Assembly (NCBI GenBank): GCA_964017235.1
Contig: OZ024931.1
Coordinates: 135,844,033 to 135,908,032 of the forward strand
Origin: Sabellastarte sp. h YS-2021
Taxonomy: Eukaryota > Annelida > Polychaeta > Sabellida > Sabellidae
Direction of reading: 5' to 3'
DNA length: 64,000 nucleotides
Shown piece after piece: positions 1 through 64,000 of the stretch (positions within the stretch are counted from its first letter, which is position 1; each line of letters begins with the position of its first letter). The notes below the pieces were generated by a model. It saw only the letters and a program-made list of their open reading frames with translations, made no database searches and was not told the origin of the DNA. The position numbers and the translations under genes are program-made.

Positions 1-270
1 GGATTTAAGTTGAGCTAAAAATCAGCTGAGGTTTAGTATAAACAGCTGTAAACTTGATCTGATTTTTGGCTCAACTTGAGCTTGATCCCTTTTGTGAATA
101 CCTGTTTTACCTACATGTTTTAAAACATTTTACTAAACAAGTTTGTTTTCATTAGAGGTAAAGGTCACAAGCTGCAGAGTTTCTACATGGGGATACCCTA
201 GTCACGAATACTCAAGAATGGTTATTATGGGTATTGACACCATTCTTAAGAAATTTACAGCCATGAGCTC

Positions 271-1170
271 ATGTTTACAACTGGTAAGAATGCTGCATTC
301 AGAAAGAAATTCGTGAGTGGTTATCATCATGAGCTCACAGCTTGGGATAATGCCACGAATGATGTCACAGGCCATATTTATACCAATCGTGAGAAGACTA
401 CCTACAGAAACTTTCTAATTTCTGATGACAACAAAAATGCAGAATACATGTACTTTCGTTGTAAAAGTTTATTAAAAAAGTGTTTTAATACTCTAGATTT
501 TGCAAATAACCCCAGAAAATATATAACAATTGAAATATGCACCTTTGACATGGTGGACATCGAAATATTATGATTACTTTTATTTCTTTGTCATTTGTGT
601 TTGTTTACATCCACATATAAACACACAGACCATAAAAAACAAAGTACAGTTAAAGCTTCCCACTGGTAGTTACCAGCTCAGGATTGGTGCACACCAGCTC
701 ACCACCCTTTTATGGTTGCAGCACAATGTTGCATTCAAATGGCAATTCACTGGTGGTAATCACAAGTTCACGGCCTGTAAAAATGCCAAGAACAATGTCA
801 TGTGCTGTATTTACCACTCGTGAGTAGGCTACCTTAAGAAACTTTTAATTTGTGCATGGCCTTTATCTCTAATGACAGCTAAGATGCAGAATACATGTGC
901 TTTTGTTATCAAACACATCAAGTGCAGTGATTTAATATTTTAGATTTTGCAAATAGCCTCAGAAAAGGTGTAACAAATGAAATATACATATTTTACAATA
1001 TTGGACAGCAAAATACTGCGATTACTTTTATTTCTCCAGCTTTGTCATTTTGTTTGTTTACATCCATATATAAACACACAGACAACGAATAACTGAAGAA
1101 TGGTTTCCCACTGGAAAGTATGAATTAACAAGTGGTGGACACAGGCTCACAGCCTACCTGTGAATGCAAA
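271..1170. repeat. Diverged tandem duplication, period about 453 bp
   Basis: Two diverged direct copies follow each other. Shared landmarks are 'gatgcagaatacatgt', 'tagattttgcaaata', 'gattacttttatttct' and 'ataaacacacagac' (near 617 and 1070). Short open frames in the first copy (271-573, 530-823) are not kept in the second, so I do not call a gene. The family is unknown to me. Confidence 0.7.
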
Positions 1171-2639
1171 ATTAGTGTAGGAATAGTGTGGGACTACAGG
1201 CCTACTGTGTCATTAAAGGAGTTGTGGGGCCTCTGTGTAAGTAAGGGAGGAACTGAGGCTGGACAGTTTGTGTACAGTAGATGACAAGGATAGTTCCCAC
1301 TGTGTAAGTAAATGAGAGCTCAGGGGCCCTCTGTTTCTTAAAATGAAGAGTTAAGGGTTTGTGTATAGGTAGTATAGAGGCTAGAAATAATAGAAAGTGG
1401 GAGTTCTGCTTACCATTTAATAGATACATAATTTTATGAAAAATTGTATGCTCATTTAGCGGATCCCAATGTGCAAGAAGTATATCTGACTGCAAAATTG
1501 AACACATGGCCCAGAGGCTGGCTATGTCGCCCCCTTTTCAGCTCTGAACCAGCTTCTGGAGTAACAGGAATATCATGGCACTAATTCATAAGACACCGGA
1601 ATAGATGTATACATCTAGGGACTGTCTCATACATGCATGAAAAATAAATTACAAAGAATTAATAAAACACCATAATTGTAAATGTACAGAATATTTCAGT
1701 GTAACAAGTCCTGAAAAAGACTATATGCAGTGATACTTACACAACAGTCAAACTTTAAAATATTTTAGTGAATTCTTTTGTAACATTTTAAAAAAGTGTA
1801 CACATGTGAATATCAGCTCCGTGTGTCTTTGAATTTCTGTGAGCTAAGGCAAAATACAGGATATTGCAATTCTAAATTTGAAATCACTAAAAATTGCTAA
1901 ATATCCAAGTGGCTCTTTCAAAAATTAAACTTTGCTGCTCTGGGTCGGGCAGGGGATATTATAACCAATCAGATTCACCGATTTATTCATATACTTCTTG
2001 TTAGAATAATAGCTATACAGTGCAGGACTTGGTGCATATGTGTTCTGGTCCATGGACTGAACCAAATTAATTCCTAAAAAATCTTACACGTCATTGTCTG
2101 TAAACATACATGTGGTACTTGATTGTTGTGTGCTTTTATCACATTTTTATTTCTGAATCATTTTCATGTTGATTACTTTTATTTCTCTGGGGAATCTCTC
2201 TATATATATTCATTGAAAAATGTGCTTTTCTGTGCAAGTAATTAAGTCAAGTGTAAAACAATATCAACCACGAGCAGTGCAACAATACTGCCATGACAAT
2301 TGAACCTTCTCAGATATCATTCAGCCGTTGGACCAACACTGACTGTTGGTTGTATGGCCTGCAGATTTTGCAAACACTAGGCCAATATCGGCTATTGATC
2401 GAGGTCCGTGAATTTTGCCAAATTGTGAAACAGTGATATTTTTATTCAAGATGGTGGTGAGAAATAATAGCCTAGGGATTTTGGGAAGCTTAAAAAAGTT
2501 ATTTATTATGGTATGTATAATAATGAGATTTCAGTGAGTCCACAATTTTGAACTCACTATTCAGGAATCCCTTTTCTAAGATCCACACACAATCTGTTAA
2601 TCAATGGCTTTTTGTAAAGAATGCACTGAAAACGGTTCA
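1171..2639. other. Gene-free AT-rich stretch
   Basis: I see no convincing coding frame, RNA gene or repeat structure here. The minus-strand frame at 1202-1507 has no recognisable motif and is probably chance. Confidence 0.5.
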
Positions 2640-3649
2640 TTATAAAACCCGGACTTCCGGAAGGGCGGTCGGACCAGGGCGGTAGGGCGGTAGATTGGGC
2701 GGTGGTTATATCTCCTAAGCTTTATTAGAGAAGAACCAACAAATTGATCATTATAGTATGTAGAATAGTTGTAGATGTATAATTAAACTGGAAACTTAAC
2801 ATAAGATACCTTAAAAGCATGATATTTATGGAGCAAATCCAAGGAAAGATCGCCCAATTAAGAAACACTGGGAAATCAAAAGCTATGTTAAAATATCTGT
2901 AAAATGCTTATTATTTGCTTGATTTTATTAAGACAACCACCAAATTGTTCATTATAATGTGTAGAATAGTTGTAGATGTATAATTAAACTGGAAACTTAA
3001 CATAAGATACCTTAAAAGCATGATATTTATGGAGCAAATCCAAGGAAAGATCGCCCAATTAAGAAACACTGGGAAATCAAAAGCTATGTTAAAATATCTG
3101 TAAAATGCTTATTATTTGCTTGATTTTATTAAGACAACCACCAAATTGTTCATTATAATGTGTAGAATACTCGTAGATAGATAATCAAACTGGAAACTTA
3201 ACATAAGAAACCTTAAAAGTAAGATATTTACCCATAATACATATCCCTAGAGGTCTACTTACCGCCCAGCCAATCAGAGAACAGATGCTGGTCCGGGTTT
3301 AAGCCCTTGATTTCCCAGTGTTTCTTAATTGGGCAATTTTTTCCATGGATGTTGGTGATAAATATCTTACTTTTAAGATATCTTATGTTAAGTTTTCAGT
3401 TTAATTATCTATCTACAACTATTCTGCACACCATAATGAACACTTTGGTGGTTGTCTTATTAAAATCAAGCAGATATTAAGCATTATACAGGTATTTTAA
3501 CAAAGCCCTTGATTTCCCAGTGTTACTTAATTGGGCGATTTTTTACCCGGACCAGTATCTGTTTTCTGATTGGCTGGGCGGTAATTAGGGCGGTGGTAAG
3601 GGCGGTCCGGAAATTGGTCCGTTTCTGGGTCCGGTTCCGACTTTTATAA
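2640..3649. mobile_element. Fold-back element with GGGCGGT-rich ends and 201-bp internal repeats
   Basis: The ends are inverted: TATAAAA-CCCGGAC at 2641 faces GTCCGG...TTTTATA ending near 3648. Inside, a 201-bp unit ('tagaatagttgtagatg' at 2761 and 2962, diverged at 3163) repeats directly and then recurs in opposite orientation at 3300-3545. An inverted pair containing 'gattggctgggcggta' lies at 3261-3300 (reverse) and 3546-3590 (forward). The heptamer GGGCGGT occurs four times at the left end and three times at the right end in the same orientation. There is no coding capacity, so this is a non-autonomous fold-back or MITE-like element of unassigned superfamily. Confidence 0.75.
2759..3260 (+). 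repeat. 201-bp tandem repeat inside the fold-back element
   Basis: About 2.5 near-identical copies, with unit starts at 2761, 2962 and 3163. The third copy is diverged and merges into the inverted GGGCGGT block. Confidence 0.8.
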
Positions 3650-4160
3650 AGTACCACTGAAAACCAAAAAATTGGTAGATAGTAGCAACATACCTTAGTT
3701 AAAACAAATTTTAACCAACACCTTAGTTTCTAAAACTAAGAACCCTGTTTGGCCCAGCTTAGTTTGAGTTTGAGCATGCACCATGCTTTGTTTACATTTG
3801 GATTTTGGCACAATTGTTTGAATAAAGGGGTAAGCTATTTAGTTATGTAGAGAGGTTTGTAAATTGGATAGGATAGGATCTTCTATTATCAACTATTAAA
3901 ATAAATACTGGTAAATATTCACTTTATTTGATGTATTTCATGGGAGATCCCACAGTAACATCAATCCTTTATATGTTATTGCTGTTTGGCTTCCTTTCAA
4001 TGTGTTTTAACAATACAAAATTAAGTATAATAATAATTTTTCTTTTTTTACCTAATTGTATTTGTTAGAGAAACACATTCGTTTGGTTAAGCAGTCTGAT
4101 TTGTAGGGGCAACAGACTTTTAGTTGGTTAGCCAAACTAACATACATTTGTTAGAATTAG
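3650..4160. other. Gene-free AT-rich stretch
   Basis: Low-complexity AT-rich DNA between the fold-back element and the truncated LINE. No gene or RNA is supported. Confidence 0.5.
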
Positions 4161-6723
4161 TTGTCCCAACTATTCTATTCTGGTGATAGGTCGAGGTTTA
4201 ACGACATCCTACAGTGTTGTGGTTTGGTTCAAAGTGTCTGTGGTCCGACTCATTTATTGGGTCACACTCTGGATGTTCTGATATCTCCCTGCAACTCAGA
4301 TTTTGTCCGCAATGTCAGTGTTGGAGATTTCATTTCTGACCATGCTGCCATAAGATGCCAACTGGATTTCTCTCACCCATCTACCAGCATCGACAAATGG
4401 GTCTCTTATCGTCGGTACCACAGGATTGATATCGACCAGTTCAGAAATGACCTTAAAAATATACCGTTTGTACGGTCCACTGAAGGTACTGCTGCAGAAC
4501 TTTATGATCAGTACACAACTGGTGTTACACAGGTACTTGACAAGCATGCTCCTATCATTTCACGCAAGGCTAAACAGCAGCCTGATGAGTGGTTGTCTGA
4601 TTCGTATCGCATGGCTCGATCTCTTAGGCGGTAATTTGAACGAAGGTGGCGAAAACATAAGTCAGAGTTGAATAGATCAAGACTCCGCTGGCAAATTGCC
4701 TGGTGTAATCGACTGGCCAATAAAGACAAGGGTTCATACTATACAAATCTCATAACTGCAAATAGTCGTGACCCCAAGAAGCTATGGCAGTCATTGATGA
4801 AGGTCTTGCATCACACTTCTGAGACTGTCCTGCCTGCTCATAGCTCAGATAAAAGCCTCGCAGACATGTTTGCTTCTTTTTTCTCCAATAAAATAAGCAA
4901 AATCAGGGACACCTTCTCTACTTCTGGCTCTTTCAATGATGCACCGGATTCGTTGCCTCCTGCTTTCAATGCCTTTATGCCTGTCACTGAAGATGAGGTC
5001 TATAAGTGTATTAGTGAATCCCCCACTAAATCTTGCTCACTAGACCCAATACCAACATTCCTCCTTAAGGATTGTCTTGATATCCTCCTCTCTTCTATTA
5101 CCAAGTTGGTAAATCATTCTCTCATTGAAGGATCTTTCCCAAAGTGTTTCAAAAAGGCGGTTGTCAACCCCCTCATAAAAAAGGCTTTCCTTCCCAGAGA
5201 CAACCTTAAGAATTATTGCCCAGTGTCTGGTCTTTGCTTCCTGTCAAAGTTGGTTGAGTGAGTCGTTGCTAGGCAGCTAACGTCACACATTAATAACAAC
5301 AAACTGGACAATCCTCATCAGTCAGCATATAACCCAGGACATTCCACGGAAACTGCTTTATTGACTATAAAAAACGAGGTTCATCTCTCTCTGGCACGCG
5401 GTGAACCCACAGCTCTAGTACTTCTTGACTTATCAGCCGCATTTGACACTATAGTTCATAATATTCTCCTTGGTTACCTTAAATCCTGGTTTGGTCTTGG
5501 TGGAACAGTTCTAAGGTGGTTTGCTTCCTACTTAAGAAATCGTTGCCAGGCCATTAAGATAGGCTCCACACTATCTGAATTAAGCAATCTCATCTATGGA
5601 GTTCCGCAAGGTTCTGTTCTGGGTCCGTTATTGTTTTCACTCTATACAACACCACTTAGTAAAATTATTCGCCTCCACCCACATATTAAATTCCATTTTT
5701 ATGCAGATGATACTCAGTTATACATCCATCTCTCCGACAAGAATGCTTTTTCGGCTCTCGCCAAGCTAAATGCCTGTCTTCATGATGTCCAAGAGTGGAT
5801 GTCTCTCAGTAAATTGAAGCTCAACCCTGAAAAAACTGAGTTTATTGTCTTTGGTTCCAAGGCTCAACGTCAGAAGATTTCCTCTCACTTTCCTGTTAGC
5901 ATTCTTGGTAGCCTTCTTCATCCGGTTGATTCTGTTAGAAATCTAGGTGTGTGGTTTGATGCAGATTTTTCATTCTCTGAGCATATCAAGAGGACTTGCA
6001 AAGCGTGCTTCCTTCAGATGCGTGACTCCGTAGAATTAGAAAGTATCTCACTCCTGAAGTGGCAGTCCTTGCTGCAAGTGCCTTGGTTAGTAGTCGTCTG
6101 GACTATTGTAACTCTCTGTTCAGAGGTTTGTCCGGTTTCAATCAGTACAAATTGCAAAGTATTCAGAACACCCTAACTTGTATTATTACAAATCATGGAA
6201 AGTATGCTCATGTTACACCCATTCTACAGAAACTCCACTGGTTGCCTGTTAGGTACCGTTGCATTTTCAAAACTGCAACACTTGTGTATAAATTTTTGCA
6301 TAGTGGTTCTCCTTCTTATTTTGAACCATTCTTGTCTTTTAGTAGTTTTCCCTATAGTACTAGACATAGTCACCCAGATCGTCAATACCTTAATTACAGT
6401 TCCTCCTTTCCATTCATCAGTCTTCAAGTCAGCCAAACATTTCGGCCATAGTTTTGCCTTTGATATTCCTAAGATCTGGAATGACCTCCCTCAAGATGTT
6501 CGCAGTGCAACATCAGTTGCCTCCTTCAGAAAGAAGCTTAAAACATACCTGTTTGCAAAAGCCTACCCACCATAGCCTCCCCCGTCACATCTGTGTCTCC
6601 TTGGTACGACCTGGCTATGTCCCTTGATTAACGCTAACTGCCTTGCTTTAGGTTTAGATGCGCCTTAGAGTCCATCAGTGATGGAGATTAAGCGCTATAA
6701 AAGTCCACATTAGATTAGATTAG
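4161..6723 (+). pseudogene. 5'-truncated L2/CR1-like LINE, ORF2 broken
   Basis: One reading frame carries the end of an apurinic-type endonuclease (GPTHLLGHTLDVLIS, then GDFISDHAAI), the linker, and a reverse transcriptase with DLSAAFDT, YGVPQGSVLGPLLF and the catalytic YADDTQLYI. It ends with the conserved tail ...FGHSFAFDIPKIWNDLP and ...SFRKKLKTYLF. TAA (4632-4634) and TGA (5259-5261) interrupt this single frame; a shift near 6020-6060 leaves it and another near 6395 returns to it. The 5' part of the endonuclease and any ORF1 are missing, which is usual for 5' truncation during target-primed reverse transcription. The copy is dead. The wording around YADD and the C-terminal tail fits the L2/CR1 group; the exact clade is inferred. 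Confidence 0.92.
6576..6723 (+). repeat. 3' UTR and ATTAG-repeat tail of the L2/CR1-like LINE
   Basis: After the ORF stop the sequence ends with 'gagattaagcgctataaaag' and then a short direct repeat (ATTAG, three times) in place of poly(A). Short tandem 3' tails are typical of CR1/L2-type elements. Similar tail words appear on the opposite strand near 18390-18435. Confidence 0.8.
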
Positions 6724-6825
6724 ATATGCTGGCTAATTTTTACAATATTTTATTTTTACAATTTGTATTTTTTAAGCTTTATGTAATAGTGTGGAGACCA
6801 GTCAATTAATAAATCTATTAAATTT

Positions 6826-8575
6826 GAATATTTTTTTCATTTTTTATTGTTTCACATATTTGTAATAACCATATACACAATTCACAATGTTGTACACTCT
6901 ATCAGACAAAGTTACAATTCTAGACTAAAAGGGAATTTAAATCAAATAATAGGACTAATCAACATGTAATAAAAAAAAATAAAAAAAACTACATACAATT
7001 TGTTACATGCTACATAATTGAAAAGACACTATAACATATACATTTGAAAGAAAAAAATTACTTCAAGATTAATTCAAACTTTTAAAATGTTTATTCTGAA
7101 AATACTGGAAGCCATCGAAGCCAGGTTTTGACAAATTTTTCTTCCATTTTACCAATCTTTGATAACAGACATTCGTCTGTATATATCTGACAAAGCTTAT
7201 GCTTAAGGGCTGATATGTTTAGTCCACTGCCAGATTTGGATGTTTCAAAAATGTATTTCTTGGTGACAATAATTAATGTGTTAATTGGGATATTGTTTTG
7301 ATCATGCAAGGGATAACCACAGATTATAATAAAGTCAGTAAATATTATTTTAAAGTTAATTTTTTCAACAAGATACTTTTCGATAGCTTCCCAAAAAAGT
7401 TTTACTTGACCACATTGATAACAAGAGTGCAAAATACTTTCTGATACATTGTTACATCTGAGACACAAGGAACAATCGGACAACCCGAGTTTTTGAAGAT
7501 ACTGTTTTGTCCCGAGTATTCTGTACAATACTTTCATCCGGAACCATGTGTGTGTTTAAATTTGTACTCCATCGTTTTTTTGAAGAATGATTATTTTTTT
7601 CCATGGATATCAAACATCTATAAAAATCACTGACCCCTTTAGATTACTTGAATATAATCCGGATATGGTTCGGTATAAAGGGTCTTGCTAGAGAGTCGTT
7701 GTCTTGTTGATCATTATCCTTTAAAAATTTACGGGCATTAAGTTTTACACGGAGGTATGAAAGAAAGTTGACATGATCAAAATTATAAAGTCTCTGTAAC
7801 TGATTGCAGCTCATAATTGTACCCCTTGGATCTAATATATCACTGACTGTTATTAGACCTTTTAAGTACCAATCAGAAAAAAGAGGGGTTCAGCTGAAAA
7901 TTTGTTGTTATACCAAATAGGAGATGTTAGTAAGTGACTTTTAGACTGAAAGATTTGATTGTTTAGGACATTATACCATGAATCAAGTGTGTGTAGCCAA
8001 AACTTATTTGTTGTCCATTGCTTCAGTAATTTAATATATTCTGGGCCAAGCGTTAGAATTCTGTCAAGTTTGGAGTTTACTGTGAGTTGAAATAACTTAA
8101 TCCAAGGGGTGGAATCTTTTCCTCTGAATAGTCTTCGAAGCCAACTTGTTTTAAGAGAACTTAAAAATAGTTTTACATTTATCATTTTTATTCCCCCCAG
8201 GCAATTTTCCTTCATTAAAGTTCTCCTATTTATCTTGTCTGGCTTATCAGACCAAATGAATTTGAATAATATATCATTTAATTGGGTTAACCATATCTCA
8301 TTTGGATTTGGTAGACTTAGAAACAGATGATTTAATTTGGCCAGAAAAAAGGTCTTTATTACGGTCACTTTTCCTATTGGGGTGAGATATCTTCTGTTCC
8401 ATATATTGATGAGATCTTTAATTTCCGTTAGTTTTGCACTAAGATTCAGGTCTAACATACTATCTAGGTCTACTGAAAAAGTTAATCCCAGGAGGTCAAA
8501 CTGAGTACAAAATTTGAATATTACATATCTCCGGCGAATTTCTGTGCGCACTCAAATACTGAAATCATTTTATGT
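6826..8575 (-). pseudogene. 5'-truncated L1/Tx1-like LINE, C-terminal half of ORF2
   Basis: Two minus-strand segments (7862-8551, then 7091-7537) match the region after the reverse transcriptase in L1-type ORF2. The first has FDLLGLTFSVD and IWNRRYLTPIGKVTVIKT. The second has the terminal Cys/His cluster (CSLCLRCNNVSESILHSCYQC). Between them, 7538-7861 is no longer in frame. The endonuclease and catalytic RT motifs are absent. The T-rich stretch at 6826-6850 on + would be the A-rich 3' end. The general plan matches the intact LINE at 14-18 kb, but it is a different, diverged family. Confidence 0.85.
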
Positions 8576-9440
8576 ATATTTATGTAGCCTACTTTATTTA
8601 AAGAAATGAGATGGATACCAGAACAAGAAGTATCAAATACAAAAACAAGAAAGTAGAGTTCTTCATTGTCATGCTATTGTAGCCAATTAATTGAGCTTGA
8701 TGAAGAAGCCATGAGGATGTCAACTTTTTCAAGGAATGTCAGCAAATTTAAGGTTTTCATATTGAGTATTAATTTGTAATATTAATATGAAATTTTAATT
8801 TTGTCTTTCATGTTTATTTAGGCATTTATATGTATTGCAACTCAAGTGACAGATGAACTATTTCTTACATTTATAGATATAAAAATATGTTAATTGTAAT
8901 AGAATTAGAAAAGTGCTATATTTCAAAAATTTTGGTGTAGTAAAAAATGTAAAAGATAATATCAAAATATTAATCTTTTTTAATATTTTATAGCATTGAT
9001 TTTTTGGTTCAGTGAAAACTAATTCAGTGACTAATTCAATTATTTGATAAATTCTGCAGCTTCTATAGATAAATTATTAACCCTTTTCAACCCTTTTTGT
9101 GTGTTTTAATTTGTATACCCATCAGATAGGTGGTAGATCAGTTCAACCTAAACAAACAACCTATTACATGTAGCAATAAAATTGGTAATGTACTAAAGCA
9201 TACCTTTTTTAAAATCAGAACACTTTCACAGTGGCGGTACACTGGCAATGATAATTTGCTACTGTCACACCTCTTAATTGCATTACCCTATCAGCTGTTT
9301 TTGAGTGTATTAGTCATTGAATATTACTAAAGCTAATGTCACATTAAAACTGGAAACACACATTAAATGCTTTTTAATGTTTCATAATGTGAATATAACT
9401 AATGGTTAACTTATTTATCTCACTGACAAACACCATGTTT
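8576..9440. other. Gene-free AT-rich stretch
   Basis: Nothing recognisable. The small + frame at 9130-9330 has no motif. Confidence 0.45.
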
Positions 9441-9450
9441 TTGGTTTATA

Positions 9451-9619
9451 GCCTGGAAACATTGTTGAAGACGTACCAGTGATCACAATCCAATAGTTAT
9501 GATTTTGCAACATGGCAAGAAAGAATAGATAGCAGATTTGGAATTAGACATTCATTTGTAAAATTCATTAATATTGGACCTGGTTATAGAGATGAAAAAG
9601 GACTATATATAGTAGTTGA
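9451..9619 (+). pseudogene. Possible decayed exon, function unknown
   Basis: A good acceptor (tttttggtttatag, ending near 9450) and a good donor (GAA|GTAAGT, exon end about 9619) bracket one frame. That frame reads as plausible protein (ATWQERIDSRFGIRH and GPGYRDEKGLYIVVE are parts of it) but contains one TGA near 9479. I do not recognise the family. Chance is a real alternative for so short a segment. Confidence 0.3.
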
Positions 9620-9983
9620 AGTAAGTTGATTCAAAATTACTTGAACCTGTATATAATATCAACATTAAAATCTTCACTGTGCAGTGTGGATTAAATGTCA
9701 AATATGCAGTACAACTTGCTCTCAGTTTGAAAGTTATTTTGGTTACTCTTTTTATCATCTGAGATTTAATGGATTTCTAAAGTGACTTTATTTTGGCTAC
9801 ATTTATGACAAAATTGAATGAATACAAGGCCTGCATTCATAAAACATGATGAGACATAATTTTGTCAAAAAGCCTTTTGCTTAAGAAAAACAAATTCAAA
9901 GTAACAGGATAAATTTCAATTAAAAAGGCTATGATATGACCTAAAGTTATTTGCAATGAAATGTGCTTTTACTAAACTATGTT

Positions 9984-10160
9984 GGGGGCTCAGTTGTGTA
10001 GAGTGCAACACACTTGACATGAACCTCTTAGGTTGGTAGTTTGAACCCTGGGACCCAACCTGATGTGGGAAAGTTGGTAGTTGCTTAGCAATATTAATGC
10101 CCGATGTTTACACTGCAGAATCTTGGCCAACCAGTATGTATATGTATATTGTTTTTTTTT
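9984..10160 (+). mobile_element. tRNA-derived SINE
   Basis: The head resembles a tRNA gene: box A-like GGCTCAGTTGTGTAGAGTG at 9987 and box B-like GGTAGTTTGAACCC at 10034, spaced as in an RNA polymerase III promoter. It is followed by a non-tRNA body and a T-run near 10150 that could act as terminator. Part of the body ('ggaaagttggtag' ... 'ccaaccagtatg') recurs at 40985-41080, which supports a dispersed SINE rather than a tRNA gene. Confidence 0.75.
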
Positions 10161-11282
10161 TGTTTCTGATGAACTATATTTCAAAAAAGCATTTTGAGAA
10201 TATGAGTGACTTGTTTCTTGTTTATTGTCATGTAAAGCATTATTTTGAAAAGGATGAGGTAATAAAATGATTTGACCTTGCAGCCAGATCAGTAATACTT
10301 AATCAATTTAATTGATTAATAAAAGTAACTAACTGATAAAGTTTCACAAGCCTACTTATGTTCTAGGTATATATTTCAATTGACAAAAGGGATGCAATTC
10401 CTCACTCCCCCATCATAATCCCTTTCAAGGCCCCTAAGCCTTTGAAGTTTGCTTGATGTTATCCATCAAACAAGGTATGTTTCTAACTTTCTATTGCTCT
10501 GTTGTATAAATAAAAGGCCAAGAGGGCTCATGCTAGTCATGACAATTATGACAAATTTAATTTTTATTAAATCAAGTGGTGTATTGTGGTCAACCCCCAT
10601 CCACAACACACACAGAAATTCTTTAAAAAGACAGAGAAAAAGAGTGAGGCTTAATCCAGTAACAAACGATGACTGAAATGGTTAACACATTTCCAGCTGT
10701 GCTGATAGACTTGACATATGTAGAACATTGGCACTGTACAGTACAGCACTGTACAGTACAGTGTATATATCCAAATAAAAAAAATTAGCCTTTCTAGACA
10801 TATTAGAGTACCATTATTATGTGTTTTTGCAGTGCCCTGCAAAGTATATGTAAACCATGCCATTTAGAAATGTATACACTAGCTTATAAACAAGTGTTTC
10901 ATTAAATTAATCCAATTTTCCACAATTATAATTTTAACTCCAATTTCAACTCGGTACTAAACAATTGTTGATTTGGTCAACAAATAAATTGGATTACACA
11001 AACAGCTAATTGTAATTTTAGTTAATATCCCAATTGCATTTTATACATGAAGGAGCTGGATTGGTCTTATAATGTTAGTAATTATGGTATACTGTCATGC
11101 ATTTAAATTGGTAGTTTTAATAGTACAGTGAATATACTTATAATTAACTCACTTAGGTAGGGGGAATGGGTATAAATATCAGGTCTTTCTGTATCAAGCC
11201 ATTATTGTTTTATTGATGCTATCACTGTGAATCTCACAGAAGTTATCTATTAAAACAGATTTGAGACTGATAATTTCCAGAG
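10161..11282. other. Gene-free stretch
   Basis: AT-rich sequence with no supported gene. It contains only a perfect two-copy 15-bp repeat at 10732-10763. Confidence 0.45.
10732..10763. repeat. 15-bp direct repeat of CACTGTACAGTACAG
   Basis: Two perfect copies in tandem, each built from overlapping TGTACA/GTAC palindromes. Role unknown. Confidence 0.85.
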
Positions 11283-11312
11283 TTATACTTTAATCATTGG
11301 AAAATAATACCT

Positions 11313-11640
11313 TCATTTTAATTGTAAATTCATTAGAGGACAATAATGCATCTCATTAGGTTCAAGGGTCCCTCTAGTGTTTTTAGCAATTTTAATCCAC
11401 ATTGGATTGAAGACAAAGAGCTTTGACTCAAGTTCTACAGTGTTGAGCAAGGGTATCAACACCAATGCTCCCTCTTTAATGGATTTGATGATATTGTTGA
11501 GGAAACCCTGAGTGTCCCACCAGTGTATGATGTTGGCTAGACGGGGTACCAGCCAACCTTTAACAATAAAGGGACTGGTATCGCCCACGATGACCTTGCT
11601 GCATTCTTTTTTATGTTGTGAGATGGTGCTATTTTCCCCG
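11313..11640 (-). pseudogene. Unrecognised coding-like fragment
   Basis: A minus-strand frame is open for about 110 codons and has protein-like composition (IVGDTSPFIVKGWLVPRLAN, then FVFNPMWIKIAKNTRG, then EPNEMHYCPLMN). I cannot assign a family. The frame extends upstream of the first Met at 11588 to about 11640, so the start is uncertain, and it may be one exon or a TE fragment. The NADAR/SGNH-like locus lies about 450 bp away on the other strand. Confidence 0.3.
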
Positions 11641-12088
11641 CGAAACAGTTGCTTGCATTTTCAACGGCATTTTTCCGGGATGTGAACTAGTAAGTACCAT
11701 TGCTGAATAACCAAAAGAATGCATCATTGCTAGCTATCGTGTATCTGGAAAACTCGATTGTTATTTTAATTATTTATATGCATTTTGTATGCATTTTTAC
11801 ATATATTATTGGACTTATAACATCAAATAATGCGAATTAAACTTGAAAATATTTTGGAAAAACAATAATCTTTAGAAGCAAATACGTGGTTTTGGGCGAT
11901 AATAGGAGTTCGACAACACTTAATTAGAAATATTTTTATTTAATTTCTTCTTGATCATTGCTAGGTAGTAACTACAGAAGCGTAGTACCCAAGATGATGG
12001 GCGATACCTGACCCTATATTGCAGAGTAGGGTCGGGAACCAGACTAGATGTTGGCTGGCGGTGCAAGCAAATAGCAAAGAAAATCTGA

Positions 12089-12850
12089 GTCAAACGCCAG
12101 AGTTGGGCTGAGAATAAAGAAGCCATCATTTTTGATTTCATGAAACTGAAGTCACAGCAACATGAAAAATTTCGCAAAGCTCTTTTGGCCACTGATAGAA
12201 CTTTGCGCCACACTGTTGCCAGTGAGTGTTGGGGCCTTGGAAGAACTGGAAAGAGAAGCAATCGTTGTGGAAAACTACTGATGGACCTGCGGCAATCCAT
12301 ACAATCTTCATGGCCAGCTCCCAAGAGCAGTGTGCTTGTTTACAGAGATTCCATTTTCAAACACCTTCCACACCAAATTGAAGAATTGGGTTTTACTGTC
12401 ATGGCATTGCCAGGAGTCTCAGTGAGTGGAAGGAAAAATATTGCTACATTAATGCACCAACAGCTGGACCCAGGATATAAGCCTGATGTTGTAATTCTCA
12501 ATGTGGGAACTAATGACTTGGCCTTGATGGAATTGTACCCACAGTTTTTCAACCAGACCGTCCACCAACACATCCAGTTGCAATTGGCTAAGATGTTGAC
12601 CGTCAAATTTCCAGCAGTCAGGGTGATTGTGTCCCTCCCTCTGCCACAGGGTGACCATCTAGAGAATTTAAGATGTCAATATTCTCACCAATTGCAAAGA
12701 AGTTTGACAGAAATCAACATAAATGTCATGTATTGGGAGTGTTTCCCACTGAATTATTTGTCCCACAATTTGCTGCATCCAAGCGATGATGAAGGATTCC
12801 CATTCCTCCATTGGGAACTCAAGCAAAGGATAAGTTTTTTTTACAGAACC
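12089..12850 (+). pseudogene. NADAR (C-terminal half) fused to SGNH-hydrolase-like domain
   Basis: From 12089 the frame carries the second half of a NADAR domain: KFRKALLAT, then ECWGLG, then CGKLLMDLRQSI, matching the 'KF...L..T...WG.G...N.LG.LLM.iR' pattern. An SGNH/GDSL-like hydrolase follows directly: VLVYRDSIFKHL (block I, with Arg in place of the usual Gly of GDS), the Gly of LPGVSVSG, and VILNVGTNDL (block III), with LLHPSDDEG as a poor match to the catalytic Asp-x-x-His block. NADAR proteins act on ADP-ribose derivatives and SGNH enzymes are esterases; this protein's substrate is unknown. A TGA at 12086 stops the frame just upstream and the N-terminal NADAR half is missing. Near 12830-12850, at a run of eight T, the frame shifts into the downstream PPVQK-type repeat. 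It could be a host gene remnant or part of a mobile element. Confidence 0.65.
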
Positions 12851-12854
12851 CCCA

Positions 12855-13040
12855 GTCCAGCCTACTGGCCAGAAGAAGTCAGTCCATCATGTCCAGCCTC
12901 CTGTCCAGAAGTCAGTCCAGCCTCCTGTCCAGAAGATGTCAGTCTAACCAGTCCAGCCTCCTGTCCATAAGAACTCAGTCCAACCTCCTGTCCATAAGAA
13001 GTCATTCCAGCCAGTTTAGCCTCCTGTCAAGAAGAAGTCC
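12855..13040 (+). repeat. Coding-type minisatellite (27-33 bp unit)
   Basis: About six imperfect units built on CAGTCCAGCCTCCTGTCCA-GAAGA. In one + frame they read VQPPVQK/SVQPPVHK-type proline-rich repeats. TAA and TAG codons (each one change from CAA and CAG) now interrupt that frame. The proline-rich linker would have joined the SGNH-like domain to the 13.2-kb ORF. Confidence 0.75.
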
Positions 13041-13589
13041 CAGAATATCCAGCCGCCTGGGTATAACATACATCATCTATCTAAAGATTTTGGCGTTTCA
13101 ATCAAGGTTGGTGCTTTTAGAAAGGCACGCACATACAGCAAAACTAGAGAAATATCTCAAGTAGAGTCGACTGAAAATCCCATTGCTGGCTACCAGCCAC
13201 AAATGGATGAGCTTAATGCAGAATTGACCAGAAAAATACAGTCACTGAAAGAAGGTAATGTAAGTTATAAACAAATTAAGTTAGCGCACATTTACACTGT
13301 GAGGAAAAATATTAGATTACAGATTAGGTTTCCCCATAGGAAAGAGTTTAGTAGATATTTCAAGGAAAATGAGTGGGAAAATGTTGACGATTTCATAAAA
13401 CATGGTTTTGAAGAATGGCTGAATGGTAAGATGATCATGTTGAATCAGACTCAAGATAAAGAATCTGTGGGTGTTGTAGTAAAGACAAGTGAGAAGGTAT
13501 GTTTGCCAACAAATAAGGTTATCAAAGAGATGAGTATTTCTGATTCAAGAGCTAATTCTACTATCCCTGGCAATATAGGCCTGAAGAAG
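13041..13589 (+). pseudogene. C-terminal part of the 12-kb locus, function unknown
   Basis: The frame runs on from the minisatellite through KDFGVSIKVGAFRK and YQPQMDELNAELTRKIQSL to a basic segment (VRKNIRLQIRFPHRKEFSRY) and a tryptophan-containing acidic stretch. At 13589 there is a strong donor (GAAG|GTAAGC), followed by a stop a few codons later in the unspliced frame, so this may be the end of an exon. A strong acceptor (atttttgcag) ends at 14040, exactly where the LINE tail begins. Family not recognised. Confidence 0.4.
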
Positions 13590-13601
13590 GTAAGCATATA
13601 G

Positions 13602-14040
13602 AAAACAAAATAGAGATCAATGAAAATGATTACAGCTTTGTTAACACCCATGAAACAGAAGGCGTATTCGACTGGCGAGATAATAGAAGAAATACTTGTA
13701 TGAGATCTATATTTTCGGTTGACTCTACTTTATGGTAGATTTTATACATGTACGAGGTTACCACATGTCTCCCTGCTGGTAAACCAGGAAGAACATGATG
13801 ATCAAGGCTAAATGGACCAATGAAAATAAAGCATTTACACAGTACTGATAGAAACTCAAATGGTCGCCATTTTGTTTAATAGTTTTGTACAGCTGAATAA
13901 GATTTATCTTTTTGTGTGGAAATATAATATCTAGAGAACATAATAAAATCGTATAAAGCATTAAAAATGCTAAATTATGATACCCACATTGTTAGATTTT
14001 ATCTGAAGAATTTATAAGTATTTTTATTTTATTTTTGCAG
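13602..14040. other. Presumed intron sequence before the LINE insertion
   Basis: No coding frame. It lies between a donor at 13589 and an acceptor ending at 14040, and is AT-rich. Confidence 0.35.
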
Positions 14041-14208
14041 TTTTTTGTATATTTTTTTTCTTTATAATAGTTTATTACACAAAGAACATTAAGTATATAC
14101 ATACAAGTAAAACATTATACAAATAAAACAAAATACAAGAACAGGTGTAAATAAATGATATGCATTATTGGATTAGTCTTGGGCAGAAGAATGATTGACA
14201 AAACCGTT

Positions 14209-17200
14209 TCAAACCAAAAGCAATTTATAAAAGGCCACTTTCATCTTGCCCCTGTCTGTTATAACAGGGCATCCACCTTCTTCGATCTGAACTAATATTT
14301 TGACTTTTTCTTTTATTAAACCAAGGAGTTCAATGAACAAGAAACTTTTATTTTTGTTTCTGTTAACATTTATGTAATGTTTTACATACATGATAATACA
14401 GTTCAACACGTCAAACAATGGGTCTTCTGTTAATGGTAAGCCAAAAATAACTTCACAAACAGTAAATTTAAATTTTACTTGTAATTTTTCATATATCCAA
14501 TCCCCAATTTTGGTCCAAAGCTTCATACTTTCTTTACACTCATATAGGTGATGCTGAATGGTATCAATTTTTTTACAGTAAATACAGAGTGATGAATCCT
14601 TGATGCCCCATTTATGTAAATTATAATTACAATTTAAGATTCTGTTCAAGACTTTATATTGAAAACTTTGAATATAACTTTCTTTCATAATTTTATATGG
14701 TAATCTGAAAACATGACTCCAGTTAAAGTTTTCCAAAAAGGGGTATAATTCAACCCATACATTTAATGCTGTAGGTGGTTTTGTGTTTTCTTTGATCAAA
14801 TGAGTGTACACTAATTTACTACTGACTTTTTCTATTGGTGTTAATTTCTTATTTATATAGAGTATAACATCATCTGACCAGCGCTCTATATTATTCAAAT
14901 TCTCATGCATTACCTGTTTCTTCCAAATTACAGGTATAGCGGTCAACATACAATTGTAAAACATTTGACTTATGTCTGATTCTAGCTTTTCATTAAGATT
15001 GTCCCTTTTCAATATGCAACCATTATTATCTAGTATATCTAATATTTTCAGATTGTTGCCGTATTTGTTTGGGAATTGATTTGCGGTGATTGGTCTTTTG
15101 CCAATTTTAATATTTTTATTGTATAGTACATATTCATTTAGTATTTCAGAGTTTGACACTGGTTCCATGCCATAGAAATCATCCCAACTTTCAAGTACCT
15201 GTTGATGAAAGGGAGATAAGCAGTTTTCTACATAAGAAAGACCTAGTTTTTTGTTCAACATGAATTGATTGATAGACAGCATTTTTAAAAACAAAAATTT
15301 ACTATTCAAATTTTCACTACAAACAAGACGTTTTTTCCAGCCGCACTTGGCAGCAATATTCATTTTATGAACATCTACCATTTTTAGTCCTCCATCCTCA
15401 ATAAGACCTGTTATAGTTTCTTTTTTAATCTTTGGCATTTTGTGTCTCCATAAGAAATCCATGAGTATTTTATTTATTCTATCAAGTACTTCTTTTGGGA
15501 CATAAATCAAACTCAGTAAGAAAATTACCTTAGGCAGAACCAATGACTTTATGATTGTAATTCTCCCCTTTAAAGAGAGATTTCTGGCATTCCATATGCA
15601 CAATATTTTTCTCATGTCTTCTAACCGTTCTTCAAAATTTAAACGAACCATTTCTTTAACATTTTTTGAAAACCACACACCTAAGGTTTTAAAGCAGCCA
15701 GTTCTAATTTTGATTTCAGATAACGACGATGGCTTCTTGTGATGTTTCTTAGTGTTAACGCCAATTGGTATTATCTCAGTCTTATCAAGATTGAGTTGTA
15801 AGCCTGAAAACTTTGAAAATGTTTGAAATTCTTTTATGGCAAGTTCTATAGAGGCCATATCTTTTAGGATAAGACTGGTATCGTCCGCCAACATTTTTAT
15901 TTTGTAAGTTTCCCCATATATGGTTATACCCTTTATGTTATTGCATTGTCTCAGTTTAATGGCTATTATTTCTGCCACAATCAGGAAAAGTAATGCTGAT
16001 ATTGGACACCCTTGTCTTATCCCCCTTGTTATTTTGAAATAACTTGAATAATAACCATTGTTCCCTACACAGGAGGAGATATCAGTATAAAGAATTTTGA
16101 TCCATTTGATAAACTGTGGCCCAAAGTTAAATTTGTGTAGTGTATTAAAAAGGAAATCCCATTCTATAGAATCAAAAGCTTTCTTGAAATCAATAAGAAC
16201 AAGATATCCAGGTATTTGAAATTTCTCAGTATAAATTATTAAATCCTCCAGAGTTCTGACATTTTCTCCTATGTACCTACCTTTTATATATCCTACTTGA
16301 TCCGAACTGATAATTTTTGGCAAAACGTTTTGCAATCTTAATGCCAAGGCTTTTGTCAGAATTTTGTATTCAGTCTGTAGAAGACTAACAGGTCTCCAGT
16401 TTGCCAAATAGCGCAAGTCTTTGTTTTGCTTTGGTAGTAGATTTAAGATGCCTCTTTTTTGGTCATCACTTAGGTTATGACTGTCTAAAGAATATTTATA
16501 ACTTTCAAAGAGGATCTCTTTTATATCAATCCAAAAAAATTTGTAAAAATTGGTGGTGAAACCATCAGAACCAGGAGATTTATTGTTTGCTAAAAGTTTA
16601 AGTGCTTTGGTACATTCTTCAACTGTTAGCGGTTCATCACATAACATTCGATCGTGATAACTTAACTGAGGGATATTTTCTATTTTTAGGAAATCATCAG
16701 CTATATGAGACTTATCTGATTGAGATGTATAGAGATCTTTATAGAAATGCTTTTCTTCTTCAATTATGTCTGCTAAAGTTGTTATTTCTTTGTTGTTTTT
16801 TGTAATAAGTTTTTTAATGTACTTGTTGTTATAATTTCTTTTTTCCAAGTCCAAGAAGAATTTAGTGTTCTTTTCCCCATCCTCTACCCATTTAACTTTT
16901 GATCTTAAGATACTAGCATTATGTCGTTTTTCCAAAATTTTTTCCCATTCATTCTTATAATGTAAGTAATCCTGAAAACTATCACTATTTTCATCCCCCA
17001 TATTTTGTTCTAGCTCTATCACTTTCTTCTTTATATATGCTTCTTCATTCCTCAAAGTTTTGGCTCTTTTACTTGAATAAATCATTGTTTGAGACCTTAT
17101 TTCACATTTTAGGTAATCCCAGAGAGTATTCTTATTTTCGAAAAAGGTGTTTTCTTTTACATTCTTTATAATATTTTTTGTGAGTTGTACATAGTTTGGG

Positions 17201-18009
17201 TCAGACAAAAGGTCATTATTGAACTTCCAGAACCCTCGACCTCGCTTACTGCTTCCTATTAGCTCTATCTCGATCGTTACTACACTATGATCTGACATAT
17301 TTCCTGGTGAAACCCATATATTTTTTACCAAGTATTCAAGCTGGATTGAAATCAGCCAAAAGTCAAGGCGTGATTGAACCAGACCGGCACTAGTTCTCTG
17401 TCTTCTAGTGAAACCTGGATTTATTTTGTTTCTAACCCTCCAAATATCCACTAATGAGAGATCCTCACATATTCCCTTAATGTTGTCACTATAAACAGAA
17501 TTTTTTTCAAAAGTCCCACCCTTTTTATCTTGCATTGTATTTAAGCAAGTATTGAAATCTCCTCCAATTAACAGAGGGTTGCCATTGCAATTTTGTAGCA
17601 TTTCTCTAAGGTTAGATAAAAAGGAAATCTGTTCATTAAGTTTGTCCTTTGTTGGAGCATATATATTTACCAATATATATATTTTTTCTTCTAACTTGCA
17701 TTCTATTATGAGAATCCGTCCCTGTGTATCTTTCTTGGTTGACAGAATGTTAAGGTCAGTTTTGATATTTTTGGGAATGAGTATAGCCACTCCTCTACTC
17801 ACGGATGTCCCATGTGAGAATATAATATCATTCCCCCACTCTGTTTGCCATATTTTTTCATCATTTACAGTTGAGTGAGTTTCCTGTATGAGTGTAATTC
17901 CAGCATGAGAATTTCTTAGCCATGAAAAAATATGGTTGCATTTAGTTTTGTCACGCAGACCCCTACAGTTGAACGAGTTAAACTTTATTATGTCAAACTT
18001 ATTACTCAT
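14209..18009 (-). CDS. LINE ORF2: endonuclease-reverse transcriptase, intact
   Basis: A 1266-residue protein that would nick target DNA and copy the element's RNA there (target-primed reverse transcription). The N-terminal exonuclease-endonuclease-phosphatase domain (about 1-250) shows NSFNCRG, LIQETHS, LIGGDFNTC (about residue 146) and MSDHSVV (about 240). The reverse transcriptase (about 480-780) has NWRPVSLLQTEYKILTKALA, DQVGYIKGRYIGEN, IDFKKAFDSIEW (about 610), RGIRQGCPISALLFL and the catalytic MLADDTS (about 706). The C-terminal Cys/His cluster CIYCKKIDTIQHHLYEC lies near 1140-1157. Catalytic blocks look complete and there is no stop or shift. The Met at 18009 directly precedes the endonuclease start, as in other L1-type ORF2 proteins. 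Assignment to L1 or Tx1 is inferred from motif wording. Confidence 0.95.
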   Translation of the reverse strand: MSNKFDIIKFNSFNCRGLRDKTKCNHIFSWLRNSHAGITLIQETHSTVNDEKIWQTEWGNDIIFSHGTSVSRGVAILIPKNIKTDLNILSTKKDTQGRILIIECKLEEKIYILVNIYAPTKDKLNEQISFLSNLREMLQNCNGNPLLIGGDFNTCLNTMQDKKGGTFEKNSVYSDNIKGICEDLSLVDIWRVRNKINPGFTRRQRTSAGLVQSRLDFWLISIQLEYLVKNIWVSPGNMSDHSVVTIEIELIGSSKRGRGFWKFNNDLLSDPNYVQLTKNIIKNVKENTFFENKNTLWDYLKCEIRSQTMIYSSKRAKTLRNEEAYIKKKVIELEQNMGDENSDSFQDYLHYKNEWEKILEKRHNASILRSKVKWVEDGEKNTKFFLDLEKRNYNNKYIKKLITKNNKEITTLADIIEEEKHFYKDLYTSQSDKSHIADDFLKIENIPQLSYHDRMLCDEPLTVEECTKALKLLANNKSPGSDGFTTNFYKFFWIDIKEILFESYKYSLDSHNLSDDQKRGILNLLPKQNKDLRYLANWRPVSLLQTEYKILTKALALRLQNVLPKIISSDQVGYIKGRYIGENVRTLEDLIIYTEKFQIPGYLVLIDFKKAFDSIEWDFLFNTLHKFNFGPQFIKWIKILYTDISSCVGNNGYYSSYFKITRGIRQGCPISALLFLIVAEIIAIKLRQCNNIKGITIYGETYKIKMLADDTSLILKDMASIELAIKEFQTFSKFSGLQLNLDKTEIIPIGVNTKKHHKKPSSLSEIKIRTGCFKTLGVWFSKNVKEMVRLNFEERLEDMRKILCIWNARNLSLKGRITIIKSLVLPKVIFLLSLIYVPKEVLDRINKILMDFLWRHKMPKIKKETITGLIEDGGLKMVDVHKMNIAAKCGWKKRLVCSENLNSKFLFLKMLSINQFMLNKKLGLSYVENCLSPFHQQVLESWDDFYGMEPVSNSEILNEYVLYNKNIKIGKRPITANQFPNKYGNNLKILDILDNNGCILKRDNLNEKLESDISQMFYNCMLTAIPVIWKKQVMHENLNNIERWSDDVILYINKKLTPIEKVSSKLVYTHLIKENTKPPTALNVWVELYPFLENFNWSHVFRLPYKIMKESYIQSFQYKVLNRILNCNYNLHKWGIKDSSLCIYCKKIDTIQHHLYECKESMKLWTKIGDWIYEKLQVKFKFTVCEVIFGLPLTEDPLFDVLNCIIMYVKHYINVNRNKNKSFLFIELLGLIKEKVKILVQIEEGGCPVITDRGKMKVAFYKLLLV

Positions 18010-18264
18010 CCAAGTGAAATCAACATATAGTGAGGTCGATATCTATTTTGGTTTAATGTCACTGATGCTTTCATTGCAATAAATTTGAATGCTTTGCCCA
18101 AGACTGACATTATTGAGATAGGTTTAGCAACATCCTTGCAGTTACGTTTTTCCATCGAAGGAGTTATTTCAGAAGTAATATAAAAACACGAACATATATA
18201 TACAGAGACATCAAACAAGACAACACAATAAACATAAATACCAATGCAAAACATATTTAAGATT

Positions 18265-18620
18265 AATTATTTTGGTTGACTGGTGAGCAGCAACATCTTC
18301 ATTTCACAACCTATTGACACTTACATTGAAATGTTATATCTGTATCATTCAACTAACAAAATTAGCAATAGCCTTCAAGAAACATGATTTTGTAAAATCT
18401 AATATAATCTACTGTTGACTTTTATAGTGCTTAATCTCAAATATTTTGTTTGGTGAACAGCAACATATTCATTTCAGCAGCCTATGGACATCTACATTTA
18501 AATGTTACAACCGTATCACTCAACAACATATTTAGCAAGATCATTAAAAAAAAACATGATTTTGTAAAATCTACTTGAATCAATATACTATTATAGTACT
18601 TGATCTCATTCATTTGACAG
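18265..18620. repeat. Two-copy tandem repeat, period about 170 bp
   Basis: Shared words: 'gtgaacagcaacat' (18278 as gtgagcagcaacat; near 18452), 'catgattttgtaaaatct' (near 18384 and 18554) and a 'ttatagt-cttgatctca' type end. Each unit contains the L2-like tail word on the minus strand. Confidence 0.7.
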
Positions 18621-18769
18621 TCTAAGGCTCTAAGACACCACCAAACACACAGAATATGAAAAAAACATGGGTCCCTTAGCATAGCCGGATAGCTGAGTCT
18701 ATAAAATTTATAAGTATTTTTCAAGTATTTGACACAAAGAATATGAATGGACAATTGAACAGGTTCTAG

Positions 18770-19070
18770 ATCTACACACATACATTATTACAAATAAACC
18801 TTATGAATAAACATTATTGACATCTATTTTAGGCTAAGTGTTACCATCAAAACGTTAGGATGATAAATCCCTTTTCACAGGAGACATTTAAGTTTGTTAG
18901 AAATATAATGTTGCTTTCACTGGCTTTGAATGTTTTTTTTTCCTACTAGCATCCACTCATTAAGAACATCATCAACCTGTAAGACTGATTCTACACACAT
19001 ACATTATTCTAAATAAACATTTATGAATAAACTTTATTGAACTCTATATTAGGCTAAGTGTTACAAGTTT
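18770..19070. repeat. Two-copy tandem repeat, period about 218 bp
   Basis: 'ctacacacatacattatt' and 'ttaggctaagtgttac' occur in order near 18773/18832 and again near 18991/19051. Confidence 0.7.
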
Positions 19071-19901
19071 TGAAATCAATTGCTGATCTGTTGTATTTTA
19101 TTCAAAGGTATTTATAATGTTTTATAGTTTTGCCAAACAAATCTGGTATTAAAAAACTAAACATTACAGTCCAAGATCAAGATGGTTTAAGTTGAATATT
19201 TTACCGACTTAATGATATACAGGTAATTATGTAAAATTCTTGTGTTTTTAACAGCAGCACCTCACCAACAATGTTTCAATAAACTAATCAGGTGTCTTTA
19301 ATGATATACAGGCCACTATATCAAACTGTGTGGTAACTACTTTCAGCAGGTATAGCTCATTTACCCAGTATTAAGTAAATATAAGAACCAGCAATTACAC
19401 ATTATTATATGTTAATTATGAGACTGTGATGATAAACTCTGAGTAATTAAGTTCTATATTACATTCTTTAACTCAGTAATGCATCCTAGTATGAACTGTT
19501 GTATTTTAGCTAGGCTTGTAGTTTTCATTGTTTCAACAAAATTAATTACAATTGTACGACTATTAAAGTATGGTGTACTGATAGCATACTAACAAAGTGT
19601 GTACACAGTATTATAGGGGAGGTAAGTAAATTTTGATATACGTTTCAAAGCATACATTATTGCTCAACAATTGTCCGAGTACATTTACTGGACAACATAG
19701 ACAACAGCATCCATGTACATGTAGAGTAACACATGAAAGCACGCATAGGGAAAAAAGTTTAATAAATGATCAAAGTTGATCACAAACCACATTTTGTAAC
19801 AAAAAGGCTGAAACCTAGATTGAGGTAAAGACTAAGTTACTATCTAACTTTTCAATAAACTTTTTCATTCCTCACATTATGCTATGTGTAGTTTAACAGT
19901 T

Positions 19902-21245
19902 TTACAGTGTCTCACGAATTTCCATCAGCATACCTCCTAGTTTATTTTGTCCCTTCCATTTGTTGTGATTCCAAATGTCCCTGTCTCTTAACCCTAGTCC
20001 AGCCCCCCAATATCTGTCCTTTGGGTTCGCTTCCACTAGTCTGGTTTTCTTTGTACCCTTTAGAAAGGCTCTACATGGTTCAGACTGCTCAAATTTTGCC
20101 TCTAATGCAACTTTCATAATTCTGTCCTGGTTACTTTCCCACACATCCTTCCTTAGACCATTCACTGTATATCCCAACCTCTTGTGTTCTTTTGGATCCT
20201 CAGAAGCCATTATTCTTTCAGCTGTTTCCTCATCCTGAAATAGCAGGGCTTTATGAGACATGAGATATTGTTCTACACAGTTATAACTTTTTTTTCCAAC
20301 TTGGAAAAAGCTTCTGTGATGATTGGACAGTGGACTTGAAGAAGTGAAGAAGGCTGTCGTCCCATGTTTTGAAGGTGAGGCAACAGTCTCTGGTTGGAAC
20401 ATTGATGGTAGTTTATGTACAGTATCGGTTGTGTACAGCTGTCCATTGAAAATGAGTTTATCAGACACCAATTTCACTGACTGCCTGTATGGGAACTGTT
20501 TACCATCAACCGTGTAGTTGTGCATTGCCCAGTATAAAGGAGTCAGCACTTGCCTGCGTTTTGCCACTTCCTCTGGAAAGTCTTCATTTACAAATATGTT
20601 GTTCTGTCTTAATACACTACGGTTTTCAAAGGTATACTGTCTATCTTTGAATAGTAAGAACCTCACCAAAATTGGTCTTGGTCTTCCTCCCGGTTTGATC
20701 TGTGGTCTCCCAATTCTGTGTGCACGTACCACAGCTCAAGGATTGAGGTTTCCTAGTCCTGCATGTGCCAATGCTTGGATTACTTTACTTTCACAGTCTT
20801 GATAGGTCTCCCCTCTTTCTTCAGCTATTCCTGAGAAAAGCAAATTGTCTCTTCTTGAGTAGGTCTCCTGATTCAACAGTTTCTGTTCAAGATCTTTTCT
20901 CAGCTGTCTCTCTCTCTTTAACTCATCTTTGCACAATTTAATTTCTTTGCCCTGTGCTTCTAATTGATTTTTTAGTATTTCCAACTTTGACAGCAGAATA
21001 TTATTTCCTGTTGCAATTTCTTCCTTCAGTATCGATCTGAAATTGCTTCTCATTTCATCCTTTATCATTTCCAGTATGTCCCTAGTCGGAATCGTTTGTC
21101 CTGTGTACAGTAAATCTGAGCTATCGCATGTGCCAGTTAAACCAAGTCTACTTGATTTAGGCTGATGTGTAATGGAGGGTGAGGGAGTGTCCGGTTCCAC
21201 ATCACTATGTGATCGAACATTTTTGGCTGGAGTCTGATCAGACAT
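19902..21245 (-). pseudogene. LINE ORF1: coiled coil + RNA-binding core + NADAR domain, one stop
   Basis: One minus-strand frame runs from the Met at 21245 to the stop at 19902, broken only by TGA at 20738-20736 (one transition from CGA). Residues 1-55 are polar and disordered-looking; about 55-125 form a charged heptad-like coiled coil. The L1 ORF1-type RNA-binding domain begins at QETYSRRDNLLFSGI and continues past the stop as VRAHRIGRP and RPILVRFLLFKDRQ, then NEDFPEEVAKRRQ. The last 150 residues are a complete NADAR domain: SSPLSNHHRSFF, YNCVEQYLMSHKALLF, DPKEHKRLGYTV, ALEAKFEQS, LVEANPKDRYWGAGLG and NKLGGMLMEIRETL. L1 ORF1 proteins bind LINE RNA as trimers; NADAR enzymes process ADP-ribose-linked substrates, including ADP-ribosylated guanine in some bacterial systems. 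The role in retrotransposition is unknown. The stop may be decay or be read through. Confidence 0.85.
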
Positions 21246-21469
21246 TCTGACTTTATTGTTACATAAACTTCAGTGATCAAGACGACAGAACTATGTGTTT
21301 ATACTGATGAGATCTGAACACTTACAGTGTTAGTTGTATTGTCACTATCACTTTCAAGAAGGTTTCAGTGAAGTTCTCAAAACACTTTTCACAAACCCCC
21401 TCTATTTATAAAGCTTTTATTTATTTTACATTTTCCTCTATTTTCCATATGGTCTTGTAAGAAAGTCAA
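21246..21469 (-). other. LINE 5' UTR next to ORF1
   Basis: Non-coding sequence between the ORF1 start and the first upstream direct repeat. Confidence 0.5.
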
Positions 21470-21836
21470 CAACTAAGCTCCATCTAAAATGTCAGCTTCC
21501 TGTCACATATGATCTGGTAAAATCTGGTATTACTGCTCATCTGAACTTTAATGCCTAATACATCCTAAAATCCATATTTACTATCCAAGTTTAGTAGTCC
21601 ATTGTATTCTATACACCTTTTTTCTCTTTATAGACTAAATCTGGTAATGACAACTAAGCTCCATCTAAAATGTCAACTTCCTGTCACACATGATCTGGTA
21701 AAATCTGGTATTACTGCTCACCTGAACTTTAATGTCTAATACATCCTAAAATCCATAATTACTATCCAAATATGGTAGTCCATTGTATTCTATACACCTT
21801 TTTTTCTCTTTGTAGACTAAATCTGCGAATGATAAC
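21470..21836 (-). repeat. 181-bp direct repeats upstream of LINE ORF1
   Basis: Two nearly identical units start at 21470 and 21651 ('caactaagctccatctaaaa'), and a third start is recognisable near 21831. Their place immediately upstream of ORF1 on the LINE's own strand recalls the promoter monomers of some L1 elements. A promoter role is inference. Confidence 0.75.
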
Positions 21837-22491
21837 AGCTGCCAATGTTTATATTTACTGATCAACTATTTCCTAGATTTTTCCTATCATTCACTGTCTG
21901 AAAAAACGAAAGTTTTTTGTATATATTTATGTTGTAATGTGACAATATAAGAAATAAACAATGACAACAGTATGTAGCAACTTGAATTATTGTCTCCATT
22001 CTACTTAAGCATAAACTTTATACTAATGGAGACAATTTTCAAACGATTTTAAAATTTGGAATCTATGAAATCTATCTATCCATTCTACTGGTCATTTAAT
22101 GCACTTAATGGAAATCCACTGCGCATATTTAATGCTTACTTTCCATAGATTATCAGTCGAATACACCTAATGGAAGGTGTGATGCCCCGAAAAAGTACAA
22201 GTAAGTAAGAAAGTCAAAATCCTAGCAATTTTGCCAGTGCCAATGAAACAAGGGAAGTTGTGACACCCCTAAATTGTGAAGGTCATTTAGAATGTGAAAA
22301 TAATAACAGGGATATGCTGGACAAAACATAACATGATGAAACACATATATTAACTGAATATGCAAAGCAACTAACAGATTTGTTTGGAGTTCAACCATAG
22401 GGTAAAAATCAAAATTCATTTGAGCACAGTGAAGTACTAAGCATACTAGGTAATGAACACAAGTTCTAAACAATTAAGGAGCCACCTTGTA
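21837..22491. other. Stretch without supported gene
   Basis: AT-rich. It may include the distal 5' end of the LINE and the start of the following transposon. No motif recognised. Confidence 0.45.
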
Positions 22492-22742
22492 GGCCACATG
22501 GGGCTATCTCTTTTTATATTCATCCAAGGAAAATGTACAGAAGGTAAATGACTGGAGATGTGACCAGTATCAGTGGACTGTTAACAATAGGTTACGGCGT
22601 TACAAATGTAAAGGCACCAGCAAAACTTTAGTGAAAGCATATCATAAACTGAACAAACAGAGTACCTTTCAACCACAGGCATGGTGGATATCAGATAATC
22701 CAAACTTAGTGCTAATACAATATACTGGCAATCACACTGATT
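22492..22742 (+). pseudogene. Transposase-like gene, 5' part (left of hAT insertion)
   Basis: The frame reads VNDWRCDQYQWTVNNRLRRY, then KTLVKAYHKL, then FQPQAWWISD and LVLIQYTGNHTD. The F-x6-W...(V/I)L(V/I)-x-Y pattern resembles the C-terminal part of a CG-1-type DNA-binding domain. The frame is cut at 22742 by the hAT element and continues without shift at 25593 if the hAT and one 8-bp duplication are left out. A TAG lies upstream near 22490, so the left limit is approximate. Confidence 0.6.
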
Positions 22743-25584
22743 CAGACTTGTAAACAAGGTAATAGAAGTAATAGAAAAGTAATAGAGTAGAGTCAAATTC
22801 GATGTAATAGTAATAGTAATAGATTGAAATTTTTCAAATGTAATAGTAATAGTAATAGATTGAAATTCTATCTATTACATCTATTACTTTCTATTATTTT
22901 CCTATTACAATTTACCCTTTGTTATTTTTTAGAAGGAGGTTGCAGAAAAATAATCACTTAACATGGACTTTAATTCTGTAATGAATTAGTGTTCATATAA
23001 ATAATTCCTTTAAATGGACTTTGATACAATAATTTTAATTAATTAATTACAATTAATTTTGTAGCACTCATAAGTCAAATTCAATGTAAACTTTCATGCA
23101 TAAAATTTCAAATAATCAATATGTAATGTATTGATATTCATCAAAGAATACTAAATAAAACACAAATGTTGAAATAAATAACTCTGAAATGTCAAGGGAC
23201 CTTTAATTGTCTCTCTTTGATTGAGTGTTCTAAAACAACTGTCTTTGAGGTGGTATTATTAAACGTTTAAAGAGGCCAATTTAACCTTTGGAAGGATTAA
23301 CTAAAGTTTCCTGAGTAAGGAGAAACTGTGACACATGAAAGGCAATCACACAGGTCAATATTGTGTAAAATAAGGGCAGCATTGTGGCATGTGTTATCTG
23401 TTTCACTGATTTACATTAAATTACCAGAGTTATTATTTTCAAACATAAATGACATTTTGGAATCAATTTCAGGTGGGCTCCGCAAGCAAAGAATTTGAAA
23501 TAAAGGGGTTCATTGAATGCAGAGTTTCCTTTTGCAAACACTGCACATCAAGTATTTCTCATAATTGTTTGATAACCGTGTGTATTCCCCAGATAATATT
23601 TACTGATAACAACATATTTTTCAGCATTTAAAAAGCTTTTCACAGAATTTGACAAAAATATACCTCTCATTACAAAATTTACAGCACTTAAAGGTCACAT
23701 ATCACACTTTTTAAAAAATCTGAGATATACTTCCCATGATGTTGTTCTATATACTTTAATGCAGTCTATATACTTTATTTAGATGTCACAAATGTTTACA
23801 CATGATATTCAAGCAATTTAATAAAGACGGCAAATCCCAAGCCACAAAATCCACCATTTGTTTACAAACTCTGTGTGACGTCACACGGGAATAGAAACAG
23901 CAGTCAGCTTTATTTATAATGGCTTTTGACAGTGCCAGTGATTGAGGGGAATATAGTAATGTATAGTAAAAACCCACAACTATATAACTGGTGAACTAAG
24001 TACATGTATTTTTACAGCACAGATCAACAAAGATACATGTACAGAAATATATGAAGAAGAAAATTTAGAGCAATCACAATTTTCCTCTGAAAACGGTATA
24101 TATATAGCTCCTGGTTTGTTTATTTGGTGTCTGTTTACTTAGGTACAGAGCCTGTTTGTGTTTCAGCTTCAAAACCCAAAACATAAGTCATTTAAATAAA
24201 ACACATATCAATATGCTAGACATAGTAAAGGTTAAATATCTCTCATTACAGATTAGCTAAACTTGCTAAAGTTTTTACCCCTGTTAAAAGAGCTTAACAG
24301 ATCCATAGTCCAGAAAATATAAGCAATTATACTGTTTTATGTAACTTTTTTTTTGCTTGGAAAATTTAGAATAATGCTTTCCCATTTAATATACTAACTG
24401 CATTTAATTAAACTGTGAATCAACAGTATCTCATTCCAGAGAAAGTAGCTTCTAATTTTCACATCTTTTTATATTCAGTTGTTTTTTTCTGGGACAACAA
24501 GATCTTATGTGTACTGTGTGTATTCATTTACTGGTGTGTATCACTGCTTCATCTTCAGTTACAGAAGGTACATTCATACAACATGTTCAGTCTTGTCAAC
24601 CACTGCTTTCTCAAGCCTACGTTAGATGGACAGATGGGGTAGGGGAGGGGGGAAAGAATTTAAAATTTATGTTCTTATTGCACTTAAAAGTAGCCTAGCT
24701 GTAGCCTCAAATTTGTATACATTTTCTGAAAAAAATTGGTTTTCAATGTAAGTAGATATCTGCTCATCAAGAACTCTGTGTCTTGGTGGTCAAAATGACC
24801 ATCTTTAAGAGTACATTATGTACAGTGCCACTCAATTATATAAACTGAATTATTTCCTAATGATAAAGGAACTTGAGTCTTTGGCAAAGCTACTTATAAA
24901 GCTGCACAGAGAAGCTTTTTAAGAACAAAATAAGAGAAATACCAGTGTTTTGTAAATGTAACTGCACACCAGTCTATGGTGTTAGTCCCGCATGACGTCA
25001 CATCTGTTTCTCGTCATAAGAGCAGAAAATGGAGACGATAGAAAATCAAGATAAAAACATGCTTTTAAAAACACTTTATATGGAGGTTATACTCTGAATT
25101 TCCCCCAATAAATATACCAAACGATTTAATTTTTAACTGGTACATGATATAAAATATTTTTTGTTTCATCAAAAAAGTGTGATATGTGACCTTTAAGTGG
25201 CTTCGTATAGAATTCTCATAAATTCTCCAAGTAGTCAGGTCATTCTTAAATAGAATAAATACGGGATCTATTTATTTAATTGTAAATATACCAAGTGATA
25301 TATATATATATTTGTGATATTATATCCTTGTGTGGCATAATCTGAAGCATTTTCAATAAAATTAGATGCATAAAGTATCCTATTAGTTTTATTTCTGTGT
25401 TAAAATTACCTTTCAAGTTTGTGCCAAATTGTAATAGAATGTAATAGAAAGTAATAGAAGTAATAGATACCAAAGTAATAGTAATAGATTAAAATTTTAA
25501 AATGTAATAGTAATAGTAATAGATTGAATATTTTCAAATGCAATAGTATTAGTAATAGATTGGCTGTAATAGATTACAAGTCTG
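22743..25584. mobile_element. Non-autonomous hAT element with 8-bp target duplication
   Basis: Terminal inverted repeats CAGACTTGTAA...TTACAAGTCTG, flanked by a perfect 8-bp direct repeat CACTGATT (22735-22742 and 25585-25592). Eight-bp duplications and CAG-type ends are the signature of hAT transposons. Subterminal regions are packed with TAATAG repeats in both flanks (22760-22930 and 25440-25575). No transposase frame is present, so the element must have been moved in trans. It splits a transposase-like reading frame and contains a further inserted element. Confidence 0.9.
23692..25192. mobile_element. TTAA-flanked inverted-repeat element nested in the hAT
   Basis: A 21-bp perfect terminal inverted repeat (starting AGGTCACATATCACAC) is bounded on both sides by TTAA (23688-23691 and 25193-25196). 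TTAA duplication is diagnostic of piggyBac-type integration, but the terminal bases are not the usual piggyBac CCY, so superfamily is tentative. 1501 bp, with no transposase frame. Both subterminal regions contain TGACGTCA (near 23877 and 24994). Confidence 0.8.
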
Positions 25585-25592
25585 CACTGATT

Positions 25593-26820
25593 ATGAGAGT
25601 AGATCCCATGGCAATAGTGTATATAACAGTAGGGATCACATACCTACGTGTCCATATGTAATGAATCAAATTACCTCTAATATTCAAGATGATAACATTA
25701 GTGCATACCAAAAAATGGTGACAGATGATTATCAAAATAACTTACAAGGGGTTTTAAAACCGAAAAATCTCAGGCAGGTCCAAAATTTAAAACATCTGCA
25801 TCGCCAAAAGATAAAATTGACACATGATGATTACTGTACCTTCTTGTAGCCCATGAATTGGATGAGTCTATGTTTGAAATCATCACATTTCCTGATCTCA
25901 CATGTTTCCTTAGAAACCGAGATTTACTGAAAGAGTTCAATAAGGTATTAGAACTGTCTAAAATTGAAACAGACATGAGATTATACTGCAGTAATGACAC
26001 CACATTCAACATTGGGAATTTATATGTCACTCCATTAGTGTTCAGGCAAACTCTGTTTCCAAATGATCCAGTTATACCAGTGGCATTTATGCTGCACGAA
26101 AGAAAATTCCAAATGATACATGAACGGTTTGGCAACACCTGGTTTCCAAAATTGCAAATTTGAAATGTGTACCCATCCCAGTAGCAGTAGACAAGGAAGC
26201 TGGAATCACCAATACTATTAAAAAAGTTGTGCCACATGCAACAGGTTTACATAAATAGCATCATGTTGAACAAGACTTCAAATTTTGGCTAGGAAAACAG
26301 AAAGTGTCATCTGACCAAAAAAGTGTGTACATATCAGATTTAGACATGGTATTGGATTCAGGTACATAGGGCATATTCTTGGAAAATTGCGAAAAATTGG
26401 AGTAAACCAGTGGTGGACTATTTCAACAAAAACATTTAGGATGATATTTTAAAATACTCAGTCAAGTGGACACTTAAAGAATTGAATCTTTCTAAACCTT
26501 ACTCTGGCATTACAAATAATTCTTCAGAGGGCATGAACACAGTAATAAAATGTCTTATGAAATGGAAGAAGTTCCTCTTGATACAGCAGTACTTTGTCGA
26601 AGTTACTTACAAAATTATTACTGGAGCAAGACTTTGCAAGGTTTTTGTGATCTTGGAAACTTTCCCTTAAACCAGGTTTCAGTTATTTGAGAATTAATGT
26701 TGAAGATGCCATTGTCCCTAGAAATATCTATAGGCCTGATTTAATTATTGATAAGTGTCAAGAGCATACAAAAACCCTCTTGAAAAAATCTGAGGTTGAT
26801 TTAAAAACAACAGGCCAATA
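25593..26820 (+). pseudogene. Transposase-like gene, 3' part (DDE core), decayed
   Basis: Continues from the left side of the hAT. After HGNSVYNSRDHIPTCPYV the frame runs to about 25846, shifts, and resumes with HELDESMFEIITFPDL, EFNKVLELSKIETDM and the core YCSNDTTFNIGNLYVTPLVF and IPVAFMLHERKFQ, where the Asp of DTTF would be the first catalytic acid. PIVV-type sequence and SGITNNSSEGMNTVIKCLM follow further on. Several stops and shifts lie between 26160 and 26480 and after 26670. The order (CG-1-like domain, then RNase H-fold core) fits a MULE-like or related cut-and-paste transposase; the clade is uncertain. Confidence 0.6.
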
Positions 26821-26872
26821 CATAGTAAACATATGACTCAGTATGCATTGAATACTGACAGAGTGATGAACA

Positions 26873-27075
26873 CGTGAGGCTATAATGGGGTTTCTAACAA
26901 TATTTTACAAATATATAATCTGGCAATATTTTACTGTCACCACATCCTCGCAATATTTAAAACAAAATATAAAATGCTGGTACTTGTACACCCACATAGT
27001 GATGGAAACGTGAGGCTACGATGGGGTTTCTAACAATATTTTACAAATATATGATACAGCAATATTTTATTGTAC
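26873..27075. repeat. Two-copy direct repeat, period 136 bp
   Basis: 'cgtgaggctataatgggg' (26873) and 'cgtgaggctacgatgggg' (27009), each followed by 'tttctaacaatattttacaa'. Confidence 0.8.
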
Positions 27076-27589
27076 AAATATTTTTACCGCACCCCTCCGA
27101 CCACACCTCCGGAGCTCTGAGTTGTATAAGGCACCCAACATTTTTGCTTTTTCTCCTCGACCTTAATTGTTTTCGGTTTACGTTTAGTGTTTTCCGGCCA
27201 TATGTGATTTCCTCTTTTTTTCAGAAAAAAATAAGAACAACGGTTGTTTTGTTTGATGTTCAGGTTTTTAATGTAAATAAGTGATGTATTCCGCCCTTGT
27301 ATAATAATAAATTGTCAGTTTGTGTTATAGTTCAGCTGCGTGAACAGTTTTCTATGTTTTACAGTAGTTTGCAGTCTTATCCCCTCACAGTAGACCGAGT
27401 TTTCTGTCCCAAAATATGCCTTTTTAAAACTGATGGATGGCATTTTGGGACAGAGTTCATCGCCACACCAAAAAACTTCAATATCTGAAAATTACTGTCA
27501 CTTTAAACTTTAAAATATCCACTTAAATGTATTAACAGTATAAAGCATTTAGATTCAGGAACACAATTTTCTGTGTTTGCATTAATATA
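27076..27589. other. Stretch without supported gene
   Basis: The short + frames at 27021-27284 and 27297-27488 have no recognisable motif. Confidence 0.4.
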
Positions 27590-27591
27590 CT

Positions 27592-27804
27592 GCTCAGCTA
27601 CCCAAGTTCCTCGCCTACCCAAGTTCGTCACTTGTATTTTTTGACAATATAAAAGCCTCTTCACAATTATCTATCATTGTACAGTTATACAGTATTATTA
27701 GTACTATGCATTCCATTTGTTTTGGTATCATTGTTGCTTATCCTTAGCAATTTTTAAGGTGTGTGACGAACTTGGGTAGACGACGAACTTGGGGAGCTGA
27801 GCAG
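27592..27804. mobile_element. Short MITE with TA flanks
   Basis: About 40 bp at each end are inverted copies (CTGCTCAGCT-CCCAAGTTC... at the left, complementary at the right), flanked by TA (27590-27591 and 27805-27806). Total 213 bp, non-coding. A TA duplication is used by Tc1/mariner and several other superfamilies, so no family is named. Confidence 0.8.
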
Positions 27805-27806
27805 TA

Positions 27807-28146
27807 GACACTTTTCTGCACTTCCTGTTTGAATAAACAATGATGAAATTTTGCAAGTGAAATAAATTTTGGTAAATATATCCAATAACTATGCAAAAGG
27901 TTTATTTCTTTTAATGCGGGGTACATCCTTGATACTCAAGGTGGTAGCCCAGTACATGTTTAATGTCAGGATGTATATCATTTGTTGCCCTTCAGGATGT
28001 TTATGTTTTTTGCATACTAATGCCATCTGTCTCTCGCCAATACATCCATATTTTAAATATTGGCTGAGAGACAGATTAATCGGTCTACCTCGCAGTTTGC
28101 CCGTTTTGCAAAGTTCTTTTGGCTGCTGCCACCCGCCTTAGCTGCA
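27807..28146. other. Stretch without supported gene
   Basis: Short open frame at 27869-28141 only; no recognisable domain. Confidence 0.4.
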
Positions 28147-28148
28147 TA

Positions 28149-29250
28149 CTGCCTGGCGCCATAACTTGGCACACCTTGGACACAAAATCCTTATTTTTGT
28201 TTAAGTGAAGTTCCGTTGGTTTCCTTTTATTAAACGGAGTGGTTATTTACCCAACGGCTGTGTACGCTAGTTGTGATATTGGTCTGGCGTACCCAATGGC
28301 TGTGTATACAAGATTTATATCATCGCTAGCGTACCCAACGGCTATGTACACAAGATCAGTGCTAGTGTACCCAAATTTTAATCACTTCTTCCTTAAATTA
28401 ACTTTGTTAAAATGTAACAATAACCAAGTTATTCTGCTGTTTCACAGTGCAAACCCACGCTAAGCTGAATAAGTTTAATTCAGAGAGTGGTCCTTGGCCC
28501 TTTTCTGACTACTCGAAAAAATACCTTAAAAACTAATTACTTCACAATGCCTTGGATACCTGTTGAGTACGCTATGAAGGGTACTGATATCAAGTGCACA
28601 ACCATTGAGTGCATACTAAGGCTGAAAACAAATAGCAAAAACGCCATTCGAATATTCGTTCATGGTATTCGACGAATAGTCGAATATTTGCAAATTTATT
28701 AACAACGACCCATTTCACTGTTTTTTAGCTTACTGGCCAACGTTAGACTGATATCTCTGTTAGCGTACCCAACCGTTGGGTACGCTAGAAGTGATATAAA
28801 TCTTGTGTACCCAACCATTGGATACACTAGCAATCAAATAGATCTTGCGTACACAACCGTTGGGTACGCTAGCAGTGAAACTGATCTAGCGTACACAGCC
28901 GTTGGGTAAATATCCTCTACCTTTATTAAAAGATGTAAGGACACAAGCGCAAGTTATAAAAATCGGCGTATAAAAATACTTTACTAACATAAAGTACACA
29001 AAGTAAACTGTTTAGAATCGTTTTTAAGTGGCGATAATATAATTTCTACATGAAATCAGCGCCACAAATTGACACAATTTGCATACGTAAATTGCCGATG
29101 ATATTTAAATTATTTCTGTTGTCACGTCGACTTCCTTATTTGGTATGCGGAAATGCGCGAGTGTTGGCAATAAAGTTCAAGTGTTATTAAATATTTTAAC
29201 TTCCGTTTTGTGCCAAGTTGAGGTTTGTGCCATTATATGACGCCAGGCAG
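28149..29250. mobile_element. Inverted-repeat element with inverted TACCCAACGG minisatellites
   Basis: The ends CTGCCTGGCG...CGCCAGGCAG are inverted and flanked by TA. Inside each end lies a set of minisatellite units of the GCGTACCCAACGG...GTGTACGCTAG type, at 28240-28375 and in inverse orientation at 28760-28915. One unit near 28763 forms an almost perfect palindrome, GTACCCAAC-C-GTTGGGTAC. The central part (28380-28740) has no gene. Non-autonomous element of unknown superfamily. Confidence 0.7.
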
Positions 29251-30629
29251 TATAGCTGTAACTATGTCTTTTGTAAGCTTAAGGTGTATGGGAGCAATAC
29301 TGTATAAATCCGGTACAGTAGTGGCTTTCTACCAGTAAGCGTCTGTGCTTTAGATAATATTTAAAATTTATATTAGTAGGTTTAGCTTATATTCTTTTTA
29401 ATCAAAATTTTCAAATGGCATACTGTACAATTAATGCTTTGATTATGCTGTTCACTATTTCTTGTAAAGTGTTATATTTTGACAATATATCTCTATTATA
29501 GGCTGTTTTTACCGCAAACCGGAAATTCAAATAACAGTGAACGCCCACTTTGTATGCAAATAGAAGCATTTTTTCCTTGACCCTTAATAAAGATATATAA
29601 GGCGGGCGTTCACTGGTAGGATGCCACTATATGAGGAAATATGCCTAATCAGCATTTTGAAGCCACATGTGTGAAGAAATTATCCCTTCTTCCATTTCGG
29701 GTTAAACAAATATACATAGATCTGAACCAGGAAGTAATTTTTACTTAGATAAAAATGGAAATAATATACATTTTCTTGCATGACACACTGTAAGGTTAAT
29801 TTTTTATAAAAATATTCATATTGATCTACAGAATAGTGTTTTTCACCAAGATCAGATACTTTAAAATATTACTTTAATTCTAAGGTGAGCGAAAATAGGG
29901 TTATCTAAACTGTAACGTTATTTTTGGAGATGATTTTTCATTGATTAGTAAATTATATACATGTTAAAAATACTGTTATTTCAAATATTTTTATGCAAGA
30001 TAATCAGTAAAGTATTACCCAATAAATTTGGAAAATTGTTGAGAACACCAGCAACTGGCACATGTTAATTTGTTGCAAATAGGTGTGACAGTGTAGTTGC
30101 TAAAAAGTTTAGATAAGATATTGTGTTCACTAGAGATATGCAGTTGAAAAAAATGCTTAACTTTTAATAATTTTATTATTTTTTAATTGTGGGTAGATGT
30201 AATGGAATGAATATGAGGAGAAACAATGATGAAATATATTTCCAATAATATATGGTATATATGTGTGTTTGTACTGTGTCATGTGGGTGTAAATAAAAAT
30301 TTTAAAAAAATTACAAAAGATGGGAATTTGTGTACATACATCATCCATTTTCTTATAAAATTGGACAAAAAATTAAAAATAGGAATTACAATTCCTTAAA
30401 AGTGAAATAAATTGCTCTTATTTTAATATTTATTATCATTGCAGTTTGTCAAAAATGAAATATGCTCTTAATTATAAGATTTTTCAAAATATTATAACAT
30501 AAATATCTCAAATTAGTAAGATATGGAAGGCTACCCAACCTCGCCTACCCAGTATGTATAATCCACTTGTGTAAAAAAGGGTATAAAATATTAATAAATG
30601 GATCAACATAGTTCTCTCGGTGGGCGACT
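29251..30629. other. Gene-free AT-rich stretch
   Basis: No supported gene. It contains a small 81-bp inverted repeat (29535-29615) and, near 30530-30560, words like those in the 27.6-kb MITE (ctacccaacctcgcctaccca). Confidence 0.45.
29535..29615. repeat. 81-bp fold-back sequence (CAGTGAACGCCC ends)
   Basis: CAGTGAACGCCC and GGGCGTTCACTG bracket 57 bp. It could be a very short MITE. Confidence 0.65.
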
Positions 30630-31656
30630 TTTGTTTCCCCTGGCTGACCTTAATTAAGCGGCCCGTCAGGGACGCTCATTTGTTTTCAAGTAAGTTCGAC
30701 TGATCACCGCTGCCGCCGCCGCAGGATTATTGTCTCCCTTGAATAACTTCTTGGGCTTTGAAATTTTTCTTTCCTTCTTATCTTTCTTTAAAACTATAGG
30801 GGTGGGAAAAATTTTCAGGATACTTTACGGAGACCTTAAGCTTTACTTAAGGTAACCTTAAGCATTTTTCAAAAACACCGTCATCGCGTTTCGGAAAAAA
30901 CCACACACATCTGTGCTATAAAATTTATCGGGTACATTCTAGATCAAATTTTGAGGCCGGGAAGGATTTTCTGATCAATCAGACCATAGATGCCTGAACG
31001 GGAGGCGTTTTATTTTTGTAAATTTTTTAAAAATGGGTACTTGGTCTGTATCTCAAAAATGGTCAGCATTTTGGCATTTTGTTGGAATAACTTATTCAGC
31101 TACTTTTTGATAATCTTTTACATGCTGTAGTTTTAGCCCTGTATCTGCAATCTTAAGGTCACCTTAATGTCAAAAAACTGTGTGAGATAGAGCAATTTCG
31201 GTGAAATTTTTGGCCCTGAGGGTATACATGCAAGATACTCTGCTCAATTCTCAAAAATTTTACCTGTGTTCAAAAATGGCGGCGATTTTGAATTTTCGAA
31301 TAAAATGGTAAAACTTAAAATTGCTTATATCTCCTAAAACGTGCGAGATAGAGCGATTTCAGGGAAATTTTTGGCCCACAGGGTATATATGCAACGCTGC
31401 TCAATTCTCACAAATTTTTCTTTTTTCCAAAAGTGGCTGAATTTTCAAATTTTTGACAAAAATGGTAAAACTTAAAATTGCTTGTATCTCCCAAACCATT
31501 TTAAATTTTCCATTTTTTTTCGATATCATTTTAGATTGACAGGGTATCTAGGCAAGATTTTCTTTCTATTATAAGCAGCCAACACCATCTTTCTTTTGGG
31601 ACGCTTTGTTTTTGCCATGCAAAAACAATCGCTTTGCTTCGCTAGCGATCCTCTAG
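30630..31656 (+). mobile_element. Hairpin-ended CTAG element, family C, copy 1
   Basis: A CCG-rich leader (ccgctgccgccgccgc, near 30709) is followed by 'gtctcccttgaata' and a body with diverged satellite monomers ('gcgagatagagcgatttc', 'aaaaatggcggcgatttt'). The 3' end is a hairpin (ATCGCT...AGCGAT) followed by CCTCTAG and then TT at 31657. The same leader and body words flank the large nested block at 43.5-54.6 kb. A 3' hairpin followed by CTRR is the Helitron-type terminus. The 5' limit is approximate. Confidence 0.6.
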
Positions 31657-31667
31657 TTATTATCTCC

Positions 31668-32690
31668 GGGCTAAGTGAGTAATAGCTACTTTGTCAATTT
31701 TTAGTGATAACCATAATGAGTAAATGGCTTATATCTTCAAAAGTATTGCAGCTACCCAATTTCTCTCAAATATGTTGTTCATCTACTTTTTTGTGAACTA
31801 TAACATATTTAAGTTTCACAACTGTTGCTCAATGTACAAGTGAGTAATGGCAACTTTATTGCTACTTTTAGTGAAAATGTGAAAAATCACAAATATCTCG
31901 CAAACCATAAGAGATAGAGCAATTTCGAGCAAATTTTTTACCTACAGGGTAGTACAGGAGTATCCTGTCCCTAGGGTAAAAATTTCAAATTTCGCCGCTT
32001 TTGGTGGCCATCTTGGATTTTAGAGGAAAATGAAAAACTGTGAATATCTAGAAAACTGTAAGAGATAGAGCGATTTTGAGTGAATTTTTGACCCACAGGG
32101 TAATACAATAGTCTCCTGTGCCTAGGGGAAAAGTTTCAATTTTCGCCACTTTTGGCGGCCATCTTAGATTTGAGCGGAAAATGCAAAAGTGTGAATATCT
32201 TGAAAATCGTTAGAGATAGAGTGATTTCGAGCAAATATTTGATCCACAAGGTAGTACAGGAGTATCTTGTGCCTGGGGGAAAAATTTCTATTATTGCCAC
32301 TTTTGGCGGCCATCTTGGATTTTAGTGAAACATAAAAAAAGTGTGAATATCTCGAAAACTATAAGAGATAGAGCAATTTCGTGCGAATTTTTGACCCGCA
32401 GGGTAGTACAAGAGTATCTTATTGAAAGGAAAAAACTTCAATTTTCGCCACTTGGATTTAAGTAGAAAATGAAAAAGTGAGAATTTCTCTCAAAGCGTAA
32501 GAGATAGAGCGATTTCAAGCGAATTTTTGACCCACAGGGTAGTACAGGAGCATCTTGTGCCTACGGGAAAAATTTCAATTTTTGCCACTTTGGGCGGCCG
32601 TCTTGGATTTTAGCGGAAAATGAAAAAGTGTGAATATATCGAAAACTGTAAGGGATAGAGCGATTTCAAGCAAATCTTTGATCCACAATT
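31668..32690 (+). repeat. Array of GAGATAGAGCGATTTCG repeats (about 150-bp unit)
   Basis: A GAGTAATAGCTAC-type leader (31668-31900) is followed by about six units, each with 'gagatagagcgatttcgagc', 'acccacagggtagtacagga' and 'ggcggccatcttggatttt'. The block is homologous to 55754-56335. Related, more distantly, to the 169-bp satellite at 46.4-50.7 kb. Confidence 0.8.
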
Positions 32691-33326
32691 TTTGACTTAT
32701 TTTGTCCTGAAGTCCTTTTGTGTTCCCATCAAGTTAATAAGAAGCTTTAGAGCTGGCGAGCTGAACTAATAACCAACCTGTCATGACCTATTACAGTGTA
32801 TGGAAATTACAATTTAGCAAAAGACTTGTAGCTGAAAAAGTGAATTATATTATTTTAACATAAGCTGGTATTGCAGTGTGTTTTAAAGTATATTTTCACA
32901 CTTTATCAGGAATAGTACCAAAGCCTTCCAAGTAATATCCCTTTTTTTATTGTTTGGAAGTAGATATAACACAGCCATTGCATACATTAAAAGAGAGTTT
33001 AATTTGAAAATCCCTCAATTTGAAATTGTCAAAAATTTGAGATTTATGCTATACTTTCACACACTGATAGTTGTCTCGGGACCCCATATGTTTGAGTCCT
33101 AATCACAATCACTGCTTTACCACCCAGATTGAGGCCTTTGTTTGTCTTACAGTTACCGCTCCTAAGTTTTATTGTGTACCAGTGTGTATAACAGCATATT
33201 GCACAAAGTTACTTAATAAAGGCTACATTTCAGTTGGTGCATGCTACAGCTAGAAACTCCACTTTATGCAGGATGATGAAACCGTACAATTCAATTTTTG
33301 AATTCTGTACTTTAATTATCTTGCAG
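32691..33326. other. Stretch upstream of the SAP-domain exon
   Basis: No supported coding frame. It may contain the promoter or an upstream untranslated exon of the SAP gene, since the acceptor at 33326 requires an exon further 5'. I cannot place it. Confidence 0.35.
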
Positions 33327-33375
33327 CTAACATCTACTATGACCAGTTGTCTCACTCTGCGCACGTCGAAAGATA

Positions 33376-33512
33376 ATGAAGTCATGGAGTGAGTGCACTG
33401 TTGTTGAACTGAAGGCTGCCTTGCGAGCCCGTGGGCTTCCTGTCTCTGGGTGTAAACAGAACCTAATTAGTCGACTTGTTTGCAGTGAGGGGTCACACTG
33501 GGAAAACCAAGG
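33376..33512 (+). CDS. SAP-domain protein, first coding exon
   Basis: The exon begins at 33327 after an acceptor (attatcttgcag). The ATG at 33376 is preceded by an in-frame stop, so it is the likely start. The frame ECTVVELKAALRARGLPVSG...NLISRL is a SAP motif (residues about 5-35), a helix-extended loop-helix that binds DNA in chromatin-associated proteins. The donor GG|GTAAGG at 33512 leaves two bases of a codon. The next exon, 41194-41288, completes the codon and stays open. Low-copy, spliced and with clean sites, this is the best host-gene candidate in the window. Full function unknown; gene name not assigned. Confidence 0.75.
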
Positions 33513-34141
33513 GTAAGGATAAAAGTCCAAACTGTCATCAAAAACCTCAGATTAACAGTGAAAATTTGTGAATCATTAGGCACCCCTTGAAAAGACCACC
33601 GATTCGTTTTCTGTGGTCATGTTTTTTTTCAGGATCATCAGCTCTGATGCTGTCACTCTGCAATTCCTCTTTGCTATTTCCTTTAGTATATTCTGTATGT
33701 GTCTTCTTGGACTTTTGACCTTTCTCAAGGTCGCATGGCTGAAAAACTTTTTCTTCTACTGACATTGGACCACCTTTTCTCTAGAAAAATATGATTGATT
33801 CATCTCAGATGAGATGCAGATAAATAACCTAGTCTCAAGAATATATGCCCTTGCATCTGGAATCTGTACACAAGGAAACACTCCTCCTATAACTAGACCG
33901 TTTGCATTTTTTTTACTGCAACTCACATACGTATACACCATAACTCTTTTTAGGTTACTATCTTAGAATTTACAGCTGACAAAGTATCAAACTTACTACA
34001 GGAAGATTAAAAATAAATGAATGAAGAATTTCTAATACTCAAAGTAGGATCGGTTCATGCCAAACAAAGTTACAGCTAGTGGTGGGATCATTTACAGAAA
34101 CAAAACCAGTTACCAGGGCTTTGAAATGAATGAAATCTGGT
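33513..34141 (+). other. First intron of the SAP gene, 5' part
   Basis: Intron sequence between the SAP exon donor and the left end of the DIRS element. Minus-strand frames at 33547-33941 have no motif. Confidence 0.5.
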
Positions 34142-34161
34142 ATTTTATTGCGTTAATACAT

Positions 34162-34334
34162 CCTATCCAATGGACAATAGCTTATCCGGTCGGCGCGGAC
34201 CGGCCCGCCAAACGTCAGAAAAAGACGTCCTGTGTCTCCACCGGCTAGGCCGGCCCAGTACTGTGTACTCGCTAGATGGCGTGTCGTACTTCCTTCCTGT
34301 CTAGACAGAGTGACGTCATAGCATCTTTTTCGTT
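34162..34334 (+). repeat. DIRS left inverted terminal repeat
   Basis: 173 bp, from CCTATCCAATGG to TCTTTTTCGTT, nearly identical in reverse to 40339-40511. A further short unique end (34142-34161) precedes it. Confidence 0.92.
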
Positions 34335-34446
34335 TGGCGCATGACTGTGCACTTGGAATTTTATTCAGCAAAGAATTATCAGCGTTTATGTTAGAATTTC
34401 TTATCATCTCCAGTTTTATTTGTTATCATCATCTTCTAGAACTATC

Positions 34447-36582
34447 ATGTCGTCCCCAGGACAACGCAGAGGGAGTTGTGGCCACGCAATGGCGAATTTT
34501 GACTCTCATGCTTTTTGTGCAAGATGTTGTGAGAAGGGTAAGGGGTCTGATGACTGTGTTAAAAATCCCCAGTCCACGGATTGTAAAATTTGCAATGCCT
34601 TCTCTGAAGAACAACGCCTTCAGCTTGCCACTCTCTAATATCGTATTAAAAAAGAAAAGAGAGAAGCAAAGAAACTGGAAGCAACTCCAGCCAAAGACAG
34701 TGAAGAACTTGTAGATCCTTCAAATGTGTCCGTTATTGGGCCTGTAGAAAAGCAAGCTATTTCACCTACTGAGCCCCCACCAGACAAGAAACCAAAAAGG
34801 ACACAAAGAAGATTGCTAAACGGGAAAAATCTCCCTCTGCTTCTGCTTCTACTTCTAAAGCTTCTCAGGGTTCTACAGACGACAAGATAGCCACGTTAGA
34901 CTCTAAATGGGCTGAATGTTTCAACCGGCTGGAGGCCCTTCTTTTGGCCAGAAACATGGAACCTAACTTCTCTGCTGACGTGAAAGTGACTCCGGCCCAT
35001 TCACCTCCAGCTTCTGTTTCTCACTCTTCTGAACCCTTCATCCGACCTTCCTCTTCAACTACGCTTCCTGGAACTGGCTCCTCTGCCGAAAGGCATCAGC
35101 CGACCAGTAAAGCTAAGATCAGTCAACAGTCTTCAACGACGACAAAGTTTCCTGGTACGGGCTCCTCTGCTTCTAAGCATCAGCCGGCCAGTCAAACTAA
35201 AACCAGCCGACCTACTTCCTCAAAAGGCTCCACTGCGCTTACGCACCAGCCTTCCAGTCAAATCAAGACTGACCGACCAAATCTACCACCGGATACTATC
35301 TCCGACCCATCCGGCCGACCTACTCCATCTGACACAGCAGATTCTGCTTCACCAGTCCTACACAGATCTCGTCAGGACAGTGTCTCAAGTTTTTCATCAG
35401 AGGCCGGTAGTGATCTGTCGGACAGACCCCTCCTTGACTTGTATACTGAGGAAGGAGAGCTTTCTGAAGATCCGGAACTTTCTGTTATGGATCAAGATCA
35501 GCCGGTATCAGAAGAACAGACCTACCGGGACACCATGCAGGGCATTCGCTCTTATATGGGCTGGACCCATATCCCAGAAGTAGACAGTTCTGCCACTACA
35601 GCTGAAGATAACCCCTTTGCTGGGCCCAAAGCTGTTACTCCTGGTAAAGTCTCTGTTAAAATGCCCACAGAAGAATGGCTGTGCAAGAAACTCTCCAAGC
35701 TCAACTTAAGTTTGTCGGAAGGATACCCTTCCAGAGGTTCTGAAGCCGGAGGTCTGGCCAAGGACGTTTTTCTCAGGCCACCACGTTCCCAAGCTAAGTG
35801 GTATGGTCTACATACCGATCAGAAAGCAGAACCCTCTTAAAGTTTCAACATGGCATACCGACTCAGTGAAGCTTAACAGTAGTTACAGCCGGATAGCAAG
35901 GTATACGGGACTTGGTTCTACCCCTCCTGCTTCCCGCAGAATTTCACAAGAAACTTTAAGAAGGTGGGAAAGGTCTGCCAGAGAGGCATCCATTGTATGT
36001 AATCAGAGTGCTAGCTTCAATCGCTGCCTGGTTAAGGTCCAGCAGAGTATGAAAGATCAACTCAAGGTTTTAAAATCCGAACAGAAAGGCAAGGGTTCAG
36101 CCAAAGTGTCACCGGCTGTTGAGGAATTACAATATTTATTGGACTTCAATGCCAGCATCTCTCAGGCGGCAGCAAAGTCTATGGAACATTTGTCCGAATT
36201 CGTGTTCATCACCATGGGGAATCTCACTTTAGTCCGCCGGGATGCGTACCTCAGCCATCTAAGAACTGGCATAAAACAGGACACCCTCACAGCTCTGCGA
36301 ACGGCACCTCTCCACATCTCCACTCTCTTCCCTGATGCCACAATTAAGCGGGCCGAAGAGGAGATAGCCCAATTTGAAGCTAAAAGCCACTCTGCTTCCG
36401 GACACAGCAAGGGTCGTTATCACCCTTATGAAAGGGCAGAAAAGAAGTCCGGAAACAACAAGGACTCAAGACAAGAAAAGCCAGCCTGGAAAACTATTGG
36501 GAAAAAGCAGTACAGGAAAGGCAAGGGTCGGTCTACCTCTTACTCCTCAAGACCTGCCAAGGGCCAGCAGTCGTACAAATGA
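34447..36582 (+). pseudogene. DIRS Gag-like ORF, broken
   Basis: The start ATG at 34447 opens a Cys/His-rich segment (CGHAMANFDSHAFCARCC...DDC...CKIC), a putative zinc-binding N-terminus, then FSEEQRLQLATL. A TAA at 34636 interrupts the frame, a shift lies near 34790, and a second near 35800. Between the shifts is a Ser/Thr/Pro-rich region with repeated SSA-KHQPASQ-like units and an acidic region. The last segment (35803-36582) is helical and basic (RRWERSAREASIVCNQSASF, RRDAYLSHLR, RAEEEIAQFEAK) and ends in a Lys/Arg-rich tail. Gag proteins package the element RNA; this copy cannot make one without suppression. Boundaries of the shifts are approximate. Confidence 0.8.
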
Positions 36583-36637
36583 CAGTTACAGTTTAAACAA
36601 GCTCCCTATACGACTGCTGGCCGGGAGCCCACATCAC

Positions 36638-36709
36638 CAACAGACAAGAGACTTTTTAAATGTAAAAGTTCATCAACAGACAAGAGACCTTTTAAATGTA
36701 AAAGTTCAT
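36638..36709 (+). repeat. 36-bp tandem duplication
   Basis: Two copies of 'caacagacaagagac-tttt' plus 'aaatgtaaaagttcat', between the Gag-like and RT genes of the DIRS element. Confidence 0.85.
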
Positions 36710-36730
36710 GTTGCTTAATTTGTCACTACT

Positions 36731-38869
36731 GTGCCCGGGCAATCGCAAAAGAAAGATTTAAGTCCCGGGCCAGCAGTTTGTACTACCAAAGATTACAAAT
36801 TAAAATCTGTGAAAAGTGCTTTGTGTGTCACTCAATTGTCTCTTGCCACTTCTGTCTCAAATGTACCAAATGTTGCCCAAAGTCCGCCTGTAGGGGCCAG
36901 ACTTCAAAACTTCTGGGAAACTTGGCTAGAACTGGGGGCTGGACCCAAAACAATCCAAAACTTGAGGGAAGGTTATACCCTCCCCTTCCGGATCCGACCC
37001 AAACTCACAAGTTTTCCGACAGTCATAAGTTGTTATGCCAATCCCCACAGGAACAACTACCTGTTGGAGGCATTGCATCAGCTTATGGACAAAAATGCAA
37101 TAGAGCTGGTCCAAAACCCAACCTCTCTGGGGTTTTTCAACAGACTTTTCCTAGTTCCCAAACCCAACAACAAATGGAGGCCCATTTTGGATCTGAGCAA
37201 ATTAAACCTCTTCCTCAAAGTGGAGAAATTCAAGATGGAAACACCGGAAACCATCAGAACTTCCCTCCAACAAGGGGAGTGGGTCACCTCAGTAGACTTC
37301 AAAGATGCCTACTTCCACATACCAATACAGGAACAATCCAGGAAATACCTCAGATTTCATATCCAGGGCCGGAACTACCAATTCAAGGCACTGCCCTTCG
37401 GCCTGTCCACAGCTCCAATGGAGTTCACAGTGGTAGCAAAAGAGGTGAAACTGATGGCCACACACAAGGGTATAAGGATCCACCAGTACCTAGACGACTG
37501 GTTGGTCAGAGCCAGATCCCACCAAACCTGTACCCAACACACCCAAATTCTGGTCAAGATGTGCCAGGATCTGGGCTGGCAGGTGAACTTAGAAAAATCA
37601 GAACTGGAGCCCAAACAAGTTTTCAACTTCGTAGGCTACCAGTTCGACCTCAGGTCCGGCCGGGTCAGACCGACACCGGACCGGTGGCAAAGCCTTCAAG
37701 GGAAAATACAAACACTGCTGTTACTACTGCCCTGTCCGGTCCGACAGTTCATGTCCTTGATAGGTCTGTTAACTGCCACAGAGAAACAAGTTCACCTAGG
37801 CCAGTTGCACATGAGACCCATACAGTGGCATCTCAAGAACAATTGGAGGGTACCGGAATCTCTAGAGAAGATCATCCCTCTACCCAGATCCCTGCACCCA
37901 CATTTACAATGGTGGCTAAAAGAAAGCAATGTGCTTCAAGGTCAACCATTACACCCCATAAAGCATGCTCTGCAAATTTTTACAGACGCATCAAAAGAAG
38001 GGTGGGGCGCTCACTTAAACGAGCTCACTGCAAGGGGGTCCTGGTCAGTGCCGGAAAGCAAGCTGCACATAAATCACCTGGAGCTAAAAGCAGTTTTCTT
38101 GGCTTTGAAAGAGTTCCAGGACCTATGCACAAACCAAATAGTCCTAGTGGCCACAGACAATACCACTGTAGTGGCCTACATAAACAAAGGAGGCATGAAG
38201 TCGGGCCCTCTCTGTGCCCTACTGTGGAGAATCTTGACCTGGTGTTCCCAGCGACAAGTAACCCTCAAAGCCCGGCATATCCCTGGCCGGCTAAATGTGA
38301 TAGCAGACAAGCTATCCAGACTAAATCAAACCATTCAAACAGAATGGTCCCTCCTTCCGGACATTTTCCACAGATTATGCAGCAAGTGGCACCGGCCTCA
38401 GATAGACCTATTTGCCACGAGGTTCAACCACAAGTTACCTCAGTTTGTCTCTCCAGTACCGGACACCCTGGCTGTAGCAGTGGATGCACTCACTCTGCCA
38501 TGGGAGGATCTGGACGCATACGCCTTCCCACCGACCGCCATATTGGGCAAAGTGGTGGAGAAGCTACTGGACTCCCCTTGCAAGAGATTCATTCTGATTG
38601 CTCCGGGTTGGCCCAACATGCCTTGGTTTTGGGACTTGGTGACCATGTCCAGCCAGGTCCCTCTCAGCCTACCCAACCTGCCCAATCTGTTGACACAGCC
38701 CTTCAATCAGATCCCTCACAGAAATCTGACAAATCTAAATCTCCATGCCTGGCTCCTAGAGCCACAAAAATCAAAGAGCAGGGCTTCTCTGAGGCAGTGG
38801 CAGCAAGAATTGAGGCTCCTCAAAGAAAATCAACCAGATCAGTCTATGAGGCAAAGTGGACCATTTTAA
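36731..38869 (+). CDS. DIRS reverse transcriptase-RNase H, intact
   Basis: 712 residues. The RT domain (about 100-330) shows LFLVPKPNNKWRPILDLSKL, WVTSVDFKDAYFHIPI, LPFGLSTAPMEFT and the DIRS-type catalytic box YLDDWLV (about 251-257). RNase H (about 410-525) shows FTDASKEGWGAH (about 417), INHLELKAVFLALKEF, VATDNTTVVAYINKGG and ARHIPGRLNVIADKLSR. The following block (QIDLFATRFNHKLPQF ... DALTLPWEDLDAYAFPP ... LIAPGWPNMPWF) is the conserved DIRS post-RNase H region, labelled methyltransferase-like in some families. No stops or shifts. Its 3' end overlaps the recombinase gene in another frame. Start codon choice is uncertain, since the first conserved RT block lies well inside. Confidence 0.92.
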   Translation: MPGQSQKKDLSPGPAVCTTKDYKLKSVKSALCVTQLSLATSVSNVPNVAQSPPVGARLQNFWETWLELGAGPKTIQNLREGYTLPFRIRPKLTSFPTVISCYANPHRNNYLLEALHQLMDKNAIELVQNPTSLGFFNRLFLVPKPNNKWRPILDLSKLNLFLKVEKFKMETPETIRTSLQQGEWVTSVDFKDAYFHIPIQEQSRKYLRFHIQGRNYQFKALPFGLSTAPMEFTVVAKEVKLMATHKGIRIHQYLDDWLVRARSHQTCTQHTQILVKMCQDLGWQVNLEKSELEPKQVFNFVGYQFDLRSGRVRPTPDRWQSLQGKIQTLLLLLPCPVRQFMSLIGLLTATEKQVHLGQLHMRPIQWHLKNNWRVPESLEKIIPLPRSLHPHLQWWLKESNVLQGQPLHPIKHALQIFTDASKEGWGAHLNELTARGSWSVPESKLHINHLELKAVFLALKEFQDLCTNQIVLVATDNTTVVAYINKGGMKSGPLCALLWRILTWCSQRQVTLKARHIPGRLNVIADKLSRLNQTIQTEWSLLPDIFHRLCSKWHRPQIDLFATRFNHKLPQFVSPVPDTLAVAVDALTLPWEDLDAYAFPPTAILGKVVEKLLDSPCKRFILIAPGWPNMPWFWDLVTMSSQVPLSLPNLPNLLTQPFNQIPHRNLTNLNLHAWLLEPQKSKSRASLRQWQQELRLLKENQPDQSMRQSGPF

Positions 38870-39768
38870 AAAATGGTGCGTCACTAATCAGGTGGACTTC
38901 AGGTCACCACCTGAAAAGTCTGTGGCTGACTTCCTAATGTACCTCTTTGAGACTAAGAAGCTGCAGCCCAGTACCATTGATGGCTACAGGTCTGCCATTG
39001 CTGATAAACTAGGTGATACAACAGTTAATATCAGCAAAGATGGTAATCTCACCCGTCTCCTGGACAGTTTCCACAGAGATAGACCTAAAGGGCGGAGGGG
39101 AGTACCCTCCTGGAACCTTTCCCTGGTGCTGCACCAGCTAACAAAGGCCCCTTTCGAACCTCTTAGGGAGGCATCCCTGAAGCATGTAACCTTCAAGACT
39201 GTTTTCCTTTTGGCCCTAGGGTCGGGTAAAAGAAGGAGTGAGATCCATGCATGGCAGCACAAAAACATCAGACACCAGTCTGATTGGTCTAAGGTGTCCC
39301 TGGTTCCATCTCCCAGCTTCCTTTCAAAGAATCAGCTGGCCAAAGAGGGTCCAGAGAGTGTAGCCCCAGTGGTCATACCAGCACTGGCTCCTACCCTGGA
39401 CAGATCCCTCAAATTCTGACAGGTCCCTTTGTCCGATCAGAGCCTTGCGCTACTATCTGGACAGGACATCAGACATCAGACAGGGTAAAGAATTAGTCTT
39501 TGTCTCCTTCAAGAAAGGCTTCGACAAGGATATCTCCCCTGCTACCATCTCCTCTTGGATCAAACAAACTGTGATCCTCTGCTACGAGCTCTCAGATCAT
39601 CAAGCCCATACCCTACATCAAGTTAAAGCTCATGATGTTCGGGCTTTCGCTGCTTCTAAGGCCTTCCAATCGGGAGTTTCCTTAGATCAGATCTTATCAG
39701 CTTGCCACTGGAAATCCCACAATACCTTCACGCAGTTTTACCTGAAGGACTTGGCTTGGGCTGATTAA
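38761..39768 (+). pseudogene. DIRS tyrosine recombinase, two frameshifts
   Basis: The recombinase starts inside the RT gene in another frame (GFSEAVAARIEAPQ and RSVYEAKWTI belong to its N-terminus). At a run of six A near 38868 the frame shifts, continues as VDFRSPPEKSVADFLMYLFE and GYRSAIADKL, and carries the first catalytic Arg in LGSGKRRSEIHAW. At 39405-39430, within a local 'gacag-tccct' duplication, the frame ends in TGA and the rest resumes in the original frame with RYYLDRTSDIR, HQVKAHDVRAF (His-x-x-Arg) and HWKSHNTFTQFYLKDL (His/Trp and the nucleophilic Tyr). All catalytic positions survive but not in one frame. The enzyme would integrate circular DIRS DNA. The two shifts are opposite in sign. 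Confidence 0.88.
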
Positions 39769-39868
39769 GAGCTTTTTCATCTTGGTCCTGTGGTGGCTGC
39801 CCAGCAGATCCACCAACAGACCACTACCTAGAGGAGATTTGTACATTTGTAAATATAGTTAAGAATAA

Positions 39869-39891
39869 TTCAAAAAAAAAAAAAAAAAAAA
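39869..39891 (+). repeat. A-run after the recombinase gene
   Basis: About 22 consecutive A residues followed by TCTTCTC. A G-run lies at 39988-39998. Neither coincides with an element end, which argues against LINE-mediated insertion. Confidence 0.9.
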
Positions 39892-40183
39892 AATCTTCTC
39901 AGATGTACTTCCTTCGGGAGACTTGCCTTTGGGACTGAACTCATCCCTCTCCTCCCTTACCTCAGAGTAGGTCTGATAATAAAAAAAGGGGGGGGGGGTA
40001 TACGGTATCAAGGTCGTTTCTGACGGTTACACCCTATTACCGGATGATGATATTCGACCACAGCCCTTATGGGTTACCGACCTCAAGGTCTACCCAGGCT
40101 TGCAAGGTACCTATCTTTACTACTGAGTATGAGTTCAATTTGATCCCTAGTAACTTACCCGCCGACCAAGCGGTAGTTATTCA

Positions 40184-40279
40184 GCTATTGTCCATTGGAT
40201 AGGATGTATTAACGCAATAAAATTGCAAATTTAATAAGTAAATTAAATTTTTATAAGTTAATACCCTATCCAATGGACA
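40184..40279 (+). repeat. DIRS internal complementary region
   Basis: The first part is the reverse complement of the left end (34142-34180) and the second part the reverse complement of the right end (about 40490-40557), joined at TTTTA. This is the circle-junction template expected in DIRS elements. Confidence 0.93.
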
Positions 40280-40338
40280 CACAAGGCCCTCCCACCGACC
40301 CCGCTATCAGTTCACTAGGGGTATAATAAGGTTTAGAC

Positions 40339-40511
40339 AACGAAAAAGATGCTATGACGTCACTCTGTCTAGACAGGAAGGAAGTACGACACGCCATCTA
40401 GCGAGTGCACAGTACTGGGCCGGCCTAGCCGGTGGAGACACAGGACGTCTTTTTCTGATGTTTGGCAGGCCGGTCCGCGCCGACCGGATAAGCTATTGTC
40501 CATTGGATAGG
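40339..40511 (-). repeat. DIRS right inverted terminal repeat
   Basis: Inverse copy of 34162-34334 with few differences. The unique right end (40512-40557) follows, ending ...GCAATTTT. Confidence 0.92.
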
Positions 40512-40557
40512 GTATTAACTTATAAAAATTTAATTTACTTATTAAATTTGCAATTTT

Positions 40558-41193
40558 GTATGCTTGTTAGTGTGCAGTTAAATTATTCGCACTGCGTACA
40601 TGAGGCAGAACTTGAAACTGGAAATACCTTTCACGAGATATTATTAAGTATGTAAACATAACTTTCGCCCAATATAAATTAATAATGCGACATATTTCAC
40701 AAAATATGTATATTTTTTGACATTTCGGTGAAGTATTAGTCATTATATGGCCTAAAATGATAACGTTTTCAATAACCGGTTCCCCAATATTTTGTTATTT
40801 ATACCAAAAACCAAAGAAAAACTGCATACCGGTTTATCGTTTACACTACTAGTTACAGCCTGAATAGAAAGTTACTTCTACTCTTCATTCAAGTGTTGAG
40901 GTTTTGTGAAAGATAAGGTAAACAGCATGAACTGTTGCTGTTCTGCTGTAGTGTTTGTAAAGGGGAACAGTTACCTACCTTTCAAATCCTCCGTTTGATT
41001 TCCAGCCCATAGTAGGAAAGTTGGTAGCTGCTTGCTGGTGCCTGATGCTTTTATTTATTTTAACCAACCAGTATGCACTGCTTCCCTCCATCCCATCAAC
41101 TCCTGATAGGTGGATTTGACCTTTTAAATGTATTGAAGGTGCTACTTAACCCCCAAAATAACAATGTTCTTATGTTGCCTTATTTCCTTTCAG
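40558..41193 (+). other. First intron of the SAP gene, 3' part
   Basis: Intron sequence between the DIRS element and the next exon. It contains a SINE fragment at 40960-41080. Confidence 0.5.
40960..41080 (+). mobile_element. SINE fragment related to the one at 9984
   Basis: A box B-like CGTTTGATTTCC at 40991 is followed by 'aggaaagttggtagctgctt' and 'accaaccagtatgca', as in the SINE at 10 kb. The box A end is weak or missing. Confidence 0.6.
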
Positions 41194-41288
41194 GTCAGTC
41201 ACCATGGATGCAGAGGAAATGGACACTGTGGCAAGTAGTGACAATAATCAGAATGAGGGAGACATGGACAATGCTATACGTGTGGAAG
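41194..41288 (+). CDS. SAP gene, second coding exon
   Basis: Acceptor tatttcctttcag|G, donor GTGGAAG|GTAATT. With the two bases carried over from 33512, the frame reads ...SVTMDAEEMDTVASSDNNQN and on to IRVE, acidic and probably disordered. An internal ATG at 41204 in good context (ACCATGG) could be an alternative start. Intron phases: enters in phase 2, leaves in phase 1. Confidence 0.72.
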
Positions 41289-41614
41289 GTAATTAGCCAT
41301 AACATCAAGCTGCGATATGTTACTTGAGTAGTGATCGTTAATCTGAACAGTGAATGACATTTTAAAGCTGAAAGTAAAGATAGTTGGCACCCAAGGAATA
41401 TTTGATTTTAGTAAGGAAGTTGAAAAAAGGTACCTTTCATGTTTGAATTTTACAGCCTCTTAAAAGTTACAGAAATAAACATCTTGAGAAATAAACATTG
41501 TGAGAAATAAACATCTTGTCTGTGTTTTTTTGGCAAGAACTGGCAGCCTCTCACAATATGACCCTTATCTGTAAAGAGGGATGTAATAGTGAGCTGTCTG
41601 TATTTGGCTCATAG

Positions 41615-41845
41615 GTTTTTCTGCGTTGATGGATAGTGACCGGTCTACAAGCCAGCAGGGCACTGAAGGGGTCATGACTTATGAAAAGCTGCTCCAAACA
41701 TGTAATGACTTGTCTGGTAACAGTGTAGTTAAGCAAAGTAGGGAGGTTGGGGAAACGGTGGTCAGGGAGACCAAGGCATCAGTAACCAATAGCAACACAG
41801 CAGCAGAGAACGAGATGAATGTGTCGGATGAAGAGATTGACAAAG
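41615..41845 (+). CDS. SAP gene, third coding exon
   Basis: Acceptor tatttggctcatag|G, donor GACAAAG|GTTTGT. The 231-bp exon is phase 1 at both ends and reads GFSALMDSDRSTSQQGTEGV, MTYEKLLQTCNDLSGNSVVK and ends NVSDEEIDKG. Hydrophilic, with no recognisable domain. Reading-frame continuity across three exons is the main support. Confidence 0.72.
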
Positions 41846-42834
41846 GTTTGTAGAGACAGTGAAATGGTGTGCAAAACAAACCCTTTCTTATGTGGAACAT
41901 TTTTAACTGAAATGTGCTATCGAAGTAAAAGTCAGCACTTGATTCCAAGTGGGTCTTTGCCATTGAATTTCTTTTCATGCTTTCTGGAATTTCTGGAAAA
42001 GTGGAAATCTTGTTTCTGGTTCCATTTGACATAACAGGGTTTGTGTACGGTCATTATATTACCAAATTAACCAGAGAGTGTCATGGTATCATAAAACTGA
42101 TCTAATTGTTGTGTCAAAAAGTGTTTGTGTCGATTTGGGGTCAGTAGCAGATTTTCCATTTCGGTATCCTGCCAGTGTTAAACCATACTGATTCCGGGAT
42201 ACCAAAAAAAATTATGTTCTAGCATATCCCCAATCGAATATGCCCGCTAACAGGAAGTAAACAAAACATGGTAGTTCTTCCAAAAGAAAATGCTTTAAAA
42301 ATGCAATTCTTCCAAAAGAAAATGCTTTAGAAATGCAAAAATATAAAGAAATACAAGATAAAAGTTTATAAGTTCTTCAGATTTGAGGTTTGTTTCCAAT
42401 ATTTTTCATTTTCTCACAATATTATATACTGACATTTGAAAAGCCGGTTGTAAAGTGTCCTCACGTTGTTCAACTGAATTGGATCTTGATACCGAGATAC
42501 CAGTGTTACCGACCCTGCCCTAATTTGGGGCCATTCTGGTGAAAATAAACCAAAATTTTTAAAGTTTTGACCAATATTTGCATAATATTTAATAACAATA
42601 ATATCAATTGTATATTTTGTCAAAGTTTTAAGTCTCTATGCACTCAAAGAGTAAGATATCTGGCTAAAAATTACAAGTGAGATGACTAGAAGGTGTCAGT
42701 TAGAATTCTTATCCATCTGTATTGGAATTGCCTTCATGTCATTTTATTACTAATTTCTACATCTACAAAAAATAAATGGTAACAAATTAGTGGTGTGAAT
42801 GATGAACTGGCTTACTGCATTTCATTTTGTTTAG
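41846..42834 (+). other. Intron or downstream sequence of the SAP gene
   Basis: No other convincing exon. An inexact direct repeat ('attcttccaaaagaaaatgcttt', partial) occurs near 42270 and 42305. Confidence 0.4.
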
Positions 42835-42881
42835 GTAGAAATGACGAAATCCACAAAGAATATTTAAGTATCGGTTGTTGA
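42835..42881 (+). CDS. Possible terminal exon of the SAP gene
   Basis: An acceptor (atttcattttgtttag|GT) allows the phase-1 frame from 41845 to continue for 14 codons (RNDEIHKEYLSIGC) to a TGA at 42879. It is short and unsupported by a domain, so other terminal exons are possible. Confidence 0.3.
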
Positions 42882-42913
42882 AAAGTTCATTATATTAGGC
42901 TTTACACTGGTTA

Positions 42914-43190
42914 ATTACTTACTTATCCTCTTCGCTCCTAGTGGAGCATAAGGCGGAACACATATCGTTCCACTTTTGTCTGTCTGCTGCTGCCCTTGCT
43001 GCAGCCTCCCAGGTCTTCCATCCCATTTCATTCAGTTCTCTCTCAGCCATTCTTCTCCAAGTTTCCTTGGGTCTACTTTTTTTCCTCTTCCCCTCTGGCA
43101 TCCATTGCAAAGCTATCCTCCTGTTGTCATTTCTGTCTCTTCGCAAAATGTGCCCGATCTACCTCCTTTTTTTTCTTTTTTTATGGTTTC
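42914..43190 (-). pseudogene. 3' end of an RTE-like LINE
   Basis: The minus frame contains LQWMPEGKRKKSRPKETWRR, then ERELNEMGWKTWEAAA and DRQKWNDMCSALCSTRSEED, the typical end of RTE-like endonuclease-reverse transcriptases. The stop is followed at once by TAAGTAAGTAAT, the short-repeat tail used by these elements. Heavily 5' truncated. Confidence 0.85.
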
Positions 43191-43555
43191 CTGTATTGAC
43201 TCAAGATATTTGTCTTTTTATGTCAGCTGACTTGTCAGTCAGCTGGCATTATGGCATCACTCTGCGACTTCTCCGACGAAACTACAAGGCCCAAAGACAG
43301 GCAGTTTTTTTTTAAAAGATAGCTTATCTACCTAGCATGAAAAATGTTCAAGGCATGCAGATCTGTTTGTTCGTCTGTTTGCTAGAGCCATTATAAGTGA
43401 GGTACCCCCACCCCAAGTATGAAAATGTTAACACTTTATCACAATTTTCTCAGTGACTATTGCAGGGATTTCTCTTATATTTTGGACATATGTACTAGGT
43501 CATAAGTAGATTCCCTTGTGTGAGTGTCCGACTTGGATCTTTCTTAATTATTAAG
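43191..43555. other. Stretch without supported gene
   Basis: No coding frame on either strand that I can support. Left flank of the hairpin-element nest. Confidence 0.4.
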
Positions 43556-43849
43556 CCTTCCTGAAAGGGCTCTTCTTTGTTTTCGCCTCAGTTTCCTCGC
43601 CGCCGCCGCCGCTGCATTATGGTCTCCCTTGAATATCTCCCTTATTATATCCCCAGACGAAAGTCGGGGATATATTGGATTCAGGTCCGTCGCGCCGCCG
43701 CCGCCTCTGCCGTAGAAATTTCCTTGAGGACGCGATAACTCAAAAACGGATTAATATTTTTTTTTCAAACTTGGTACACATGTTAAGGATGCCCAAAGGA
43801 AGATCCCTATTTTAAGGTGACCTTAAACTCCCAATAATAAAGAACTTAT

Positions 43850-45700
43850 GGCCACCTTAAGGTCAGAAATTGCACTTTTGGCCACTTAGAGCCCTCTAGG
43901 TCACAAACTATGAGGCTTATCTGCCTCAAATTTTACCTGAGAACACATTAATATATTCTTAGTACATGTGCCGAAAATCAAGACTTTAAGTTGAGGAGAA
44001 AATTGTCTTTGAGGCCCCTAAAGACCCCACTTAGGACTTTTTCCCTATATTTTTAACTTATTTTGCCCTATAATTTGGAAGTGGTAATTCTGATGAGTCT
44101 CAAACTGCACTAGATGTAACTCTTATATGTAATCCTTGTCTGTGAAAAATTTAAAGGCTGTAGGTGTACCTGTTAGGCCGACTTAAGATCTCAAAATTAC
44201 CCACAGAGACCCAATTAATGGACTTTTTGCCATCTTCAAGCACTGTAGCTTTCAAACTATGTCTCTCATCTAAGTGAAATATCATCTGAGAATATATCAA
44301 TATGTTTTTCTTGTATGTACTCCAAAATTTAGGCCTTTAATAGACATTTAACCCATGTATGAGGACCATAAACACCCACCCGAGTGACCCTTTTAAGACA
44401 TTTTTCACATATTTTGCTCTGTAACTTGGAAATGGTAAGTCTGAGAAGTTTCAAACTGTATTAGATATATATTCTATGTGTAATGTTAGTATGTAACAGA
44501 TTTTAAGTCTGAAGCTTTAATTTGAAGGTCAAATTGAGGTCTCTGACGGGCTCCCAAAGACCCAATATATGGACTTTTTGCCACCTTTAAGCCCTGCGAC
44601 TGTTAAACTATGTTATTGATGGAGCTGAAATCCCATCTGGGAGTGCATTATTATGTCCTTTTTACATGTGCCGAAAATCAAGGCTTTAAGTAGACATTTA
44701 ACCTGTGTTTGAGGACCATAAATCCCCATCCGAGTGACCCTTTTTAGACATTTTTCACATATTTTGCCCTGTAACTTGGAAATGGTAAGTCTGAGAAGTT
44801 TCAAACTGTATTAGATACATATTCTATGTGTAATCTTAGTATGTGACAAATTTTAAGTCTGAAGCTTTAATTTGAAGGCCACATTGAGGTCTCTAAAAGG
44901 CCCCATAGAGACCCACTATTTGGACTTTTTGCCAGTTTTAAGGCCCATGACTGTTAAACTATGTGACTGATAGAGCTGAAATCTCATCTTGGAATACATT
45001 ATTATGTTCTTTTTACATGTGCCAAAAATCAAGGCTTCAAGTAGACATTTAAACTGTGTATGAGGACCATTAACACCCACCCGAGTGACCGTTTTAAGAC
45101 ATTTTTTACATATTTTGCTCTGTAACTTGGAAATGGTGAGTCTGAGAAGTTTCAAACTTTATTATTAGATACATATTCTATGTGTAGTCTTAGTATGTAG
45201 CAGATTTTAAGTCTGATGCTTTAATTTGAAAACCACATTGAGATCTTTAAAAGGCCCACAGAGACCCAATATTTGGACTTTTTGCCACCTTTAAGCCCTG
45301 TGACTGTTAAAATATGTGATTGATTGAGCTGAAATCCCATCTGGGAATGCATTATTATGTCCTTTTCACATGTGCCGAAAATCAAGGCTTTTAGTAGACA
45401 TTTAACCTGTGTATGAGGGCCATAGACACTTGCCCAAGTGACCTTTTTTGACATTTTTTTCTGTATTTTGCCCTGTTATTTGGAAATGCTTAGTGTGACA
45501 AGTCTTAAACTGTATTATATATAATTTTTGTTTGTTGTGTATGTCCCCCAAAAAGTTTCAGTTCTGTAGTTTAATTGCTAAGGTCTCTTTAACAATTGTA
45601 AAATGCCCACAGAGACCCAATTTATGGATATTATGCCACTTTAAAGCCCTGTAACTGTCAAACTATGTGGCTCATAGAGCTGAAATCTTTGAATTTTTCA
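43850..45700 (+). repeat. Tandem repeats of about 350 bp in element 1
   Basis: Units share 'gagacccaatatttggactt', 'gaaatcccatctgggaat' and 'ttgccctgtaacttggaaat'. Landmark positions 44391, 44741 and 45091 give the period. Outer units are more diverged. Open minus frames are repeat artefacts. Confidence 0.85.
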
Positions 45701-45957
45701 AAGGAAGTGCCTGTATTTAAATTTTGAATATTAATAATGTTATGGCTATCTTAGGCTTTTAAGAACTTATTTTTGTGTGTTATCTCTCTGCTTGCTGAGT
45801 TTTTAACTTTTTAATATGAAACTGGTTAAACATATTCAAGTAGGCAAAATGGACACTGTTATTTTCTGGTGAGCTTTAAGTCCCAAATATTAATGAAATT
45901 ATAGCCTTATGTAGTAAAAATAGGGGATTTTTAACCCTCAGCTAGCCCAGTTTTATT

Positions 45958-48900
45958 ATGTCCACCCCCCTGGGGGGTGGATATATTATTTTTGCTTTTT
46001 TCGCCGTCCGATGTCCGATGTCCGATGTCCGATGTCCGGCGTCCGGCGTCCGATGTCCGGCGTCACGCATGGTTTCCGCTCATTTAAAGGAAAAGTATTA
46101 GAGCTATTGTCACCAAATTTGGTATGCAGGCTTATTGGGTCAGTAGCTTGCTTGGGATTGCTTTTGGCTGTTGTACCTCTTTTGCTTACTGAGTAATACT
46201 TAAGTACAGCTATTTTCAGTACCCATTGGTTTCCGTGCATTTAAGCCAAAATAATTAAAGATATTTTACTACAATTTTGAATACAAGATTGTTATGTCCA
46301 TAGCTCGCTTGGTATTGCATTTGGGACTGATAGCTTTGTCAGTACATGAGTAATAGCCATTTAGGTACTTCATTGTGTATTTTCAGTACTACTTTTGAGT
46401 AATTTGCTTCTATCTCCTTAACCGTGCGAGATAGAGCGATTTCGGCAAAATTTTCGACCCGCAGGGTATCTGAGGAGTGTACTCTTTGCAATTTTCAAAA
46501 AATTTTCCCCTCCCCAAAAATGGCGGCCATTTTGAATTTTCGAATTTTTGCCAAAAATGGCAAAACACAAATTTGCTTCTATCTCCTTAACCGTGCGAGA
46601 TAGAGCGATTTCGTCGAAATTTTCGACCCACAGGGTATCTAAGGAATGTAATATTTGCAATTTTCCAAAAATTTTCCCCTCCCCAAAAATGGCGGCCATT
46701 TTGAATTTTCGAATTTTTGCCAAAAATGGCAAAACACAAATTTGCTTCTATCTCCTTAACCGTGCGAGATAGAGCGATTTCGTCGAAATTTTCGACCCAC
46801 AGGGTATCTAAGGAATGTAATATTTGCAATTTTCAAAAAAATTTCCCCTCCCCAAAAATGGCGGCCATTTTGAATTTTCGAATTTTTGCCAAAAATGGCA
46901 AAACACAAATTTGCTTCTATCTCCTTAACCGTGCGAGATAGAGCGATTTCGGCAAAATTTTCGACCCACAGGGGATCTAAGGAATGCAATCTTTGCAATT
47001 TTCCAAAAATTTTCCCCTCCCCAAAAATGGCGGCCATTTTGAATTTTCGAATTTTTGTCAAAAATGGCAAAACACTAATTTGCTTCTATCTCCTTAACCG
47101 TGCGAGATAGAGCGATTTCGGCAAAATTTTCGACACACAGGGTATCTAAGGAATGCAATCTTTGCAATTTTCAAAATATTTTCCCCTCCCCAAAAATGGC
47201 GGCCATTTTGAATTTTTGCCAAAAATGGCAAAACACAAATTTGCTTCTATCTCCTTAACCGTGCGAGATAGAGCGATTTCGTCGAAATTTTCGACCCACA
47301 GGGTATCTAAGGAATGTAATATTTGCAATTTTCAAAAAAATTTCCCCTCCCCAAAAATGGCGGCCATTTTGAATTTTCGAATTTTTGCCAAAAATGGCAA
47401 AACACAAATTTGCTTCTATCTCCTTAACCGTGCGAGATAGAGCGATTTCGTCGAAATTTTCGACCCACAGGGTATCTAAGGAATGCAATATTTGCAATTT
47501 TCAAAAAATTTTCCCCTCCCCAAAAATGGCGGCCATTTTGAATTTTCGAATTTTTGCCAAAAATGGGAAAACACAAATTTGCTTCTATCTCTTTAACCGT
47601 GCGAGATAGAGCGATTTCGTCGAAATTTTCGACCCACAGGGTATCTAAGGAATGCAATCTTTGCAATTTTCCAAAAATTTTCCCCTCCCCAAAAATGGCG
47701 GCCATTTTGAATTTTCGAATTTTTGCCAAAAATGGCAAAACACAAATTTGCTTCTATCTCCTTAACCGTGCGAGATAGAGCGATTTCGTCGAAATTTTCG
47801 ACCCACAGGGTATCTAAGGAATGTAATATTTGCAATTTTCAAAAAAATTTCCCCTCCCCAAAAATGGCGGCCATTTTGAATTTTCGAATTTTTGCCAAAA
47901 ATGGCAAAACACAAATTTGCTTCTATCTCCTTAACCGTGCGAGATAGAGCGATTTCGGCAAAATTTTCGACCCACAGGGGATCTAAGGAATGCAATCTTT
48001 GCAATTTTCCAAAAATTTTCCCCTCCCCAAAAATGGCGGCCATTTTGAATTTTCGAATTTTTGCCAAAAATGGCAAAACACTAATTTGCTTCTATCTCCT
48101 TAACCGTGCGAGATAGAGCGATTTCGGCAAAATTTTCGACGCACAGGGTATCTAAGCAATGCAATCTTTGCAATTTTCAAAATATTTTCCCCTCCCCAAA
48201 AATGGCGGCCATTTTGAATTTTCGAATTTTTGCCAAAAATTGCAAAACACAAATTTGCTTCTATCTCCTTAACCGTGCGAGATAGAGCGATTTCGTCGAA
48301 ATTTTCGACCCACAGGGTATCTAAGGAATGCAATCTTTGCAATTTTCCAAAAATTTTCCCCTCCCCAAAAATGGCGGCCATTTTGAATTTTCGAATTTTT
48401 GCCAAAAATGGCAAAACACAAATTTGCTTCTATCTCCTTAACCGTGCGAGATAGAGCGATTTCATCGAAATTTTCGACCCACAGGGTATCTAAGGAATGT
48501 AATATTTGCAATTTTCAAAAAATTTTCCCCTCCCCAAAAATGGCGGCCATTTTGAATTTTCGAATTTTTGCCAAAAATGGCAAAACACAAATTTGCTTCT
48601 ATCTCCTTAACCGTGCGAGATAGAGCGATTTCGTCGAAATTTTCGACCCACAGGGTATCTAAGGAATGCAATCTTTGCAATTTTCCAAAAATTTTCCCCT
48701 CCCCAAAAATGGCGGCCATTTTGAATTTTCGAATTTTTGCCAAAAATGGCAAAACACAAATTTGCTTCTATCTCCTTAACCGTGCCAGATAGAGTGATTT
48801 CGTCAAAATTTTCGACCCACAGGGTATCTGAGCATTGTACTCTTGGTAATTTCTAAAAAATTTTCCCCTCCCCTAAAATGGCGGCCATTTTGAATTTTCA

Positions 48901-50887
48901 AATTTTTGCCAAAAATGGCAAAACACAAATTTGCTTCTATCTCCTTAACCATGCGAGATAGAGCGATTTCGTCGAAATTTTCAACCCACAGGGTATCTAA
49001 GGAATGTAATCTTTGCAATTTTCAAAAAATTTTCCCCTCCCCAAAAATGGCGGCCATTTTGAATTTTCGAATTTTTGCCAAAAATGGCAAAACACAAATT
49101 TGCTTCTATCTCCTTAACCGTGCGAGATAGAGCGATTTCGTCGAAATTTTCGACCCACAGGGTATCTAATGAATGTAATATTTGCAATTTTCAAAAAAAT
49201 TTCCCCTCCCCAAAAATGGCGGCCATTTTGAATTTTCGAATTTTTGCCAAAAATGGCAAAACACAAATTTGCTTCTATCTCCTTAACCGTGCGAGATAGA
49301 GCGATTTCGGCAAAATTTTCGACCCACAGGGGATCTAAGGAATGCAATCTTTGCAATTTTCCAAAAATTTTCCCCTCCCCAAAAATGGCGGCCATTTTGA
49401 ATTTTCGAATTTTTGCCAAAAATGGCAAAACACTAATTTGCTTCTATCTCCTTAACCGTGCGAGATAGAGCGATTTCGGCAAAATTTTCGACGCACAGGG
49501 TATCTAAGCAATGCAATCTTTGCAATTTTCAAAATATTTTCCCCTCCCCAAAAATGGCGGCCATTTTGAATTTTCGAATTTTTGCCAAAAATTGCAAAAC
49601 ACAAATTTGCTTCTATCTCCTTAACCGTGCGAGATAGAGCGATTTCGTCGAAATTTTCGACCCACAGGGTATCTAAGGAATGCAATCTTTGCAATTTTCC
49701 AAAAATTTTCCCCTCCCCAAAAATGGCGGCCATTTTGAATTTTCGAATTTTTGCCAAAAATGGCAAAACACAAATTTGCTTCTATCTCCTTAACCGTGCG
49801 AGATAGAGCGATTTCATCGAAATTTTCGACCCACAGGGTATCTAAGGAATGTAATATTTGCAATTTTCAAAAAATTTTCCCCTCCCCAAAAATGGCGGCC
49901 ATTTTGAATTTTCGAATTTTTGCCAAAAATGGCAAAACACAAATTTGCTTCTATCTCCTTAACCGTGCGAGATAGAGCGATTTCGTCGAAATTTTCGACC
50001 CACAGGGTATCTAAGGAATGCAATCTTTGCAATTTTCCAAAAATTTTCCCCTCCCCAAAAATGGCGGCCATTTTGAATTTTCGAATTTTTGCCAAAAATG
50101 GCAAAACACAAATTTGCTTCTATCTCCTTAACCGTGCCAGATAGAGTGATTTCGTCAAAATTTTCGACCCACAGGGTATCTGAGCATTGTACTCTTGGTA
50201 ATTTCTAAAAAATTTTCCCCTCCCCTAAAATGGCGGCCATTTTGAATTTTCAAATTTTTGCCAAAAATGGCAAAACACAAATTTGCTTCTATCTCCTTAA
50301 CCATGCGAGATAGAGCGATTTCGTCGAAATTTTCAACCCACAGGGTATCTAAGGAATGTAATCTTTGCAATTTTCAAAAAATTTTCCCCTCCCCAAAAAT
50401 GGCAGCCATTTTGAATTTTCGAATTTTTGCCCAAAATGGAAAAACACAAACTGGCCTTAACCGTGCAAAATAGAGTTATTTTGTTGAAATTTTCGACCCA
50501 TAGGGTATCTAAGAAATGTACTCTTGGCAATTTTCAAAAAAATTTCCTTTTCCCAATAATGGCGGCCATTTTGAATTTTCAAATTTTTGCCAAAAATAGA
50601 AAAACAGGAATTGGCTTCTATCTTCTTAACCGTGCAAGATAGAGTGATTTCGTCAAAATTTTCAACCCAACCAATGCAAAAAGGCATGAAGCTGAAATAA
50701 ATTACATCTACACTATCAAATATTTAAGCATCATTGATATATTTTACAAATGAAACAGGGTCTTGTAAGACTACTGTACAATTTGGGCAAAAGGTTCATG
50801 GGTGGACGTTACACATGATAATGTGTGTTCTTCTATGCTATCCTGTTTCTATTCGCATCTACTATCAACAGGGCGGCCTATTTCTAG
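45958..50887 (+). mobile_element. Element A: hairpin-headed element carrying the 169-bp satellite
   Basis: Opens with a near-perfect hairpin TCCACCCCCC-T-GGGGGGTGGA, then a GTCCGATGTCCGGC-type microsatellite (46010-46065), a leader of about 330 bp, the satellite array and a short unique end finishing ...TATTTCTAG. In the sister copy of element 1 (near 60168) the same site is empty and reads one TT where this copy has TT on both sides. So the element inserted at a TT dinucleotide, which supports a Helitron/Helentron-like mechanism. Confidence 0.78.
46401..50670 (+). repeat. 169-bp satellite array, about 25 monomers
   Basis: Each monomer has 'cttctatctccttaaccgtg', 'gagatagagcgatttcgtcg', 'acccacagggtatctaagga', 'tttcccctccccaaaaatgg' and 'ggcggccattttgaattttc'. 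The period is 169 bp; one monomer near 47110-47270 is shorter. The right-hand part contains a block of eight monomers (about 47760-49111) repeated at a distance of exactly 1352 bp (about 49112-50463), sharing rare variants. The last two monomers are degenerate. The many short frames inside are artefacts. Confidence 0.95.
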
Positions 50888-50944
50888 TTCAACTTGCCTT
50901 AATTTTGACACAGCTCCTACAGTTATGAACTCATTTCAATTGAT

Positions 50945-52308
50945 AACAAGATGCACTCAGAGAGAGCAAAACGCTCGACTCGATGTGACCAGTCTCACAA
51001 GTGTTATAAAGTATAACACACATCCATCATGGTGGCATTTCCAGAAATTCTGGAGGCTTCTTGGTATCCAATATATTAATTGGATCTTTCCTAAACTATA
51101 ATCACTCCTTCCCATGGCTAGTCCCTTCCTACTTCAAATTTGACATCAAAATTTATTAATTACTTTTGAAGAAATATGAAGTAGAAAGCTAAAAATCATT
51201 AAAATACATTGAAATGGGACCTATGAAAATTCATGATTTTTTTGTATCCAAAATATGATCCACGTCTTTCCCAAAAATTAGTAATTTCTTCCTTTCACCA
51301 GGTCCTACTCACAAATTTTTTATAAAGATCTGTTCATTAGTTCTGGAGTAATCTAAACACCAAAAACAGGCAGACAAATAGACAAAAAAGCACACAACAA
51401 ACATAAATTCCTGGTAGAGGTAAAAATATTGGTTAAAAGCCACTTCTTGGTCAAAATTACTCAGGGTAAATTTTTGTGATGGACTGTCAAGAAATTGAAA
51501 CAAACAAACAAAAAAAAAAACAAAAAAAAAAACAGAAATAAATAAACATGACAAATACACCACTTCCCTCTCAATTGTATTTATGTCAATTTCAAGACAT
51601 AAATTTAATGAGAAGAAGTATATCACACGTATCACAAGCTAGGTTTTGTGACCTCACAATGACAATTGCATTGTGACATCATTAATGACATCATCAGGCA
51701 GCAAAATATTGATTTTTTTACTTATGCAATAAAGAAAATCAGATTTCTCTGTATATACCCAATTGATCTATTATTGTCCATCAAGTTGAACACTTTATCT
51801 TGGTTAAAGTTTTTTTTTAACAGTAAAATTTTAGATGCTGTGTTTTTTTCTTTTCTTTTTAAAAGACCTTTAAAAAAATTGCTAAAAAAACCTAAAAAAA
51901 AAATTAAAAAAAAAAAATTTAGAATTGACTGGTATTGAACCCCAACCATGAGATTACAAGTTCTACACATTACACTCACAGCCACAGAGGATATCTGATG
52001 AGGCACGAATTTATGAGGAGGAAATCCTATCATGATATTGATTTTTGAAGACAAGTAGGTTTCACTGTATATACCCAATTAAAAATTTAAAAACCTGTCT
52101 CCTGACTTTAATTTTCAAACAGATTACACCAAATTTGGAAGATTCCGTCTGTACCCCATGAAATATCTACCCACCAAATTTGAGCTCGATTGATGGTATA
52201 GTTTTTGAGTTATAAGGGCAAAACGGTGCACAGACAGACAGACAGACAGACAGACAGACTGACAGAAACAAACTGATTACAATAACCCTCTCCTATCGTC
52301 GAGCGTTA
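50945..52308. mobile_element. Insert B in element 1 copy 1 (TAA-flanked)
   Basis: The sister copy reads straight through here ('gttgataatcacatactt'). In this copy the sequence breaks after GATAA at 50943 and resumes at TAATCACATAC near 52307, giving a TAA at each side. ACGCTCGAC lies near the left end and its complement GTCGAGCGTT at the right end. A CAGA/ACAG microsatellite lies at 52231-52262 and poly(A)-rich tracts at 51510-51535 and 51890-51918. TAA duplications fit Harbinger-type elements, but the inverted repeat is not terminal on the left, so this is tentative. Confidence 0.45.
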
Positions 52309-53349
52309 ATCACATACTTAAAATTCCCAATTCTGAATTAATATTATAAATCTGTTCTTGTCGTTTGATAATTTATATTTAATTCTGGAGGTATATAATC
52401 TTCCTGTTGGACATTCCTTATTTATATATTTAATTTTATTTTAGTGATAAGATTAACTGAGCTTTTTGTATTTGATTACCCCTTTTATATTATAAGTGTT
52501 TGTTTACCATTTGTGCTGCAGCACTCCATCTCTTTGTAGTCCCACCCCCCATCCCCCACCCACCTCTGGGACCTCCAGCTATTGAGTGACACTAAATAAA
52601 CAAAGGTATACAGATCTTCTGTAATAGTGAGAGAGGTGTGGAGAAGGGGAGAGAGGTGGGGTGGGGGTGGGAGGTGGTGTTTGCTTCATTATCTAATTAT
52701 CTAAGACAAAGGGAGTCAGAACTGAGATTGTGTCACATATTTAGGTTGCATATATATGGACCACATATATAAGAATTGAGGAAATGAATAACTGAAAAAC
52801 AATGCAAATTCTAAAAATAATATAATAAAATAATAATATAAATAATATATGATTTTTAAATAATATTTTATTTGTGAACAAATATAGAAACAGAGATACG
52901 CTTTTGGAATTATGAATTTAGAATGGACATTCAATCATCAATCATTTAAATACTTTGAAAATAGGTTCAGAGTTACCCTTTGCAGGAAGATTGAAAAGTA
53001 TGATGACTTGAGTTAAAAATAATATTTTATTTGTCAACAAATATAGAAACAGATATGCTCTTTTGAGATTATTAATTTAGAATGGACATTCAATCATCAA
53101 TCATTTAAATACTTCATTGCAGGAAGATTGAAAATATGATCTGTTGAGTTATGTATTCGACGTCTGGGGATACACCATCTTCCTTGGGAAGATATAAACT
53201 TAGTAGATTGATGTGCTGAAGTTCATATAACTTTTCCCAATATTTATGGCATACAACAAATGGATTAAATAAAAAATTCCCGATCAAAACCTGTGGCATG
53301 AGTTATGACCTGTCTGGGGATATGTTGGCACCGAGTTGGCCCAATCTAG
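52309..53349 (+). other. 3' part of element 1, copy 1
   Basis: Unique end of element 1, homologous to 60222-61573. It includes a G-rich tract near 52625-52680 and a two-copy repeat ('aataatattttatttgt-aacaaatat', near 52860 and 53020). Confidence 0.7.
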
Positions 53350-53558
53350 TTATTAGAAGGTTTCAAACCATATTTGGCAGTTATATACCTTAGGCGTGGG
53401 AAAATTTTTCTGCATGCTTAAATTTGACCTTTGACCTTTATGAAGGTCACATGATCAAAAACAGTTTTTTTAAGTGCACCCCCCCGTCGTCGCAGTTCAG
53501 GAAAAACTGCTTGCTACACAGCCTTATAATTTGACACACCTGTTCATACTATCGAAAA

Positions 53559-53790
53559 CGCGAGCTGATTAGATTTTGGGAGCAATCCCTTGAAAAATGT
53601 CTCATTTATGAGTGATTTTCTGACACCTTCCAATGTGAAAGCCGTAAATTTAGGTCAACCCCCCTATTACGCGAGCTGATTAGATTTTGGGAGCAATCCC
53701 TTGAAAAATGTCTCATTTATGAGTGATTTTCTGACACCTTCCAATGTGAAAGCCTTAAATTTAGGTCAACCCCCCTATTATCTTCTTAAG
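53559..53790 (+). repeat. Two-copy 111-bp tandem repeat
   Basis: 'cgcgagctgattagattttg' at 53559 and 53670; the copies are almost identical through 'taggtcaacccccctatta'. Confidence 0.88.
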
Positions 53791-53844
53791 TATTGCATTT
53801 AGAGCCATAAAATGTATTGGGAGGTAATAGGAAACCATATGTGG

Positions 53845-54300
53845 AGAGTCTAAATAGCCGGTCAGTTTTACCCCCCGCCCCCCCCTTATGGGTCAAACTG
53901 GGGTCATAAAATAGCTGATTTTGAGTTTTTGCCTTATATCTCCTTTATTGTTGCTTTTATAGCTTCAGAATGTATTAAGAGGTATTGGGAAAGCATATGT
54001 GGAGAGTCTAAATAGCCGGTCAGTTTTACCCCCCGACCCCCCCTTATGGGTCAAACTGGGGTAAAAAAATAGCTGTTTTGTAGTTTTTACCTGATATCTC
54101 CTTCATTGTTGCTTTTATAGCTTCGGAATGTATTAAGAGGTATTAGGAAACCATATCTGGACAGTCGAAATAGCCGGTTAGTTTTACCTCCTGACCCCCA
54201 TGTATGGGTCAAACTGGGGGCATAAAATAGCTTTTGCCTTTATTGTTGCTTTTATGCTTTCACAATGTATTAAAAGCTATTGCAAAACCCTGTGGACAAT
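53845..54300 (+). repeat. Three-copy tandem repeat of about 159 bp
   Basis: 'atagccggtcagttttacc' near 53855, 54014 and 54171, each followed by C-rich sequence and 'gggtcaaactggg'. The last copy is diverged. Confidence 0.85.
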
Positions 54301-54689
54301 CTAAATAGCAATACATACTTGCACACATGGTTATATATGAAGTTATCAATACTCGTTACTGAAATGCTTTGTAGCATAATATATGCTTTTTCCAATCTAC
54401 AACACTTTCTCCAGCTTGTCTATGTCTACAACACTTGTTTATGTTAATTAAAGAAGACCTTTGTAGGATTTTCCCTCTCATGATATCATTAAGTGGGTTG
54501 GTTTATGTAACAGTACGGTGCAGCTTTGTGCATTCTTAGCTTTACAGCATGCTTATTAAAACCACAAGGCATTTTAAACTCTCAGGGACGCTTCGCTTTT
54601 GTTAGCAAAAGCATTCCTCTATTTTTTTATGAATTTTTAAAATAATTTTTAATACTTTAAAAATAAAAATTAATGAAATCATGCACTAA

Positions 54690-55985
54690 ATCAATTATAA
54701 CTTTCAAAGTATTGCATTTAGAGCATTTTGGTAACATATGTTATTCAGCTACTTTTTCCATAGCTACAACATGGTGAGTAACTTGGGTGTCTATCTCAAT
54801 AGCTAAGTGAGTAATAGCTACTTTTGGACTTTTCAGTAATTTCCATCATGAGTAAAATCACTTGTAACTTGAAAACTATTGCATTTAGAGAATTTTGTGC
54901 AAATATGTTATTCAGCTAATTTTGGGTCAGCTATAACATAGTAAAATTTCAGACCTGTAGCTCATGGCATAGCTGAGTAATAGCTACTTTTAGGTTATCA
55001 CTGTTGAGTAAATCACTTATAACTTGAAAAGTATTGCATGTAGAGTATTTAGTTTTTATATGTTATTCACCTATTTTAGGGTCAGCTATAACATAGTCAA
55101 ATTCCAGACCTGTGGCTCATTGCATAGCTGAGTAATAGCTACTTTGTGGTTCTTACTCAACACTAAATCATTTATAACTTGAAAACCATTGCATTTAGAG
55201 CATTTTGTTAAAATATGTTATTCAGCTACTTTTTCCGTAGCTACAACATGGTGAGTAACTTGGGTGTCTGTCTCAATAGCTAAGTGAGTAATAGCTACTT
55301 TTGAACTTTTCAGTAAGTTCCATCATGAGTAAGATCACTTGTAATTTGAAAACTATTGCATTTAGAGAATTTTGTGCAAATGTATTATTCAGCTACTTTT
55401 GGGTCAGCTATAACATAGTAAAATTTCAGACCTGTAACTCATGGCATAGCTGAGTAATAGCTACTTTTAGGTTATCACTGTTTAGTAAATCACTTATAAC
55501 TTGATAAGTATTGCATTTAGAGTATTTAGTTTCAATATGTTGTTCACCTATTTTGGGCCAGCTATAACATAGTAAAATTCCAGACCTGTGGCTCATTGTA
55601 TAGCTGAGTAATAGCTACTTTGAGGTTCTTACTCAACACTAAATCATTTATAACTTGAAAAATATTGCATTTAGAGGATTTTGTTAAAATATGTTACTCG
55701 GCTACTTTTTCCATAGCTACAACATGGTGAGTAACTTGAGTGTCTATGTCAATAGCTAAGTGAGTAATAGGTACTTTGTCAATTTTTAATGATAACCATA
55801 ATGAGTAAATGGCTTATATTTTCAAAAGTATTGCAGCTACACTATTTCTCTCAAATATGTTGTTCATCTACTTTTTTGTGAACTGTAACATATTTAAGTT
55901 TTTACAACTGTTGCTCAATGTACAAGTGAGTAATCGCTACTTTATTGCTACTTTTAGTGAAAATGTGAAAAATCACAAATATCTC
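54690..55985 (+). repeat. GAGTAATAGCTACTTTT satellite with 477-bp higher-order unit
   Basis: About 160-bp subunits alternate so that the full pattern recurs every 476-477 bp ('acaacatggtgagtaactt' at 54766, 55243 and 55719). The right end is homologous to 31668-31900. Confidence 0.85.
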
Positions 55986-56335
55986 GAAAGAGATAGAGCG
56001 ATTTCGAGCGAATTTTCGACCTAAAGGGTATTGCAAGAGTGTCCCATGAAAAGGGGAAAAATTTCAATTTTCGCCACTTTTGGCGGCCATCTTGGATTTT
56101 TGTGGAAAATGAAAAAGTGTGAATATCTCGAAAACCGTAAGAGATAGAGCGATTTCGAGCGAATTTTCAACCCGCAGGGTATTGCAAGAGTGTCCTATGC
56201 AAAGGGGAAAAATTTTAATTTTCGCCACTTTTGGCGGCCATCTTGGATTTTTGCGGAAAATGAAAAAGTGTGAATATCTCGAAAAACGTGAGAGATAGAG
56301 CGATTTCGAGCGAATGTTTGACCCGCAGGGTAGTT
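55986..56335 (+). repeat. GAGATAGAGCGATTTCG repeats
   Basis: Two and a half units with 'ggcggccatcttggattttt', homologous to the 32-kb array. Confidence 0.85.
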
Positions 56336-56439
56336 TAACTTACTTTTTACACCTTAACAGTTACCTTCTTACTTTCCTTGTGAACACCATTTCCAGGGCA
56401 CAACTTTGTGTCTTTTTCTTCTGTCACTTCTACTCTGAA

Positions 56440-56605
56440 ACTAAAAACACACAGTCAGCTGACACAGAGCCCGTTCATGGGCACTGATTGCTTGTTTTGC
56501 TTTTGCTATTCTTGTCAGTATTTCTTCGTTTGTTCCTAGGTTCTTGTTGATTTGTGCCCCTAGGTATGTGAAATGTTCTACCTCTTCTATTTCTTCATAG
56601 AAATT
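56440..56605 (-). pseudogene. RTE-like LINE fragment
   Basis: The minus frame reads YEEIEEVEHFTYLGAQINKN, then TNEEILTRIAKAKQAISAHE, a conserved stretch following the reverse-transcriptase palm in RTE-like elements. No other part is present. Confidence 0.75.
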
Positions 56606-56615
56606 CATGAAATGA

Positions 56616-56655
56616 TGTCTGTGTGTGCGTGCGTGCGTGTGTGCGTGCGTTAGTT
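56616..56655. repeat. TGTG/GCGT microsatellite
   Basis: Short run of GTGT and GCGT units. Confidence 0.85.
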
Positions 56656-56760
56656 AGTCACGCAGATTTCTCCCAAACTGCTACAGCTACAGATTTTTTG
56701 TAAATTAATTGTCCCAATGAATTTTCATGCCCTTGAAAATTTTTTTGGTTTTATTGACTT

Positions 56761-57904
56761 AGGCCTAAAGATAAGTGAGTAATAGCAATCTTAGCTACTT
56801 TGAGTAAAGGGCTCATAACTCAAAAACTATTGCAGTAACAACTTTTTCTTCAAATATGTTGTTCAGCTACTTTGTCCTTAGCTATTAGATGGTACATAGT
56901 TTGGGGTCCCATTGCATGCCATAAGTGAGTAATAGCTATTTTCTCATTTGTAGCTAAATAACAGAAGAAGTAAATGTCAAATATCTTCAAAAGTATTGAA
57001 GTTAGGGAAATCTTTTCAAATATGTTGTCCATCTTCTTTTTGGTAAGCTATCACATACTAAAGTTTCAGACCTGTTGCATCTTGGAAAGCTGAGTAATAG
57101 CTACTTTGAAATTCTGACTGGTGAGTAAAGCGATTGTAACTCCAAAACTATTGCAGTTCGAGTATTTTCCTAAAATATGTTGTTCAGCTACTTTGTCCTT
57201 AGCTATAAGATGGTACATAGTTTGGGGTTCTATTGCATGCCATAAGTGAGTAATAGCTATTTTCTCATTTGTAGCTAAATAACAGAAGAAGTAAATGTCA
57301 AATATCTTCAAAAGTATTAAAGTTAGGGAAATCTTTTCAAATATGTTGTCCATCTACTTTTTGGTAAGCTATGACATAGTAAAGTTTCAGACCTGTTGCA
57401 CCTTGGATAGCTGAGTAATAGCTACTTTGAAATTCTGACTGTTGAGTAAAGCTATTGTAACTAAAAAAGTATTGCAGTTAGAGTGTTTTCCTAAAATATG
57501 TTGTTCAGCTACTTTGTTCTTAGCTATAAGATGGTACATAGTTTGGGGTTCTATTGCTTGCCATAAGTGAGTAATAGCTATTTCCTCATTTGTAGCTAAA
57601 TAACAGAAGAAGTAAATGTCAAATATCTTCAAAAGTATTAAAGTTAGGGAAATCTTTTCAAATATGTTGTCCATCTACTTTTTGGTAAGCTATGACATAG
57701 TAAAGTTTCAGACCTGTTGCACCTTGGATAGCTGAGTAATAGCTACTTTGAAATTCTGACTGTTGAGTAAAGCCATTGTAACTCCAAAACTATTGCAGTT
57801 GGAGTATTTTCCTAAAATATGTTGTTCAGCTACTTTGTTCTTAGCTATAAGATGGTACATAGTTTGGGGTTCTATTGCTTGCCATAAGTGAGTAATAGCT
57901 ATTT
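56761..57904 (+). repeat. 321-bp tandem repeat array, left part
   Basis: 'gtgagtaatagctattttct' recurs near 56926, 57247 and 57568. The array stops at 57904 where element 1 copy 2 begins and resumes at 61574, so it was one array before the insertion. The minus frames of up to 95 codons are repeat artefacts. Confidence 0.88.
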
Positions 57905-58079
57905 ATATCCCCAGACGAAAGTCGGGGATATATTGGATTCAGGTCCGTCGCGCCGCCGCCGCCGCCGTAGAAATTTCCTTGTGGACGCGATAACTCAAAA
58001 ACAAATTAATATTTTTTTTTCAAACTTGGTACACATGTTAAGGGTGCCCAAAGGAAGATCCCTATTTTAAGGTGACCTT

Positions 58080-59860
58080 AAACTCCCAGTAAAAAAGAAC
58101 TTATGGCCACCTTAAGGTCAGAAATTGGACTTTTGGCCACTTAGAGCCCTGTAGGTCACAAACTATGATGCTCAGCTGGCTGAAATTTTACCTGACAACA
58201 CATTAATATGTTCTTAGTACATGTGCCGAAAATCATGACTTTAAGTTGAGGAGAAAATTGTATTTGAGGCCCATAAATACCCCCACTTAGGGATTTTTTG
58301 CTATACTTTTCACATATTTTGCCCTATAATTTGGAAGTGGTAATTCTGATGAGTCTCAAACTGCGCTAGGTATAACTTTGATATGTAATCCTTGTCTGTA
58401 GAAAATTTTAGGGCTGTAGGTTTACCCAAAGGGGTCGACTTAAGGTCTCAAAAGTGCCCATAGAGACCCAATTTATGCACTTTTTGCGACTTTCAAGCAC
58501 TGTAGCTTTCAAACTATGTCTCTCATCTAAGTTAAATATCATCTGGGAATATATCTATGTGTTTTCTTATATGTGCCCCAACATTTAGGCCTTTAATAGA
58601 CAGTTAACCTGTGTATCAGGACCATAAACACCCACCCGAGTGACCCTTATAAGACATTTTTCACATCTTTTTCCCTGTAACTTGGAAATGGTAAGTCTGA
58701 GAAGTTTCAAACTGTATTAGATATATATTCTGTGTGTAATCTTAGTATGTAACAGATTTTAAGTCTGAAGCTTTAATTTTGAAGGTCAAATTGAGGTCTC
58801 TAAAAGGCTCCCAAAGACCCAATATTTGGACTTTTTGCTACTTTTAAGCCCTGTGACTGTCAAACTATGTGACTGATAGAGCTCAAATCCTATCTGGGAA
58901 GATATTAGTATGTTATTTATATATGTGCCAAAAATTAAGGCTTTAAGAAGACATTTAACCTGTGTATGAGGACCATAAATCCCCACCCGAGTGACCATTT
59001 TTAGACATTTTTCACATATTTTGCCCTGTAACTTGGAAATGGTAAGTCTAAGAAGTTTCAAACTGTATTAGATGCATATTCTATGTGTAATCTTAGTATG
59101 TGACAAATTTTAAGTCTGAAGCTTTAATTTGAAGGCCACATTTAGGTCTCTAGAAGGCCCCATAAAGACCCAGTATTTGGACTTTTTGCCAATTTTAAGG
59201 CCTGTGACTGTTAAACTATGTGACTGATAGAGCTGAAATCTCATCTGGGAATACATTATTATGTTCTTTTTACATGTGCCAAAAATCAAGGCTTCAAGTA
59301 GACATTTAACCTGTGTATGAGGACCTTAAACACCCACCTGACTGACCCTTTTAAGACATTTTTCACATATTTTGCTCTGTAACTTGGAAATGGTAAGTCT
59401 GAGAAGTTTCAAACTTTATTAGATACATATTCTATGTGTAATCTTAGTATGTAACAAATTTTAAGTCTGAAGCTTTAATTTGAAAGCCACATCGAGATCT
59501 CTAAAAGGCCCACAGAGACCCAATATTTGGACTTTTTGCCACCTTTAAGCCCTGTGACTGTTAAACTATGTGATTGATGGAGCTGAAATCCCATCTGGGA
59601 ATGCATTATTATGTCCTTTTTACATATGCCGAAAATCAAGGTTTTTAGTAGACATTTAACCTGTGTATGAGGGCCATAGACACTCGCCCAAGTGCCTTTT
59701 TGGACATTTTTTCCGTATTTTGCCCTGTTATTTGGAAATGCTTAGTGTGACAAGTCTTAAACTGTATTATATATAATTTTTGTTTGTTATGTATGTCCCC
59801 CAAAAAGTTTCAGATCTGTAGTTTAATTGCTAAGGTCTCTTTAACAATTGTAAAATGCCC
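58080..59860 (+). repeat. Tandem repeats of about 350 bp in element 1 copy 2
   Basis: Same units as 43850-45700, in the same order. Confidence 0.85.
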
Positions 59861-60323
59861 ACAGAAACCCAATTTATGGACATTAGAGCTGAAATCTTTG
59901 AATTTTTAAAAGGAAATGCCTGTCTATTTAAATTTTGAATATTAATCATGTTATGGCTCTCTTAGTCTTTTAAGAACTTATTTTTGTGTTATACCTCTGC
60001 TTGCTGAGTTTTTAACTTTTTAAAATGAAACTGGTTAAACGCCGGTTAAACATATTCAAGTAGACAAAATGGACACTTTAAGTGAGCTTTAAGTCCCAAT
60101 ATTAATGAAATTATATCCGTATGTAGTAAAACTAGGGGATTTTTAACCCTCAACTAGCCCAGTTTTATTCAACTTGCCTCAGTTAATTTTGACACAGCTC
60201 CTACAGTTATGAACTCATTTCAGTTGATAATCACATACTTAAAATTCTCAATTCTTTTTGTATTTGAGTACCCCTTTTATATAGATTGTTTGTTTACCAT
60301 TTATGCTGTAGCACTCCATCTCT

Positions 60324-60748
60324 TTGAGAGAACATGTAAACTGTGTAAAAAAGATGTAGAAGATGAGATACATTTTGTTTGTGTTTGTCCAGCTTTAGAG
60401 CTGATTCGTATGAAATATTTCAAAATTTTAAATATAGATAAATCTGAATTATTAATAGATCAATTATCAAGGGTATTAACTCATATGAATGTCAATATGG
60501 TTATTAATTTTATTTTTGATTTGTGGCAAGAAAGAAAAAGTAAATTATATTGTTAATTTTTATGTATTGAATTGCTGTCTTTATTTACTGTATCTTACCT
60601 CAAAATATGTTTGCTCTGTTTGTTATTAACTCTCTATTTAAAGTGACTTATAAGCCCATATAGGGCTGGGTATTACTTCAATAGTTTTGGTATAATCCTT
60701 GTCAACATAATACATGTCACTATAATAAACTAATAAACTAAACTAAGT
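60324..60748 (+). pseudogene. LINE 3' fragment inserted in element 1 copy 2
   Basis: Absent from copy 1, where 'ctccatctctttg' continues directly to 'tagtcccaccc'. The + frame encodes RTCKLCKKDVEDEIHFVCVC, then FIFDLWQERKSKLYC and a stop. This is the Cys/His-containing C-terminus of a LINE reverse transcriptase. A 3' UTR and a short TAATAAACTAA-type tail follow. No clear target duplication. Confidence 0.75.
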
Positions 60749-61573
60749 CCCAACCCACATCTCCCACCCGGATTCCCCCCACCCACCTCTGGGACCTCCA
60801 GCTATATTGAGTGACACTAAATAAACAAAGGTATTTAATGATATCATATGAGAAACAAAGAACTCAATGGGGTTGCAGATCTTGTGTAATAGTGAGAGAG
60901 GTGTGGAGAAGGGGAGAGGGGTGGGGGTGGGAGGTGGTGGGCTTCATTACATATAACACAAAGGGGAGTCAGAACTGAGATTGTGTCACATATTTAGGTT
61001 GCATATATATGGACCACATATATAGGTATAGAGGAAATGAATAACTGAAAACAATTTGCAAATTCTAAAAATAATATAATAAAATAATAATATAAATAAT
61101 TTTTTTTTAAATAATATTTTATTTGTGAACAAATATAGAAACAGATATGCGCTTTTGGGATTATGAATTTTAGAATGGACATTGAATCATCAATCATTTA
61201 AATACTTTGAAGGAAGATTGAAAAGTATGATGAGTTGAGTTTAAAAAAATATTTTATTTGTCAACAAATATAGAAACAGATATGCTCTTTTGGGATTATT
61301 ATTTAAGAATGGACATTCAATCATCAATCATTTAAATACTTTGAAAATAGGTTTAGAGTTATCATTGCAGGAAGATTGAAAATATAATTTGAGTTATGTA
61401 TTCGGTGTCTGGGGATACACCATCTTCCTTGGGAAGATATAAACAGAGTAGATTGATGTGCTGAAGTTCATATAATAATGGGTAATTATGTTTTTAAAAA
61501 TTCCCGATCAAAACCTGTGGCGTGAGTGATGACCTGTCTGGGGATATGTTGGCGCCGAGTTGGCCCAATCTAG

Positions 61574-62219
61574 TTTCTCATTTGTAGCTAAATAACAGAA
61601 GAAGTAAATGTCAAATATCTTCAAAAGTATTGAAGTTAGGGAAATCTTTTGAAATATGTTGTCCATCTACTTTTTGGTAAGCTATAACATAGTAAAGTTT
61701 CAGACCTGTTGCACCTTGGATAGCTGAGTTATAGCTACTTTGAAATTCTGACTGTTGAGTAAAGCCATTTTAACTCCAAAACTATTGCAGTTAGAGTATT
61801 TTCCTAAAATATGTTGTTCAGCTACTTTGTCCTTAGCTATAAGATGGTACATAGTTTGGGGTTCTATTGCATGCCATAAGTGAGTAATAGCTATTTTGTT
61901 ATTTGTAGTAAAATCATGACATAAGTAGATGTCAAATATCTTCAAAAGTATTAAAGTTAGGGAATTCTTTTCAAATATGTTATCCATCTACTTTTTCATA
62001 AGCTATCACATAGTAAAGTTTCGGATCTGTTGCACATTGGATAGCTGAGTAATAGCTACTTTGAAATTCTACAGTTGAGTAAATCCATTGTAACTCCAAA
62101 ACTATTGCAGTTACAATATTTTCGTAAAATATGTTGTTCACCTACTTTGTCCTTAGCTATAAGCTGGCATGTAGTTTGGGGTTCTATTGCATGCCATAAG
62201 TGAGTAATAGCTATTTTTT
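61574..62219 (+). repeat. 321-bp tandem repeat array, right part
   Basis: Continues the array interrupted at 57904. Ends at the head of element D. Confidence 0.87.
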
Positions 62220-63489
62220 AGGCGGGTTGCGTGTAACCAACCCGCCTATTAGATTGATGTGTCCGACGTCCGTCTGTCCGTCTGTCTGTCTGTCCGTCTG
62301 TCCGTCCACATTTTTCGTTTCCGGACTCTAACTTTAAATCGGTTTGACCAATCAAATTCAAACTTCACAGGGAGATAGATCACCATCATAGCTAGGTTCC
62401 TTTCGAAATTGGTGAAATTCCGTGTGTTCGTTTGTCCGTTTTTCGTCCGTTTGTCCGTCCATCCATCTGTTTGTCCACATTTTCGTTTCCGGATTCTAAC
62501 TTTAAAACGGTTTGACCAATCAAATTCAAACTTCACAGGGAGATAGATCACCATCATAGCTAGGTTCCTTTCGAAATTGGTGAAATTCCGTGTGTTCATT
62601 TGTCCGTTTTTTGTCCGTTTGTCTGTCCATCCATCTGTTTGTCCACATTTTCGTTTCCGGACTCTAACTTTAAAACGGTTTGACCAATCAAATTCAAACT
62701 TCACAGGGAGATAGATCACCATCATAGCTAGGTTCCTTTCGAAATTGGTGAAATTCCGTGTGTTCATTTGTCCGTTTTTTGTCCGTTTGTCTGTCCATCC
62801 ATCTGTTTGTCCACATTTTCGTTTCCGGACTCTAACTTTAAAACGGTTTGACCAATCAAATTCAAACTTCACAGGGAGATAGATCACCATCATAGCTAGG
62901 TTCCTTTCGAAATTGGTGAAATTCCGTGTGTTCGTTTGTCCGTTTTTCGTCCGTTTGTCCGTCCATCCATCTGTTTGTCCACATTTTCGTTTCCGGATTC
63001 TAACTTTAAAACGGTTTGACCAATCAAATTCAAACTTCACAGGGAGATAGATCACCATCATAGCTAGGTTCCTTTCGAAATTGGTGAAATTCCGTGTGTT
63101 CATTTGTCCGTTTTTTGTCCGTTTGTCTGTCCATCCATCTGTTTGTCCACATTTTCGTTTCCGGACTCTAACTTTAAAACGGTTTGACCAATCAAATTCA
63201 AACTTCACAGGGAGATAGATCACCATCATAGCTAGGTTCCTTTCGAAATTGGTGAAATTCCGTCTGTTTGTTTGTCCGTTTTTCCATCCGTTTCTTCGTT
63301 TTTGTCCGTTTTTCTGTCCATCCATCTGTCCGTCCACATTTTTGTTTCCGGACTCTAACTCGAAAACGGTTACTCCAATCTAATTCAAACTTCACAGGGA
63401 CATACATCACCATCATAGCTAGGTTCCTTTCGAAATTGGTGTAAATCCGTCCCTTCATTTGTCTTGTTTTTCTGTCCATTTGTTCGTTT
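62220..63489 (+). mobile_element. Element D: hairpin-headed element with 168-bp repeats
   Basis: Opens with the hairpin AGGCGGGTT...AACCCGCCT, then ATTAGATTGATG and a GTCCGTCTGTCC microsatellite, then 168-bp repeats. The head plan (hairpin, ATTRGATT, TCCG-rich run, array) is that of elements 1 and A. A second copy of the same head starts at 63490 within it, so the 3' end is not in this piece. Confidence 0.7.
62290..63480 (+). repeat. 168-bp satellite array of element D
   Basis: 'ccggactctaacttt' at 62321, 62489, 62657, 62825, 62993 and 63161 (period 168), then 63348 in a longer unit. The ccggattc variant recurs every three units. As 168 is a multiple of three, a 362-codon minus frame stays open by periodicity alone. 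Confidence 0.93.
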
Positions 63490-64000
63490 TTAGGCGGGTT
63501 GCGTGTAACCAACCCGCCTATTAGATTGATGTGTCCGACGTCCGTCTGTCCGTCCACATTTTCCATTTCCGGACTCTAACTTGAAAACGGTTTGACCAAT
63601 CAAATTCAAACTTGACAGGGACATAGATCAACATGATAGCTAGGTTCCTTTCGATGTTGGTGAAATTCTGTCCATTCGTTTGTCCGTTTTTTGTCCGTAT
63701 GTCTGTCCATCCGTCTGTTTGTCCACATTTTCGTTTCCGGACTCTAACTTGAAAACGGTTTGACCAATCGAATTCAAACTTGATAGGGAGATAGATCTCC
63801 ATCATAGGTAGGTTCCTTTCGATATTGGTGAAATTCCGTCCGTTCATTTGTCTGTTTTTCGTCCGTTTGTCCATCCATCTGTTTGTCTACATTTTCATTT
63901 CCGGACTCTAACTCGAAAATGGTTTGACCAATCGGATTCAAACTTGATAGGGAGATAGATCTCCATCATAGCTAGGTTCCTTTCGAAATTGGTGAAATTG
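63490..64000 (+). mobile_element. Second copy of element D, cut by the window end
   Basis: The same hairpin head (from 63490) with the same ATTAGATTGATGTGTCCGAC start, and diverged 168-bp-type units running to the end of the window. It begins after a T-run (gttcgttttt). Confidence 0.7.

Follow-up and report, generated by a model that had tools for sequence, protein, structure and literature searches.

A full-length L1-type LINE in the window

The window, i.e. the whole stretch of 64,000 nucleotides that was analysed, contains a full-length LINE on the minus strand. As 14 bp duplications are found on both flanks, the limits of the element could be set to 14053-21910 (7858 bp). The features of the element and of its ORF1 are listed with their window positions.

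14039-14052, no strand: target-site duplication at the 3′ side, 14 bp, identical on both sides of the element
14053-21910, minus strand: full-length LINE of 7858 bp, bounded by the duplications and aligned to a second insertion (L031)
14053-14208, minus strand: 3′ end with AATAAA and an A-rich tail, from sequence reading
14209-18009, minus strand: intact ORF2 with EEP endonuclease, reverse transcriptase and zf-RVT, from Pfam matches, start and stop verified
18010-19901, minus strand: AT-rich spacer of 1.9 kb that separates ORF1 from ORF2 and belongs to the mobile unit, 99.2% identical in L031, GC 0.30
19902-21245, minus strand: ORF1 with one TGA at 20738-20736, from translation of the frame; intact copies occur elsewhere in the same genome
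20895-21245, minus strand: N-terminal region of ORF1, probable coiled coil, from weak coiled-coil Pfam matches, boundaries approximate
20427-20894, minus strand: L1-type RNA-binding core (RRM and C-terminal domain), from comparison of a profile of 27 relatives (A3) with 2YKP, boundaries approximate
19905-20342, minus strand: NADAR domain, PF08719 with E 1.1e-42, residues 132-277 of a 277 aa piece
20271-20273, minus strand: catalytic Glu, E155 of the 277 aa piece, equivalent to E43 of 8BAU by alignment
20250-20252, minus strand: catalytic Lys, K162 of the piece, equivalent to K50 of 8BAU by alignment
20031-20033, minus strand: catalytic Glu of the YbiA subfamily, E235 of the piece, equivalent to E125 of 8BAU by alignment
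21469-21836, minus strand: tandem pair of repeats in the 5′ region, each about 180 bp long (21469-21654 and 21650-21836), with a cross-match of 93-95%
21911-21924, no strand: target-site duplication at the 5′ side, 14 bp, identical on both sides of the element

ORF2 matches the Pfam models RVT_1 (4.4e-34), Exo_endo_phos (2.4e-9) and zf-RVT (9.7e-7), and its best solved relative is human LINE-1 ORF2p (8UW3, E 9.3e-87). A second insertion, L031 on contig C6, is 99.5% identical to the window element over 7774 bp and slightly shorter at the 5′ side. It is flanked by its own 14 bp duplication, which differs from that of the window copy. The flanking duplications suggest that insertion occurred by target-primed reverse transcription. 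Further copies end prematurely on the 5′ side, which is the usual behaviour of LINEs. The element thus shows the features of the L1 group, with an EEP endonuclease and an L1-like reverse transcriptase in ORF2, target-site duplications at two insertions, and 5′ truncation. The copy of this L1-type LINE that lies in the window is inactive. Going by the published oyster elements, the LINE probably belongs to the Tx1 group; we take the oyster Tx1 LINEs to be L1-group elements like that of the window.

Human LINE-1 has in common with the window element the RRM and C-terminal core of ORF1p and an ORF2 with EEP and reverse transcriptase. It differs in having only a short spacer between the two ORFs, compared to 1.9 kb in the window element, and to our knowledge its ORF1p carries no NADAR domain. 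Long spacers of 1.5-2.6 kb are found in the elements with both a NADAR and an ORF2 match, with about 4 kb in L034, and among the spacers of L062, L064 and L065 some are internally repeated. Promoter monomers are present in the 5′ region of mouse L1, and by analogy the tandem repeats at 21469-21836 could be such monomers.

Several other features were noted in the window. By eye, overlapping long frames on the plus strand (34773-39419) resemble a DIRS-type element, with a reverse transcriptase followed by a tyrosine recombinase. Fragments of other non-LTR reverse transcriptases were likewise recognised by eye at 4161-6176 (plus strand) and 7091-8551 (minus strand). An open frame of 376 aa at 62249-63379 (minus strand) consists of repeats of a peptide with about 60 residues and is probably a translated minisatellite.

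ORF1 ends with a NADAR domain

ORF1 starts with an ATG at 21245 and ends with a stop codon at 19904-19902. An earlier sequence-only reading had described a NADAR domain at the C-terminus of an L1-type ORF1 protein in 19902-21245, in a frame broken by a single TGA. This was confirmed, the TGA being at 20738-20736, and the strand, which had not been stated, is minus. Coding on the plus strand is excluded by many stops in its frames. As to whether the TGA is unique to this copy, the site could be read in six of seven near copies and is a sense codon in all six, so that it looks like a private defect of the window copy.

The piece downstream of the TGA (19902-20735, 277 aa) matches the NADAR model PF08719 with E 1.1e-42 and 146.5 bits (cut-off 35.1). 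The match covers profile positions 9-162 of 163, i.e. the domain is complete, as had been supposed from the sequence blocks EQYLMSHKA, DRYWGAGLG and NKLGGMLMEIR, all three of which are found in the window frame. Among solved structures, matches were obtained to the NADAR/YbiA proteins 2B3W (3.8e-13) and 8BAU (1.5e-10). The former is YbiA from E. coli and the latter a NADAR protein from Phytophthora nicotianae; they are of the same family with the same catalytic Glu, Lys and Glu, but both are stand-alone enzymes. At the position of E125 of 8BAU the window NADAR has the Glu of the YbiA subfamily, not Asp or His. The ORF1 protein of this LINE has, at its end, an apparently active NADAR ADP-ribosylhydrolase.

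The L1-type core, which was likewise part of the earlier description, was identified with the profile of 27 relatives, which matches human LINE-1 ORF1p structures (2YKP, 8e-10; 2YKO, 1.7e-9; 2LDY, 7e-8) over both the RRM and the C-terminal domain. The L1 ORF1 model PF02994 did not match the window pieces alone and matched only one of 32 aligned ORF1 rows (see below). A profile search with this model gave no match in the genome, and equally none in any of 14 control genomes. For the coiled coil that had been described together with the core, part of the rows show weak matches to Pfam models of coiled coils, which support it indirectly.

Copies and relatives in the same genome

When the 277 aa piece was compared to the same genome, at least 141 matching stretches with 39-100% identity were found; this number is a floor, as 140 of 2547 candidates were scored, and some stretches are pieces of one copy. 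PF08719 itself occurs at least 150 times, with all 150 scored matches, from 2705 first-look candidates, being above the cut-off. Not all of these 150 are LINEs, as the best 38, with frames of 167-179 aa, look like another element. Among the matches listed, none was on contigs C9, C10, C12, C13 and C15-C17, and many were on C8, C11, C14 and C18; this may reflect a limit of the search, so that copy counts are to be taken as floors.

In a search with ORF2, 15 of 37 rows, representing 14 elements including that of the window, have a NADAR match located 1.5-2.6 kb upstream, as read from the two match lists. Four loci of 9-9.5 kb (L031-L034) have ORF2 identities to the window ORF2 of 99, 59-60, 40-51 and 33%, respectively, and in all of them ORF2 is downstream of an ORF1-NADAR fusion, at a distance of about 4 kb in L034. 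As the ORF2 identities decrease from 99 to 33%, the fusion is common to very different families.

For 12 of the 22 remaining ORF2 rows the upstream DNA was inspected; the other ten include three near full-length ORF2. A NADAR domain was found upstream in three cases (intact in L064, broken in L061, a fragment in L063), seven copies end at or within the spacer (L055-L059, L062, L065), and two are uninformative (L060, L066). The sequence-only reading had named copies of this LINE family that lack NADAR as evidence against a true fusion. Among the 12 copies inspected upstream, there is no full-length close relative of that kind; distant ORF1s without NADAR do exist and carry UPF0029 (see below).

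The 38 best PF08719 matches represent a second high-copy carrier of NADAR in the same genome, a stand-alone NADAR ORF of 167-179 aa. Three of these (L111-L113) share several kb with 97-99% identity. At one such locus (contig C18, 8612000-8640500, with L115, L111 and L114), an rve integrase, a dUTPase and a BIR protein are encoded within 20 kb. A Pox_A32-like ATPase was found below the cut-off, and a large ORF resembles, by eye, a protein-primed DNA polymerase. This is a gene set as in Maverick/Polinton elements.

Conservation and co-inheritance of the NADAR domain

For analysis of conservation, 32 ORF1s were aligned whose frames, counted from the first Met, are open over 388-499 aa. They were hand-picked for openness and for a spread of identities, and three of them (L005, L025, L049) start later than the rest. 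Identities to the first ORF1 range from 32 to 91%, with 30 of 31 at 32-61%. PF08719 was matched in 32 of 32, which is not a frequency, as the ORF1s had been collected with NADAR-containing or ORF2 queries. The numbering of 8BAU was verified against nine residues that are named in the available text of PMC11543638. The catalytic residues E43, K50 and E125 are found in L002 as E324, K331 and E404, and none of the three varies among the 32 ORF1s.

A check on selection at the active site had been suggested in the earlier reading. The dN/dS values of NADAR (Nei-Gojobori) are 0.17, 0.14 and 0.09 for the three independent pairs L002/L005, L009/L011 and L024/L025, with Fisher p values of 4e-6, 5e-7 and 4e-5, respectively, for which site counts are approximate. 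A further informative pair is L010/L011 (0.18), which cannot be counted separately from L009/L011. Very close pairs have too few changes to carry weight (L009/L010 with dN/dS 0.64 on 7 changes; L018/L019 and L035/L036 on 2 each), and the values for all 496 pairs were left unused because synonymous sites are saturated. The mean pN/pS over pairs amounts to 0.46 in NADAR, 0.51 in the core and 0.70 in the N-terminus. The NADAR domain is under purifying selection.

Trees of NADAR and of the core, computed for the same 27 rows, agree in 9 of 24 splits, compared to a mean of 0.27 and a maximum of 4 in 2000 shuffles; NADAR and core have thus mostly been inherited together. The distances of the two regions have a correlation of 0.87. 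Conflict between the trees is mild: L053 groups with L035 in the NADAR tree (96/73) and with L045 and L050 in the core tree (99/96).

A wider NADAR tree has 69 rows, of which two from PDB are partial; left out were L075, L093, L100, L104 and L108, which are short or partial, and L112 and L113, which are copies of L111. The 27 LINE rows are found on one side together with 8BAU, the stand-alone L111 and two viral-contig rows, while 34 bacterial/archaeal rows, three viral-contig rows and YbiA are on the other (100/94). The LINE group requires two changes in this tree and is one-sided in 29% of the bootstraps. L105, from viral contig IMGVR_UViG_3300037454_000906, scores 118.7 bits against the LINE NADAR profile, and bacterial/archaeal rows score 17-91 bits.

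UPF0029 in place of NADAR

An additional search was performed with a NADAR-free query, the RNA-binding core of one divergent ORF1, by which 150 of 1060 candidates were scored. From these, 20 ORF1s were hand-picked across the score range. While 13 have NADAR after the core (disrupted in L123 and L134), the other seven (L124, L125, L126, L128, L129, L130, L131; e.g. L129:3-920, plus strand) are without NADAR and have UPF0029, a domain of the IMPACT/YigZ type (PF01205, E 2e-14 to 9e-22), at the same position. Neither 13 nor 7 is a count of independent families, as L116/L117 and L118/L119 are near-copies. In the NADAR-containing rows from this search, the catalytic Glu, Lys and Glu are present in 13 of 13, 13 of 13 and 12 of 12 readable cases.

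In a core tree with 47 rows, the NADAR and UPF0029 kinds are separated by one branch (100/100, 100% of 200 bootstraps). Of the seven UPF0029 domains, that of L124 was compared to solved structures and matched an IMPACT homologue (6BQI, E 5.7e-7). IMPACT damps GCN2 signalling. At the one UPF0029 locus that was inspected downstream (L136), the start of an EEP-type ORF2 is found about 1.6 kb downstream of L129, with 29-34% identity to residues 12-536 of the window ORF2; the sequence covered ends within this ORF2 start. PF01205 occurs at least 150 times in the same genome, all 150 scored matches being above the cut-off, from 481 candidates. As some related ORF1s have UPF0029 and no NADAR, NADAR activity is not essential for such LINEs, which weighs against the function proposed below.

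NADAR domains in other elements

The sequence-only reading knew of no NADAR in LINE ORF1 proteins. This is incorrect, as several Tx1 LINE ORF1s of Crassostrea gigas contain a NADAR domain of the YbiA family according to the available passages of a 2025 paper on Ectocarpus transposable elements (PMC12477816). These elements, which are from Repbase, were likened to that of the window by their description. In the available account the oyster elements appear as divergent matches, and copy number, selection, co-inheritance and the UPF0029 relatives are added here. The fusion itself is thus already in print, and what is new is its scale, the selection on it, its co-inheritance with the core and UPF0029 in the same slot.

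The available text of PMC12477816 also describes a brown-algal Gypsy element with NADAR in Pol, and a role in RNA processing was suggested for NADAR in the Ectocarpus and oyster elements. The Gypsy element is a retrotransposon with a captured NADAR as well, but of the LTR type. The blastp matches of its NADAR are, per the authors, almost exclusively bacterial, while the LINE NADARs of the window genome are apart from the 34 bacterial/archaeal rows (100/94). NADAR is also found in the polyprotein of positive-strand RNA viruses, including picornaviruses of annelids and bivalves, which are RNA-based parasites but not retrotransposons (PMC9503650, as far as available). Among the matches listed for the open-access literature, no further report of NADAR in a LINE was found in titles or abstracts, and none of retrotransposon counter-defence against nucleic-acid ADP-ribosylation. 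PMC12477816 is the only open-access paper found that has YbiA together with a retrotransposon, and no open-access report was found, also among the wider matches listed, that connects UPF0029 with a retrotransposon.

A possible counter-defence function

The NADAR domain follows the core in frame, moves with the element, has largely been inherited together with the core and has kept its catalytic residues. We propose that the NADAR domain of ORF1p frees the RNA or cDNA of the element from ADP-ribose linked to guanine and so acts in counter-defence; we assign about 50% to this reading, in which substrate, host enzyme and benefit are all inferred. ORF1p would coat the element RNA, and host enzymes would attach ADP-ribose to guanine bases of this RNA or of new cDNA. 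Its removal by NADAR would let translation and target-primed reverse transcription proceed. The retrotransposon would thereby counter a host defence that works through ADP-ribosylation of nucleic acids.

The known biochemistry is consistent with such a function. NADARs hydrolyse ADP-ribose off guanine in DNA, including a eukaryotic NADAR without a link to DarT (available text of PMC11543638). On RNA, guanine ADP-ribosylation was reversed by NADAR alone among the hydrolase families tested. A point against the proposal is that YbiA of E. coli, which is active in vitro, does not protect cells from DarT1, so that the substrate in the cell cannot be read from conservation of the active site. The earlier suggestion that the element counters ADP-ribosylation of the nick it makes is disfavoured, as the tested NADARs are inactive on phosphate-end marks.

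Six edible clams have an activity that ADP-ribosylates DNA at guanine-N2, and one of them is the source of the cloned enzyme CARP-1 (PMC11209040, as far as available). If the host is a bivalve, an activity of this type is a possible writer of the mark. A search of the genome for a host guanine ADP-ribosyltransferase with the Scabin-like model PF22596 gave no match, and there was none in 14 control genomes either; presumably this model should cover CARP-1. The NADARs of invertebrate RNA viruses are thought to oppose host ADP-ribosylation (available text of PMC9503650). We count the occurrence of NADAR in RNA viruses, and in a high-copy repeat of the same genome that has Maverick-like genes nearby, as parallel use that speaks for counter-defence.

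A broader reading is that the C-terminus of ORF1 is a slot for any host-facing module, with NADAR and UPF0029 as alternatives, so that ADP-ribose chemistry explains one branch only. UPF0029 in 7 of 20 ORF1s from the NADAR-free search, the single fully supported branch between the two kinds and the IMPACT-like match of L124 argue for it, but a role of UPF0029 in LINEs is putative. We regard this reading, which is compatible with counter-defence, as possible if somewhat doubtful. The more specific version, in which the slot takes up swappable counter-defence domains, with NADAR stripping host-added guanine ADP-ribose from RNA or cDNA in one branch and UPF0029 occupying the other, is a tentative proposal that has a reasonable chance of being correct.

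NADAR may also act on other ADP-ribose linkages, such as in small derivatives that serve as host alarm signals, or on ADP-ribosylated host proteins near the RNP. Small derivatives for phage NADARs and macromolecular targets for those of RNA viruses have been proposed in the available text of PMC9503650. However, the tested NADARs act on guanine bases, and with NADAR fused to a core that binds RNA, a nucleic acid is the more plausible target, so that we consider such linkages unlikely. A role in RNA processing or RNP architecture, with ADP-ribose catalysis being incidental, would agree with the processing of the RNA intermediate proposed by the Ectocarpus authors (PMC12477816, available passages). 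Glu, Lys and Glu are invariant even though 30 of 31 ORF1s have an identity of 32-61% to the first, which points to chemistry and not to a scaffold, and a role of this kind seems rather improbable. That NADAR came into the window ORF1 as a separate insertion, by chance and in one copy, has a negligible probability: nothing was found in its favour, and it is ruled out by the at least 141 matching stretches, by the same fusion in many families and on many contigs, by the L031 copy and by target-site duplications that enclose the fusion.

If the proposed counter-defence is correct, some animals defend their genome by ADP-ribosylation of nucleic acids, since selection would have led a retrotransposon to reverse this modification. 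Clam and butterfly enzymes for guanine ADP-ribosylation are known, and its physiological role would then be open to direct tests. With NADAR and UPF0029 alternating in the same position, two added domains can be compared in nature on a common retrotransposon backbone.
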